Shown here one piece after another: positions 1-53,555 of a stretch of DNA of 53,555 nucleotides (position 1 is its first letter; every line of letters begins with the position of its first letter). The position numbers and the translations under genes were made by a program. The stretch comes from Nitrospirota bacterium. GTDB taxonomy: Bacteria; Nitrospirota; Nitrospiria; Nitrospirales; UBA8639. The stretch covers positions 1 to 53,555 of the forward strand of contig JAALKI010000018.1 of assembly GCA_011088105.1 (NCBI GenBank). Direction: 5' to 3'. Below the pieces are notes generated by a model. That model worked only from the letters and a program-made list of their open reading frames with translations, ran no database searches and had not been told where the DNA came from.

Positions 1-18
1 CTCTTCCGCATCCAGCCA

Positions 19-45
19 TCCTAAGATAACTCTCGTTATCTAGGA
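19..45. other. Imperfect hairpin at left edge
   Basis: An inverted repeat with arms TCCTAAGATAAC and GTTATCTAGGA (one bulged A) encloses a TCTC loop. A run of T follows about a dozen bases later, so it could be the weak terminator of a gene lying left of the window. The distance to the T run makes this uncertain. Confidence 0.3.
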
Positions 46-81
46 CAGCCCCTAAATTTTTTATTGTCACGTTGTGTATTC

Positions 82-420
82 ATGGCATATCGTCCCTCAC
101 CCACCGTAGGCGAACCGATTCGAATCTCATCCCAGGCTCAGCAGATGACACTTGAGGATTTCGTGTCTTCTAAGTTAGAGGAATGTGTCCGAGCCATGAA
201 TGGAGGCTCCTCCCAAAGCCTCTACCCTACATTGATGAGAGCCGTCGAACGGCCATTGATTGAACTTGCCCTAAAGGAAACCAACGGCAATCAGAGTCAA
301 GCGGCACAACTATTGGGTATGAATCGGAATACCCTACGAAAAAAAATCGAGGCATTTAATATTTCCGTCAAGCGGAAAAGAGTTGTCAGCCAACAGACCA
401 AGAGACCATCAAAACCATGA
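82..420 (+). CDS. Fis-family helix-turn-helix DNA-binding protein
   Basis: A 112-residue protein whose C-terminal half (about residues 60-100) is a Fis-type helix-turn-helix, with the signature run NGNQSQAAQLLGMNRNTLRKK. In Fis and the C-terminal domains of NtrC-type activators this motif binds and bends DNA. No AAA+ or receiver domain precedes it, so it is a stand-alone Fis-like protein. The frame can be read from a TTG at 64, but the ATG at 82 gives the more normal N-terminus. The lysine/arginine-rich tail after the HTH is longer than in E. coli Fis. It stands alone upstream of tRNA-Val. Target genes cannot be inferred. Confidence 0.85.
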   Translation: MAYRPSPTVGEPIRISSQAQQMTLEDFVSSKLEECVRAMNGGSSQSLYPTLMRAVERPLIELALKETNGNQSQAAQLLGMNRNTLRKKIEAFNISVKRKRVVSQQTKRPSKP

Positions 421-472
421 TGGACTTTTTCCTCCTGACCCATGCTATTTTTCCATAGAAATCAAGAATTTC

Positions 473-501
473 TTGACATTCCCCTATGGCTCCACTAGCA
501 T
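473..501 (+). promoter_or_regulatory. Sigma-70-type promoter of tRNA-Val
   Basis: A perfect -35 box TTGACA at 473-478 is followed after exactly 17 bases by TAGCAT at 496-501, a four-of-six match to TATAAT. Transcription would start near 508, a few bases before the mature tRNA 5' end at 516. The spacing and position fit a tRNA promoter well. Confidence 0.75.
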
Positions 502-515
502 GACGGGTTGCATAT

Positions 516-590
516 AGGCGCGTAGCTCAGGGGGAGAGCGCTACCTTGACACGGTAGAGGTCGGCGGTTCAATACCGCCCGCGCCTACCA
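516..590 (+). tRNA. tRNA-Val (anticodon GAC)
   Basis: A complete cloverleaf can be drawn. The 7-bp acceptor stem is AGGCGCG with CGCGCCT. The D arm is GCTC/GAGC. The anticodon stem CTACC/GGTAG encloses the loop TTGACAC with anticodon GAC, and the T arm GGCGG/CCGCC encloses TTCAATA. The CCA end is encoded. It decodes GUC and GUU valine codons. A strong promoter lies just upstream. Confidence 0.95.
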
Positions 591-713
591 TCTTCAAGCC
601 GCGAGTTGTGTGCATGATCCGCTTGTCTCTCCCTACACATGTGAGCAAGCCTCAACATCAATATGAAGAAGCAAAACGGCCTTCCTGTGATGGAACGCCC
701 ACAAAACACACGA

Positions 714-2657
714 ATGTCTGAGACCATCACCATCACCCTCCCTGAGGGAAGGACTAAAGTCTGTCCCATTGGCATGCTGGCCAGTGAAGCGCTCACGGAT
801 GGTCAAACCCCTTTGAATGCTGACATATTCGCGGCCAAAATCAATGGTGTGTGCATGGACTTGGATACCCCACTTTCTCATGACGCTTCGATAGAACCCG
901 TACGATTCTCTTCTCCTGAAGGAAAAGAAATCTATCGGCATAGTAGTACCCACATCATGGCACAAGCCGTCAAAGAAGTTTTTCCTTCGGCCAATTTGAC
1001 GATCGGTCCTCCTATTGAGGGTGGGTTTTACTATGACTTTTCTTTTGAACGGCCCTTTACTCCTGAGGACCTGGAACGTATCGAGCAAAAAGCGCATGAA
1101 ATTATGCAAGCCAACTTGCCCATCACGCGAATGGAAATGTCGAAGGCCGACGCAATCCAGTATTTTGCGCAAAAAGGAGAAACGTTTAAGGTAGAAATCA
1201 TTCAGCAAATCGAAGACCAGACCGTCTCGCTGTATCAACAAGGCGAGTTTGTCGATCTCTGCCGAGGCCCTCATGTGGGATCGACAGGCCGAATTAAAGC
1301 CCTCAAGGTACAATCTAGCGCTGGCGCATATTGGCGGGGCGATGAACGCAATCCAATGCTTCAGCGCATTTATGGAACCTCATTTCCCACTGAATCTGAC
1401 CTCCAGGCTCATTTAGCCAGGCTTGAGGAGATCAAGCGGCGTGATCACCGAAAATTGGGCAAAGAATTAGACCTGTTTAGCATTCAAGACGAGACCGGGC
1501 CAGGATTGATTCTGTGGCATCCTAAGGGTTCGCTGATTCGTCTGCTTATTGAAAATTTTTGGCGGGAGCAGCACGTCCAACAGGGATACGAATTGGTGTA
1601 CTCTCCCCATGTCGCCCGACTTGATTTATGGAAGACCAGTGGACATGTTGAGTTTTATCAAGACAGCATGTTTGCACCTATGATGGTAGAGTCCAGTGAG
1701 TACCAACTGAAGCCCATGAATTGCCCTTTCCATATCATGGTCTATCAGTCTCACCTGCGCAGCTATCGAGACTTGCCCATTCGGTATGGGGAATTGGGAA
1801 CAGTTTATCGCTATGAACGCTCTGGGGTCCTTCACGGGCTTATGCGTGTGCGCGGGTTCACTCAAGATGACGCCCACATTTTTTGCCGACCGGATCAAAT
1901 TGAGGCTGAAGTACGAAAGGTGTTAGATTTCACCATGTTCGTCCTCCGACGCTTCGGATTCTCAGAGTTTGAAGTCTACCTCTCCACAAGACCGGAAAAA
2001 TCTGTCGGTTCTCTAGAGAAATGGGACCAGACCACCTCGGCGTTAGAGGCCGCGTTAAAAAATGGGAAATTCGACTTTGCTATTGATCCAGGCGAAGGTG
2101 TCTTCTATGGTCCAAAAATCGACATTAAAATTCGTGATGCGCTTGGTCGAGCCTGGCAATGTTCAACCGTTCAGATTGATTTCAATAACCCCGAACGGTT
2201 CGGACTTGGCTATACCGGGGAAGATGGAAAAGCTCACCAGCCTATTATGATTCATCGCGCCCTTCTTGGCTCTATTGAACGATTTTTTGGTATCCTGGTT
2301 GAACATTATGGCGGTGCGTTCCCACTGTGGCTTGCGCCGACTCAGGTCAAGGTCCTTCCCATCACAGAGAAACATCTTGACTATGCCAAGACTGTGGCTG
2401 ACCAGTTACGAACCTCAGGCTATCGAGTTGACGTTGATACGCGCAATGAAAAAGTCGGGCTGAAAATCCGGGAGGCGGAAAAAGCCAAAACACCTTATAT
2501 GTTTGTCGTCGGCGATCGGGAAAGCCAAAATCAACACGTATCTGTTCGCAAACGAAATGGAACCAACTTGGGTTCCCTCTCCATGACGGAAGTTCTTGAG
2601 CTCATCCAGCAAGATTTGGTATTAAAGGAAGGACCCAGTACGACTCTACCAATATGA
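714..2657 (+). CDS. thrS: Threonine--tRNA ligase (ThrRS)
   Basis: Charges tRNA-Thr with threonine in the cytoplasm. The order of domains is complete: an N-terminal TGS domain (starting near ITITLPEGR), the editing domain with HSSTH and CRGPH motifs that clears mischarged Ser-tRNA, the class II catalytic core with the zinc-binding MNCPFH segment, motif 2 around YRYERSGVLHGLMRVRGF, motif 3 around GSIERFFGIL, and a C-terminal anticodon-binding domain. The frame is open from 663 (other ATGs at 663 and 690). I chose 714 because the TGS domain starts immediately after it; no start has a good ribosome-binding site. It overlaps infC by four bases (ATGA), so the two are probably translationally coupled. 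Confidence 0.95.
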   Translation: MSETITITLPEGRTKVCPIGMLASEALTDGQTPLNADIFAAKINGVCMDLDTPLSHDASIEPVRFSSPEGKEIYRHSSTHIMAQAVKEVFPSANLTIGPPIEGGFYYDFSFERPFTPEDLERIEQKAHEIMQANLPITRMEMSKADAIQYFAQKGETFKVEIIQQIEDQTVSLYQQGEFVDLCRGPHVGSTGRIKALKVQSSAGAYWRGDERNPMLQRIYGTSFPTESDLQAHLARLEEIKRRDHRKLGKELDLFSIQDETGPGLILWHPKGSLIRLLIENFWREQHVQQGYELVYSPHVARLDLWKTSGHVEFYQDSMFAPMMVESSEYQLKPMNCPFHIMVYQSHLRSYRDLPIRYGELGTVYRYERSGVLHGLMRVRGFTQDDAHIFCRPDQIEAEVRKVLDFTMFVLRRFGFSEFEVYLSTRPEKSVGSLEKWDQTTSALEAALKNGKFDFAIDPGEGVFYGPKIDIKIRDALGRAWQCSTVQIDFNNPERFGLGYTGEDGKAHQPIMIHRALLGSIERFFGILVEHYGGAFPLWLAPTQVKVLPITEKHLDYAKTVADQLRTSGYRVDVDTRNEKVGLKIREAEKAKTPYMFVVGDRESQNQHVSVRKRNGTNLGSLSMTEVLELIQQDLVLKEGPSTTLPI

Positions 2658-3175
2658 GCCGCCCTGCTTTGATTAAACAACGCGTCAATCATCTAATTAA
2701 GGTTCCTGAAGTACGAGTAATCGGACCAGATGGGGAACAACTTGGGATTTTAAAAACATCCGAGGCCATTCGGCAATCTAGAGAGCTGGGCTATGACCTT
2801 GTTGAAGTCTCTTCGACCTCCGAGCCTCCGGTTTGTCGGATTATGGATTTCGGCAAGTTTAAGTATGAACAAAGTAAAAAAGACCACAAGATTCGCCAAC
2901 ATCAGAAATCAACGCAAGTTAAGGAAATTAAGTTGCGGCCAAGAACGGATATCCATGATTTAGAGACGAAAGTCCGGCGGATTCGAGAATTTTTAAGTGA
3001 AGGCAATAAAACTAAAATTACCGTCATGTTTCGAGGCCGAGAAATGGCCAATAAAGAATTTGGCTATCAAGCGATGGAAAAGGTGGTTGAGGAATTAAAA
3101 GAATGCGGAACCATTGAGAGTCAACCGAAAATGGAGGGCCGCAACTTGTATATGATTATCGCCCCCAAAAGCTAA
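2654..3175 (+). CDS. infC: Translation initiation factor IF-3
   Basis: IF-3 binds the 30S subunit, checks start-codon and initiator-tRNA pairing and blocks premature 50S joining. The 173-residue protein has the usual two domains. The N-terminal domain contains VRVIGPDGEQLGI and ELGYDLVEVS, followed by the conserved PPVCRIMDFGKFKYE linker start. The C-terminal domain carries KEIKLRPRTDIHDLETK and the MFRGREMA motif. The start is an ordinary ATG overlapping the thrS stop; many bacteria use a rare AUU-type start here for autoregulation, which is absent. Confidence 0.96.
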   Translation: MSRPALIKQRVNHLIKVPEVRVIGPDGEQLGILKTSEAIRQSRELGYDLVEVSSTSEPPVCRIMDFGKFKYEQSKKDHKIRQHQKSTQVKEIKLRPRTDIHDLETKVRRIREFLSEGNKTKITVMFRGREMANKEFGYQAMEKVVEELKECGTIESQPKMEGRNLYMIIAPKS

Positions 3176-3205
3176 CAGCGATCATTTTTATTAAAGAGGT
3201 TCTCT

Positions 3206-3412
3206 ATGGCACGAATGAAATTAAAAAATCATTCCGGCGCAGCAAAACGTTTTCGGCGCACGGGCTCTGGAAAATTTATGCGGAGAAGAGCTGGGCTACG
3301 GCACATTCTGACTAGTAAAACCCGCGGACGCAAACGCCTCTTGGGCACAGCTGTTGAAGTAGACAAAACCAACCGCCCGGCCTTAGCAAATTTGCTGCCG
3401 TATCCCGGGTAA
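3206..3412 (+). CDS. rpmI: 50S ribosomal protein bL35
   Basis: A small, very basic 68-residue protein with the L35 pattern: MKLKNHSGAAKRFRRTGSGK at the N-terminus, then HILTSKTRGRKRLLG. It is a component of the large ribosomal subunit. It sits 30 bases after infC and 39 bases before rplT in the classical infC-rpmI-rplT order. An AAAGAGG ribosome-binding site lies before the start. The C-terminus (ALANLLPYPG) fits the family length within a few residues. Confidence 0.95.
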   Translation: MARMKLKNHSGAAKRFRRTGSGKFMRRRAGLRHILTSKTRGRKRLLGTAVEVDKTNRPALANLLPYPG

Positions 3413-3451
3413 TGGATAGATCATACTGACTTACGAGGAAAGGACTCGCTT

Positions 3452-3817
3452 ATGCCGCGTGTAAAAGGCGGACCACAAACTAGACAACGCAGGAAAAAAC
3501 GGCTAAAGCTCGCGAAAGGCCAATATGGCGGGAAGAGCCGTCTCTTTCGAACGGCAACAGAATCCGTTGATAAAGGGCAGGCCTATGCGTATACCGGGCG
3601 GAAACATCGGAAGCGAGACTTTCGGCGTTTATGGATTACCAGAATCAATGCTGCCACACGTGCGATTGGCCTCAGCTATAGCCAATTCATCAATGGCTTA
3701 AAGAAAGCCAAGATTGAGTTAGACCGAAAGGTGTTATCGGATATGGCCATCCATGATTCGGCTGGCTTCCAACGCCTCACGGAGGTAGCAAAGAACGAGT
3801 TAGCTAAAGCGGCCTAA
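3452..3817 (+). CDS. rplT: 50S ribosomal protein bL20
   Basis: A 121-residue basic protein that binds 23S rRNA early in 50S assembly. Family hallmarks are MPRVKGG at the start, [12 protein letters not shown], the [18 protein letters not shown] block and the C-terminal globular part with [16 protein letters not shown]. In several bacteria L20 represses its own operon, but no such site is obvious here. It is the last gene of the thrS operon and is followed by a strong terminator. Confidence 0.96.
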
Positions 3818-3823
3818 CAACCT

Positions 3824-3862
3824 CCGGCAACGCCTCAGGGCTGAGGTGTTGCCGGTTTGTTT
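3824..3862 (+). terminator. Rho-independent terminator of the thrS-infC-rpmI-rplT operon
   Basis: A 14-bp stem (CCGGCAACGCCTCA with TGAGGTGTTGCCGG, one G-T pair) closes a GGGC loop and is followed directly by TTTGTTT. It begins seven bases after the rplT stop. It separates this operon from the convergent pheT gene. Confidence 0.92.
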
Positions 3863-3926
3863 CCTCACAAAATTCTTAGCCCATTTCTATCTACGTAAAC
3901 ACAACACTGGCAGAAGCCATTTCTGG

Positions 3927-5630
3927 CTATCCTTCTCTCGTTAATTCCCCAACATCTAATTCAAACACTGCCACAGGCATGCTAATTTGCCAGGCTTCCA
4001 ACACTTCAGGGTGCAACTCTCCGATAAACCCCAATGTTCGTTCCTGAGAAAGAATTTTTCCAACTCTCCCTGGCATAAAGGAATGATGCTGCATCGGTTC
4101 AAGCGTGTAGGGACGGACAAAATAGTACAGCAGTAGATCCAGGTATGTATGAACTTCTGAAAAATTGGCTGCCGGGTTGGCCACAAGAGCACCTAATCGA
4201 ACCAACGTCTGTGAGCCAAGTTCTTGGCTCAAGTCTGGGATCGCGACCTCTCCGACTTCAAAGAGGCGGTGAGGATAAAATGCTCGATTTGAGGCCGATT
4301 CGATCTGCAAGAGTGACGGAATAATCCATGAACGAAGGCAGGAGTAATGCTGTGACATAACATTATCCACTTCAACCACATGTCCCTCATTGGGGTCTGT
4401 TAATTTCATGCGATCGACTAAGTCTTCCCGTGCCATCAGAATATTGGAAAACATCTCCTGAAACCCACATCCCACCATATAATCACGGATGAGGTCCGAT
4501 GTCTCTTCCAAAGGAGATAAAGATCCCACGGTAAACTGAACCGGCATCTCAGGGGCAAACGACTCATATCCACGGCTAATTGCGACATCTTCTGCTACAT
4601 CAACAGCATGGAGCAGGTCATTCCGATACGGAGGAAGCCGAACAGACAACTGATGCCGACTCGCTTTCACTTCATAGCCATAGGCTGTGAGAGCTTGCTT
4701 GATGACATCAGTCCCCAACGGAAGCCCCAAAGCCGACTCAATGGCATGCAGAGGCACACGTTGCGGACTGCTAAAATCAAAGGGCATACGAATCGTTTTC
4801 CCAAATTCCGTGGCATAGGGATACAGAACCTCGACAGGATCAATTGTGGCACCCCGGTCAGCAAGGTTAACTGCAAAAATATTCAGCGCCAGGATCACCA
4901 TCCGTAAATCCGTTCCCGTAACTTCAATCAGTAGTTGGGAATCGCCGACTTGGACTTGCCCCACATCTCGACTGTTAATGATGGGAGGGAAAGACAACAC
5001 TTGGCCTTCTTTATCCCACAGCAATGGAAGGGACTCTTGCCCTTCTAAAATATGCCCGTACTCCATGCCCTTTGGGTGCACGGAGAGAATGTCCTGTAAT
5101 GTCAATTTCTCCTCGAAGCCCAACGGGACAAAACTCGCAGCATGCGGCTGAACCAATCCGTAGGTTACAGGAAATTGGATGGCCTCAAGTCGGTAAAGAC
5201 CAATCGAAATGGTGGACCTTTTGCGTCCAAAAATATCGGCCAGCTTTTCCTGCGCTTGGATGAGCTGGGTTAACCCGTCCGCCGTTACAGCATAGCCTGA
5301 AGCACAGGCCGCAGCGAGAAAGGGCCTGACCTGTTCCATGCCAGCGCTGACCATCACCCGACGCTTCGGACGCGCCCGGCTTGAGAAGAATGCATAAGAA
5401 GAGGGCATGGCGTCGGATAACGCCATCCGAATTTGACGAGCAATGCCTTCAATACCCCAGAGATCAGGACGATTGCTGTCTTGGAGCTCGACACGGATCT
5501 CTCCCGTTGCAGGAGTGTGATCTTTCAGTTCGCCTTTGACGAGCGAGAGCCATGTCTCAATGTCCTCGATCGTCACCTCTCGGCCAACAAGTTGCTCAAA
5601 ATCTTTATGGTAAATAGAAATAGTTGGCAT
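3927..5630 (-). CDS. pheT: Phenylalanine--tRNA ligase beta subunit, archaeal/eukaryotic type
   Basis: The beta subunit forms an alpha2-beta2 enzyme with PheS and supplies tRNA binding and editing. At 567 residues it is much shorter than the usual bacterial PheT (about 790-800). It lacks the N-terminal EMAP-type tRNA-binding domain and the C-terminal anticodon-binding FDX domain. It begins directly with MPTISIYHKDFEQLVG and carries the B5-type DSNRPDLWGIEGIARQIR block typical of archaeal PheT. The rest covers the B3/B4 region and a catalytic-like core with LFEVGEV and LGFIGELHPEVLEAW near the C-terminus. It follows pheS by 42 bases. It probably came by ancient horizontal transfer, since spirochaetes are the known bacterial example of this type. 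Confidence 0.9.
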   Translation of the reverse strand: MPTISIYHKDFEQLVGREVTIEDIETWLSLVKGELKDHTPATGEIRVELQDSNRPDLWGIEGIARQIRMALSDAMPSSYAFFSSRARPKRRVMVSAGMEQVRPFLAAACASGYAVTADGLTQLIQAQEKLADIFGRKRSTISIGLYRLEAIQFPVTYGLVQPHAASFVPLGFEEKLTLQDILSVHPKGMEYGHILEGQESLPLLWDKEGQVLSFPPIINSRDVGQVQVGDSQLLIEVTGTDLRMVILALNIFAVNLADRGATIDPVEVLYPYATEFGKTIRMPFDFSSPQRVPLHAIESALGLPLGTDVIKQALTAYGYEVKASRHQLSVRLPPYRNDLLHAVDVAEDVAISRGYESFAPEMPVQFTVGSLSPLEETSDLIRDYMVGCGFQEMFSNILMAREDLVDRMKLTDPNEGHVVEVDNVMSQHYSCLRSWIIPSLLQIESASNRAFYPHRLFEVGEVAIPDLSQELGSQTLVRLGALVANPAANFSEVHTYLDLLLYYFVRPYTLEPMQHHSFMPGRVGKILSQERTLGFIGELHPEVLEAWQISMPVAVFELDVGELTREG

Positions 5631-5672
5631 AACTTAGTTGCGTGAGACGCGCAGGTGTGTATTGCTATGAGG

Positions 5673-7229
5673 CTAAAACGTTCCTCTCATATTTCGAACT
5701 TTTTCAAGATCCGAGGAAAATAAGTCACGGATATCATGAACTCCTAAAGCCACCATGGCCATTCGATCGAGCCCGAGACCCCAAGCAATCACTGGGACTG
5801 TAACACCTAATGGATTTGTTACTTCTGGCCGCAACAAACCGGCTCCGCCCAATTCCATCCACCCAAGTTGAGGATGACGCACATGCAATTCAACCGATGG
5901 TTCAGTGAAAGGGAAATAGGCTGGAAGAAAGCGACTTTCTCGAGCCTGCGCCATTTCTTTGGCAAAGAGGGTGAGCAGCCCAAGCAACGTTCGGAAATGA
6001 ATGTCATTTCCAAGGACAATCCCTTCCACTTGGAAAAAGTCTGTCGCATGTGTCGCATCGACTTGGTCATATCGAAAACATCGCGCAATGGAAAAGTATT
6101 TCCCAGGGACGTCAGGGTTGGAAGCGAGAGTTCGGGCCGACACAGCTGTGCCTTGACTTCGCAGCACTAGTCGTCGGGCACGATCTCGATCATACTGGTA
6201 CCCCCATCCCGTTGACCCCGTACTACCCCCATGCTCATGGGCTTCTGACACGTGTGACAGAAATGGTTCTGGAATGTGGTCGGCATGTGACGGGTTTTTC
6301 ACAAAATAGACATCATGAATATCCCGTGCAGGGTGAAACTGGGGCATAAACAATGCGTCCATATCCCAAAATTCTGTTTCCACCAAAGGCCCACGCATCT
6401 CTTGGAACCCCATCCCAACCAACCTTCGTTTCACAAGGTCTAAAAAGGCTCGGTAAGGATGACGCCTGCCCGATGCCACTCGTGGTGGTGATAAATTAAT
6501 GGTGTATTTTCGAAATCGTTTGTCTCGCCAAGACCCATCTTTCAACATTTCAGGGGTGAGTTGAGACACTTCTTCGATAGGACTAGACTGACAAAGACCT
6601 CCAACCGTTTTACCTTCATCCGTTAGGGCATACCGTCGTTCAATATGTTCCTCAAAACGAAATGGCTCATGCGTATTGCCTCGTTTAACTGAAAACTGGC
6701 GAAGAATCTGTTGCTCAAACTCTTGGAACTCCTGTAAATCCTGTGTTGTCGCACGAAGTTGGTGCAGAAGACGTTTGAGTGATTGGAGTGTCGGACTACT
6801 GACGCCTGTTAATTCAAGGTAGCCACCAGCCACCAGACGAATAGCCAATTCTTTTTTGAGCACACCAATCGCTCGGCTGATCTCGGTGGGCTGGAACCGT
6901 TCGTTTGTTTGAAGATCTTTGACTGATATGGGCGTGGCTGACTGTGTTGCGGATTTGATAGAGTCAACAATCCATTCCAATGGCGCGCCATCCATCGCAT
7001 AGGTCTCCCCAATCTCCGTGAGCACAACAGTAACCGTTCGGGTCTCGGATTCAACACAAAGAAGCGCTTTGGCTGACAACCAGCCTACCGCCATGCTGAT
7101 TTGGGACAAATCTAACTGACAGGTTTGGGCCAAGGCATCATCTGAACGCGCCTCCCCCGATTGAGAAAGCGCCGCCAACACTTGCACTTCAAGCGGGTGT
7201 AAACTGTCATAGAGGGATGCGGTGTTCAT
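5673..7229 (-). CDS. pheS: Phenylalanine--tRNA ligase alpha subunit, archaeal/eukaryotic type
   Basis: The catalytic subunit of PheRS. At 518 residues it is far longer than the bacterial alpha (about 330-350). The N-terminal 170 or so residues look like winged-helix modules, as in archaeal and eukaryotic alpha subunits, not the coiled coil of bacterial PheS. The class II core has motif 1 in HPYRAFLDLVKRRLVGMGF, the EFWDMDALFMPQFHPARD segment, motif 2 at FSIARCFRYDQVDATH and motif 3 at WGLGLDRMAMVALG, followed by DIRDLFSSD. The ATG at 7229 lies nine bases after the rpe stop, giving the operon order rsmB-rpe-pheS-pheT. Confidence 0.92.
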   Translation of the reverse strand: MNTASLYDSLHPLEVQVLAALSQSGEARSDDALAQTCQLDLSQISMAVGWLSAKALLCVESETRTVTVVLTEIGETYAMDGAPLEWIVDSIKSATQSATPISVKDLQTNERFQPTEISRAIGVLKKELAIRLVAGGYLELTGVSSPTLQSLKRLLHQLRATTQDLQEFQEFEQQILRQFSVKRGNTHEPFRFEEHIERRYALTDEGKTVGGLCQSSPIEEVSQLTPEMLKDGSWRDKRFRKYTINLSPPRVASGRRHPYRAFLDLVKRRLVGMGFQEMRGPLVETEFWDMDALFMPQFHPARDIHDVYFVKNPSHADHIPEPFLSHVSEAHEHGGSTGSTGWGYQYDRDRARRLVLRSQGTAVSARTLASNPDVPGKYFSIARCFRYDQVDATHATDFFQVEGIVLGNDIHFRTLLGLLTLFAKEMAQARESRFLPAYFPFTEPSVELHVRHPQLGWMELGGAGLLRPEVTNPLGVTVPVIAWGLGLDRMAMVALGVHDIRDLFSSDLEKVRNMRGTF

Positions 7230-7238
7230 GAGGGGGCA

Positions 7239-7910
7239 TTACACGTGAATCGTCTTGGCCGCTGACCGAAATGCGCGAATCGTTTCTCCATAATCAGGAC
7301 TATCAAAAATGGCTGATCCTGACACCAACACATCTGCACCAGCTTGAACAATCTCGGCGACATTTTGAACCTTGACCCCACCATCGACTTCAAGAAGCGC
7401 CTGACTCTGGATGTGTCGAAGCATCTGCCGAGCTCGTCGGATTTTCGCTAAAGTTCCGGGAATAAATGATTGGCCACCAAACCCTGGATTCACAGACATA
7501 ATCAAAACCAACTCAACATCCGGAATGATTTCCTCGATCGAGACCAGAGGCGTTGCAGGATTCAGCGTCACCCCGGCTTTTACCCCATGTGTTTTGATCA
7601 ATTCGATCGTGCGATGAAGATGGGGGCAAGTTTCGACATGAACCGTGAGATAATCCGCCCCAGCCTGAGCAAATTCAGGAATGAATTGGTCCGGATTAGT
7701 AATCATTAAATGAACATCTAAAGGCAAGGCCGTTGTTTGCCTGAGCGCTTTAACAATGGGAGGACCAATCGTAAGATTCGGAACAAAATGCCCATCCATA
7801 ACATCAACATGGATAAAATCAGCGCCTGCCTGTTCAACACGAGCAATGTCTTCAGCAAGATGCCCGAAATCAGCAGAAAGAATTGAAGGCGCAATATATG
7901 TCGTAGTCAT
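7239..7910 (-). CDS. rpe: Ribulose-phosphate 3-epimerase
   Basis: Interconverts ribulose 5-phosphate and xylulose 5-phosphate in the pentose phosphate and Calvin pathways. The 223-residue TIM barrel shows the expected metal and substrate signatures: ILSADF at the start, HVDVMDGHFVPN, the conserved DVHLM, MSVNPGFGGQSF, EVDGGV and the phosphate-binding SGSAIF near the C-terminus. The start overlaps the rsmB stop by four bases. RpiA of the same pathway is encoded elsewhere in this window. Confidence 0.95.
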   Translation of the reverse strand: MTTTYIAPSILSADFGHLAEDIARVEQAGADFIHVDVMDGHFVPNLTIGPPIVKALRQTTALPLDVHLMITNPDQFIPEFAQAGADYLTVHVETCPHLHRTIELIKTHGVKAGVTLNPATPLVSIEEIIPDVELVLIMSVNPGFGGQSFIPGTLAKIRRARQMLRHIQSQALLEVDGGVKVQNVAEIVQAGADVLVSGSAIFDSPDYGETIRAFRSAAKTIHV

Positions 7911-9337
7911 GGGATCTCATGCTTTCGTAGTCTAGCTGCAAAAAACCCATCCATAGACAACAGGGTGGGCATGGTGAGAAGGTTCCCATCTTCATTCAGA
8001 AGCGGGTAGGTAACGGATGGGGCCCAAGGGGCTGCGGATTCAGGAGAAAACTCCGGATGGCTCCGACAAAATTCCTTGATAACCTGCACCGTTTCTTCTG
8101 GCTCTCCAGAGCAGGCACTATAGACCAAGACTCCGCCAGGTCTCAAGAGGGTAGCCACTCGGCCCAAGATCGCGAGCTGACTCGCATGATGCCGAGTCAG
8201 ATCTTCACCGGTCTTTATCCACTTCCCTTCTGGGTGTCGTCTCAAAATACCGAGCCCAGAACACGGCGCATCAACCAAAATACGGTCGAAGTCTTGCCGA
8301 TTTGAACCGCAACGTCCAGAGGACGATGTGATCTCGGCCAATGAACGGTCGGTGCTGTTGATCACGTCAATATGAAATGGCCGCACCACGGAGACGCCCA
8401 ATCGGGTACAGTTCTCTTTGAGCCTGGCCAGCCGGTTCGAACTCGAGTCCATCGCCACAATTTCTCCAACATTTTCCATCAGTGCCGCGAGATGTGTGGT
8501 TTTCCCACCCGGAGCGGCACAGACATCCAACACTCGATCACCCGGCTGAACATCCAACAATAATGGAACAAGTTGCGCAGCTTCGTCTTCGACATAACAG
8601 AAACCATCCTTGAGTGGGCGAAACTCCTTCAAAGCCCCGCATTTTTCAACCACCAACCCAACTTGACTCACTCCCGTGGGACGCACAGACACTCCATCTT
8701 CACGAAGCTGTGCTGCTAGTCTATCCCGGGAGCATCGCAATGTATTCACACGCAATGTGAGTGGGGGAATTTCTGTTGTCGAACGGCAAATGCGTTCAGC
8801 ACCCTGGATGCCAAATTGCCCAATCCACCGTTCGACCAACCAACTAGGGCAGGAATAGTGCAGAGATAAGGCCGTTACAGGATGATCATGGAGATCTGGC
8901 AATGCAGGCGCAGGTTCTCGAATCAGGGCACGCAAGACGGCATTGACAAACCCTGACCAATCCCGCCCTTTAATAGGTTTTGCTAATTTCACCGCTTCAT
9001 TGACTGCGGCAGAGTCGGGAATCGCCTGTAAACACAAGATCTGATACGCCCCAATCCGAAGGATACACGAGACAGGAAGTGGCAGACGAAGGATGGGTCG
9101 ATTCGAAACCATATTCAGCCGCCAATCGAGAAAGGTTTGATGCCGAAGTACCCCGTAGACCAATTCAAAGGCCAGTGCACGATCCTGATCACTTAACGAA
9201 TGTGTCTTTACAAATTGATCAAAGGCGTCATCAGCATAGATGTGTTTTCGTTCGATCTTGAGAAGGACTGATAATGAACAGATTCTTGCATGAACGAGCC
9301 TGTTGGGAGTCGACGAGACTGGTCCGGCAGAAGTCAT
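7907..9337 (-). CDS. rsmB: 16S rRNA (cytosine-967-C5)-methyltransferase
   Basis: Methylates a cytosine of 16S rRNA using S-adenosylmethionine. At 476 residues it has an N-terminal NusB-like RNA-binding domain (about residues 15-150), then the Rossmann methyltransferase core with VLDVCAAPGGKTTHLA for SAM binding. The PCSGLG motif holds one conserved Cys. The catalytic-Cys motif reads YSACSGEPEE where the family usually has YSTCS. The length is slightly above the family norm. It heads the rsmB-rpe-pheS-pheT operon. Confidence 0.92.
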   Translation of the reverse strand: MTSAGPVSSTPNRLVHARICSLSVLLKIERKHIYADDAFDQFVKTHSLSDQDRALAFELVYGVLRHQTFLDWRLNMVSNRPILRLPLPVSCILRIGAYQILCLQAIPDSAAVNEAVKLAKPIKGRDWSGFVNAVLRALIREPAPALPDLHDHPVTALSLHYSCPSWLVERWIGQFGIQGAERICRSTTEIPPLTLRVNTLRCSRDRLAAQLREDGVSVRPTGVSQVGLVVEKCGALKEFRPLKDGFCYVEDEAAQLVPLLLDVQPGDRVLDVCAAPGGKTTHLAALMENVGEIVAMDSSSNRLARLKENCTRLGVSVVRPFHIDVINSTDRSLAEITSSSGRCGSNRQDFDRILVDAPCSGLGILRRHPEGKWIKTGEDLTRHHASQLAILGRVATLLRPGGVLVYSACSGEPEETVQVIKEFCRSHPEFSPESAAPWAPSVTYPLLNEDGNLLTMPTLLSMDGFFAARLRKHEIP

Positions 9338-9579
9338 ATGAACACTGTGTTGTTGAATGATTCAAAAGTCTCTGGATAAGAGGCTACGGCAGGCATCGGG
9401 GTTTCACATACCAGCGGAACAGAAATTGGGAAAAAGCCGTCCAGCCTTCTTTGGTGATGAGTGATAGGTCATGGGGCCACGAATGCCTCAATTACCTTTC
9501 GCCCATGCCTTACACGTCTAGAAAACACGGCTGGCATAGGGCCGAAGCGTTTGCGAAAGTGGGCAGTCTATTAGCATTC
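9338..9579. other. Intergenic region between pdxA and rsmB
   Basis: About 240 bases without a convincing gene. It should hold the promoter of the minus-strand rsmB operon and the 3' end of the larC-pdxA transcript. The stretch GGAAAAAGCCGTCCAGCC near 9429 resembles repetitive intergenic sequence I associate with Nitrospira genomes; this is memory-based and unverified. No clear terminator is visible. Confidence 0.3.
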
Positions 9580-10632
9580 TCAAGAGAGAGATTGTCGCCT
9601 CTGGACAAGACGAGCAGCCAGGTGAATGGCCTCAATCAGACTTTGAGGACTCGCCTGTCCTGTGCCCACAATGTCATAAGCCGTCCCATGGTCCACCGAG
9701 GTGCGAACAATCGGAAGACCAATGGTCACATTCACACATTTCCCAAAGGCCATCAGCTTTAACGGAATCAATCCTTGATCATGATACATCGCCACAACGG
9801 CATCATAGGATCCTCTCGCGGCTTCACCAAATAATGTATCAGCAGGAAGTGGGCCCACTGTTTGAATACCCAATCGTTTTGCTCGTTTGACAGCTGGCGC
9901 AATGACGAGGCGTTCTTCTTGACCGAACAAGCCACGTTCACCGGCATGAGGATTGAGCGCCGCCACAGCAATACGCGGGGCAACAATCTGAAAATACTCC
10001 TGAAGACCATGATGGGCAAGACGGATTGCTTGACTGATTCGGGACACGGTTAAAGCCTGCGGAAGATCTCGAATACTGAGGTGGGTCGTGGCAAAAACAA
10101 TTTTTAGTGGTCCGCCAAGCAGCATCATTGCCACACGCTTCGAATGTGTCAAGTCTGCCAATAATTCGGTATGGCCACGAAAATCATAGCCAGCCATATG
10201 CATGGCTTCTTTATTGATGGGTGCTGTGACCATTCCAGAAACATGGCCAGCCAGCGCAAGTTGCACCGCCGTGTGAATACAGGCAACGGATGCTGCGCCA
10301 GACGATGCCGCCGCACGACCAAGACGAACGGTCTTCAAACGAGGACTGAGGGGATCGATCACTGGGAGGGTGCCTTTTTTCATAACAGACCATTCAGGCA
10401 CAGGCGTATCCCATGGAACAGCCATCACCCGTAGCGAAGACCCAAGGCCCTGAACCATATTCTGAAAAACGGACAATGAGCCAATTACAACGGGGCGACA
10501 CACACACCATATCGCCTCAGAGGCCAACGCCTTCACGATGATTTCCGGGCCAATCCCTGCTGGATCACCCATTGTCATCGCTAAAAGAGGACGCCCCTTT
10601 GCTTGCTGCCCAGGAAGTGGTATTTTGGTCAT
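9580..10632 (-). CDS. pdxA: 4-hydroxythreonine-4-phosphate dehydrogenase
   Basis: Oxidises 4-phosphohydroxy-L-threonine with NAD(P)+ in the DXP-dependent route to pyridoxal phosphate. The 350-residue protein has the N-terminal TMGDPAGIGPEI signature and the three metal-binding histidine contexts GHTELLADL, NPHAGERGLFG and YHDQGLIPLK. The C-terminal part has VDHGTAYDI. Its ATG overlaps the larC stop by four bases, so both are probably made from one transcript. PLP made here would serve HemL and other PLP enzymes. Confidence 0.94.
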   Translation of the reverse strand: MTKIPLPGQQAKGRPLLAMTMGDPAGIGPEIIVKALASEAIWCVCRPVVIGSLSVFQNMVQGLGSSLRVMAVPWDTPVPEWSVMKKGTLPVIDPLSPRLKTVRLGRAAASSGAASVACIHTAVQLALAGHVSGMVTAPINKEAMHMAGYDFRGHTELLADLTHSKRVAMMLLGGPLKIVFATTHLSIRDLPQALTVSRISQAIRLAHHGLQEYFQIVAPRIAVAALNPHAGERGLFGQEERLVIAPAVKRAKRLGIQTVGPLPADTLFGEAARGSYDAVVAMYHDQGLIPLKLMAFGKCVNVTIGLPIVRTSVDHGTAYDIVGTGQASPQSLIEAIHLAARLVQRRQSLS

Positions 10633-11837
10633 GAGCGCGGTGTTTTCTTTGATGGCCGTTTATTGCTTGTCTTCAGGGCATGCAGGACTTCCTGGATGAC
10701 CTCCCGAACTGGTTGGCCAGCCTTCACGGCAATGGCCTGGCAGTCCCGATATTCTGGAATCCATTTCGTCATCGTTCTTTCGACTGGCGCTTTTTTTACT
10801 CGAACTGAACCTTGTGGGAGATGAACCATTTCTTCGGTTCGAGGAAGAACATAGCGTGTCATGGGCTGCACCCGAACTCCAAGCGTGCTTGTTTCCCGAA
10901 AAAGCCTATGGGCCATAGCTTGCGCCTGTTCCATCTTGGCCAACGCTGCCACGACAATTCCTGGTCGACTCCGCTTCATAATTACTGGAGTCAGCCGAAC
11001 ATCCAACGCCCCAGCCGCAAACATCTGATCAATTAACATTTCATAGATTTGCGGATTCAAGTCATCAATCGTGGTTTCAACCTGAACCACCTGGTCGAGC
11101 TGATACGAAGCCACCGCAGCCTGTCCAAGAAAAACCCGCAGCACATTTGGCCAGCCGGGAGGATCGGCCGTTCCCGCCCCATAGCCGATAGCCTCATACA
11201 GAAATGGCGGGATTGTGGTGAACTGCTGTGTTAACGTCGTCAAAATCCCAATCCCCGTCGGCGTCGTCATTTCTTGTTGTGGACCTTCCGAAACAACGGG
11301 AATCTGTTTCGCTAATTCTGCGACAGCAGGGCCAGGAACGGGTAAGAGGCCATGTGCGGTCTTGATGAACCCAGAACCAAGGTTAACTGGCGAGGCCGAC
11401 ACATGAGTAATGCCCAGTAAATGACATCCCAATATCCCTCCGACGACATCAACAAATGAATCAAGCACCCCAACTTCATGAAAATGCACTTTCGACATAG
11501 GCAAACCATGCACGCGTCCTTCGGCTTCGGCAAGGCAATCAAACACCTGCAACGATTGCGTCTTTACAACATCTGGTAATGGGCTTTTGGTGATGATCTG
11601 CCGAATACGGGAAAGCGACAATGGTCGTGCAAACCCTTTTTGCACTCGAACGTCGATTTTTGTGGCCTGAATTGTTCCCCTGTGGACCAGTTTGGATTCA
11701 AGCCGATAGCCGGAGAGATTGAGTGCACGAAGATTGCGTTTCAGCAGCGGCCACGAGAGTCCGGCATCGACTAACGCGCCGAGAAACATGTCGCCACTAA
11801 TACCGGAAAATCCATCAAGATGAAGATGAGTGGCCAT
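10629..11837 (-). CDS. larC: Nickel pincer cofactor biosynthesis protein LarC (DUF111)
   Basis: LarC inserts nickel into the pyridinium dithiocarboxylate precursor to make the nickel-pincer nucleotide used by lactate racemase and related enzymes. The 402-residue protein starts LHLDGFSGISGDMFLGAL, has the HFHEVGVLDSFVDVVG block and a C-terminal domain with TTIDDLNPQIYEMLIDQMF. It is a single continuous frame, whereas in Lactiplantibacillus plantarum larC is split and joined by frameshifting. I used the ATG at 11837; an upstream TTG at 11852 is in frame. LarB and LarE are not in the window, and neither is any LarA-type enzyme. Confidence 0.88.
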   Translation of the reverse strand: MATHLHLDGFSGISGDMFLGALVDAGLSWPLLKRNLRALNLSGYRLESKLVHRGTIQATKIDVRVQKGFARPLSLSRIRQIITKSPLPDVVKTQSLQVFDCLAEAEGRVHGLPMSKVHFHEVGVLDSFVDVVGGILGCHLLGITHVSASPVNLGSGFIKTAHGLLPVPGPAVAELAKQIPVVSEGPQQEMTTPTGIGILTTLTQQFTTIPPFLYEAIGYGAGTADPPGWPNVLRVFLGQAAVASYQLDQVVQVETTIDDLNPQIYEMLIDQMFAAGALDVRLTPVIMKRSRPGIVVAALAKMEQAQAMAHRLFRETSTLGVRVQPMTRYVLPRTEEMVHLPQGSVRVKKAPVERTMTKWIPEYRDCQAIAVKAGQPVREVIQEVLHALKTSNKRPSKKTPRS

Positions 11838-11852
11838 AACGCTGAATGACAA

Positions 11853-12033
11853 CGGTGTTAGGTGTTTATCAACGGAGTCAAGGATTTGCCACTGAAACTA
11901 TCTTGTGTTTTAGAATCTGACCGTCAGACACACGGTTGACACCAACAATTCTTATCTCATGTTCTAACGTGTCAGGCAAGGGGCATACTGTTCAAAACAG
12001 GAGACTGGGGAAATAACGGGCTTTCTTCCTTAT
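11853..12033. other. Intergenic region upstream of larC
   Basis: No gene is seen. It should contain the minus-strand promoter for larC-pdxA. A 13-base palindrome TCTGACCGTCAGA at 11916-11928 has six-base arms and could be an operator, but there is no other evidence for its role. Confidence 0.3.
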
Positions 12034-12064
12034 GGAGAGACCCTTTTATCAAAAGGGCCCCTCC
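12034..12064 (-). terminator. Hairpin downstream of the RRM gene
   Basis: The arms CCCTTTT (12041-12047) and AAAAGGG (12051-12057) enclose ATC, and an outer GGAG/CTCC pair extends the structure. It lies about 30 bases past the stop of the minus-strand RRM gene. No T run follows on that strand, so it is a stem-loop that may terminate or protect the transcript and not a canonical terminator. Confidence 0.45.
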
Positions 12065-12091
12065 ATCTCGGAAGATTATCAATGATAGGAT

Positions 12092-12430
12092 TTAAAATCG
12101 CCTATTCCGGCCGCCGCGATCACCACCGCCGCCACCTGATCGACCACCACCACCAAATCCGCCGCCACCGCCTGAACGAGGAGCCATAGGCTTCGCTTCA
12201 TTCACGGTCAACGTCCGGCCATCCATCTCCGTTGAGTGCAGTGCCGAAATCGCGGCTTCGGCTTCGGCTGATGTCGCCATTTCGACAAAGCCAAACCCTC
12301 GTGATTGCCCGGTAAATTTGTCAGTAATCACACGCGCCGACTCCACGGTTCCATGCTCGGCAAAGACTGCCTCAACTTGAGCATCTGTCGCAGAATAAGG
12401 CAACCCACCCACATAAATTTTTGAACCCAT
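12092..12430 (-). CDS. RRM-domain glycine-rich RNA-binding protein
   Basis: A 112-residue protein with one RNA recognition motif. RNP-2 is KIYVGGLPY at the N-terminus and RNP-1 is RGFGFVEM near residue 46; their aromatic residues stack on single-stranded RNA. The last 30 residues are a Gly/Arg/Ser tail (runs of GGGG ending RNRRF). Such proteins in cyanobacteria and other bacteria are often cold- or stress-induced and act as RNA chaperones. A perfect AAAGGAGG site six bases before the ATG and a leader of over 200 bases suggest high expression with possible leader control. Specific RNA targets are unknown. Confidence 0.93.
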   Translation of the reverse strand: MGSKIYVGGLPYSATDAQVEAVFAEHGTVESARVITDKFTGQSRGFGFVEMATSAEAEAAISALHSTEMDGRTLTVNEAKPMAPRSGGGGGFGGGGRSGGGGGDRGGRNRRF

Positions 12431-12436
12431 TGGGTT

Positions 12437-12444
12437 CCTCCTTT
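12437..12444 (-). promoter_or_regulatory. Strong Shine-Dalgarno of the RRM gene
   Basis: AAAGGAGG is a full match to the anti-Shine-Dalgarno and sits six bases upstream of the ATG at 12430. It fixes the start codon and is among the best ribosome-binding sites in the window. Confidence 0.8.
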
Positions 12445-12672
12445 AAAGTTAGGATATTGTCTTGAGCTGGAGATGGATGAAACGACTGGAAGGTAGAGCC
12501 TGCGGACGCGACAAGCAAGGCGACTGAGGTCAGGCTTCCGAACAAACTCCCTAGCAAAACAACATCGATCGATTAAGAGCCTTCGATTCGTTATCTCTTC
12601 ATTACTAGGCTCCACGCAATGAAGGGTGTACACTCTACCATAGCGTCAAGAGAAAAGACAGCAAAAAGTTCT

Positions 12673-13416
12673 TCATTGATTGGACGTTTCAGAATACAAG
12701 AGTAACTGTACCCCAATAACAAGAATCAAGATTACCCAACAGACCATCAGACGGGATTGGCCATTGGGCTGTGGAAGTTTTCGGACATGGACAGATTCAC
12801 AGAGAACCCGGAAGGCTCCTGCTGTGATCGCTAACCCACACATAATCGAATGGTGTATCATAATCTGATGCGCAGCTGGATGAGGGCCATGTCGATGAAG
12901 GAAAAGAAGAAGTCCTCCAAGAATCGCAAAAGCCGGCAAGGCCATTTGCCATCTACATCACTGAAAATGACCAATTCGGCCCAACCACTCGATAGCACCG
13001 ACAACTAACAACAATACCGCCAGTATTTTATGTTGAATGATTTCCCAATCACCGCTGAACATCGTCTGCATGAAACTCATCGATCCAATTGGTCAAGCAT
13101 CATGATCACTCCAAACCAGCAAATAGCTACCGAATCCCAACATACCCAAGGGCAAAAGAAATCGAACCCACGCAAGCGTATGGAACGCCAATCCCGTTCG
13201 TAACTCTGCTAAGCCAATCAGAATGACCGCCACTCCAGCGAGCGCATGGTTAAACTCTGAATAAGCAATCCCTTCCGGCGAGCCTTCCCATTGAACCGGA
13301 AGAGCTTGCTCCATGGATGGGTGAATCATCTGCCCCTCATGGGCATAGCTCAGGGTTCCTTCTATTGTCTGGATTCCGCAAAGAACAATCAGGATCTCGC
13401 ATATGAAGAATCCCAC
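12673..13416 (-). pseudogene. CopD-like His-rich membrane protein interrupted by two in-frame TGA codons
   Basis: One continuous frame of about 248 codons runs from a GTG at 13416 to the stop at 12673, broken only by TGA at 13093-13095 and TGA at 12958-12960. Reading through gives a coherent membrane protein with an N-terminal hydrophobic signal or anchor and about six more membrane segments. Conserved-looking histidines occur in FNHALAG, SDHDA, QHKILA, HRHGPHPAAH and IHH. The architecture recalls copper-resistance CopD-like proteins, but the family call is tentative. Both TGAs stand where Trp fits (SDHDA-W-PIG and FQ-W-CRW), so two TGG-to-TGA changes are the simplest cause. Other genes here end normally in TGA, so the code is not reassigned. 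Without readthrough it would yield pieces of 107 and 90 residues. Confidence 0.75.
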
Positions 13417-13581
13417 GCCTCTCTCTATCGTTGTGCGAACGTTCTAGATATTGTCTATTGTTCGTTTGAATGCTCACACACCAATTTCCTTCACCATGTC
13501 ATATATGCATGGTATTGCAATACAGACTGTCAGGCGAACGGGGCGAGAAGAAGACAAGTGGTAGGTTGTGGCACCAGGGAT

Positions 13582-14253
13582 TTAATTAGGAAAATAGAAG
13601 GAAACGCCCACCAGTCCAAGTATGGCATTAATCCCTGTGTTTCTTTTCCCAATGTTGGCATTGGAAATATGGTGAAGTTTCATCCCAAGCGATAGACTAG
13701 ACACCATCTCTTCACTTTCAAGCCAGAGATAGTGAATACCAGGGCCAGTGTGGAGGATAAATTCAAATTGCGTGCTTTGCTCGGGAATACGCGGGGCTAA
13801 ATCAGTCCAGACCATGCCCGCACCCATATCCCAATATGGCATAAATCGCCCAAACGACAAAAAGTTATACCGGCCAATCAACGATCCACCAAATAACGAT
13901 GCACTAAACGGATCCACGAAATGTGCGCCAATTGGCTCAACGATAACCTCAAATGCCCCACTGAAGTAACCAGCCTCTAAGGCATCCGACAAGACATACC
14001 CAATCTGAGGAAGGACGAGTATCGCTTCACGGTTGGATGAATCGGCATTACCGAGACCAGTAAACGCATGCCAATACCCGGTTTGAAGACCCAGTTCAAC
14101 TGTGCCTTTTTTTACAATATCCTTGGCTTGCAGACCAGCCCAGGCTGGAGTCGCGAAAAGAATCATCCAGCCAACCAGCAACACCCAACACAACCCGATG
14201 AGGGCAAAAGACATTTTATGTGTTGCTGGTTTGTTTTTCCCGTCGCGCCCCAT
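13582..14253 (-). CDS. PagL-like lipid A 3-O-deacylase / acyloxyacyl hydrolase family protein
   Basis: About 223 residues from the ATG at 14253, with a signal peptide (hydrophobic run ending ATPAWA) and then a small beta-barrel pattern of alternating residues ending in SFYFPN, typical of an outer membrane protein. The motif HISNANIGKRNTGIN matches the PagL active-site region: His and Ser of the triad are present, but the place of the third residue (Glu in Pseudomonas PagL) is Asn. PagL removes the 3-O acyl chain of lipid A at the outer membrane. The open frame extends to 14373, but that N-terminus looks non-coding and overlaps the divergent lipoprotein gene. Activity is uncertain. Confidence 0.75.
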   Translation of the reverse strand: MGRDGKNKPATHKMSFALIGLCWVLLVGWMILFATPAWAGLQAKDIVKKGTVELGLQTGYWHAFTGLGNADSSNREAILVLPQIGYVLSDALEAGYFSGAFEVIVEPIGAHFVDPFSASLFGGSLIGRYNFLSFGRFMPYWDMGAGMVWTDLAPRIPEQSTQFEFILHTGPGIHYLWLESEEMVSSLSLGMKLHHISNANIGKRNTGINAILGLVGVSFYFPN

Positions 14254-14378
14254 GGAGTTCTCGATACCCTGTATGACTTTCACATGAGCTTCATAGCATA
14301 TGACTATTGGTCGTTGCAATCGATCTCGAGAGAACGATAGGCTTGTTGCTAATAGAGGAAATGATCGTCTCATTAATA

Positions 14379-14861
14379 ATGAGGAAAGCCCTTAGAACCA
14401 TCAACAGGATTTTGGCAAGTCTGACGTATAGCCTATTGATATTGATGCTTGGATGGAATGGATGTACCGGGGTTTTTCCTGCGAGTGAATCGGATAACCC
14501 TGGCATGGGGCTATCCGACAGCCTCCCGGTGAATGGGCTAGCGGGGATATGGGAATATGAAGAAGATGGCGGTGTTCTCTATCAACTGGCGTTTGATCAG
14601 AGGGGACAAGGCACATATGACTGGCAGGGTGGCACATTTGAGACCTCCAGTCTTTCCGGCAGGCGATGGGTGGGAAAATGGCATCAATCCGGCAATGATC
14701 GAGAAGGAGGATTTGAGGCGCATCTCTCTGAGGACTACCATTCAGCAACAGGCCATTGGTGGTATACACGCATTGGCAAGAATGGTGAACCGACACAACC
14801 GGGAGGACGCTTTACTCTCACACGACGATTTCCATTGGGTTGTCAACATGATGCCTGCTAA
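14379..14861 (+). CDS. Putative lipoprotein of unknown function
   Basis: A protein of about 160 residues. The N-terminus is basic (MRKALRT) and followed by a hydrophobic stretch ending in a lipobox-like GWNGC, so it is probably a lipid-anchored envelope protein. The mature part is polar and rich in Trp, Gly and aromatic residues (GIWEYEEDGG, GTYDWQGG, HSATGHWWYTRIG), suggesting a small beta-sandwich or lipocalin-like fold. I do not recognise a named family. Alternative starts exist at 14307 and 14361, none with a convincing ribosome-binding site. It is divergent from the PagL-like gene and convergent with uvrC. Confidence 0.65.
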   Translation: MRKALRTINRILASLTYSLLILMLGWNGCTGVFPASESDNPGMGLSDSLPVNGLAGIWEYEEDGGVLYQLAFDQRGQGTYDWQGGTFETSSLSGRRWVGKWHQSGNDREGGFEAHLSEDYHSATGHWWYTRIGKNGEPTQPGGRFTLTRRFPLGCQHDAC

Positions 14862-14904
14862 CCACATGAAGATAACGCCCAAACCGTGGCCAGCCTGAGA
14901 TCTC

Positions 14905-16671
14905 TCAACGTGACGAAAGATAAGCCCTACCCGTTCCACGTTTCTGAGACATCGTCTTTTGTTTGTGGGTTCCTCGTTCAGGAAAAATGAGGGCCTTCCC
15001 TCGGATGGTTCGGTGATACGTAATCGCAAAGCGATGTGCTTCATCCCGAATGCGTTTGAGCAATTTCGTTGATGAGGCAGATGGCGACAATGTGATCGGG
15101 TTCCGGTTACCCGATAAAAACACCCGGTCCTCCTTTTCACCTCGCGCTTTAGCCAATCCAATAATCGGTATATGCGTCAAGCTAAGATTACCCAATGCCT
15201 TTTTCGCTGCCTCTACTTGACCAAGACCCCCATCAATGAGAATGAGATCGGGAAGAGAGAGGCGTTGGGAAATGGCAAGCGATCCACCATATCGCCGTGT
15301 TACCACTTCACACATGCTCGCAAAATCATTGGCACCTTCGACTGTTTTAATACGAAACCGACGATATTCAGATTTCTTGCTTTTGCCATATTCCCAGACC
15401 ACCATAGAAGCCACGGAATGGGTGCCCATCGTGTTAGAGATATCAAACCCCTCAATCCGAAGAGGTAGCCTGGGCAAATGCAAGAGGGATTGCAACTCTC
15501 TTCCGGCTTCCTGATCAGCAGCTTCAGCGCGAAGGTGATGGTACATGGCTGCGGTGGCATTCTCCTCCGCTAACACAACCAAATGCCGTTTTCTCCCTCG
15601 TACCGGAGCCACAATACGCACGGCATCGCCTTTTTTGCTAGAGAGCCATTCTTGCACAATCGTACTATCGAGCAGCTGAGTGGAAACCACCAGTTCTTTT
15701 GGCGGAATGAGTTCTTTGTTGTAAAACTGTTCGATTGTTGACTGGAGTAACTCTTCATCAGAGACCTCCCCCGCATCACTCCAGAAAAAATCCTTTCGAC
15801 CAATCAGCAACCCTCCGCGAATAAACAACATTTGGATATCGGCGACAGGTCCAAGCCGGGACAGCCCTAACACATCTTGGTCAACCGGCCCAATTTGTGC
15901 AACGCGTTGTTTTTCTAAGGTCCGTTGTATTTTAAAGATTCGGTCTCGGAGTCGCGCGGCCTCTTCAAAGGCTTCCGTGTGAGCCGCCGCTTCCATTTCC
16001 CCACGGAGATTTTTGAGCAACTCAGTGTCTTTCCCTTCGAGAAACATCCGAACTTGCTTGACGATCCGGTGATACTCTTCACGGGTTTGATTGCCAGTAC
16101 ACGGGGCAAAACATCGCTTAATTTCAAATTCCAAACAGGCCCGGTCTGCCGTTCCATTAATGTCGATTTTGCACGTCGCGAGTGGAAAGACTTTTCGAAT
16201 AACCTTGAGGGTTTCCCGAAGCGCACCGGCAGGAACATACGGGCCAAAATACAAGGCACCATCTTGCTTGACGCGACGGACAATGGAAAGACGAGGAAAA
16301 TGCTCACGGACAGGGAATCGAAGATACGGATAATGTTTATCATCACGCAAGACCACATTGAACCGAGGCCGGTATCGCTTCACTAAATTGCTTTCGAGAA
16401 TAAGCGCCTCGAGCTCAGACTGCGTCAACAATGTTTCGATATCCGCCACGAGAGAGAGCATGAGTTGCGTTTTAGGAGTCAAGTCGTGACTTCGTTGAAA
16501 ATATGATCGAACGCGATCGGCTAACACCCGTGCCTTGCCGATATACAGGACTTCATCATCCTTCCCTTTCATCAGGTACACACCTGGCTGGGAAGGAAGA
16601 TCATCAAGCTTGGCCTGGATGAACGGAGAACAAGAAGACGTTGAAGTCGTATCGTGTTGTGACGCAGGCAT
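14905..16671 (-). CDS. uvrC: Excinuclease ABC subunit C, lacking the C-terminal HhH domain
   Basis: UvrC makes both incisions in nucleotide excision repair with UvrA and UvrB. The 588-residue protein has the N-terminal GIY-YIG nuclease (GVYLMK and LYIGKAR, about residues 30-46), a Cys-rich segment, the UVR motif that contacts UvrB (EAFEEAARLRDRIFKIQ) and the RNase H-like nuclease with IEGFDISN, LILIDGG and RDEAHRFAI. Normally a (HhH)2 DNA-binding domain follows. Here the protein ends about 37 residues after RDEAHRF in a basic, unrelated tail (ending GRAYLSSR). No HhH-like sequence is found in the other frames downstream. The gene ends 43 bases from the convergent lipoprotein gene. Confidence 0.93.
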   Translation of the reverse strand: MPASQHDTTSTSSCSPFIQAKLDDLPSQPGVYLMKGKDDEVLYIGKARVLADRVRSYFQRSHDLTPKTQLMLSLVADIETLLTQSELEALILESNLVKRYRPRFNVVLRDDKHYPYLRFPVREHFPRLSIVRRVKQDGALYFGPYVPAGALRETLKVIRKVFPLATCKIDINGTADRACLEFEIKRCFAPCTGNQTREEYHRIVKQVRMFLEGKDTELLKNLRGEMEAAAHTEAFEEAARLRDRIFKIQRTLEKQRVAQIGPVDQDVLGLSRLGPVADIQMLFIRGGLLIGRKDFFWSDAGEVSDEELLQSTIEQFYNKELIPPKELVVSTQLLDSTIVQEWLSSKKGDAVRIVAPVRGRKRHLVVLAEENATAAMYHHLRAEAADQEAGRELQSLLHLPRLPLRIEGFDISNTMGTHSVASMVVWEYGKSKKSEYRRFRIKTVEGANDFASMCEVVTRRYGGSLAISQRLSLPDLILIDGGLGQVEAAKKALGNLSLTHIPIIGLAKARGEKEDRVFLSGNRNPITLSPSASSTKLLKRIRDEAHRFAITYHRTIRGKALIFPERGTHKQKTMSQKRGTGRAYLSSR

Positions 16672-16686
16672 GGCGAACCAACCGCC

Positions 16687-17091
16687 TTAGACGAGAGCTG
16701 TCCCTGGACGTCGCTCAATCAATTCGATTTCATACCCGTCAGGAGCATCAATAAAAATAAACCGGCTACCTGAACTCGTGCAGGTCGGTCCATCCGTAAT
16801 CGGAATCTGTTTCGATTGGAGTTCTTGAATCGTCTCATCGAGATTCTCTACTTCAAATGCCAAATGCACAAGATCTTCTTCTACCATGACGGGTCCACTG
16901 GGAGGAAAGCTACATAGTTCGATCAGCTCTTCACTATTGGGAACAGCCAAAAACGCGAGATGGGAGCCGCGTGGGGAAACTTTTCGCTCCAGGATCTCCA
17001 ACCCCAACACCTGTTGATAAAATGCAAGTGTTTGATCCATGTCACTGACCCGCATTCGGGTATGCAGAAGCTTTTTTACGAGCATCGCCAC
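16687..17091 (-). CDS. VOC-superfamily protein, lactoylglutathione lyase-like
   Basis: A 134-residue glyoxalase-fold protein with two beta-alpha-beta-beta-beta repeats. Likely metal ligands are His in LLHTRMRV, Glu in ELIELCS, His in DLVHLAFEV and Glu in GYEIELIE, the four-residue pattern of GloA-type glyoxalase I. The segment FYQQVLGLE is also characteristic. Glyoxalase I isomerises the methylglyoxal-glutathione adduct. Whether this organism uses glutathione cannot be seen, so the exact substrate is open. It lies 15 bases upstream of uvrC on the same strand and may be cotranscribed. Confidence 0.85.
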   Translation of the reverse strand: MAMLVKKLLHTRMRVSDMDQTLAFYQQVLGLEILERKVSPRGSHLAFLAVPNSEELIELCSFPPSGPVMVEEDLVHLAFEVENLDETIQELQSKQIPITDGPTCTSSGSRFIFIDAPDGYEIELIERRPGTALV

Positions 17092-17401
17092 GATCCTTTC
17101 ATCTCTTTCTTCCCTATGAATGGTTTCTTCGTGATTGTACCGAACCCTGATGAGAGCAACAAGAAGCCATAATGGAACGTCTCATCTCATGGCATGAGAT
17201 CCTGTATCAGTTGAGATGCCACCTCTGTTTATGTGATAACTCTCCGCTCAACGCTTGTTGTTCTCATGAAGAAGACAATGAATGACTCAAAAATTGCTCG
17301 TATTGCTGGCAGCAATGGCACTCCCAAACAGGCTTATGCCATAGAGGATTGATCAACAATCCCTCGTCAAGATGAATGAGTGAGAGGAGCCCACTTCGTT
17401 T
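17092..17401. other. Divergent intergenic region with small Cys-rich ORFs
   Basis: The region lies between divergent gloA-like and aroE genes and should hold both promoters. A 37-codon plus-strand ORF (17172-17285) encodes a peptide with RCHLCLC and ACCSH. A minus-strand open stretch near 17265-17395 contains WECHCCQQY but has no ATG. An inverted repeat ATCTCAT-GGC-ATGAGAT lies near 17187. None of these can be established as a gene from sequence alone. Confidence 0.3.
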
Positions 17402-18256
17402 ATGGATATCAATACACATACACAGCTCTGTGGGGTGCTCGGTAATCCTGTTGAACATTCCCTGTCTCCAGCCATCCATAATGCCGCTTTTCAACATCTC
17501 TCACTTAATTTCGTCTATCTCGCCTTTCAGGTTGAAGATATTGAACGGGCTATCGCCGGCATCCGCGCACTCGGCAATATTCGCGGTCTCAGTGTGACCA
17601 TCCCTCATAAAGTATCGGCTATCCCACATTTGAATGATATCGACCCAACAGCTCAGCACATCGGTGCCATTAATACCATCGTGAAAACCCAAAGCACATT
17701 GACAGGCTACAACACCGATGCCCTGGGCGCGCTTCGCGCGATCAAGGAACAACACATTCCTCTCCACGATGCTCATGTGTTACTTGTGGGATCGGGTGGG
17801 GCCGCTCGAGCCTTGGCCTTTGGTCTTGCGATAGACGGCGGAATCTCCAAACTGACCATCGTCGGCATTGATCAGAGAGAGCGGCAGGAGCTCGTCAATG
17901 ATCTTCGCCAGCGTACCCCCATCACAGTTAAAGAGGGAGACCTCTCTCAAGACAGCTTGAAGCCCATGATAGCCGAGGTCCGCCTCTTGATCCATTGCAC
18001 ACCGATTGGAATGCATCCCAATGTTGACGCCTCTTGCATTCCTCGGGAATTACTTAGCCCCCATCTGGCTATCATGGATATTGTGTATAATCCCTTGGAA
18101 ACACAATTACTCAAGGATGCCGCACAAGCCGGTTGTCAAACCATTCCCGGCATTGACATGTTTCTCTACCAAGCCGTGGCCCAATTCGAACTCTGGACTG
18201 AGCAACCAGCTCCTGTTGACGTCATGCGCCGCGTATTGGAATCTCATTTTTCATGA
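17402..18256 (+). CDS. aroE: Shikimate dehydrogenase
   Basis: Reduces 3-dehydroshikimate to shikimate with NADPH in aromatic amino acid synthesis. The 284-residue protein has the substrate-binding SLSP motif (residues 22-25), the catalytic Lys in VTIPHK, NTDA in the GYNTDALG segment, the glycine-rich nucleotide site VGSGGAARA and the C-terminal GIDMFLYQA helix that completes the active site. Its stop overlaps the aroK start by four bases, forming an aroEK unit for consecutive pathway steps. Confidence 0.95.
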   Translation: MDINTHTQLCGVLGNPVEHSLSPAIHNAAFQHLSLNFVYLAFQVEDIERAIAGIRALGNIRGLSVTIPHKVSAIPHLNDIDPTAQHIGAINTIVKTQSTLTGYNTDALGALRAIKEQHIPLHDAHVLLVGSGGAARALAFGLAIDGGISKLTIVGIDQRERQELVNDLRQRTPITVKEGDLSQDSLKPMIAEVRLLIHCTPIGMHPNVDASCIPRELLSPHLAIMDIVYNPLETQLLKDAAQAGCQTIPGIDMFLYQAVAQFELWTEQPAPVDVMRRVLESHFS

Positions 18257-18774
18257 ATATCGTCTTGATTGGCTACCGGGGAACGGGGAAAAGCACTATC
18301 GCCACGCTTGTCGGACAACAACTAGGATGGGACGTCACGTCAACGGATGAAGAAATTGTGAGGCGTGCCAAACGTACTATTCCAGAGATTGTTGAAAAAT
18401 TTGGCTGGGACCATTTCCGAGATCTGGAAACCGCCGTCTGTCAAAGTTTTATCGACAAAGACCACATAGTGATCGACACAGGCGGTGGGGCCATATTGAG
18501 AGAAAAAAATGCCAATCATCTCAAATCCAACGGGATCGTATTTTGGCTAACCGCGTCGGTGGACACGATTATTCAACGCATCGGACAGGATACGCAACGC
18601 CCTTCCCTCACAGGCCAGAAGACGTTCACGGAAGAAGTCGAAGACGTGCTCCGTGAACGGACACCTCGTTATGCAGCTGCAGCCGACCATGTTCTGCCTA
18701 CAGACCATGACGTGCCAGCAACCCTCGCCGACATCATCGTGCAACGGGCGGGCTGTTCGCCTCAGACTTCCTAA
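18253..18774 (+). CDS. aroK: Shikimate kinase
   Basis: Phosphorylates shikimate at the 3-hydroxyl using ATP, the step after AroE. The 173-residue P-loop kinase has a Walker A motif GYRGTGKST at residues 7-15, the STDEEI segment with the shikimate-binding Asp, FRDLE with the conserved Arg and Glu, the DTGGGAI glycine-rich loop and a lid region with RPSL. Translation is probably coupled to aroE by the ATGA overlap. Confidence 0.94.
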   Translation: MNIVLIGYRGTGKSTIATLVGQQLGWDVTSTDEEIVRRAKRTIPEIVEKFGWDHFRDLETAVCQSFIDKDHIVIDTGGGAILREKNANHLKSNGIVFWLTASVDTIIQRIGQDTQRPSLTGQKTFTEEVEDVLRERTPRYAAAADHVLPTDHDVPATLADIIVQRAGCSPQTS

Positions 18775-18862
18775 ACAGCTGTAGGGTATTCTCGTTCTGG
18801 AATGATGTGAGAGAAAGCCCATTTACACACTGTCACCGGAAAACAGGCGATCCCCTACCCCA

Positions 18863-19396
18863 ATGATTGTGGACATAGTAAATTCAACTGTGCAACATTT
18901 CCCTGTGATGAACGCGCATGAGTACTGGAAATCTTCTTTGGGGTTGCAGTGGTGTCAATGGCTACTCAATAGCTATCACCAATGGTTGGGCGAGGAATTG
19001 ATTGCACGGCAAGGAGATCTTGAAACCCAGAGTGAACGTTTATATCATGCCCCCTTTGTCGTCGTATCACATGGAACGCAAAACGATCCACTCTTGAATT
19101 ATGGTAATCAGATCGCCTTGGAGCTGTGGGAAATGGATTGGGCACAGTTCTCTGTCACCCCTTCCAGATTGACGGCAGAACCGGTGAGTCAAGCTGAACG
19201 AGCACAGATGTTGCAACAAGCGGCAACGAGAGGTCACATTCGTGAGTATCAAGGCATTCGCATTTCCCAAACTGGCAGGCGATTTTGGGTTGATCACGCT
19301 ATTGTGTGGAATGTTCTAGACGAACACAATACTCCACGTGGACAAGCTGCAACATTTTCCGCCTGGCAGTATGTGAAAAACCCTGACAAACCGTAA
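18863..19396 (+). CDS. MEKHLA-domain (PAS-like) protein
   Basis: A 177-residue protein matching the MEKHLA domain, a PAS-like fold also found at the C-terminus of plant HD-ZIP III factors. Diagnostic parts are VVSHGTQNDPLLNYGNQ, ALELWEMDW, the PSRLTAEP segment and WNVLDE with a final ATFSAW. In bacteria these stand-alone proteins are thought to be small-ligand or redox sensors, but function is not established. An internal ATG at 18908 could be the true start. It sits between aroK and glk on the same strand with spacers of about 90 and 195 bases. Confidence 0.8.
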   Translation: MIVDIVNSTVQHFPVMNAHEYWKSSLGLQWCQWLLNSYHQWLGEELIARQGDLETQSERLYHAPFVVVSHGTQNDPLLNYGNQIALELWEMDWAQFSVTPSRLTAEPVSQAERAQMLQQAATRGHIREYQGIRISQTGRRFWVDHAIVWNVLDEHNTPRGQAATFSAWQYVKNPDKP

Positions 19397-19591
19397 GGCA
19401 CCGCCCATAGACGATGATTGCATCTTTGCTCCATCATTCTTTAAGGTGGTGCGATATGAGACGATGGCTTCTGGTGTAGGACATTGTCTCTCGGGACCAG
19501 CCGGCTCTTGAGCAATTGCTCGATGATTCAATACCCCCAACAGAAACATCTGCGTGCCAAAACACTCAACATGTAAGGGCCCAAGAATACG

Positions 19592-20647
19592 ATGATACTT
19601 GCTGGAGACATTGGAGGAACCAAAAGCTACGTTGGCCTTTTTGATTGGAAAGATCAACGAGTCGAACCCATTCGGGAAGAGAAATTTTGGAATGCAGACT
19701 TTGGATCGTTTGAGGAACTCTTGACGGAGTTTCTAGAAGACCTAGAAAAATCCTATGGATCGCCTGGGCAAGAAGACCCTGCAGAGGATTCAGCACAAGA
19801 AAACCCTCCCCCCCTCAAACCAATTACGGCAGCATGCTTTGGAGTGCCAGGGCCAGTCATAGACAATCGCTGTCAAACCACGAATCTTCCCTGGGTCATC
19901 GATGGTACATCACTTCAGAAGCTGTCACAAAGTCCGAAAGTGCAATTATTAAATGACCTTGAAGCCATGGCTTACGGGCTGCAAGTGTTACGATCAGACG
20001 AAACCATGCTGCTAAACGCTGGCGGGAAAGAACACCCACAAGGGACCAAAGCCCTCATTGCTGCTGGAACCGGACTCGGCGAAGCCATCTTGTTTTGGGA
20101 TGGTCAACGCTACCGATCCTGTCCTTCCGAAGGCGGCCATGCGAGTTTTGCTCCCATCAGTGACAGAGAAATTGACTTGCTTCGCTATCTCCGAACCAGT
20201 TACCGACATGTCAGCTTTGAACGGGTGTTATCAGGGGAAGGCCTGCATCTCATCTATCAATTTCTTCGGGATACTCAAAAAAATGAGCCGACATGGTTTG
20301 CCCAAGAACTCCCAAACGGGGATCCAGCTGCGCTGATTGCTGAAGCCGCTCTCAAGGGGAAGCCTGATATTTGTGTGCAAGCCCTTGATCTCTTCATCTC
20401 AGTCTTTGGCGGCGAAACAGGCAACCTGGCCCTGAAGTCTTTAGCCTTAGGTGGGATCTATATTGGAGGAGGCATCGCCCCCAAAATTCTTCCCAAACTG
20501 AAACACGATACCTTTATGAAAGCGTTTACCGCAAAAGGTCGTTATCAACGCCTCCTGAACACCATTCCGGTCCGCGTGATTTTGAATGACCAGGCTGGAC
20601 TCTTAGGCGCAGCCTCCTATGCAGCTGAATCGGCCCTCTCACACTAA
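19592..20647 (+). CDS. glk: Glucokinase
   Basis: Phosphorylates glucose to glucose 6-phosphate with ATP. The 351-residue protein has the N-terminal phosphate loop GDIGGTK, the ACFGVPGPV segment, the LLNDLEAMAYG motif with the catalytic Asp, the ALIAAGTGLGEA phosphate-2 motif, the EGGHASFAP zinc/sugar-binding type segment and the C-terminal GGIYIGGGIAPK adenosine motif. This is the Glk family and not the ROK family. An acidic Pro-rich insertion (about residues 57-75) is unusual. rpiA follows four bases after the stop. Confidence 0.92.
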   Translation: MILAGDIGGTKSYVGLFDWKDQRVEPIREEKFWNADFGSFEELLTEFLEDLEKSYGSPGQEDPAEDSAQENPPPLKPITAACFGVPGPVIDNRCQTTNLPWVIDGTSLQKLSQSPKVQLLNDLEAMAYGLQVLRSDETMLLNAGGKEHPQGTKALIAAGTGLGEAILFWDGQRYRSCPSEGGHASFAPISDREIDLLRYLRTSYRHVSFERVLSGEGLHLIYQFLRDTQKNEPTWFAQELPNGDPAALIAEAALKGKPDICVQALDLFISVFGGETGNLALKSLALGGIYIGGGIAPKILPKLKHDTFMKAFTAKGRYQRLLNTIPVRVILNDQAGLLGAASYAAESALSH

Positions 20648-20651
20648 TACC

Positions 20652-21377
20652 ATGACGTCTCGTACCTCACACACGTTTGAAGATCCAGACACCCAAAAAC
20701 AGATTGCGGCGGAAGCGGCGGTTGCCTACGTCCATGACGGAGATGTCATCGGACTCGGAACCGGATCAACCGTCAAACACTTTCTGTCCGCCCTCAAAGA
20801 AAAAGTGAAGGCTGGCTGGCGGATTCAAGGCGTATCCACATCACAAGCAACCAGTAACCTCGCTCAACAATTCGGCATTCCTCTTCTGACAGAGGAGAAA
20901 GACTGGGTGATCAACGTTGCCATTGATGGCACCGATCAAGTCGACCCACGTTTTAATCTGATTAAAGGTGGGGGAGGGGCGCTGTTACGTGAGAAAATTG
21001 TGGCTTCGGCAGCACGCCAGTTTATCGTCATCGCCGATGCGAGTAAACACGTACCGGTTCTGGGACATCCCATGCCACTTCCCGTTGAGGTCATACCGTT
21101 TGGATGGCCCCACACCGCAAAATTGATTCAGCAATTAGGTTATCGTTCTGTTCTCCGGCAGCGTGATGGAAGAGCGTTCTTAACTGATAGCGGACATTAT
21201 ATTTTGGATGTGGCCATCGATCGTATCGACGATCCGGCTTTGCTTGAGACCACCTTGAATACCATCCCAGGCGTGGTGGACAATGGGCTTTTTGTGGGCC
21301 GAACATCGCTGTTGATTCTAGGGACCCCTCATGGTGTTGAAATCTCTTCTCCAACCACTCGACCATCCTCTGTTTGA
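20652..21377 (+). CDS. rpiA: Ribose-5-phosphate isomerase A
   Basis: Interconverts ribose 5-phosphate and ribulose 5-phosphate. The protein of about 241 residues carries the family signatures GLGTGSTVKHF near the N-terminus, DGTDQVDPRFNLIKGGGGALLREKIVA in the middle (split: catalytic Asp in DGTDQVD, Glu in LLREK), and LPVEVIPFGW, followed by DNGLFVG near the C-terminus. I used the ATG at 20652, four bases after the glk stop, in preference to the overlapping ATG at 20619. It is probably cotranscribed with glk. Confidence 0.95.
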   Translation: MTSRTSHTFEDPDTQKQIAAEAAVAYVHDGDVIGLGTGSTVKHFLSALKEKVKAGWRIQGVSTSQATSNLAQQFGIPLLTEEKDWVINVAIDGTDQVDPRFNLIKGGGGALLREKIVASAARQFIVIADASKHVPVLGHPMPLPVEVIPFGWPHTAKLIQQLGYRSVLRQRDGRAFLTDSGHYILDVAIDRIDDPALLETTLNTIPGVVDNGLFVGRTSLLILGTPHGVEISSPTTRPSSV

Positions 21378-21494
21378 AATCCTGTGTGGTGGCAGCATGC
21401 CTGTCAGAACAGGCTATTGGTAACTTCGCCGATAGTCAGCAAAGAACCGTATGGATGTTGTCAAAAAAGGGTGCAGACAGAAAGGATTGTGTTG

Positions 21495-23024
21495 ATGCTT
21501 GCCACGCAGAAGAACAAGACAAGAAGAACACCCGTCACTGGCGTATCGACGATGGTGATGGCGATAGGAATGAGTCTCGTGATTCTGAGCTTCGTGCAAT
21601 GTTCGCAAGAACCCCCAGAAACCATGCCAGTAGCGAGAGCGGCCATGCCATCCGCCACCACACCACAGGATTCTCCGACTTTGCCAACGTCTGTGGCGTT
21701 TCCTGGCAATGGGACCTTTACTCGCGTAGCCAAAGATGCCATGGCATCTGTCGTGAATATTTCCTCCACTCGAAAGGTTTCCCCATCGGGGAAAGAGGCA
21801 CCTTCTCCTTTTTTTAATGATCCCTTTTTTAGACGATTTTTTGGGGAAGAGTTCGAACGTCCGTTTCGGTCTCCGAAAAAACGACCGGAACAAGGGCTGG
21901 GCTCAGGCGTCATTGTTCGCTCTGATGGCTATATCGTCACGAATCATCATGTTGTGGCACAGGCTGATGAACTCACCGTCTTGATCAATGGCAAGCAACA
22001 ATATACCGCCAAACTCATTGGAACCGACCCAAAAACCGATCTGGCCGTAATTAAGGTAGACGCACACGACCTCCCGACATTGCCCTGGGGAAATTCCGAC
22101 TCATTAGAAGTCGGAGAGGTTGTGTTAGCAGTTGGCAATCCATTTGGCCTCAATCAAACCGTCACCATGGGGATTATCAGCGCTGTCGGTCGGGCCAATA
22201 TGGGAATTGTTGACTATGAAGACTTTATCCAGACCGATGCTGCGATTAATCCTGGCAACTCCGGTGGTGCGTTAGTCAATTTACAAGGGGCATTGATCGG
22301 AATTAACACCGCTATCTTTTCCAGAACCGGTGGATATATGGGCATTGGGTTTGCCATTCCAAGCAAGATGGTCAAGCACGTCATGGATAGCTTGATTGAA
22401 CGTGGAAAGGTTGTCAGAGGATGGCTCGGAGTCTCGATTCAAGAACTTACCCCAGAGCTCGCTGAACAGTTTGGGGCATCCGAAGCCTCTGGAGCGTTAG
22501 TCGGCGAGGTCGTAGAAGAGAGTCCAGCCGAAGAAGGCGGGCTAAAACGCGCTGACATTGTCCAACAATATAATGGCATCGCAGTCCGAGACCCCACGCA
22601 TTTGCGATCACTGGTGGCTGAGACCCAACCAAACACTGTGGTTTCAATAAAAATTCTACGAAACGAACGCTCGCAAATGCTCTCTGTGACCATCGGCGAT
22701 ATGCCACGCAATATGGCCATGCAGGGGCAAGGAGCACCTGGACGAACCCAAGGCCATCACGCCCTTTCGGGGATTGCTGTTGAACCCGTTCCTCCTGGCC
22801 AAGTCAGAGGTGACCGTGGTGTCATTATTACCCAGGTCACACCGGAGAGCCCTGGTGAACGTGCTGGGCTTCGTCAAGGTGATGTGATCGTCGAAGTCAA
22901 TCGGATGCCCATTCGTCACGTTCGCGATTTTGATCAACTCACCCAACAATTAACACCCACATCGCCTGTGCTGCTCCTTTTGAAGCGAGGTCAGGGCACA
23001 CTTTATCTATCCATTAAACCGTAA
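21495..23024 (+). CDS. DegP/HtrA-family serine protease, predicted lipoprotein
   Basis: An envelope protease of the Do family, about 509 residues from the ATG at 21495. The N-terminal hydrophobic segment ends FVQC, a lipobox, so it is probably membrane-anchored, unlike the soluble E. coli DegP. The trypsin-like domain shows the triad as His in VTNHHVV, Asp in KTDLAVIKVD and Ser in NPGNSGGALV. Two PDZ domains follow (about residues 295-385 and 410-500; VRGWLGVSIQEL opens the first and GERAGLRQGDVI lies in the second). The family degrades or refolds damaged periplasmic proteins. Upstream in-frame sequence to 21384 looks non-coding. Confidence 0.93.
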   Translation: MLATQKNKTRRTPVTGVSTMVMAIGMSLVILSFVQCSQEPPETMPVARAAMPSATTPQDSPTLPTSVAFPGNGTFTRVAKDAMASVVNISSTRKVSPSGKEAPSPFFNDPFFRRFFGEEFERPFRSPKKRPEQGLGSGVIVRSDGYIVTNHHVVAQADELTVLINGKQQYTAKLIGTDPKTDLAVIKVDAHDLPTLPWGNSDSLEVGEVVLAVGNPFGLNQTVTMGIISAVGRANMGIVDYEDFIQTDAAINPGNSGGALVNLQGALIGINTAIFSRTGGYMGIGFAIPSKMVKHVMDSLIERGKVVRGWLGVSIQELTPELAEQFGASEASGALVGEVVEESPAEEGGLKRADIVQQYNGIAVRDPTHLRSLVAETQPNTVVSIKILRNERSQMLSVTIGDMPRNMAMQGQGAPGRTQGHHALSGIAVEPVPPGQVRGDRGVIITQVTPESPGERAGLRQGDVIVEVNRMPIRHVRDFDQLTQQLTPTSPVLLLLKRGQGTLYLSIKP

Positions 23025-23047
23025 GAGAAATTGGCCACGAATCCATA

Positions 23048-23767
23048 ATGTGGAAAACGACAACAGAGCCCGAACGACAATTGAAGCGTATGGCATCGAT
23101 CACCAGCAATTGGACTGCTGCACAGACATACGCCAAGGCTATGCATTTTTTTCGAATGGCAACATTCATTGTACTGACAGGGATCATGACACAGGTTGCT
23201 GCACACACAGCTTATGCATCTAGTCCTCATTCTCCGCATGACCCACAACATGGCTTCTCCGACTTTGAATCCTTACCTGATCTTCCTCCGGAAGGACCTG
23301 ACACGTTCCATTCTCACCAAAACATCCCGTTGCAAGACACATCCATTTCGATTGATGAAGCCCCCAAAGGACTGTTCCGCGACATTACCCTTGCTGAAGG
23401 GTTTGAGGAAGATCTGGAGTTTCGCCGTGGCCACGGGGTCTATCCTGTTGGCCCCACAAACGTCTTTTCTCAGGAGACTGTCGCCGTGTTTGTGGTCTTT
23501 CGCGTCCACAAGCATTATGCTGCCTATGAAGTGATTGGCCGACTCTATCCTGAAACAGCCGATGGCCTTGATCCCAAGCAATGGATCGATGAAGATGCCA
23601 TGTATTTGGCTTTGGAAGATGAAAGCGGATATCTGAAGCTCTTCCCTCCGTCAAAAGGCTGGCAACCTGGTCGGTACCGGGTGGAAATCTATGTGGGGTA
23701 TGAAGTCAGTGCCCTCAACCGCATGGGAACCATGCGATTTACCATCCAACCTTCTTTAAACAATTGA
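23048..23767 (+). CDS. Secreted protein of unknown function
   Basis: A 239-residue open frame; the ATG at 23141 may be the true start because it puts a clean signal peptide (MHFFRMATFIVLTGI to AYA) at the N-terminus. The following region is His/Pro-rich (SSPHSPHDPQHGF), then a compact domain contains FVVFRVHKHYAAYEVIGRLYPE and GWQPGRYRVEIYVG, suggesting a beta-sandwich of the kind that binds other envelope components. I do not recognise a named family. It starts 24 bases after the degP-like gene on the same strand, so a shared transcript is likely. Confidence 0.75.
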   Translation: MWKTTTEPERQLKRMASITSNWTAAQTYAKAMHFFRMATFIVLTGIMTQVAAHTAYASSPHSPHDPQHGFSDFESLPDLPPEGPDTFHSHQNIPLQDTSISIDEAPKGLFRDITLAEGFEEDLEFRRGHGVYPVGPTNVFSQETVAVFVVFRVHKHYAAYEVIGRLYPETADGLDPKQWIDEDAMYLALEDESGYLKLFPPSKGWQPGRYRVEIYVGYEVSALNRMGTMRFTIQPSLNN

Positions 23768-23816
23768 ACAAACAATACCATGCGACTGACTCCATGGTGT
23801 GATCTCAGATACTGAC

Positions 23817-24572
23817 ATGACGCAATCTCCTTGGCTATCAGTAGTTATTCCCATTAAGGATGAACGGGAGAATCTGCCTCCACTGACGAGCCAATTAATC
23901 CATGTCTTACGCAATCTGCCTGAGCCTCAAAACACCTCATTTGAAATTCTCTACATCGATGATGGAAGCACCGATGGCAGTGAGGAACGCTTGGACCAGC
24001 TTGCTGAGGAATACCCGGAAGTGCTTGTCTTACATTTAGACAAGAATTACGGACAAACCGCCGCGTTTGACGCAGGATTTCGTCATGCCCGTGGAGAGCT
24101 CGTGGCAACACTCGATGGCGATCTCCAATATGATCCTGCCGACCTGTTGATCCTGCTCCCCTTTGCCTCACGCCATGATCTCGTATGCGGACAACGAACC
24201 CAACGACATGACACCTTCATTCGAAGGCTCTCATCCCGCATTGCATTTTTTGTCAGAAAGACGGTTATCCATGACACGATTCACGATACCGGTTGCTCAT
24301 TAAAAATATTTCGTAAGAGCATGCTGCACTACATTCCTCCGTTCAAAGGCATGCATCGGTTCTATCCAGCATTGGCCAAGATACATGGCTTGTCGGTTGT
24401 CGAAATCCCCGTTCAACATTTCCCTCGCATTCATGGCCAATCCAAGTATGGGATAAGCAATCGGTTGTTCTCCGGACTCTACGACCTGATTGCCATTCGA
24501 TGGATGCAACGGCGGTACGTGAACTATCAAATGAAAGAGGAGAGAAAAAAGATTGTCCATGACAACAACTGA
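23817..24572 (+). CDS. GT2 glycosyltransferase, dolichol/undecaprenyl-phosphate sugar transferase type
   Basis: A family 2 glycosyltransferase of about 251 residues. The GT-A fold shows SVVIPIKDERENL, the YIDDGSTDGS nucleotide-binding motif, DKNYGQTAAFDAGFRHA and the DGDLQYDP metal motif (DXD type), then DTGCSLKIFRK. This is the pattern of DPM1/ArnC-like enzymes that load a sugar on polyprenyl phosphate. It lacks the C-terminal transmembrane helices of ArnC, as DPM1 does. The ATG at 23817 is preferred to a GTG at 23799. The next gene overlaps it, and a GT83-type enzyme that could use its product lies one gene downstream. Confidence 0.9.
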   Translation: MTQSPWLSVVIPIKDERENLPPLTSQLIHVLRNLPEPQNTSFEILYIDDGSTDGSEERLDQLAEEYPEVLVLHLDKNYGQTAAFDAGFRHARGELVATLDGDLQYDPADLLILLPFASRHDLVCGQRTQRHDTFIRRLSSRIAFFVRKTVIHDTIHDTGCSLKIFRKSMLHYIPPFKGMHRFYPALAKIHGLSVVEIPVQHFPRIHGQSKYGISNRLFSGLYDLIAIRWMQRRYVNYQMKEERKKIVHDNN

Positions 24573-24822
24573 AATAGTGTGGGTTGGCATTGGGTTTCTG
24601 GGGCAAGGATTATTTTTCTCCCGATGGCTCATTCAATGGATGGCCTCCGAACGAAAAGCCGAGAGCCATATGCCAACCTCGTTCTGGTACATGAGTCTTG
24701 CTGGAAGTCTCATTGTGTTATCCTATGCATGGTATCGGCAAGATCCTGTTTTTATTGCTGGCCAGAGTGTCGGATCTATCGTCTATATCCGCAACTTGAT
24801 GTTTATCCATCGAAGTCGGTAA
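24559..24822 (+). CDS. LAB_N (lipid A biosynthesis N-terminal) domain membrane protein
   Basis: An 87-residue protein matching the LAB_N domain found at the N-terminus of some lipid-A-disaccharide synthases and as small stand-alone proteins. It has three hydrophobic segments. The conserved parts are GQGLFFSRWLIQWMASE, SFWYMSLAGSLIVLSYA and DPVFIAGQSVGSIVYIRNL. Stand-alone forms are commonly encoded beside GT2 and ArnT-like transferases and may act in lipid-linked sugar handling; the biochemical role is not settled. It overlaps the GT2 gene by 14 bases and is followed 11 bases later by the GT83-type gene. Confidence 0.87.
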   Translation: MTTTEIVWVGIGFLGQGLFFSRWLIQWMASERKAESHMPTSFWYMSLAGSLIVLSYAWYRQDPVFIAGQSVGSIVYIRNLMFIHRSR

Positions 24823-24832
24823 CAGGCCACTT

Positions 24833-26656
24833 GTGGTTTACACCGCTCCTCGTCCCCGCTCTCATTCCCCACAGATCCTGCATCTCCTCGGGCTTGCTGT
24901 TCTCGCTGGCATCTTGTTGTTTATTGGACTCGGTGATTTAGGACTGACAGATCGAGATGAAGGCAGCAATGCGGAAGCCGCACGCGAAATGCTGGAGTCG
25001 GGAGATTGGATTTCACCGACTTTAAATGGGGAACCTCGCTATGCCAAACCTGCTTTCGTCTATTGGATCATTGCGGGAACATATTCCATCCTAGGCGTGA
25101 ATGAATTTTCCGCGAGACTGCCATCCGCCATATTTGGCCTGACACTAATTCTGGTTCACTACCTGTTTCTCACGAGACTTCTTGGCGCCAGCATTGCCTT
25201 CATCGGAGCACTGATGCTCCTTCTCAACCTTGAAGTCATTGCTAGTAGCCGAATGGTGTTGACCGACCCAGAGCTCGTCTTATTTACCACGCTCTCTGCC
25301 TATGGATTTTGGCTGGGATTTCATGGAACAGGACGCCAGCGCTACTGGATGTGGGGATTCTATCTCGGCATGGCACTGGCCACGTTGACCAAAGGCCCCA
25401 TAGGGATTCTCATTCCTCTGTTCGGTGTCATGCCTTATCTGACCATCACACGGCAATGGAAGCAATTCTGGCAAACCGGCTTTCCTCTCCTCGGCACGGT
25501 CGTCTGCCTGCTGATTGCGTCGCCTTGGTATATCGCCATGTTCACCATTCATGGCGTTGACTACCTTACGGCTGCCCAAGCCAATACGACTGGCCGATTT
25601 GCCAACCCCATGGAAGGACATGGAGGGACGATCTTCTTTTTTATTCCTGTTCTCCTGGTCAGCTTTTTCCCGTGGAGCGGGTTCCTTCCTCTCGCGCTTT
25701 CCCAAGCTTTGAAACCTTGGAAAGCTCTTCGTGCAGGAGAACAACACCTCACCAACGAACAACGTCTTACCTTTTTTGCCGCATTATGGGCAATTGGAAT
25801 TTTTCTCTTTTTTAGCTTATCAGCAACACGCCTCCCCCATTACATCTTGCCCTTATTTCCTGCGGCATCGATTCTGACAGCCGTATTCTGGTCTCGTATG
25901 CTTGCACACATATCACCGGCACCGTCAGCCACCGCCTTGCAGGAAGAGGAATTACCTGTCGCCTCTTTCAACACGGAAGCTTCGAACATATCTCACCCAT
26001 TACCCTCTGGTAAAAGTCCCTCCGGTCTCAAGGGTTCCCTCATCATCCTTGTTATCACCGGATACCTACTTGCCCTGCTCTTTGCATCTATTCCTGCAAT
26101 CTATGAACATTTTCAAGAGACGATTGCCGTGGAATTTCCCACAGCAACAAAAATCAACCCGGGCCTCATCGCGCTGTTCCTGGGGGGAGTATTTTTTGTT
26201 GGCACCACCATCATTCGTCATCTTGCCTCTGTCGAGAAGCGCCGTCCGATGGTAGTGGGAATAGCTGGAGGGATGATTACCCTTGTGATGTTGACCATCA
26301 TTATCGTGGCCCTCCCCCCTTTCCACAAACATTTCATTGCTCCCCCTCAAAAACTTGCCACTATTGCAGGCCTCAATCTGGGAACAGAAGGACATCTGGT
26401 GCAATTTGGCCGAAAGCGCCCTTCGTTAATCTTTTATGCCAAGCACCCCATTGTTCAAATCAGCCCAGGGGAAGATGAAAAATTTCAAGCCCTTCGCAAG
26501 ATACCAGGGAAAACGATGATCATCCTTCAGTCACACTTGCGTGCACGGCTTCCCTCCCCAGAGTCAGAATTTTCCGTTCTTCTGACGCATCAAGGCTTCT
26601 CACTCCTTTCGAGCGAGGACATGATGCCATCAAATAGGCCTCAAAATAGTCATTGA
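24833..26656 (+). CDS. ArnT-like (GT83/PMT) integral membrane glycosyltransferase
   Basis: A 607-residue protein with about a dozen hydrophobic segments. The N-terminal periplasmic loop contains LTDRDEGSNAEAAREML, the acidic catalytic motif of GT-C transferases such as ArnT, followed by NGEPRYAKPAFVYW and LTDPELVLF. ArnT moves a sugar from undecaprenyl phosphate to lipid A; here the sugar and acceptor are unknown. A hydrophilic insert near residues 355-400 separates two membrane blocks. The start is a GTG at 24833. With the upstream GT2 and LAB_N genes it forms a compact unit for lipid-linked sugar transfer. Confidence 0.88.
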   Translation: MVYTAPRPRSHSPQILHLLGLAVLAGILLFIGLGDLGLTDRDEGSNAEAAREMLESGDWISPTLNGEPRYAKPAFVYWIIAGTYSILGVNEFSARLPSAIFGLTLILVHYLFLTRLLGASIAFIGALMLLLNLEVIASSRMVLTDPELVLFTTLSAYGFWLGFHGTGRQRYWMWGFYLGMALATLTKGPIGILIPLFGVMPYLTITRQWKQFWQTGFPLLGTVVCLLIASPWYIAMFTIHGVDYLTAAQANTTGRFANPMEGHGGTIFFFIPVLLVSFFPWSGFLPLALSQALKPWKALRAGEQHLTNEQRLTFFAALWAIGIFLFFSLSATRLPHYILPLFPAASILTAVFWSRMLAHISPAPSATALQEEELPVASFNTEASNISHPLPSGKSPSGLKGSLIILVITGYLLALLFASIPAIYEHFQETIAVEFPTATKINPGLIALFLGGVFFVGTTIIRHLASVEKRRPMVVGIAGGMITLVMLTIIIVALPPFHKHFIAPPQKLATIAGLNLGTEGHLVQFGRKRPSLIFYAKHPIVQISPGEDEKFQALRKIPGKTMIILQSHLRARLPSPESEFSVLLTHQGFSLLSSEDMMPSNRPQNSH

Positions 26657-26734
26657 GCCAAAACTGATACGGAAGCTATGGAGGAGGCTCAGCAAAGGCT
26701 GAGGATGCCACTGGCAGAATGGTGAATAGCCCTT

Positions 26735-27793
26735 CTACAAGAGAGGGAGAAGACTGTGTATCTGCTGAATCAATAGAAACAAACCGACGAGGCCACACAT
26801 ACGCACCAGGTCATGAACCCGTGACACTTCGGATTCTTTCATAGAAATCTGTGATTGCATCATCCACCAGACCATGCCTGCAAGACCCGCCAATGTGATA
26901 ATCAACCAGGAACCCGTTGATAGTGCCAGGCCCATGCCTACGATAAGACGAGCTTCGGGAGCACCAATTTTTTTGAGGGACCAGAAGCTAATGGGCTTGC
27001 TTCGCCTGCATTCCCTTTGAATCCACACCCCCAACAGCAAGAGACTTCCACCAAGAATCACACTGAGGAACCTCATCGTGTTTTGAAGGGGTTCGCCCTG
27101 CACCATCACCCAGAGCAACGCAAATCCTGTCACAAAGAAAGGAAGACTATTGAGGATCACATGAAGACTTGTCTGCTTCCAGGTCTGGAGAGGACGGGCC
27201 AAAACATACCCCACAAGCAGTCCCAGCATCGCGCCAGCCATCACGTCAGTCGGAAAATGAGAGCCTCTCATCACTCGGCTGATACCCACAAATGCCGCAG
27301 TCCCGTACCAAACCCAGGTCATATGCGGGAAATATTTTGCGAGGACGGCAGCAACAGCGAAGCTTGCGGAGGAATGCCCAGACGGAAAGGCGTCAAATCC
27401 TCCTTGAAATGAAGGCCCCATCTCAAAGGGATGTTGATGCATCAGGCGAGGACGGGGGCGTCCGATAAGATGCTTAGGGATCTGAACAACAACCCCAATC
27501 ACCGCATGGGCAATCAGGCTATCGAGACCGGCGCCTTTGAACGCATCCCGCTTCCACACATAACCAATCGCGAAGAGCCCAATGGAGATGCCAACAAGCG
27601 TAACGCCATCTCCGAGCCAATTCCCCACATTGCCAATTTGTTCAAGCAACGGATGATGCAAGGACCGAACGAATTGAATAAATGGAAAGTCCAATGTCGA
27701 CAGCGCAATGAAGATCCCAAATACAACGATCTGGGAAAGAAGCAGGGAAAGGCCAAGACGGATTGATGAAGTCCGACGAGAGATGGCATTCAT
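26735..27793 (-). CDS. PAP2-family membrane phosphatase
   Basis: A membrane protein of about 352 residues with the three phosphatidic acid phosphatase type 2 motifs: KHLIGRPRP (motif 1), FPSGHSS (motif 2) and SRVMRGSHFPTDV (motif 3, with the nucleophile His). The family dephosphorylates lipid phosphates, including undecaprenyl pyrophosphate. The C-terminal 140 residues add three or four more membrane segments of no known function. The ATG at 27793 is chosen; an in-frame start at 27829 is also possible. It is convergent with the GT83-type gene, which makes a role in lipid carrier recycling plausible but unproven. Confidence 0.88.
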   Translation of the reverse strand: MNAISRRTSSIRLGLSLLLSQIVVFGIFIALSTLDFPFIQFVRSLHHPLLEQIGNVGNWLGDGVTLVGISIGLFAIGYVWKRDAFKGAGLDSLIAHAVIGVVVQIPKHLIGRPRPRLMHQHPFEMGPSFQGGFDAFPSGHSSASFAVAAVLAKYFPHMTWVWYGTAAFVGISRVMRGSHFPTDVMAGAMLGLLVGYVLARPLQTWKQTSLHVILNSLPFFVTGFALLWVMVQGEPLQNTMRFLSVILGGSLLLLGVWIQRECRRSKPISFWSLKKIGAPEARLIVGMGLALSTGSWLIITLAGLAGMVWWMMQSQISMKESEVSRVHDLVRMCGLVGLFLLIQQIHSLLPLL

Positions 27794-27881
27794 GCGAGTA
27801 GCGAGTTCTGACGAGAAGACCCTTCCCACCCCTCCTTGCCCTTGCTCCTCTTACCGTGCGTCTCACAAGGACAAGGAGCCA

Positions 27882-28970
27882 TCAGGGTACCCAGTCCGCC
27901 AAAAAGACATTAAATTCTCCCGGCTGAGCCTGTCGGTCAGAAACCCAAACCAAACGCGTACCGTCAGGAGAGAACATCGGAAAGCTGTTGAAATGTCCAT
28001 CGTGCGTAATTTGCTCCATGCCTGTTCCATCATCATTCATGAGATAGAGATGAAAAGATGGTGGTCCAGATCGCTTCTCCACATGATGCGAAACGTTAGA
28101 GGAAAAGATGATACGACGGCCATCATGGTGAAACGATGGGGCAAAATTTGCGGCGCCATTCTTCGTGATTTGGCGCTTCTCTGAGCCATCAGCATTCATG
28201 ATGAAAATTTCTAAGTGAGACGGCTCAACAAGATTATTCTTCAGGAGATCTTGATACTGTTGTCGCGCAACTGGATCTGTGGGGTGAAATGCCCGATAGA
28301 CAATGCGCTTCTCATCAGGAGAGAAAAATGCACCACCATCGTATCCGATGTCATCGGTTAGCCGTATCACACGGGTTCCGTTGAGGTCCATGGTGTAGAG
28401 ATCAAGATCCCCATCACGCATCGAGGTAAAGATAATTTTCTTGTTCTTGAAAGAAACGGTTGCTTCGGCATCATAGCCAGGGGTGGTAGTTAATCGATAC
28501 GGTTCTCGTCCATCAATGCGATAGGAAAAAATATCAAAATCGTGCAAGGCCCATCGATAGTGGGCTCCCTGAGTCAATTTAGGAGGACAGGCTAGGTCCT
28601 TTCTATGTGTTGAGGAAAAAAGGATACGTCTGCGGCCAGGGAAAAAGTATCCACAGGTCGTCGTGCCAAATCCATTACTGACACGCTGAATATTCTTTCC
28701 ATCAAGATCCATGACATACATTTGGTAACAATCTTGCTGTAGATGTGCACTTGAATCTCTTGTTGACTGAAAGATTAATTTGTCTCCATCAGATGAAAAG
28801 TAGGCTTCTGCACTTTTTCCCCCAGTCGTTAATTGTCGGATGTTCGTCAAGTGGGATTCCGCTGGTTCTGCAGCAAGCAGTGTAGAAACAGTACTGACAA
28901 ACAGAACGACAAAGACCACCACAACTGTCGCACATGAAACATGAACCCATGACCAATTTTTACGAGACAT
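27882..28970 (-). CDS. PD40/TolB-like beta-propeller protein, secreted
   Basis: A protein of about 362 residues with an N-terminal hydrophobic segment ending in LLAAEP, so exported. The mature part holds repeated blades of the PD40 (WD40-like TolB) type: AYFSSDGDKLIFQSTRD, MYVMDLDGKNIQRVS, LDLYTMDLNGTRVIRLT, FSPDEKRIVYRA, IFIMNADGSEKRQIT and a final FSPDGTRLVWVSD. Three cysteines cluster in the early blades (QQDCYQ, TTTCGY, LACPPK). Such propellers mediate protein contacts or sit beside peptidases. It overlaps the preceding M1 peptidase gene by 11 bases, so they probably work together. Confidence 0.85.
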   Translation of the reverse strand: MSRKNWSWVHVSCATVVVVFVVLFVSTVSTLLAAEPAESHLTNIRQLTTGGKSAEAYFSSDGDKLIFQSTRDSSAHLQQDCYQMYVMDLDGKNIQRVSNGFGTTTCGYFFPGRRRILFSSTHRKDLACPPKLTQGAHYRWALHDFDIFSYRIDGREPYRLTTTPGYDAEATVSFKNKKIIFTSMRDGDLDLYTMDLNGTRVIRLTDDIGYDGGAFFSPDEKRIVYRAFHPTDPVARQQYQDLLKNNLVEPSHLEIFIMNADGSEKRQITKNGAANFAPSFHHDGRRIIFSSNVSHHVEKRSGPPSFHLYLMNDDGTGMEQITHDGHFNSFPMFSPDGTRLVWVSDRQAQPGEFNVFLADWVP

Positions 28971-31116
28971 CAAAACGGACCTCTTCATTATTCATGGTTA
29001 ACGGAAAATCACCTCGAGCCAGCACATGCCCATCTTGAAAGACAATGTAACTGTCCCATCCATAGAAAAAGACAAGTCTGGCAATCCGAGCAACGGCAGC
29101 AGGTGAATGGCCATACAATATTGTGACAACATGATCTGAATATTGTGGATGACGGCATGAGATCAAGACGGCAATCTCAGGGCCCGTAAAGTCCTGTCCT
29201 TGGATGGTAGTCTGATCGCCTTCTTGGCTGACCCGTCCTCCACAGGCATCGAATCCCAATGTAGCAAGCACGTTCACGCGTGGCCTACCCAAAATAAGCA
29301 GTGACTCATTCATCAGTTTTCCCAACGTATCTGACCGTTCGGTGACGAAGGACTTCTCTCCACGAACTCGTTGAAGCACAGATTCATAGGCAGGCCACGC
29401 TTGCTCCGTGGCCTGCGGCGCAGCAATCGCACGACGCTGATCTGTCGCCCAAAGATTGAGCATCGGGGGAATTTGAGAACGGCTTATGTTCCGGATCAGT
29501 TCAAACTCAGGATCAAGCCTGAGACGAACAGGTTGGCTAGTCACCACAATCGAAAAGGATTCTTGTGCCTTGGCCGTTGACACAACGACATGCTGGGTTT
29601 CTCCATTGGCAAGAGAAAGCAGAAGGGGAATTCGCATCCGATAGGCTACGCCGAGCTGGACAATCGTTCCCGTGACCTCAAAACGTTGAGAGGGAAGGTC
29701 GGACACATGTACTGCTGTATGAGCAAGTTTGACCGTGGGTGCCCCTGACTGCTGGACCCACTGCTGAAAAAACCATCCCAATTTTTGATTAGCCGTCTTT
29801 TCGAATGCATGCTGAAGATCACTCCAATTGACAAACCGGCCTTGGTCATGATGGACAATGGCCCGTATGGCTCCAAAGAAAGCTTCATCACCAATTTCCC
29901 GACGCAGCATATGAAAGACCATGGCCCCTTTCTGATACCCAATGGCATTATCTCGTTCCGTCTCTTTATGATGAAACCTTCGCAAAGGATAATCATTGTC
30001 AGGTGAGACATAAACATTATATCCCAAAACCATTTTTCGACGATGTTGAATAGCTGTATCAATGGATCCATGTCGTTCATCATAATAGTAATTGGCCAGA
30101 TAAGTCGTGAGCCCTTCAACCCAATTGCCATGCTCTACACGATTCAACACCGCATTGCCGATCCACGAATGCACGATTTCATGACCCAGCGAATATGGCT
30201 GGACATACCGTCGTTTCACCACACCGCTGCCTAAGAGCGTAAATGACGGCATCCCTAGCCCACTGGGGAAAAAATTCTCCACCACGGCGAATTTGGCAAA
30301 TGGATAAGGCCCTAATAGCGAGGAATAGAAGTGAAGGTACTTGACCACCGCATCTAGATAGGCCTCCGCCAAATGCGCCTCTTCCGGAAATAGATAAGTT
30401 GCTAATTCAATGCCTTGCCACATTCGATGAGACATCACAAACCGATTCGCCACAAGAGTGAGCGCTTCCGTTGGCATTTCTGCTTGCCACGCAGTCATCA
30501 CGCGCCCATCTTGTGCTTGATGGGAAATCTGACGACCTTGGGTCATGGCCTGCCACCCTTCCGGAACGACGACTCGAACGTCGAAGGTGGCAAGGGAGCC
30601 TGGAATATCTGGATACCACAGGGTTTCCGAGGAGACATACACACCTTGCGGTCCAATATGCCCGTTGGTCTTGTCCATCCCAACAAACCGAAGTCCTTGT
30701 GATGCTTGCGGAGGTCCATTGATCTCACCATGATAGACAATGAGCAATTCACGAGGGTGTGCAGTATACGGAATATCGATGACAATAGTTCGTCCATCAG
30801 GGATGGCATGAGCCCATTCATCACCTAGTGTATCGACATCGATGGGTTCTTCTGTATAGGAAATAGCTTGAGAGTCGAGTGTTACAGCATCTACATGTAA
30901 GGCTTGGTTTAACACCAAACGAATAGTGTGAGCGCTAGTCTCCGTCCCAGCTAACATTATTGAGTCCCTGACAATAAGGCTGTGGCTATCAGGATTGAGC
31001 TGCAGATCAAGCGTATGGTGCTCAATGCGAAAGGCCTCAGCCCACACACCCTGAGCCATGACAAGCCACAGAACCAAAAAGCCAACACCATTGATCTTGC
31101 GCAGATGTTTCTTCAC
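28960..31116 (-). CDS. M1-family zinc metallopeptidase, exported
   Basis: A 718-residue protein with a signal peptide (ending VWAEA). The N-terminal beta domain is followed by the gluzincin core: HEIVH at 312-316 supplies two zinc ligands and the general base, and Glu334 in NWVEGLTTY is the third ligand. Tyr in YQKGAMVFHML is the likely transition-state residue. The exopeptidase GAMEN motif of classical M1 aminopeptidases is absent; SGLGMPSFT occupies that place, as in other bacterial M1-like proteins. A distinct C-terminal domain of about 130 residues lies after residue 590. The start overlaps the ftsY stop by four bases. Confidence 0.9.
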   Translation of the reverse strand: MKKHLRKINGVGFLVLWLVMAQGVWAEAFRIEHHTLDLQLNPDSHSLIVRDSIMLAGTETSAHTIRLVLNQALHVDAVTLDSQAISYTEEPIDVDTLGDEWAHAIPDGRTIVIDIPYTAHPRELLIVYHGEINGPPQASQGLRFVGMDKTNGHIGPQGVYVSSETLWYPDIPGSLATFDVRVVVPEGWQAMTQGRQISHQAQDGRVMTAWQAEMPTEALTLVANRFVMSHRMWQGIELATYLFPEEAHLAEAYLDAVVKYLHFYSSLLGPYPFAKFAVVENFFPSGLGMPSFTLLGSGVVKRRYVQPYSLGHEIVHSWIGNAVLNRVEHGNWVEGLTTYLANYYYDERHGSIDTAIQHRRKMVLGYNVYVSPDNDYPLRRFHHKETERDNAIGYQKGAMVFHMLRREIGDEAFFGAIRAIVHHDQGRFVNWSDLQHAFEKTANQKLGWFFQQWVQQSGAPTVKLAHTAVHVSDLPSQRFEVTGTIVQLGVAYRMRIPLLLSLANGETQHVVVSTAKAQESFSIVVTSQPVRLRLDPEFELIRNISRSQIPPMLNLWATDQRRAIAAPQATEQAWPAYESVLQRVRGEKSFVTERSDTLGKLMNESLLILGRPRVNVLATLGFDACGGRVSQEGDQTTIQGQDFTGPEIAVLISCRHPQYSDHVVTILYGHSPAAVARIARLVFFYGWDSYIVFQDGHVLARGDFPLTMNNEEVRFDVS

Positions 31117-32033
31117 GAGGCTGGAATCTCCACAAGGGCATCGACAAATTCTTTTGCGTGAAAATCTTGGAGATCGTCCTCTCCTTCACCAACACCAAGC
31201 AGTCGAACCGGGATGTTCAGTTCTTCCGCAATCGCAACCAGCACGCCACCTTTTGCCGTTCCATCCAATTTCGTCAGCACAAGGCCTGTGACCCCCAAGG
31301 CTTCGTGAAATTGTTTAGCCTGGGCAATCGCATTTTGCCCCAATGTCCCATCCAATGTCAGTAAGACTTCATGAGGAGCGCCAGGCAGCTCCCGATTCAA
31401 CACCCGCTGCATTTTCTTGAGCTCATCCATCAGATTGACTTTAGTGTGCAGACGGCCTGCGGTGTCGATTAAGACCACATCCACCCCTCTAGCCTTTGCT
31501 GCAGAAATGCCATCAAAGACAACGGCCGCAGGGTCGGCGCCATGTCGATGTTTAATGACATCCGCTCCAATCGTCTTTCCCCAAATTTCTAATTGTTCAA
31601 TCGCCGCTGCGCGAAAGGTGTCCGCAGCCACAAGCAACGGCGTCAACCCATTATGCTTGAGGCGACTTCCGAGTTTGGCCATATTGGTCGTCTTCCCTAC
31701 GCCATTAATACCAACGGTCAGAATGACAAAGGGCTTTCGACTTTTTCGAATAAGAGTCTCTAGGGAGTCAGATTCCACCGCTGTCAAAATTTGGCAAAGC
31801 GATACCTTTAAGACATCAAGGGAATGTGCAGGGTTCGCGCCTCGCATGTTGTCTTGCAGTTGAGTCATCAGCCGTGTCACGGCCCGAATGCCTACATCCG
31901 CACCAAGCAAAGCCGCCTCAACTTCTTCAATCGTGTCAGGATCAAGCTCTCGCCCCACCAACCGCCGAAGTGAGGCTTCCACATGTTGACGTGTCTTCCC
32001 TAATCCGTCACGGAGCTTATCGAACCAACTCAT
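31113..32033 (-). CDS. ftsY: Signal recognition particle receptor FtsY
   Basis: The SRP receptor GTPase that delivers ribosome-nascent chain complexes to the Sec translocon. The 306-residue protein has the NG domain complete: N-domain helices, G1 loop GINGVGKTTNMAKLG, the DTFRAAAIEQLE insertion-box segment, G3 DTAGRLH, G4 TKLDGTAKGG and the closing GVGEGEDDLQDF. The acidic A domain of E. coli FtsY is missing, as in many bacteria. It lies in the tightly overlapping set phoH-ybeY-ftsY-M1 peptidase. Confidence 0.96.
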   Translation of the reverse strand: MSWFDKLRDGLGKTRQHVEASLRRLVGRELDPDTIEEVEAALLGADVGIRAVTRLMTQLQDNMRGANPAHSLDVLKVSLCQILTAVESDSLETLIRKSRKPFVILTVGINGVGKTTNMAKLGSRLKHNGLTPLLVAADTFRAAAIEQLEIWGKTIGADVIKHRHGADPAAVVFDGISAAKARGVDVVLIDTAGRLHTKVNLMDELKKMQRVLNRELPGAPHEVLLTLDGTLGQNAIAQAKQFHEALGVTGLVLTKLDGTAKGGVLVAIAEELNIPVRLLGVGEGEDDLQDFHAKEFVDALVEIPAS

Positions 32034-32506
32034 CGTTTATCATCCTCATATTTTTTAACGGTGACCAGCTTCGGCAATGGGTATAAGGCACACAAGATGC
32101 GCTTTTCTTTCCGTCGCATTCGGCGTGCTTCGTGTTCGCTCCGTTCATGGTCGTACCCAAATAAATGCAGTACGCCATGGATGAGCAACCGTGTCAGCTC
32201 TTCATCAATAGCATGGCCCAAATCTTTCGCTTGCCGTGCCGCGACAGGCACCGCAATCACGACGTCGCCAAGAAGAGAAGAACGAGGGCCAGGAGACTCT
32301 CTCAGGGAAAAGGCGAGCACATCCGTTGGTTCATCAACGCCTCTGAATTGTCGATTGAGCCCTTGCATACGGCAGGTGCCAATGAGCTCAATGCCGAGTT
32401 CAGCATCTTCTTCACCAGCTAGGGCAAGGATGGTCTGTGCCATCGTGGTCAACACCGAGACGCGCACCATCGTTCGCCGAAGTCGGTTTCGTACATCAAC
32501 CGGCAT
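32030..32506 (-). CDS. ybeY: Endoribonuclease YbeY (16S rRNA maturation)
   Basis: A 158-residue metal-dependent RNase that matures the 3' end of 16S rRNA and takes part in ribosome quality control. The signature HGVLHLFGYDH carries the three zinc-binding histidines, and LNRQFRGVDEPTDVLAFSL is the other conserved block. The C-terminus has a basic helix (HEARRMRRKEKRIL). It starts four bases after phoH and overlaps ftsY by four bases, the standard phoH-ybeY arrangement. Confidence 0.95.
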   Translation of the reverse strand: MPVDVRNRLRRTMVRVSVLTTMAQTILALAGEEDAELGIELIGTCRMQGLNRQFRGVDEPTDVLAFSLRESPGPRSSLLGDVVIAVPVAARQAKDLGHAIDEELTRLLIHGVLHLFGYDHERSEHEARRMRRKEKRILCALYPLPKLVTVKKYEDDKR

Positions 32507-32510
32507 CAGG

Positions 32511-33560
32511 TCATGAGTCTTTCATCTCGGGGTGTTTCGAAGAAAGCCGTTCCTTCCTATGTGTGCCATCAGCATGCTGTGCCGATCGTACAGAAGAATG
32601 CGCCGACGAGGTTGCTTGAGCATCATGTTGATCATAGGCTCGAATAATATCTTGCACCAATTGATGGCGTACCACATCCCGATGATGAAAAGACACAAAT
32701 TTGATCCCTTCAATGCCTTGCAGGATCTTGGTGACATGAATAAGACCGGATGTTCGATCAGGAGGAAGGTCGACTTGCGTAATATCCCCAGTCACAACCG
32801 CTTTGGCATTGAAACCCAAGCGTGTCAGAAACATTTTCATCTGCTCAGCTGTGGCATTTTGCGCCTCATCCAAAATAACAAAGGCATCATTCAAGGTCCG
32901 GCCTCGCATAAAGGCCAGCGGCGCAATCTCAATGTCCCCTCGCTCAACTAATCGATTGGCCCGTTCGACATCCATCATCGTATATAAAGCATCGTAAAGA
33001 GGGCGAAGATACGGATGGACCTTCGCAAACATGTCTCCCGGCAAAAACCCCAGCCGTTCACCAGCTTCGACGGCTGGTCGTGCAAGGATAATCCGGCTCA
33101 CTGTTTTTTGAGTCAACGCGGCAACAGCCATGGCCATCGCTAAATAGGTCTTCCCTGTTCCTGCAGGACCAATGGCAATAACCAAATCATGCGTCTGAAT
33201 GGCTTCAAGATAGGCATGTTGTGAGGGGGTTTTGGGAGAGACGGTACTTTTGGGAGTCAGAACCGGAGAGCGCCCGAGAGTGAGTGGACTAATAAGGGGT
33301 TCCGAATCATCTTTAGAAGCCTGTAAGGCTCGGGTGACATCTTCAGATTGGAGCTCATATCGCCCCGTCGTCCATTGAGCCAATTCAGCAAGGAGTCGCT
33401 CGGCTTGGGAAACAGCATCTGGCTGCCCTTCCAGGGTCACCTCATCCCCACGAGCCGATAACTGGACCCCCAGTTCATGTTCAATTAAACGCAAGTGCGA
33501 ATCATGAGGACCGAATAAATTCGCTAAATCCGCACCTTCTCGTATTTTGACTTTACGCAC
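32511..33560 (-). CDS. phoH: PhoH-like ATPase
   Basis: A 349-residue protein with a short N-terminal KH-like region and a RecA-like ATPase core: Walker A IGPAGTGKTYLAMA, RIILARPAVEAGE, Walker B FVILDEAQNATAEQ and the TGDITQVDLP segment. PhoH family members are RNA-linked ATPases and are commonly encoded beside ybeY, pointing to a role in RNA or ribosome maintenance. The C-terminal 40 residues are low-complexity and Ser/His-rich. The start at 33560 is a GTG. Confidence 0.94.
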   Translation of the reverse strand: MRKVKIREGADLANLFGPHDSHLRLIEHELGVQLSARGDEVTLEGQPDAVSQAERLLAELAQWTTGRYELQSEDVTRALQASKDDSEPLISPLTLGRSPVLTPKSTVSPKTPSQHAYLEAIQTHDLVIAIGPAGTGKTYLAMAMAVAALTQKTVSRIILARPAVEAGERLGFLPGDMFAKVHPYLRPLYDALYTMMDVERANRLVERGDIEIAPLAFMRGRTLNDAFVILDEAQNATAEQMKMFLTRLGFNAKAVVTGDITQVDLPPDRTSGLIHVTKILQGIEGIKFVSFHHRDVVRHQLVQDIIRAYDQHDAQATSSAHSSVRSAQHADGTHRKERLSSKHPEMKDS

Positions 33561-33641
33561 GTGCTTGTTTTGAGGTCTCCTTATTCAAGGAACGTTTTCT
33601 GTATTTTAGCAAGGCCCTGATACCAGAACAAGACAAATGGG

Positions 33642-34472
33642 CTACCGCCGTTTTTGACATGTTGGGCAAAAGAATGCACTGCGCTCCTGACTCAGACGGC
33701 GAATACGCGTGCCACAGCCACGCAGACAGAACGTCCCTGTTTTTTGATACACCTGATGGCGCTCTTGAAAACAGCCAGGGCTGCCATCCGGGGTGCAAAA
33801 ATCTCGAATCGTCGACCCTCCACAGACAATAGCCTCCTGCAACACAGCTTGCATGGTCGCAAAGAGACGATGCAACGTCTTTTTCTTTAAACGATTCCCA
33901 GAGGCATGAGGATGAATGCCGGCTCGATGAAGAATTTCATTAGCATAAATATTTCCAATCCCCGCTATTTTCTGTTGATTCATCAAGAACGCCTTTAATC
34001 GACCACGAGACTGTTGAATCAATGCGATAAATGCCATCGGCTCGACACTCAAGGGATCCAGACCAAATCGGCGGCCACGTAACTCCTGCCAATCGTGGGC
34101 ATTCAGCAAATAGATACGACCAAACCGTCTGGCATTCCAGTAACGCAGCTCAGGAGTGTGGCTCGTGGCGAGATACACAACCATATGCGTATGAACTGCA
34201 AATTTCTGAGGAACGCCATGGAATAAGAACCGCCCCGTCATCCCTAGTTCAGCCAGCAGAAATTGAGACCCTTGCCCTTTCTCACAAGTAAACAGCAGCG
34301 TTTTCCCATACCGTTGGATATCTTGGATACAGGCGCCTTCATACCAAGGAAGCTGATCAATCCCCTCGCGGATGATGTCCTGGCGACCGACCCATATGGA
34401 TCGAATAGTGGTTCCGAGGACATGGCGGCGAAGTTGGCGAAGAACCGATTCAACCTCTGGGAGTTCAGGCAT
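33642..34472 (-). CDS. mutM: Formamidopyrimidine-DNA glycosylase
   Basis: Removes 8-oxoguanine and formamidopyrimidines and cuts the resulting abasic site. The 276-residue protein begins MPELPEVE (Pro2 nucleophile, Glu3), has the catalytic Lys in YGKTLLF, the helix-two-turn-helix with GIGNIYANEILHRAGI and a C-terminal zinc finger. The finger reads C-X3-C-X15-C-X2-C (FCLRGC then FFCPTC), so the second Cys is one place later than the usual C-X2-C-X16-C-X2-C. It lies about 80 bases upstream of phoH on the same strand. Confidence 0.95.
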   Translation of the reverse strand: MPELPEVESVLRQLRRHVLGTTIRSIWVGRQDIIREGIDQLPWYEGACIQDIQRYGKTLLFTCEKGQGSQFLLAELGMTGRFLFHGVPQKFAVHTHMVVYLATSHTPELRYWNARRFGRIYLLNAHDWQELRGRRFGLDPLSVEPMAFIALIQQSRGRLKAFLMNQQKIAGIGNIYANEILHRAGIHPHASGNRLKKKTLHRLFATMQAVLQEAIVCGGSTIRDFCTPDGSPGCFQERHQVYQKTGTFCLRGCGTRIRRLSQERSAFFCPTCQKRR

Positions 34473-34566
34473 GGAGAATATGGTCCAATTGCCGATAAGA
34501 CGGTGTCAACAACGGTCCCCTGAAACCATCATCACATTCTGGAATCTTCTGCGTCATGGACAGTTA

Positions 34567-35717
34567 TCAATCGGGAAGATAGAGGCTCCCATGATTCAAC
34601 AAATCCACCAGTAAATGGAGATGCGCATCTGTGCGCGCATAGTGAGTTGGCCTGATCGTTCTTTCGGCACATAATATCTTCACCAGATCCGGCTGTATCT
34701 CATGGCATGGGTACCAACGACTATCCACAAACAACCACGTTGCCGCACCATGCTCCTGAAAAGCAAAACGCGATCCTTCATTTCGTATAAGGCATCCCCC
34801 TGCAGACACATGAGTTCTCACAAATTCAAGGTCATATGTCTCAAGATCCATCGCGTTTTCGTCATATTTGGGTGCCGTCATGAAAGACCCGAACCATTGG
34901 GCAAGCCTGTCTTTGTCGTTGAGATATTGCCTCAGGATATGCTGAGCCTTCTCCAACGCCCCAGCCGTTATCTGGCCAGGGTTGGCTTGCGGAACGAGAT
35001 CAGGGTCAGTATATCGCAGATCCTCATTTAATGTTTCGCCAATATAATCGGCAACGCCTTGCAAAATTTCCTTGTGAGAAGGCGCACGAAATCCAACGGA
35101 GCAGGTCATACAATCATCACCTACTGCGATTCCATTGTGACTCACCCCAGGCGGGACATAGAGCACATCCCCAGGCTCGAGAACCCAATGCTGGGTGGAT
35201 GTCCATTCGGACAAGATCATCACAGGGGTATCTGTACGGCGAGGAGAATGCTCATTACACCGTCTGCCAATTTCCCATCGACGCCGACCAGAAACCTGAA
35301 CAAGAAAGACATCGTAGTGATCATAATGTGCTCCAACGCCACCGCCATTACTAGAGTAGCTCATCATCAGATCATCAACGCGCCAGCTCGGAATACAATA
35401 AAATTGTTCAAGAAATGTGGCAGCTTCCGGCACCCAATGATCGACTGCTTGCACTAACAAGGTCCAATGCGTTGCCGGCAAGGTGCGAAAAGTCTCGTCA
35501 GTAAATGGACCATGCTGGAGTTCCCAGTGTTCGCTGGCACCATCTTGCAGGATCAAACGAGACTCAACCTCGTGCTCGCATGCAAGTCCAGCCAGTTCCT
35601 CAGCGGCAATCGGAGGTCTCACATCCGGCAATGCTTGCCGAATGAAAAGAGGTTTTTTTGCCAGTAGTCAGCGAGAAAGGTTTCGAGTGAATACTCACCC
35701 AAGGGGTTTGTCTTCAT
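34567..35717 (-). CDS. roxA: RoxA/YcfD-like ribosomal oxygenase (JmjC cupin), frameshifted near its N-terminus
   Basis: A 2-oxoglutarate/iron oxygenase of the RoxA family, which hydroxylates an arginine of ribosomal protein uL16. The main frame (34567-35631, 354 codons) contains ISPDEL-like AAEELAGLA, LLVQAVDHW, the iron ligands in GAHYDHYDVF and SHNG, LEPGDVLYVPPGVSH and VGFRAPSHKEI. The N-terminus of the family lies in another frame: an ATG at 35715-35717 opens NPLGEYSLETFLADYWQK, where FLADYWQK matches the family start. The join falls in a run of seven A (35653-35659, minus strand); eight A would restore YWQKKPLFIRQALPDV in one frame. This is a real mutation, slippage, or a homopolymer sequencing error. 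Confidence 0.85.
35653..35659 (-). other. A7 homopolymer at the roxA frameshift
   Basis: Seven consecutive A on the coding strand. One missing A accounts exactly for the shift between the two conserved parts of roxA. Such runs are also sites of polymerase slippage, so a mixed mRNA population could make some full-length protein. Confidence 0.75.
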
Positions 35718-35774
35718 AGAAGTACGAATATGGGGTATTTGAGGCCAATGCGGTCAGTTTTCACAGCAATCTCG

Positions 35775-36236
35775 TCAGCATGATTTGAGCATATCCATAT
35801 GAGAAATCCCATCTTCCAGGTAAGGATCTGATACCGGTGTAAATCCATGCTGCTCATAGAACCCTTGGAGATAGACTTGCGCTGCAATTTTGACCATGCT
35901 GCCAGGCCAACACGTGGCTATTTCATACAGCGCTCTCTGTACAAGCTGGTGGCCCATCCCACACCCACGCGCTTGAGCACTAACCACAAGCCGACCAAGG
36001 CCAACCTCTGGATAGCACAACCCTGCCGGTAGGATACGCGCATAGGCCAGAACCTGCCCACATGCATCACATCCGAGCAGATGCCTGACCTCCACATGCC
36101 GGTCATACGCGTCAAGTTCAGGATAGGCACAGGCTTGCTCGACGACAAAGACATTTACGCGTAACTGCATGGTCTGGAAAAGCTGATCGACCGTCAGCTC
36201 CTGAAATCTCCTGACGTCCCAAGTTATTGCAACCAT
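35775..36236 (-). CDS. ElaA-like GNAT acetyltransferase
   Basis: A 153-residue GNAT-fold protein with the ElaA pattern: LYQTMQLR-like FQTMQLRVNVFVVEQ near the N-terminus, YPELDAYDRH, AYARILP, GLGRLVVSAQARGCGMG for acetyl-CoA binding and FYEQHGF near the C-terminus. It should transfer an acetyl group from acetyl-CoA, but the substrate of ElaA proteins is not known. It lies between roxA and msrB on the same strand and 36 bases after msrB. Confidence 0.88.
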   Translation of the reverse strand: MVAITWDVRRFQELTVDQLFQTMQLRVNVFVVEQACAYPELDAYDRHVEVRHLLGCDACGQVLAYARILPAGLCYPEVGLGRLVVSAQARGCGMGHQLVQRALYEIATCWPGSMVKIAAQVYLQGFYEQHGFTPVSDPYLEDGISHMDMLKSC

Positions 36237-36271
36237 ATCATTAGAAAAATCTGAAGATCTCTGAGAGGCTC

Positions 36272-36676
36272 TTACGCCTCATGACTTTCCTCAAATTTCA
36301 GCGCAACGGAATTGATGCAGTACCGTTGTCCGGTTGTTGGCGGTCCATCATCGAAAACATGGCCCAAGTGGGCATCACAGGTCGAACATGTGACTTCCAC
36401 TCTGCTCATGCCATGGCTAGCGTCTGTTTGCTTCTCCAACGCATCTTCCGAGAGTGGTTGATCAAAACTAGGCCAACCAGTTCCCGAATTAAACTTATTC
36501 TCTGTACTGAACAACATGGCTCCGCAGCAGACACACTGGTACCGCCCGCTTTTTTGTCCAGGGTCATACTGATCGGTAAACGCAGGTTCGGTGCCATGTT
36601 GCCTGGTGACATAATATTGTTCTGGACTCAGTTGCTGTTTCCACTCGTCATCGGACTTCTGAATTTTAGGGGCCAT
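36272..36676 (-). CDS. msrB: Peptide-methionine (R)-S-oxide reductase
   Basis: Reduces methionine-R-sulfoxide in proteins. The 134-residue protein has the N-terminal LSPEQYYVTRQHGTE, two zinc-binding CXXC pairs (CVCC and CSTC), SGTGWPSF and the catalytic Cys in RYCINSVAL near the C-terminus. Two ATGs stand in tandem at 36679 and 36676; the second has the better six-base spacing from GGAGG. The stop of a possible upstream 57-residue ORF overlaps these starts. Confidence 0.95.
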   Translation of the reverse strand: MAPKIQKSDDEWKQQLSPEQYYVTRQHGTEPAFTDQYDPGQKSGRYQCVCCGAMLFSTENKFNSGTGWPSFDQPLSEDALEKQTDASHGMSRVEVTCSTCDAHLGHVFDDGPPTTGQRYCINSVALKFEESHEA

Positions 36677-36849
36677 CATGGTCCTCCATATTTAGGAATT
36701 TCTATCGCCGGCAGCCTTGAGCACCAACCCTGAAAAGACGGCATGCAATTTCCCAACATCGTACCACAATCGCCTGTGCTTGGAATGGCTCCTAGGGTTA
36801 TGCCTTGACAGCCATATCCATGGATACCGAGAATATCATTCAGTGTCAT
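36676..36849 (-). CDS. Possible 57-residue Cys/Gly-rich small protein upstream of msrB
   Basis: An ATG at 36849 opens a 57-codon frame whose TGA overlaps the tandem ATGs of msrB, the arrangement expected for translational coupling. The peptide has four Cys spread through a Gly-rich sequence (GYGCQG, GDCGTM, GNCMPS, GWCSRL) and ends EIPKYGGP. No ribosome-binding site is clear and I recognise no family. It could be a leader peptide, a small metal-binding or redox protein, or chance. Confidence 0.3.
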   Translation of the reverse strand: MTLNDILGIHGYGCQGITLGAIPSTGDCGTMLGNCMPSFQGWCSRLPAIEIPKYGGP

Positions 36850-36868
36850 TTCACTCGACAAGGACTCT

Positions 36869-37630
36869 ATGACAACCGAAGTACATTCCCTGGGCAAATC
36901 TTCTGAGTTTCGGCGTAGTATGTATGTTGATGGTTGGAATCAGCTCTACCTTGATCCAAAGAAAGTTACGACATTAGGTCGCTTTTGCCATTCTGTGGGG
37001 ATTACAGAACTCCACCTGTATGACTTACATTGTATCCTCTGTGATGCTGTCCATGATTCAGCACATCAAGAGGTGATCGAGTCATTGAAAACCAACCACG
37101 GCATTCAACATTTCAATGCGGCATACAGTTGCATGACGCAGCTTGACGATATCGCACGGTATCAAGACACCTATCACGCTTTTTCGGGAACCATCCTGGA
37201 ATGTGAATGGTGGCGAAACGAACCACGAGACTTTTCGACAGCCTTGTGTTGTCTCCAAGCAGCGGCAGCGAGCCCCTTGGAGGTCCATGCTTACACAGGG
37301 TGGTTTCAGGAGGACGAAGTGGCCGATCTTTGTTCAGCTATTGATGTGTTGCATCTGCATGCCTATCGGCCCGATGGCACAGAAACCTTTTCCTATACGA
37401 AAAGTCGATTAGAGCTTTTGAGCAACCATTCCATGAAAGTGGTTCCGCTCTTTTCTGCAGAGCCTGACTTTATGGGACCCTGGTTGCATAAGCATGGCCT
37501 CCACGAAGCAGAGCGTCTCTATGATCAGGCCTATCAGGAATGGGCAGCGAAAGAACCAACCAAGCTGGTCAAAATAGGCGTCAATTATTTTGCGTATAGT
37601 CACCTAGCTAAAGCTGTCCGCTCAGACTAA
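36869..37630 (+). CDS. Protein of unknown function, TIM-barrel-like
   Basis: A 253-residue cytoplasmic-looking protein with no signal peptide. It has alternating beta-alpha patterning: ELHLYDLHCIL, GIQHFNAAYS, GTILECEWWRNEP, LEVHAYTGWF, VLHLHAYRP and MKVVPLFSAEPDFMG. Several short strands end in acidic or His residues, as in glycosidase-like TIM barrels. I cannot name a family. AAGGAC precedes the ATG closely. It is divergent from msrB and is followed by a gene-poor stretch. Confidence 0.7.
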   Translation: MTTEVHSLGKSSEFRRSMYVDGWNQLYLDPKKVTTLGRFCHSVGITELHLYDLHCILCDAVHDSAHQEVIESLKTNHGIQHFNAAYSCMTQLDDIARYQDTYHAFSGTILECEWWRNEPRDFSTALCCLQAAAASPLEVHAYTGWFQEDEVADLCSAIDVLHLHAYRPDGTETFSYTKSRLELLSNHSMKVVPLFSAEPDFMGPWLHKHGLHEAERLYDQAYQEWAAKEPTKLVKIGVNYFAYSHLAKAVRSD

Positions 37631-38243
37631 CGACGACCCAGCACTTGATTCTTGCCTTCACCGATACACCTCCAATCACCGAAGCTTGCAGCAACGAGAT
37701 TCCTGCAAGAGCGATGCATAAATATGGCTCAGTCGCTGTTGATCCAATATAGACATATGCCCGCAATGTTTTGTAATAGTTTCCTTTTGCACAAAATCGC
37801 TTAGAGTTACTGTCACGGGTTCCCAAATCGCTCCGACTAAGTCTGCGATGTTTTTTGAGAATGTATGCTGCCATACATTTTATGAAAAATTGCTCCAGAT
37901 GGGGTTGTCTTTTATGAAGCCGGCATGAAATGGAAGCAACACGATACGGGTCATATCACCATGAACCAAGCCGTGATCGAATGGTAGAAATCCGGGAAAA
38001 TTGCTAACATTCGCTTTTACGGCAACTTTAATCCAGGTCCTATCGCCGGGTGACGGGGATTTCAAAAATAATGCGCTGTCCTGCCGTGGCACATTCTTTC
38101 AAAGAGAATCGTCCTTCTGTCATTGTTCCCTCACAACAAGTGACAGGGCATGATCAAAACTTTTCATCATCAGTCACAATGGATTATTTTGCTTTACCTG
38201 GCTTGGTGACTGAAGTCGTACTTAAACGGTGTTCACAATGCCA
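37631..38243. other. Gene-poor region with a possible decayed ORF
   Basis: About 610 bases between convergent genes with no convincing gene. A perfect hairpin AATGTATG-CTGC-CATACATT lies at 37860-37879. From about 37889 the plus strand has a short protein-like stretch (VVFYEAGMKW, HITMNQAVIEW, then a TAG at 37985-37987, then KSGKIANIRFYGNF). The last part resembles the end of an NTF2/SnoaL-like protein, so this may be a remnant. The other frames here look like noise. Confidence 0.35.
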
Positions 38244-38996
38244 TTATGCATCCCCCTCATATCCCTGGGGGATTGTGATGCGTCCGACTTTGGCATCCCG
38301 CCTCACTTGCGTTAACCGATCTGGGGTTCCAATATCAGACCAATAACCGGAGACCACATACCCATAGATATCCGCACCATATTCCAACCACATGAAGTAG
38401 GCTTCGATAATAGAAGACATCTCTTCTTGAGGAATGTCCCGAAGGAGCAATGGATTCAGGACATGGACCCCTGCAAACATGAAACGACGTCGTTGCGCAA
38501 CTGAAGATTGAAGAGAACGACCACGACCGTTGATTGTGAGAATCTGATTCCGCTCATCTGTTTCAACAACACCCCAGGCTTCAACATCTGGGTCTTCTCG
38601 CAGGACCATGGTCGCCAGTCCTTGGTGGCTCTGATGAAAAGTGAAGAGATCTGTCAGGTTGATATCAATTAAGGTGTCTCCATTGAGAACGAGAAACGGT
38701 TCGCCTTCAAAGAAAGATTCCACCTGTTTGATGCCCCCTCCTGTCCCCAAAAGACGAGGCTCATGGGAATAGCAAAGCCGCATTCCCCACTCCATCCCGT
38801 CTCCCAAAGCGTCTTCAACCTTCTTTCCGAGATGGTGGAGATTGATCACCACATCAACAATGTGATGACGACGAAGTAAGAAAAGATTCCACAGAATCAG
38901 TGGTTGATCTAAGACCCGAAGAAGAGGCTTGGGAACCACCGCGGTGAGAGGACGAAGACGTGTGCCAAGGCCGGCAGCCAAAACCATGGCTTTCAT
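38244..38996 (-). CDS. murU: N-acetylmuramate-1-phosphate uridylyltransferase-like nucleotidyltransferase
   Basis: A 250-residue sugar-1-phosphate nucleotidyltransferase. It has the family's nucleotide loop LAAGLGTRLRPLT, PKPLLRVL, the GTGGGIKQ segment and the metal-binding LVLNGDTLIDI, ending with SGYWSDIGTPDRL. The partner 85 bases upstream on the same strand is an AmgK-like kinase, which is the known amgK-murU pairing, so MurU (making UDP-MurNAc from MurNAc 1-phosphate) is the best call. A mannose-1-phosphate guanylyltransferase is the alternative by sequence alone. Confidence 0.82.
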   Translation of the reverse strand: MKAMVLAAGLGTRLRPLTAVVPKPLLRVLDQPLILWNLFLLRRHHIVDVVINLHHLGKKVEDALGDGMEWGMRLCYSHEPRLLGTGGGIKQVESFFEGEPFLVLNGDTLIDINLTDLFTFHQSHQGLATMVLREDPDVEAWGVVETDERNQILTINGRGRSLQSSVAQRRRFMFAGVHVLNPLLLRDIPQEEMSSIIEAYFMWLEYGADIYGYVVSGYWSDIGTPDRLTQVRRDAKVGRITIPQGYEGDA

Positions 38997-39081
38997 ATCG
39001 GTGGGTTAGCCCTCACAAGCAGATCCATTAATGAACGCCTCCTTGAACAAACAAAGCGAGAGAGACGGTCCAAAAGTATGC

Positions 39082-40167
39082 TTACTGCCATTCAAACACA
39101 TAGGGCTTGAGAGTCTCATAGAGTTCTACAAGCTCAGAGTGTTTCTTCAAATTGTGCTGGACATAGCCCAAGGTGCGGGGAATATCATCGAGGAACTTTG
39201 CATTATGTTTCACCCGGTCAATATACACGAACCGACCCACCGCTTTGAGGTTTCGTTGAATGCTGGTGAGATCAAACAACCGGCGAAAGGCTTGCCGATC
39301 CGTCAACAACATACGATCTTGCATTGCGAGATCCACTCCTCGGCTCATTCCATCAACATACTGCTCAATGAGGGTCTCAACCAGAGAATCGTCCAAAGCA
39401 ATATATGAATCCCGTAACAGCGAGGCGAGATCGTATGTCACCGGGCCCAGCAACGCATCCTGAAAATCGACAAGGCCCAACATGTCCCCTGCCACCATGA
39501 GATTCCGAGAATGATAATCGCGATGGGTAAACACATACGGTTGCGCAACCAACAATTCAGCGATCTGTTGAAAGGCTGCCCGAATGATTTTGGCATCGGC
39601 CTCAGCTATCGGTTCCCCACGACGAGCTTCTACCCCATATTCCAGAAAATGGTCAAATTCCCACATCAGCAGTGGCACATCAAATGACTGATGAAAGGCT
39701 AGACAGTCCGGATTGTCCATCCGTGTCGCTTCTAAGTGAATCGTGACAAGCATATCAATAGCCTTGGCATACACCGCGAGGTGTGAAGACTGCCCTGAGG
39801 GGTGACAATAGTCCCACAATGTGACATCCCCAAAATCCTCAAGATATAACAACCCGGCCGTTTCATCGTAATGATACAAAGAAGGGACCGACACACCGGC
39901 CTTGGATAAATGTTTGAGGATATTAATGAACGGAAGCTCATTAATGTCATGACAGGTATGACTCACTGCTTCTTCAGAGGCTTTAAACGCTTCAGCCTGT
40001 GCTAATTCCATGAGGATCAGAGAAGACATCGTGCCTCCAGTTACCTGCAAGCGGAAATACCGACGATTCGAGGCATCACCGGCCAAGGGCGTAATACTAG
40101 AAACAGCACCATGACCGGCAATGGTCTGCTGAACCGTCTGCTTGATAAGGAGAGGATCAAAAGGCAT
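39082..40167 (-). CDS. amgK: AmgK-like N-acetylmuramate/N-acetylglucosamine kinase
   Basis: A 361-residue aminoglycoside-phosphotransferase-fold kinase. The N-lobe starts with PLAGDASNRRYFRL, typical of AmgK. The catalytic loop is FTHRDYHSRNLMV, with catalytic Asp and Mg-binding Asn, and LVDFQDALLGPVTYDLASLL supplies the second metal ligand. AmgK phosphorylates MurNAc at the anomeric position so that MurU can form UDP-MurNAc, bypassing de novo synthesis. With NagZ, also encoded in this window, it suggests active peptidoglycan recycling. Confidence 0.85.
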   Translation of the reverse strand: MPFDPLLIKQTVQQTIAGHGAVSSITPLAGDASNRRYFRLQVTGGTMSSLILMELAQAEAFKASEEAVSHTCHDINELPFINILKHLSKAGVSVPSLYHYDETAGLLYLEDFGDVTLWDYCHPSGQSSHLAVYAKAIDMLVTIHLEATRMDNPDCLAFHQSFDVPLLMWEFDHFLEYGVEARRGEPIAEADAKIIRAAFQQIAELLVAQPYVFTHRDYHSRNLMVAGDMLGLVDFQDALLGPVTYDLASLLRDSYIALDDSLVETLIEQYVDGMSRGVDLAMQDRMLLTDRQAFRRLFDLTSIQRNLKAVGRFVYIDRVKHNAKFLDDIPRTLGYVQHNLKKHSELVELYETLKPYVFEWQ

Positions 40168-40346
40168 AAGAGAAGAAACGCCCGGGTTGTTCTAGGCAAA
40201 TTATACGCGTCCTTGCAAACATTGTCACATCCCACACCGTCGACATTCGCCTTCAATTCGGGTACAACATCCTCCCAAGATGTGTAAGGAGTCCAAGACT
40301 CCAACCTTCTCGTAATCACAAGAACGATCGGAACGAAGGAGTCTTC

Positions 40347-42173
40347 ATGGCATATAAGGGCATTGGCGATTATGGCATCATCGGCGATCTTCACACGGTG
40401 GCATTAGTCGGCATCGATGGGTCGATTGATTGGTGCTGTCTGCCTCACTTTGACTCTCCAAGTATTTTTGCAGCCATCCTTGATCAGAAACAAGGTGGGT
40501 ATTTCAAAATTTCGCCAATGCGTCCTGGAAACCAACGTCAAATGTATCTTCCCGAAACGAATATTTTGCTCACCCGATTTTTTCAGGAGGATGGAGTCGG
40601 TGAGGTGACAGATTTCATGCCCGTCGAGTCAGATGCCCCTGGATCACTTCCTCAGCGGCATCAAATTATTCGCATGGTCTCTGTTGTCCGTGGACAGGTT
40701 CAGTTTTCCTTGGAATGCGCACCGTCCTTTCACTATGGGCAGGACGCGCATACCGCCACCGTCCGGGAAGGAGGAGTCATTTTCAGTTCTCCGAAACTCA
40801 CATTAGGCTTGGCAAGCCCCATTCCCCTGCATGTCCGTGAAGGCCGAGTGCATAAAAAATTCACGCTGAGTGCTGGACAAAGCCTCACCTTTTATCTGGA
40901 GTCCTTTGAATCGAACCCACCAGAAGATCTGTTGGCCACGCCGGAGTCCGGAGAAATGTCATTCAGGAACACCTCAGCCTTTTGGCAAAGCTGGTTAGCC
41001 CAATGTCAATATTCAGGGCGCTGGCGAGAAATGGTGCACCGTTCAGCATTGACGCTGAAATTGCTCACCTATGCCCCCACTGGAGCAATTATCGCTGCCC
41101 CCACGACCAGTCTGCCCGAATTTATCGGAGGCCCACGAAATTGGGATTATCGATACACCTGGATGCGAGACGCCTCGTTCACCGTGTATGGGTTGCTTCG
41201 CCTCGGGTTCACCATGGAGGCTGGCCGTTTTATGGATTGGTTGAATGCTCGATGTCATAACTTGAACCCCGACGGATCGCTTCAACTCGTCTATGGCATT
41301 GATGGACGGCGTGAGTTAAAGGAAATGGAATTGCCTCATTTAGATGGCTATTGCGGTTCACGGCCCGTGAGGATTGGCAACGCCGCCTCTGAACAACTGC
41401 AATTGGATATGTACGGGACCTTGATGGATGCCGTTTATCTGTATGATAAGCATGGCGCCTCCATTTCCTACGACCTCTGGGTCAATCTTTGCCGCTTACT
41501 TGATTATGTCTGTCATAACTGGGAACAACCTGATGAAGGCATCTGGGAAGTTCGGGGAGGCCGTCATCATTTTGTCTACTCAAAAGTGATGTGCTGGGTT
41601 GCGTTGGATCGAGGCATCCGACTTGCTGACCAACGCGGATTCCCAGGAGATCGAACTCGATGGATGGCGGAACGCGACAGCATCTATATCGAGGTCATGG
41701 AGCGTGGGTGGAATCAGAAGGTAGGGGCCTTCGTCCAACATTATGATACAGAGGCCCTTGATGCAGCCAATCTCATTATGTCCCTAGTGGGCTTTGTCTC
41801 TCCAACTGACCCGAAAATGGTTTCAACAGTCAACCAGACGCTTGAACAACTGACAATGGGCAGCTTGGTCTATCGCTATCGTATTGGAGAAGGCGCGCCT
41901 GATGGCCTGGAAGGTGACGAAGGCACATTTAGCATGTGTACGTTTTGGCTGGTTGAAGCCCTCACCAAATCCGGACGATTAACCGAGGCACGGTTAATTT
42001 TTGAAAAAATGCTGAGCTATGCCAATCACCTCCGGCTCTATGCCGAAGAAGTCTCCCATACAGGAGAGCAGCTGGGAAACTTTCCGCAGGCCTTTACTCA
42101 TTTCGGCTTAATTAGTGCGGCATCAAATTTAGACCATGCTTTAAACATCAAAAACAGCAATGCGATACGATGA
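40347..42173 (+). CDS. GH15 glucoamylase/trehalase-like enzyme
   Basis: A 608-residue soluble protein of glycoside hydrolase family 15. The N-terminal beta domain opens with GDYGIIGDLHTVALVGIDGSIDW, and the (alpha/alpha)6 barrel has GPRNWDYRYTWMRDASFT and GIWEVRGGRHHFVYSKVM (general acid Glu region). The second Glu is in EEVSHTGEQLGNFPQAF. Related bacterial enzymes hydrolyse starch-like glucans or trehalose; the substrate here is not determined. It has no signal peptide, so it probably acts on internal glycogen or trehalose. It is divergent from amgK and convergent with tRNA-Leu. Confidence 0.92.
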   Translation: MAYKGIGDYGIIGDLHTVALVGIDGSIDWCCLPHFDSPSIFAAILDQKQGGYFKISPMRPGNQRQMYLPETNILLTRFFQEDGVGEVTDFMPVESDAPGSLPQRHQIIRMVSVVRGQVQFSLECAPSFHYGQDAHTATVREGGVIFSSPKLTLGLASPIPLHVREGRVHKKFTLSAGQSLTFYLESFESNPPEDLLATPESGEMSFRNTSAFWQSWLAQCQYSGRWREMVHRSALTLKLLTYAPTGAIIAAPTTSLPEFIGGPRNWDYRYTWMRDASFTVYGLLRLGFTMEAGRFMDWLNARCHNLNPDGSLQLVYGIDGRRELKEMELPHLDGYCGSRPVRIGNAASEQLQLDMYGTLMDAVYLYDKHGASISYDLWVNLCRLLDYVCHNWEQPDEGIWEVRGGRHHFVYSKVMCWVALDRGIRLADQRGFPGDRTRWMAERDSIYIEVMERGWNQKVGAFVQHYDTEALDAANLIMSLVGFVSPTDPKMVSTVNQTLEQLTMGSLVYRYRIGEGAPDGLEGDEGTFSMCTFWLVEALTKSGRLTEARLIFEKMLSYANHLRLYAEEVSHTGEQLGNFPQAFTHFGLISAASNLDHALNIKNSNAIR

Positions 42174-42354
42174 CGAGACAACCCATATCACCAGGGAAAC
42201 CATCCTGAAATCCTATCCAACCCCCCGCCCCTTCCTGTCGAGAGAAGATGAGCCCCACGTGGGTGAGCAAACACATGCCACGCAGTGACTTCCCTTCTTG
42301 GCAACTTTTCTACTGAGCAAGAAGTTACGAGACAAGGCAAAAGTCATGAAATAT

Positions 42355-42374
42355 GTGCAATGGACCCATTGCAC
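42355..42374 (-). terminator. Perfect inverted repeat downstream of tRNA-Leu
   Basis: Nine-base arms GTGCAATGG and CCATTGCAC are separated by two bases and lie about 20 bases after the tRNA-Leu 3' end. Only a broken T-rich stretch follows on the minus strand, so termination is likely but not canonical. The repeat could also serve the convergent GH15 gene. Confidence 0.5.
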
Positions 42375-42392
42375 AACTTGTGAGGAAGGAAA

Positions 42393-42477
42393 TGGTGCCG
42401 AAGGCGGGACTCGAACCCGCATGGGTTCCCCCACACGCCCCTCAAACGTGCGTGTCTACCAGTTCCACCACTTCGGC
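42393..42477 (-). tRNA. tRNA-Leu (anticodon GAG)
   Basis: An 85-base class II tRNA on the minus strand. The acceptor stem is GCCGAAG with CTTCGGC, the anticodon stem CACGT/GCGTG encloses TTGAGGG with anticodon GAG, and a long variable arm (GTGGGGGAACCCAT region) precedes the T arm GCGGG/CCCGC with TTCGAGT. The CCA end is encoded. It reads CUC and CUU leucine codons. Confidence 0.95.
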
Positions 42478-42609
42478 ATGGAAAGAATTATAGGAACCGA
42501 AGAAAACTCTTGTCAATGAATAGTCCCTTCGGTAGAATTTCCTTTTTTTATATTACCGTAAGCTTTTCATGTCTTGAGCAGACGACATCCGCTCTCCATT
42601 GCGTATCCC

Positions 42610-43248
42610 ATGCTTCGCATTACAGAGATTTTCCATAGTATTCAAGGAGAATCAACCCACGCGGGAAGACCATGTCTGTTTGTCCGCCTAACAGGCTGCC
42701 CATTGCGATGCACCTGGTGTGATACGGATTATGCGTTCTACGGTGGACGTGAGATGAGCGAAGACACGATTGTATCCGAACTCAACCAGTATCATTGTAA
42801 CCTGGTGGAAGTTACCGGAGGCGAACCGCTTCATCAACCTATGGTATTTCCATTTATTACAACACTGTGTCAAAAAGGCTTTGAAGTCCTGATCGAAACC
42901 AGCGGCGCCATCGATACGGCCCCCGTCGATCATCGTGCACAGATTATTTTGGATGTAAAATGTCCTGGAAGCGAGATGGTCGATCGTATGTATTGGCCAA
43001 ACCTTCATCGACTACGCAAGCAGGATCAAGCAAAATTTGTCATCGGCACCCGAAGGGATTATGAATGGGCTGTGGACATTATTCATCGATATAAGTTAAC
43101 ACAACGTTGTCCGATCTTGTTCAGTCCTGTTTTTGGAGAGTTGCCCTATCAAGAGCTGGCTGAATGGATATTGAAAGATGGACTGCCTGTTCGGTTTCAG
43201 ATGCAATTGCACAAATACATTTGGGAACCCCATACACGAGGCGTTTAA
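42610..43248 (+). CDS. queE: 7-carboxy-7-deazaguanine synthase
   Basis: A radical SAM enzyme that makes 7-carboxy-7-deazaguanine on the way to queuosine in tRNA. The 212-residue protein (from the ATG at 42610) begins MLRITEIFHSIQGES and has the cluster motif CPLRCTWCDT (C-X3-C-X2-C), then VTGGEPLHQP and DVKCPGSEM. The C-terminal segment has QLHKYIWEPHTRGV. An upstream in-frame ATG at 42574 gives an extra 12 residues not expected in the family. No other queuosine genes are in the window. Confidence 0.93.
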   Translation: MLRITEIFHSIQGESTHAGRPCLFVRLTGCPLRCTWCDTDYAFYGGREMSEDTIVSELNQYHCNLVEVTGGEPLHQPMVFPFITTLCQKGFEVLIETSGAIDTAPVDHRAQIILDVKCPGSEMVDRMYWPNLHRLRKQDQAKFVIGTRRDYEWAVDIIHRYKLTQRCPILFSPVFGELPYQELAEWILKDGLPVRFQMQLHKYIWEPHTRGV

Positions 43249-43298
43249 CTAACTGACGATACAAGATTGTCCGACAAACCAGGGAGAGAAACTGACGC

Positions 43299-44819
43299 AT
43301 GAAAATACAAGTCAAGCAAGGCAGCGTAGCAGGAGAATCCACGGAAGTGTTGGTCTTAGCCGGATATGAAGATGAATCAAGTCTTGGACAATCCGGTGAG
43401 ATGTTAGATCGGTCATTAGGCGGCTACTTACGGGAGTTGCGAAAAACAAAGGAATTTCGAGGCAAAAACCATGAAACAGTTTTGATTCATACACGAGGCG
43501 CCATTCCTCCTAAACGCATTCTCTTTGTTGGGCTAGGGGAAAAAGCCGATGTGACAGTCGACCGAGTCAGACAAGCCATGGGCATTGTGGCCAAACGAGT
43601 TCGGCAAGCAGGGCTTTCCTCCTTCACGACATCCATCATTGGGACAAACATGCCTCAGGCCTCGCCCACGGCATTGACACAGGCCATGATCGAAGGCGCA
43701 CTCCTCGGCACCTATCGGTTTTCGTATTATCGCACTGAGAAAAATGACGAGCGCAAAGGGCTCACACAGATTACGTTGGTCACACCGAAACACACACACG
43801 TTGATGCAATCAAACGTGGGGCACGCTATGGAGAGGCCAGCGCCGAAGCCACAGCCTTTGCTCGAGATTTGTCTAACCACCCCTCGAATGTGATGACTCC
43901 GACTCGGGTTGTCCAAGAAGCCAAAACAATTGCCAAAGAACCAGGTGTCCGCCTGAAAGTGCTTGAGCAAAAAGACCAAGAAAAACTGGGCATGGGTGGC
44001 TTGTTAGGAGTCGCGCGAGGAAGCCACGAACCACCAAAGTTTATCATCTTGGAATATACCGGAAGCGGACGGCAGCGCAAGACTGATCGGCCCATTGTCC
44101 TGGTCGGAAAAACCGTCACCTTTGATACAGGAGGCATTTCGCTCAAGCCGGCTGACAGCATGGAGCAAATGAAAGCTGATATGACAGGAGGCGCAGAAGT
44201 CTTGGCAACAATCCGAGCCATAGCCCGGCTACGACTTCCAGTCCATGTCATTGGCATTCTTCCGGTCACTGAGAATATGCCGGGAGGGCGAGCCATTAAA
44301 CCCGGGGATATCTTAACGATGCTCTCCGGGAAAACCGTGGAAGTCCAGAATACTGATGCCGAAGGGCGACTCATTCTTGCAGACGGTCTATCCTATGGAG
44401 CAGGCTTGAAACCCGCATGCCTCATCGATATCGCGACACTCACGGGAGCCTGCGCGGTGGCACTCGGGCAATTTGCCATTGGCATGTTGGGCAACAACGA
44501 TGTACTGAAAAAACAATTGCAACATGCTGGGATGCAGGCCGGCGAACGTGTGTGGGAAATGCCATTATGGGATGAATATTTTGAGCAACTGAAAAGTGAT
44601 GTCGCAGATATGCGAAACATCGGTGGACGTGGTGGCGGGATGATTACGGCAGCCATCTTTCTCAGTAAATTTGTCGGTAACATCCCCTGGGTGCATCTCG
44701 ACATTGCCAGCACAGACTGGAGTCAAACTGAACGGCCCTATATTGGCAAGGGACCAACAGCCATTGGAACCAGATTACTGCTACAATTTTTCCTGAACCA
44801 TGTCAACGATGCGAAATAG
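43299..44819 (+). CDS. pepA: Leucyl aminopeptidase (M17)
   Basis: A 506-residue cytoplasmic metallo-aminopeptidase that trims N-terminal residues from peptides. The C-terminal catalytic domain has VGKTVTFDTGGISLKPA (metal-binding Lys and Asp), MKADMTGGAEVLAT and the family signature NTDAEGRLILADGLSY. The N-terminal domain contains the usual macro-like fold and is less conserved. The stop overlaps the nagZ start by 20 bases. A GAGAGAAA purine tract precedes the start. Confidence 0.95.
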   Translation: MKIQVKQGSVAGESTEVLVLAGYEDESSLGQSGEMLDRSLGGYLRELRKTKEFRGKNHETVLIHTRGAIPPKRILFVGLGEKADVTVDRVRQAMGIVAKRVRQAGLSSFTTSIIGTNMPQASPTALTQAMIEGALLGTYRFSYYRTEKNDERKGLTQITLVTPKHTHVDAIKRGARYGEASAEATAFARDLSNHPSNVMTPTRVVQEAKTIAKEPGVRLKVLEQKDQEKLGMGGLLGVARGSHEPPKFIILEYTGSGRQRKTDRPIVLVGKTVTFDTGGISLKPADSMEQMKADMTGGAEVLATIRAIARLRLPVHVIGILPVTENMPGGRAIKPGDILTMLSGKTVEVQNTDAEGRLILADGLSYGAGLKPACLIDIATLTGACAVALGQFAIGMLGNNDVLKKQLQHAGMQAGERVWEMPLWDEYFEQLKSDVADMRNIGGRGGGMITAAIFLSKFVGNIPWVHLDIASTDWSQTERPYIGKGPTAIGTRLLLQFFLNHVNDAK

Positions 44820-45909
44820 TAACGATCCCTTGAGTCTTCGGGAAACCGTCGGCCAGCTCTTTATGGTTGGCTTTGATGGGACTGATCTTTCTCAAGAGTT
44901 CATGGCATGGCTCAAGGAATTTCGCCCTGGAGGCGTGATTCTTTTTTCACGCAATCTGAGCGACCCCGATCAAATTCTTGCCTTGACTCAACGACTCCAA
45001 GAACAGGCAGGGCCACTGATCATTGCCATTGATCAAGAAGGCGGAAGAGTCTCCCGGCTGCCTTCACAATTTACTATTTTCCCGGCAGCTGCCAGATTCG
45101 CGCAACATCATTCGACCACACTCACGTATGAAGCCGCAGCCATCACGGGAAAAGAATTGCGTGCCGTGGGCATTAATATGAATATGGCACCGGTCCTCGA
45201 CATCCACACTCGTACCGCGAATCCGGTTATTGGAGACCGCGCATTTAGCAGTCAGCCCGAGCAGGTCTGTTGCTATGGAGAAGCCGTGATCGCTGGGTTA
45301 CAAAACCATGGCGTCATTGCCTGCGGAAAGCATTTTCCCGGCCATGGGGATACGCAAACCGATTCCCATAAAGAATTACCATTTGTTGAGGCATCGAGGG
45401 CTCGACTGGAAGATATTGAACTCCAGCCATTTCGACATGCCATTAAAAAAAACCTTGCGAGCATCATGACCGCGCATGTGCAATATCCAGCGTTGGACCC
45501 TCAACTGCCAGCAACCCTATCCCCAGCTATTATAGAGACCTTGTTGCGAGGCCATCTTGGATTCGATGGCCTCGTCCTGACGGATGATATGGAAATGAAT
45601 GCCATTACCGATCACTTTTCTCCTGATGAGGCCAGTGTGGCCGCCTTGCATGCTGGAGTCGATATGCTTGTGATCTGTCATCGCCAAGATCGACAAACCG
45701 ACGCAATAGAGGCGGTCCTACACGCAGCTGAGTCAGGAGACTTGCCCGTTGAGCGACTCAACCGCAGCCTTGCCCGTGTGGTCCGAATCAAAACACAATT
45801 TCTCTCGACCATTCCCATATCCCAAGATCAACCCGTCACTGACGTCGTAGGTGCTCCTTCGCATCAGAATCTATTACGTCGTATCCAAGCCATAGATGCT
45901 CGGATCTAA
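44800..45909 (+). CDS. nagZ: Beta-N-acetylhexosaminidase (GH3)
   Basis: Removes N-acetylglucosamine from GlcNAc-anhydroMurNAc muropeptides during cell wall recycling. The 369-residue GH3 TIM barrel has VGQLFMVGFDG, the IDQEGGRVSRL motif, the KHFPGHGDTQTDSHKELP loop (catalytic His in GDT-type region and substrate-binding Lys-His) and LTDDMEMNAI with the nucleophile Asp. Starts at 44800 and 44809 are both possible. It fits with amgK and murU about 5 kb away. The desulforedoxin-like gene follows after 17 bases. Confidence 0.94.
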   Translation: MSTMRNSNDPLSLRETVGQLFMVGFDGTDLSQEFMAWLKEFRPGGVILFSRNLSDPDQILALTQRLQEQAGPLIIAIDQEGGRVSRLPSQFTIFPAAARFAQHHSTTLTYEAAAITGKELRAVGINMNMAPVLDIHTRTANPVIGDRAFSSQPEQVCCYGEAVIAGLQNHGVIACGKHFPGHGDTQTDSHKELPFVEASRARLEDIELQPFRHAIKKNLASIMTAHVQYPALDPQLPATLSPAIIETLLRGHLGFDGLVLTDDMEMNAITDHFSPDEASVAALHAGVDMLVICHRQDRQTDAIEAVLHAAESGDLPVERLNRSLARVVRIKTQFLSTIPISQDQPVTDVVGAPSHQNLLRRIQAIDARI

Positions 45910-45926
45910 CGAGAAAGGAATTACAC

Positions 45927-46313
45927 ATGGCTTTAAAAAGAGGCGACATCCTTGATGAACGGAAACGATTTCCAGAAAGCTGTGGGCTCGTGGTCAAAGT
46001 CATGGGTGGCGGGGAAGGCTTTAAAAAAATTCTCTGCTGTGGGCATGAACTGACCGAGGAAGACCGCGTACCAACCCTTGAACGTGTTCGAGGGCGAAAA
46101 AAGGGGAAACTCCCAGTTGGTGTCGTCTTGGACGAAAAGAAATCTTTCCCTGATTCTTGTGGACTCCGCATGATGGTGCTAGATGGCGGGGCAGGGTTCC
46201 AGGAAATTCAATGCTGCGGGCATTCGGTGCAAATGCGAGCGATACAGGACTTTCAGTATGGTGGGATGCGTCAAGAAGCACTACCCGACATGGAGCCACA
46301 CGGGAATGCGTAA
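45927..46313 (+). CDS. Tandem desulforedoxin-like repeat protein
   Basis: A 128-residue protein made of two copies of a ~35-residue unit (residues 7-42 and 66-101). Each copy reads LDE-K-FP-SCGL, then a Gly-rich GG-GF turn, then CCGH. Cys19 and Cys37/38 with His40, and Cys78 and Cys96/97 with His99, have identical spacing (C-X17-C-C-G-H). The layout recalls desulforedoxin and the N-terminal domain of desulfoferrodoxin (C-X2-C then CC), but the first Cys of the CXXC is replaced by Pro (FPESC, FPDSC). A Cys/His metal site is plausible; iron or zinc cannot be decided. AAAGGAA precedes the ATG. It follows nagZ closely. Confidence 0.75.
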   Translation: MALKRGDILDERKRFPESCGLVVKVMGGGEGFKKILCCGHELTEEDRVPTLERVRGRKKGKLPVGVVLDEKKSFPDSCGLRMMVLDGGAGFQEIQCCGHSVQMRAIQDFQYGGMRQEALPDMEPHGNA

Positions 46314-46411
46314 TTGGGTAACCACACAGCTACATTCACACGTTGTTCACCCCATTGCTTGCGTCCGTGAAATGGTGTATGGCAATATGAAGGCCCTTTG
46401 AGACGTCAGAG

Positions 46412-46768
46412 ATGAGCACACTTCCTGAGTTTGTTGGCACAATTCACATCTTCCTAGGGCCCTACCGAGGAAACCCTATCGCGCTTTACGTCCGACGTGA
46501 GGGGGAATTCTGCCGTATTTCTCCAACGGCCTATCCATGGAATCGAATTGTGGGTAGTGGAGAAACGATGAATAAGGCCGCCGCACACTTTGAAACACAA
46601 TGGAAAGAAGGCGGCCTTTCTCCAGAAATGTATTCCGGTCCTCATTGGGAAGGCGGAATCAAACCAGAGAAACCCAAACCCATTCCTGCACCCAAACCAG
46701 CCCCCCCTCCTTCCACACCACCGCAACCAACCGATGCTGCCCCTGAGACGGAAAACAAGTCGGAATAG
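46412..46768 (+). CDS. Small protein of unknown function with Pro-rich tail
   Basis: A 118-residue protein. The first 70 residues form a compact-looking domain (FVGTIHIFLGPYRGNPIALYV, WNRIVGSGETMNKAA, HFETQWKEG), and the last 45 residues are Pro/Lys/Ala-rich and probably disordered. No signal peptide or metal motif is visible, and I recognise no family. It follows the desulforedoxin-like gene by about 100 bases and is convergent with the amidotransferase-like gene eight bases away. Confidence 0.6.
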   Translation: MSTLPEFVGTIHIFLGPYRGNPIALYVRREGEFCRISPTAYPWNRIVGSGETMNKAAAHFETQWKEGGLSPEMYSGPHWEGGIKPEKPKPIPAPKPAPPPSTPPQPTDAAPETENKSE

Positions 46769-46776
46769 CCCTCGTT

Positions 46777-47520
46777 TTATTGCGTCGTGCTGTATTTGGC
46801 GGCTTTCATAAAAGCAGAAAACAGTCGACGTTGAATAGGATCGCGGTCATAGAGAAATTCCGGATGCCATTGAACTCCAAGAAAGAATGTCCGAGAAGGC
46901 GCTTCAATCGCTTCAATCACTCCATCTGACGCCAGGGCAGTCGAGATAAGGCTTGGCGCGACAGACTTGATGGATTGGTGATGAGAACTATTGACCGCAA
47001 TAATCGCCTTTCGCGTGATCTTGCGGAGTACGGTGTGAGGTGCAACCTGAATAGCATGCGCCACCTTAATCGCAGGATAGGGTGGCTGATGTGGAAGTGC
47101 CGATGAAATTTGTGAATGAATGTCCTGAAACAACGTCCCACCCAAGGCCACATTCATGGATTGCATGCCGCCGCAAATCCCCAATATTGGAACATTCGCC
47201 CTATACGCAAGGTTGATGATGCCCAACTCAAGATCAGCACGAAGTTGACTCATCCGGCGAAAGGGAAACCTCTGGCGTTCTCGATAGCATCTGGGGTCTA
47301 AATCCGACCCACTGCCAGTCACCATCAGACCATGCACCCCGGCAAGGATTTGCCGCAAGGTTGAGGTGTTACTGCTGACAGGGAGAACCAATGGGATGCC
47401 ACCAAGAGCCTGAATCGCATTCAGATACCGGGCACGAAGAAAATAGGTAGGCTCTTTCCCCCCCATATCTTTCTGGTCCCCAGGGTTAAAGTCTGGGGTC
47501 ACACCAATAACGGGTCTCAT
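46777..47520 (-). CDS. Class I glutamine amidotransferase-like hydrolase (peptidase C26, PuuD-like)
   Basis: A 247-residue GATase1-fold protein with the nucleophile Cys in ILGICGGMQSMNVA, VNSSHHQSIK and the catalytic His-Glu in GVQWHPEF. It begins MRPVIGVTPDF. The arrangement matches gamma-glutamyl-gamma-aminobutyrate hydrolases (PuuD) and related peptidases of family C26. The substrate is unknown; no other putrescine genes are near. The ATG at 47520 overlaps the stop of the upstream gene (ATGA), which supports this start. Confidence 0.88.
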   Translation of the reverse strand: MRPVIGVTPDFNPGDQKDMGGKEPTYFLRARYLNAIQALGGIPLVLPVSSNTSTLRQILAGVHGLMVTGSGSDLDPRCYRERQRFPFRRMSQLRADLELGIINLAYRANVPILGICGGMQSMNVALGGTLFQDIHSQISSALPHQPPYPAIKVAHAIQVAPHTVLRKITRKAIIAVNSSHHQSIKSVAPSLISTALASDGVIEAIEAPSRTFFLGVQWHPEFLYDRDPIQRRLFSAFMKAAKYSTTQ

Positions 47521-47909
47521 GAACCTTCCCATTCATGGTCATCATACGGAGATACCCCTAAAAACCTGACAGGTTTGTTACCCTTGAGATGGTCAGGCGT
47601 AATCACATAGGTTCCGTAAAAACTCGGCTCCCAGATGGCCGTGGCAGCTTCAGTATTGCCTCCTGTTAACACCCACGTCATCCCTCCAACAATACCGCCT
47701 AGTCCAGCATAGACAATTTTGCACACGCCATAAGGAATCGTGAGCAAGACACTGCCGATCCCCAGCCCAGCATCGGAAACCTCTGAATGGCCTTCATCCG
47801 CGTGAATCACAGACACAGGAAACACCACCACTAGACTGACAGAAAGGACTCCCATCAGGACAAGGTCTCTCCACATACACTTAGGCTGCCCACAAGACTG
47901 TCTTCTCAT
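47517..47909 (-). CDS. Exported small protein of unknown function
   Basis: A 130-residue protein with a strong AGGAGG site five bases before the ATG at 47909. The N-terminus is basic and followed by a hydrophobic stretch (LVLMGVLSVSLVVVFPVSVIHA), a signal peptide. A second hydrophobic, Gly-rich segment (GIGSVLLTIPYGVCKIVYAGLGGIVGG region) could span the membrane. The end carries a short polar tail with GTYVITPDHLKG. I recognise no named family. It overlaps the downstream amidotransferase-like gene by four bases. Confidence 0.75.
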   Translation of the reverse strand: MRRQSCGQPKCMWRDLVLMGVLSVSLVVVFPVSVIHADEGHSEVSDAGLGIGSVLLTIPYGVCKIVYAGLGGIVGGMTWVLTGGNTEAATAIWEPSFYGTYVITPDHLKGNKPVRFLGVSPYDDHEWEGS

Positions 47910-47999
47910 TGTATCCTCCTCTTTGTTGAATGGACTCTGTGCCAACCGTAATGACATAGACAATAATGTGCAATCGATGACTGATGAAGAACGTGTTGA

Positions 48000-48464
48000 C
48001 TAGACTGCTGTGTCTTCATCCTCTCCTAGATCAAGCTCTGACAAAATATCCGCTTTAATCTGAATCGTATTCTCCTTGAGCAAATTATCCAGTTCATGAA
48101 CAAATGACTCAGAGGGAAGACAATGGGTTTCTTGCCGAAGACCATCCTGCAACGCCAATTGCAATTTCATCTGGCAAAGAGATTGCACCAACAGGTCACG
48201 TGCATGGGAACACAACGCGTCCCGATCTTCCTCAGGAAGAGACAAAAAAACATTCGTCAGCCAGGCCTCGTAATTCAGCAGATGACAGGCACGCGCAATC
48301 TGATCATGGGTGAGTTCAACGACAATCTGTATACCGCCTTTCCAGCTACGCTTTTTGACATTAAACACACAATAGGAAATAGGCGGGAGAGCTTTTCCCA
48401 ACTCCGGCCCAAAAAATAATGTATACCGATATTGCGGTATCTGTGGCACAGGGACTAACGACAT
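48000..48464 (-). CDS. Protein of unknown function
   Basis: A protein of about 154 residues from the ATG at 48464 (the frame is open to 48500). It is acidic towards the C-terminus (SELDLGEDED) and has no signal peptide or membrane segment. Recognisable pieces are QYRYTLFFGPELGK and a helical middle with THDQIARACHLLNYEAWL. No family is evident. It lies upstream of the exported-protein gene on the same strand with a 90-base spacer. Confidence 0.65.
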   Translation of the reverse strand: MSLVPVPQIPQYRYTLFFGPELGKALPPISYCVFNVKKRSWKGGIQIVVELTHDQIARACHLLNYEAWLTNVFLSLPEEDRDALCSHARDLLVQSLCQMKLQLALQDGLRQETHCLPSESFVHELDNLLKENTIQIKADILSELDLGEDEDTAV

Positions 48465-48670
48465 TGGAGGGTATTTTACCATCCGGTGGAGCAAAGACAA
48501 ACCGATACGGAAAGATTTCTTTGGCCACCATTTCTAGATGCATGGGTCAAAGGGACCAGACCATTGACAGACACACAGTCCTGTTGGGTTGACACTCATT
48601 GCTTAGGGTCGATACAGTTAAAGACCGGTCGCTGATTCATCAACATCACTTCCTGAAAGAAGGGTCTTGA

Positions 48671-49471
48671 ATGTTCGGAACATTGGGGTTTTCGGAACTG
48701 ATCATTATTTTAGTGATCGTGTTGATCATTTTTGGAGCAGGACGACTCCCCCAAATTGGGGAAGGCGTTGGGAAGGCCCTTAAAGGCTTCAAAAAAGAAG
48801 TGCAGGAGATGCCTCCGCCTCTTGATGAAGGAACCAATACAGCAAGTTCGACACCTCCTTCCCAAGAACCCCAGGCCACAGCAAATGCAGCCGCTCCTTC
48901 TTCCACAACCCCTGCAACATCCGAATCGCCCTCCTACCAGCCTGGTCCGGAACAAACCCCTGGAACCACAGCCGCGCTTGCATATAGTGGTATTCGTCCA
49001 CAACAGGCTCAACCTGTTGCATCACATCAGCCCCTTTCAGCACCCGAGTTACACACCCAAGAGACCGTCTCAACAGATGGCGTGCCCGGACCGGTCACCA
49101 TGGAAGAACGGGCCGCGATGCCTACGCCTCAAGGACAGGCTCAATACCCACCACTTCCACCTTCGGCAAGACCACAGCCAATGACAAAACGCCCTTCGGC
49201 CATTGTCAATAAAGAAGCCGTCGCCCGAGTGCAAGCTCAGCGAGCAGCCAAGCAAGCCCAAGCCTCTCCTCAAGACATGCAAAGCTTAGGGGAAGGACTG
49301 GGAAGTGCCTTAAAGACATTTCGTCAAGCCGCCTCCGATGTAAAAAACTCCATTGACCCTGAAATGCGTACCATACAAGCCGAACTAGAATCTGCGCAAA
49401 AAGAAATGGAAGACACCGTTGACGTTGCCAAACAGCCCCTTCTGCCCAAAGATCCTTCCTCATCTGCATAA
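48671..49471 (+). CDS. TatA-family twin-arginine translocase protein with extended TatB-like tail
   Basis: The first 45 residues are a standard TatA/B/E unit: transmembrane helix [20 protein letters not shown], hinge FGAGRLP and amphipathic helix [15 protein letters not shown]. This forms the pore or docking part of the Tat translocase for folded proteins. The protein is 266 residues, against about 60-90 for TatA. A Pro/Gln/Ala-rich linker (about 50-185) is followed by a second helix [24 protein letters not shown] and an acidic coiled segment resembling the cytoplasmic helices of TatB. TatC is not in the window. The downstream HEAT gene's frame overlaps its 3' end. Confidence 0.85.
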
Positions 49472-50270
49472 AGACCGTTCGAGGTTCCCCTCTTCGCCTG
49501 CCTTTCTCTTGTTTGTTAGTGCCGTGCTCGTTCTCTCATATCTCTTGCTCACAGGCTGTATTGTCGATTCTGAAACATCCCCTCCACTCACAGTCACACT
49601 ACAGTTAATCGGATTACTCCATGACCCCAGTCAAGACGTTCGCAGAACAGCAGCCTTGTCGTTAGGAAAAATTGCCATTCCGGCCAGTGCTCCGGCATTA
49701 ATCGAGGCACTGAATGACCCAGATCCGATGGTGCGCACGTTTAGCGCGTGGGCGCTAGGTGAAATAGGTGAAGAGGTTGAAACAAACGGCGCGCTCGCCT
49801 TGGTTCGTTTACTCGGAGATCAACACATTCACGTGAAACATGCCGCGGGCGAGGCATTAGGGAAAATTGGCGTCCGGCAAATTATCGTTAAGCTTCTTAT
49901 TGATGTCCTGATGGTTGGTGGGGTTGAAAGCCGACGAGCCGTCGTCAATACATTAGCACAACTAGAGGCACACTCCGCCTATAACCCCTTACTCGCCGCA
50001 TTAGAGGATGAAGATTCACGTGTTCGTCAAGGCAGCATCGCAGCCCTCAGTGAATTGGGAGATCGTCAGGTCTTACCATTTCTTCGGAAACGGCTTCTCC
50101 TTGATCCCGATATTGGAGTTAAAGCTGAAGCATCCTATCGGCTGGGAAAACTGGGAGATGTAGATGATCTGTCGACGCTTCAACAATCTCGCGATACAGA
50201 TCCAAACCCTTTCGTTCATTTGTGGGCGACCTGGGCCATTCACAATATCACACCGACACCGCAAGAATAG
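49419..50270 (+). CDS. HEAT-repeat lipoprotein
   Basis: An open frame of 283 codons. A hydrophobic stretch ends LLLTGC, a lipobox at about residue 47, so the mature part is lipid-anchored. It then shows about five HEAT/PBS-lyase-type repeats ([84 protein letters not shown]), a scaffold for protein binding. No ATG precedes the signal sequence. The TTG at 49419 would overlap tatA by 53 bases, and a later TTG or CTG start (about 49459 or beyond) is more likely. Confidence 0.8.
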
Positions 50271-50357
50271 AAAAACTGAAAGGGCTTTCTTACAATCAAA
50301 GACGATGAGGAATCCCCTTGGCCTAAGAGGTCAAGACTGGTGTAGGAGAAAAGAAGC

Positions 50358-51017
50358 ATGATGGATCGTAGACTTGAGCCGGAAATTATGGATGGGGAAG
50401 AACAGGCTCGCGTGTATGCCGCTGCTGACTTTGCCAAAGAAAACCAAGACTTTGTCGAGCAATTCGTCAAGACATACGACGATATGGAAAAAGCATTCGT
50501 GCTGGATTTGGGCTGTGGCCCAGGAGATATTCTTATCCGGTTGGCCCGTTGTCTTCCTGAGCTGTCACTGCTTGGTCTTGATGCCTCACCAGCAATGATT
50601 CGCCTTGCAGAAGATGCGGTGAAAGAAGCCGGATTCACTACACGCATTACACTACACTGCCAGCGTTTCCAAGATTTTACCCCTCCTGCCCTTGCCGATG
50701 CCATCATATCCAATAGTATGCTGCATCATATTCCCAATCCCTTACAATTTTGGTACGCCGTGAAAACCATGGCGAAACCACGAGCACCCGTTTTTGTGAT
50801 GGATCTGCTTCGCCCTGACTCACCTGAAACGGCACAGTCGCTTGTCGATCAGTACGCCGCGGAGGAACCGGAACAATTACGCCATGACTTTTACTATTCC
50901 TTACTTTCCGCCTTCACAGAAGATGAAGTCGCCGCACAGTTAGCCGAGTTGAATTTCAGTCGACTCTTCATTGATGTTCCCGATGACCGCCATTGGATGG
51001 TCTATGGCCGAACGTAA
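50358..51017 (+). CDS. Class I SAM-dependent methyltransferase
   Basis: A 219-residue Rossmann methyltransferase with motif I VLDLGCGPGDILIRLA, LLGLDASPAMIRLAE (motif II acidic residue) and the IISNSMLHHIPNP segment (motif IV region). The N-terminal region (residues 1-45) has no distinct domain. The substrate cannot be told from sequence; small-molecule acceptors are common in this group. An AGAAAAGAAG tract precedes the tandem ATGs. About 90 bases separate it from the HEAT gene. Confidence 0.87.
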   Translation: MMDRRLEPEIMDGEEQARVYAAADFAKENQDFVEQFVKTYDDMEKAFVLDLGCGPGDILIRLARCLPELSLLGLDASPAMIRLAEDAVKEAGFTTRITLHCQRFQDFTPPALADAIISNSMLHHIPNPLQFWYAVKTMAKPRAPVFVMDLLRPDSPETAQSLVDQYAAEEPEQLRHDFYYSLLSAFTEDEVAAQLAELNFSRLFIDVPDDRHWMVYGRT

Positions 51018-51211
51018 AGCCTCCCTTTTCCTCACACAACTTGAGCTATGGAAGGGCAGCACAACAATCAGTCGTGATGGATTGAAGGGACAGAGGCAGG
51101 AGCCAAAATACCTATTGCACAGACTGCTTTACCTGCCCGTGGACAGCCAAAAGATTGTAATGGTACACAGCTCGCCTATCGGACCAGCCCATAAAAGGAA
51201 GCATTGACGTT
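51018..51211. other. Intergenic region before the SpoU gene
   Basis: About 190 bases. The frames here are short and show no protein pattern. It may hold the promoter of the SpoU methyltransferase gene; no clear -35/-10 pair or terminator was seen. Confidence 0.3.
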
Positions 51212-51997
51212 TTGGAAAAATCCACCGCTGCCTTGCCATTCATTGCGAGTCAGCACAACCCATCTTTCAAACAGTGGCGCGCGCTTCTCACAACATCGGG
51301 CATCAAGCAGCATGCCCAGTTTTTGCTGCACGGCAAAAAGGTTGTTGAGGAAACTCTTGTCAAACATACCCAGCATTGCCGGGCCGTGATTACTTCGGAA
51401 CGTTTTTTAGCCCTTCCTCACGTACCGGCATCCGTCAAAATGTTTTCTTTATCTCATAGCCTGTTTCAAAAATTAGACTGTTTTGGCACACAGAATCCGC
51501 TCTTAGTTTGTCGGGTCCCGCCCTTGCCAATGATCGACTTACGAGAACCACCAGATGGCGTAGAAGTCCTGTGTCCCTTGGGAGACCCAACCAATGTTGG
51601 CGCGTTACTCCGAAGCTGTCAGGCCTTTGGTGCCACGAAACTTATTTTCCTTGAGGAAGCCACCCACCCATGCCACCCTAAATCTGTACGCGCTGCAAGT
51701 GGCGCCATATTTAACCAGCCCCTCTACCAAGGCCCCGCGCTGCAAAGACTCCACCAAGAACACCTAGACCACTCGACGATCGCCTTAACCATGCAGGGCA
51801 CACCGCTAACAAAGTTCACATGGCCCATCAACATACGCCTTGTCATTGGAGAAGAAGGCCCTGGATTACCTTCGGATCTTGACTTGCCCTGCATATCAAT
51901 TCCCATGCACAATCAAAACCATTCGCTAAATGCCTCCATTGCCGCAAGCATTGCGCTCTACGCTTATCGCCTCGCCCACCCGTGGGGTGTGCGGTGA
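51212..51997 (+). CDS. SpoU-family (TrmH-like) RNA 2'-O-methyltransferase
   Basis: A 261-residue protein of the knotted SPOUT class. The N-terminal substrate-binding region (about 15-100) includes FLLHGKKVVEETL. The catalytic domain has DPTNVGALLRSCQAFG (motif 1), IGEEGPGLPSDL (motif 2) and SIPMHNQNHSLNASIAASI (motif 3), the three SpoU motifs that form the SAM-binding trefoil knot. Family members methylate ribose of tRNA or 23S rRNA; the target here is unknown. The start is a TTG at 51212. Base composition is still like the rest of the window, unlike the next gene. Confidence 0.9.
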   Translation: MEKSTAALPFIASQHNPSFKQWRALLTTSGIKQHAQFLLHGKKVVEETLVKHTQHCRAVITSERFLALPHVPASVKMFSLSHSLFQKLDCFGTQNPLLVCRVPPLPMIDLREPPDGVEVLCPLGDPTNVGALLRSCQAFGATKLIFLEEATHPCHPKSVRAASGAIFNQPLYQGPALQRLHQEHLDHSTIALTMQGTPLTKFTWPINIRLVIGEEGPGLPSDLDLPCISIPMHNQNHSLNASIAASIALYAYRLAHPWGVR

Positions 51998-52052
51998 CTT
52001 GACAGGGCGGCGAGAAACACGGTACGCCTAGAGACGCTTCGACGCCTGGCCC

Positions 52053-52059
52053 AAGGAGG
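52053..52059 (+). promoter_or_regulatory. Strong Shine-Dalgarno of the 65-residue gene
   Basis: AAGGAGG lies five bases before the ATG at 52065. A TTGACA at 51999-52004 followed at 18 bases by TACGCC may be a weak promoter. The ribosome-binding site strongly supports translation of the small gene. Confidence 0.6.
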
Positions 52060-52064
52060 ACCCT

Positions 52065-52262
52065 ATGCCTGTCAATGCCCTACGAAAAGACCAGCCCCGC
52101 CCGACTCGACCGGCGCCGCGGACCACCCGCGTTGAGGGGGCCGCCCCACCCCTCTCCGAAGCCGCCCAGCAGGAAGCCGATCTCGCCAACCAAGAACAAG
52201 AAGCCCTCTGGGAAGCCGCCGATAATGCCATGACCCAACAAGACGGCTCCCTCCGCTGGTAA
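52065..52262 (+). CDS. 65-residue protein of unknown function upstream of hemL
   Basis: A strong AAGGAGG site precedes the ATG, and the stop is only two bases before the hemL ATG, so the two are probably translationally coupled. The first half is basic and Pro-rich (RKDQPRPTRPAPRTTR). The second half is an acidic helix (EAAQQEADLANQEQEALWEAADN), ending GSLRW. I recognise no family. It has the same high G+C composition as hemL, in contrast with the genes to its left. Confidence 0.7.
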   Translation: MPVNALRKDQPRPTRPAPRTTRVEGAAPPLSEAAQQEADLANQEQEALWEAADNAMTQQDGSLRW

Positions 52263-52264
52263 CC

Positions 52265-53555
52265 ATGCCCCCCCGTCCGGCCTTCGCCACCCCTCAATCC
52301 CTCGCCTGGTTTCACGCCGCCCAACGCGTCATCCCCGGGGGCGTCAATAGCCCCGTCCGCGCCTTTCGAGCCGTCGGAGGCCAGCCGCTCTTTCTCACCC
52401 GCGCGAAAGGGGCCTATGTCTATGACCTCGATGGCCATCGGTTCCTGGACTACGTCCTGTCGTGGGGGCCCATGATCTTGGGCCATGCCCCCGCCGCGAT
52501 CGTCCAACGGTTAACCCAGGTCCTCGCGCAGGGGACCAGCTTTGGCGCCCCGACCGTCCATGAAGTCCAATTGGCCCAAATGATTACCCAGGCGGTCCCC
52601 TCCATGGAGATGGTGCGTCTCGTCAACTCGGGCACAGAAGCCGTCATGAGTGCCTTGCGGGTCGCGCGGGCCTATACCCAACGTGAGGGCATTCTCAAAT
52701 TTGCGGGGGGGTATCATGGCCATGCCGACGCGCTCTTAGTCCAAGCGGGATCGGGGGTGGCCACTTTAGGCATTCCTGATAGTCCCGGCGTCCCGGCTAG
52801 TGTGGCGCGACAGACCCTGACAGCCCCTTACAATGACTACCCCGCCGTGGAACGCCTGGTGAGACGCTATGCGAAACGCCTGGCGTGTATCATTGTCGAA
52901 CCGGTCGCCGGCAATATGGGGGTGGTGCCCCCACACGACGACTTTCTCCCGCGCCTCCGGGCGTTAACGCAACGGTATGACATACTCCTGATCTTTGATG
53001 AAGTGATGACGGGCTTTCGGGTGGGGTATGGCGGCGCGCAAGGCCTCTATGGGGTCACGCCGGATCTCACCTGTTTAGGCAAGATTATTGGCGGGGGGCT
53101 CCCGGTGGGCGCCTATGGGGGCACGCGGGCGATCATGCAACAGGTGGCGCCGGCGGGGCCGGTGTATCAGGCGGGCACGTTATCGGGCAATCCATTAGCG
53201 GTGACGGCTGGGGTGGAGACGTTACGGCGCTTGACGCCGGGGGTCTACCGGACGTTAGAGGCGCGAGCGGCGGAACTCGCGGAAGGGCTGGGGGCGGCAG
53301 CGAAGCGCGCCAAGGTCCCATATCGGCAAACGCGGGTCGGGTCCATGTTGGGGGGCTTTTTTACGGCCCGGCGGGTGGTGGATTATGCCTCGGCGCAGCG
53401 GGCGGATACCCAGCGGTATGCCCGGTTTTTTCAGGGCCTCTTGCGCGAGGGCATCTATGTCGCCCCCTCGCAATTTGAGGCCGCGTTTCTCTCCACCGCC
53501 CACACCTCCGCCATGCTCCACCACACCCTCGCCGCCGCAAGGCGGGTTTTTAAGA
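52265..53555 (+). CDS. hemL: Glutamate-1-semialdehyde 2,1-aminomutase, runs past the window end
   Basis: A PLP enzyme that moves the amino group of glutamate 1-semialdehyde to give 5-aminolevulinate for tetrapyrroles. About 430 codons are present with no stop. Since the family is about 425-430 residues, only the last few are missing. Visible motifs are PGGVNSPVRAF at the N-terminus, NSGTEAVMSALR, GGYHGHADALLVQAGSG, IFDEVMTGFRVG (PLP-contacting Asp), the Schiff-base Lys in CLGKIIGGGLPVGAYGG, and QAGTLSGNPLA. The gene is much richer in G+C than the preceding 50 kb. Codons ending in C dominate the first and last parts, and codons ending in G the middle. Confidence 0.95.
   Translation, partial: MPPRPAFATPQSLAWFHAAQRVIPGGVNSPVRAFRAVGGQPLFLTRAKGAYVYDLDGHRFLDYVLSWGPMILGHAPAAIVQRLTQVLAQGTSFGAPTVHEVQLAQMITQAVPSMEMVRLVNSGTEAVMSALRVARAYTQREGILKFAGGYHGHADALLVQAGSGVATLGIPDSPGVPASVARQTLTAPYNDYPAVERLVRRYAKRLACIIVEPVAGNMGVVPPHDDFLPRLRALTQRYDILLIFDEVMTGFRVGYGGAQGLYGVTPDLTCLGKIIGGGLPVGAYGGTRAIMQQVAPAGPVYQAGTLSGNPLAVTAGVETLRRLTPGVYRTLEARAAELAEGLGAAAKRAKVPYRQTRVGSMLGGFFTARRVVDYASAQRADTQRYARFFQGLLREGIYVAPSQFEAAFLSTAHTSAMLHHTLAAARRVFK
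53532..53551 (+). terminator. Terminator-like hairpin inside the hemL 3' end
   Basis: Arms CCGCC and GGCGG enclose a GCAA tetraloop and are followed after one base by TTTTT. It lies within the hemL reading frame close to the expected stop, so it may be chance or a terminator that overlaps the end of the gene. The window ends here and the next bases are unseen. Confidence 0.3.

What the first reader, a model, noticed from the sequence alone, without database searches (positions are those of the whole stretch)
12673..13416. Membrane protein gene with two in-frame TGA codons at Trp-like positions
Seen: the 107- and 90-codon frames and the 48 codons between them lie in one phase, broken only by TGA at 13093-13095 and 12958-12960, with no indel. 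Reading both as Trp gives a continuous seven-segment, His-rich protein. Two nonsense changes in an otherwise intact frame could mean very recent decay, programmed TGA readthrough, or selection on the split products. Other genes in the window stop at TGA, so the code as a whole is standard.
Basis: partly seen in the sequence, partly recalled or inferred. Interest (0 to 1): 0.65.

Follow-up and report, generated by a model that had tools for sequence, protein, structure and literature searches.

The report
Freshly broken copper-family membrane protein gene
A gene for a membrane protein that is intact in dozens of related Nitrospirota bacteria has been cut by two stop codons in this one genome; it looks like an ordinary, very recent gene loss rather than a special way of reading TGA.

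Summary
The frame is as described. It runs on the minus strand, 13416 to 12673, and is broken only by TGA at 13093-13095 and 12958-12960, with no indel. It encodes a real, conserved membrane protein with seven predicted helices. None of the homologues (64 distinct sequences, mostly Nitrospirota) has either stop.

"Trp-like positions" holds for one site only. TGA1 replaces a Trp present in 83 of 83 covering homologue matches (motif SDHxAWPIGS). TGA2 lies in a variable loop, usually His, and Gln in the nearest relative.

Nothing supports TGA recoding. RF2 is present. TGA ends 196 of 562 long ORFs. There is no SelB or tRNA-Sec above cut-off and no UCA-anticodon tRNA among those typed. tRNA-Trp has a normal five-pair anticodon stem and is shared with relatives whose copy is intact. 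TGA2 is followed by T. Other domain-bearing genes in this genome are cut by TGA, TAG and TAA alike, one of them at an Arg codon.

The gene is single-copy and missing from many relatives. Nearly all conserved residues survive, so the breakage is very recent. A consensus error cannot be excluded without reads. The family is the unannotated C-terminal half of some CopD-type copper proteins.

The parts
12673..13416 (-). Interrupted gene for a membrane protein with seven predicted helices; homologous to the C-terminal half of CopD-type proteins of related genera
13096..13416 (-). Segment A, 107 codons from GTG to TGA1: N-terminal signal-like helix, two membrane helices and the SDHDA motif
13093..13095 (-). 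TGA1, at an invariant Trp (W in 83 of 83 homologue matches); followed by C
12961..13092 (-). Segment B, 44 codons between the two TGAs
12958..12960 (-). TGA2, at a variable loop site (mostly His, Gln in the nearest relative); followed by T
12673..12957 (-). Segment C, 94 codons plus the natural terminal TGA; contains the conserved HGPHPAAHQIMIHH stretch
13582..14373 (-). Upstream PagL-family gene; its homologue also lies upstream of the intact gene in the nearest relative (L031)

Best explanation
This is a very recent pseudogene in a Nitrospirota genome. An intact single-copy gene for a membrane protein, probably involved in copper or metal handling, took two nonsense substitutions: one at an invariant Trp codon and one at an unconstrained loop codon. 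Translation stops at codon 108 of 248 and no full-length protein is expected. Shown: one frame with two stops, intact homologues elsewhere, single copy in this genome, patchy presence among relatives, ordinary use of TGA, and other genes cut by all three stop types. Inferred: that the stops are real and fixed, that the protein is lost, and that its role was in copper handling.
For: No homologue has either stop. TGA1 removes an invariant Trp in a conserved motif. The gene is single-copy and dispensable: 27 of 60 relatives lack a match. RF2 is present and uninterrupted and TGA ends 196 of 562 long ORFs. Other frames in the genome are cut inside known domains by TGA (a P-type ATPase, a type II/IV secretion ATPase, a KAP NTPase), TAG (an AAA ATPase) and TAA (DnaJ_C); the secretion-ATPase TGA stands where a relative has Arg. 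tRNA-Trp is ordinary and shared with relatives. Of 45 columns at least 97% conserved, the query departs only at W108 and G193C. Protein-level divergence from outgroups equals that of the intact relative (pN 0.297 vs 0.290 and 0.295 vs 0.313). So few missense lesions are unremarkable for young decay (P 0.44-0.60 for at most one conserved missense change per neutral nonsense change).
Against: The frame is unusually clean for a gene with two stops, which also fits a consensus error or a gene still in use. If both stops arose after constraint was lost, the chance of so few conserved-site changes falls to 0.16-0.31. No reads and no second genome of this genus were available, so fixation is not shown. 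Most genes with homologues in the sampled relatives are intact, so this genome is not in wholesale decay.
Confidence: 0.8

Rival explanations
1. Sequencing, consensus or strain-mixing artefact: the population carries an intact gene and one or both TGAs are wrong calls or a minor variant.
For: All but two of the most conserved residues are intact. The genome is a 70-contig draft. No congeneric genome was found among those searched.
Against: Two separate substitutions about 135 bases apart without any indel is not a typical error pattern. Other genes in the same genome carry in-frame stops. No frameshifted gene turned up in this genome among the 266 ORFs of three relatives that could be compared with it, so its consensus does not look poor.
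Confidence: 0.12
2. Leaky or programmed TGA readthrough (near-cognate tRNA-Trp) still gives some full-length protein, so the gene is a low-expression allele under selection.
For: TGA1 is at a Trp position and followed by C, a leaky context (PMC5289835). Conserved residues after the stops are kept. In-frame stops with dN/dS below 1 have been reported widely in bacteria (PMC7918605).
Against: TGA2 is not at a Trp site and is followed by T, which PMC5289835 associates with reduced readthrough. No relative shares the stops. No RNA structure of note follows TGA1 (z 0.38) or TGA2 (z -1.31). tRNA-Trp has a five-pair anticodon stem and is nearly the same in relatives with an intact gene. There is no SelB or tRNA-Sec above cut-off. 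Other genes are cut by TAG and TAA too. Two stops in series would multiply the loss.
Confidence: 0.06
3. Selection on split products: the pieces before and after the stops are made as separate proteins.
For: An ATG opens the 90-codon frame shortly after TGA2.
Against: No homologue is split at either place. TGA1 removes an invariant Trp. By eye there is no convincing ribosome-binding sequence before the ATG at 12945.
Confidence: 0.02

Closest known systems
CopD-type copper resistance proteins with a C-terminal extension (PF05425 plus an unnamed domain), loci L028 and L030
   Same: The C-terminal half aligns over the whole conserved part with the query (25-26% identity) and shares the invariant His, W108 and Gly residues. 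L028 has CopC next door.
   Different: The window protein lacks the PF05425 part. It is a stand-alone protein with a short N-terminal signal-like helix.
Uncharacterised stand-alone Nitrospirota membrane protein (L002/L031, 63% identical; common in Nitrospira between a PCP_red-domain gene and a YebC-like gene)
   Same: Same motif set over the whole conserved part.
   Different: Uninterrupted in the relatives; two stops here.
Human TMEM45A (PDB 7oqz)
   Same: Best fold match of the predicted model: Foldseek probability 1.00, TM-score 0.52.
   Different: E-value 0.042, 14% identity; a lead only. Membership not shown.

Membership tests
Recent bacterial pseudogene (nonsense type) | In-frame stops absent from homologues | tested here: met
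Recent bacterial pseudogene (nonsense type) | At least one lesion at a functionally constrained residue | tested here: met
   TGA1 at an invariant Trp
Recent bacterial pseudogene (nonsense type) | Relaxed constraint after the lesion | tested here: inconclusive
   Too young: one other conserved-site change, dS saturated against the nearest relative
Recent bacterial pseudogene (nonsense type) | No full-length product | not testable with these tools
   needs proteomics
TGA reassigned to Trp (code 4 type) | TGA rare or absent as terminator, RF2 lost, tRNA-Trp(UCA) present | tested here: not met
   TGA ends 196 of 562 long ORFs; RF2 present; only tRNA-Trp(CCA) seen among the tRNAs typed
Selenoprotein | SelB and tRNA-Sec present; Cys at the site in homologues | tested here: not met
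   homologues have Trp at TGA1 and mostly His at TGA2
Programmed stop readthrough | Stop conserved across homologues with coding constraint on both sides | tested here: not met
CopD (PF05425) | Match to the CopD domain itself | tested here: not met
   No PF05425 match in the window protein or stand-alone homologues; only the extra C-terminal part of longer CopD proteins is shared

The most novel reading that the evidence does not exclude
The gene is still used: low-level readthrough of both TGAs gives a little full-length protein, or the TGA alleles are kept in the population as an on/off polymorphism of a copper-related membrane protein.
Probability: 0.05. Interest if true: 0.45.

Novelty: new member of a known kind. 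Interest (0 to 1): 0.12.

Why it matters
It is one instance of gene loss caught early in a Nitrospirota lineage and does not bear on the genetic code. The by-product is more useful: a widespread, unannotated His-rich membrane domain with invariant His, Trp and Gly residues, found alone or fused to CopD, that could be tested for a role in copper or metal handling.

Tried and rejected
1. UvrC in the window (14905-16671) looked truncated to me, but UvrC frames in relatives are of the same length, so it is not broken. 2. A pairwise screen for interrupted genes with G010 ORFs gave many false hits from antisense ORFs full of stops; by my reading of the list these were discarded and only the coherent sense cases kept. 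3. tRNA-Trp with a shortened anticodon stem (PMC13092985) as a cause of UGA reading: the stem has five pairs. The D stem has a T-A pair where an E. coli UGA suppressor carries A24 (my recollection), but near-identical tRNA-Trp sequences occur in 11 relatives, including the one with the closest intact gene. 4. A remnant of the extra gene that lies between the PagL homologue and the intact membrane gene in L031: none found in the fetched half of the genome. 5. dN/dS on the query branch: dS saturated.

Full report
Observation. The minus-strand frame 13416-12673 was read directly. It begins at GTG 13416, meets TGA at 13093-13095 (codon 108) and at 12958-12960 (codon 153), and ends at TGA 12673-12675. 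The coordinates and the 107/48/90-codon description are right and there is no indel. An order-4 coding model trained on 562 long ORFs from 1.35 Mb of the same genome gives positive scores for all three segments in this phase (0.133, 0.136 and 0.033 bits per codon) and clearly negative scores in the other two phases. The whole reading has one match in its own genome, matches in 33 of 60 relatives and 52 matching loci in the genome collection, nearly all Nitrospirota plus a few Rokubacteria.

What the homologues show. In every homologous match that covers codon 108 (83 of 83) the residue is Trp, in most of them in the motif SDHxAWPIGS. At codon 153 the column is variable: His 61, then W, Q, R, N, D and others; the W cases come from rows with gaps or poor alignment at that point. 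The nearest relatives (L002 and L031, 63% identical, apparently the same contig) have Gln there. None of the homologues stops at either place.

The protein. The predicted model (mean pLDDT 77) has seven long helices: one signal-like N-terminal helix and six in the conserved part. Invariant residues include H57, H129, H174, H176, H189, W43, W83 and W108. No Pfam or NCBIfam family covers the window protein above its cut-off, although one homologue passes the LiaF-TM cut-off. In two other genera of the same taxonomic family it forms the C-terminal half of 540-residue CopD-type proteins; in L028 the next gene is CopC. In Nitrospira it stands between a PCP_red-domain gene and a YebC-like gene (the YebC name is from my knowledge of the sequence). 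In the nearest relative it follows a PagL-like gene, as it does here, but with an additional gene in between. The best fold match is human TMEM45A (TM-score 0.52, E 0.042), a lead only. A role in copper or metal handling is an inference from the CopD fusion and the His residues.

Is TGA special here? RF2 is present and uninterrupted. Of 562 ORFs of 250 or more codons, 258 end in TAA, 196 in TGA and 108 in TAG. No tRNA-Sec or SelB reaches its cut-off (the best tRNA-Sec-like hits are tRNA-Ser, -Arg, -Leu and -Gly, and the SelB-like hits are other translation GTPases by my reading). tRNA-Trp(CCA) has a normal five-pair anticodon stem, unlike the UGA-reading form discussed in PMC13092985, and near-identical copies occur in 11 of the 20 relatives searched, including G001 with the intact gene. 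TGA1 is followed by C, a leaky context; TGA2 by T, which PMC5289835 associates with reduced readthrough. The RNA downstream of the stops is not unusual (z 0.38 and -1.31).

Other interrupted genes. A scan for stops with coding signal on both sides, followed by Pfam on the read-through frames with X at the stop, shows domains that span stops of all three kinds: a cation P-type ATPase (L138, TGA), a type II/IV secretion ATPase (L143, TGA), a KAP NTPase (L137, TGA, inside the P-loop), an AAA ATPase (L150, TAG) and a DnaJ_C domain (L123, TAA). In the secretion ATPase the TGA stands where a relative has Arg. So no single amino acid could be meant by TGA, and TGA is not singled out. These are scattered cases, not wholesale decay: the pairwise comparison with three relatives found only this gene and the secretion ATPase as coherent interruptions among the genes tested (38, 110 and 118 query ORFs).

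How recent. Of 45 columns conserved in at least 97% of homologues, the query departs only at W108 (the stop) and G193C. Its non-synonymous distance to outgroups is the same as that of the intact relative. Simple counting gives a probability of 0.44-0.60 for so few conserved-site changes while one neutral nonsense change is awaited, and 0.16-0.31 if both nonsense changes were neutral. This fits very recent loss; it would also fit a consensus error or a gene still in use at a low level.

Verdict. An ordinary, very recent nonsense pseudogene of an unannotated CopD-associated membrane protein (0.80). Rivals are an artefact or polymorphism (0.12), leaky readthrough (0.06) and split products (0.02). 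Reads and proteomics, which were not available, would decide.

Noticed in passing
L138:15236-15238, L143:2260-2262, L137:12897-12899, L150:6692-6694, L123:10069-10071 (all from the same genome): Other genes whose Pfam domains span in-frame TGA, TAG or TAA stops: P-type ATPase, secretion ATPase, KAP NTPase, AAA ATPase (with an eCIS core domain in the same frame) and DnaJ_C.
   Followed up: partly
L028:1384-3009, L030:466-2082: CopD-type proteins carry an unnamed His-rich C-terminal domain that exists alone in many Nitrospirota; the window protein has no Pfam or NCBIfam match above cut-off.
   Followed up: partly
L076:279-873: Another Nitrospira copy of the same gene aligns in two pieces that overlap in different frames (279-557 and 547-873), so it may be frameshifted.
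   Followed up: no
L064, L074, L075: Two tandem copies of the membrane protein gene lie next to each other in some Nitrospira genomes.
   Followed up: no
14905-16671 (-): UvrC has no helix-hairpin-helix match at its C-terminus; relatives have frames of similar length, so this seems lineage-typical.
   Followed up: partly
L234:2912-2987: tRNA-Trp(CCA) has a D stem with a T-A pair at the position where an E. coli UGA suppressor carries A24 (recollection); the sequence is conserved in the taxonomic family.
   Followed up: partly
51001-52500: G+C rises to 56% against about 50% in the rest of the window, around the start of an aminotransferase-like gene.
   Followed up: no
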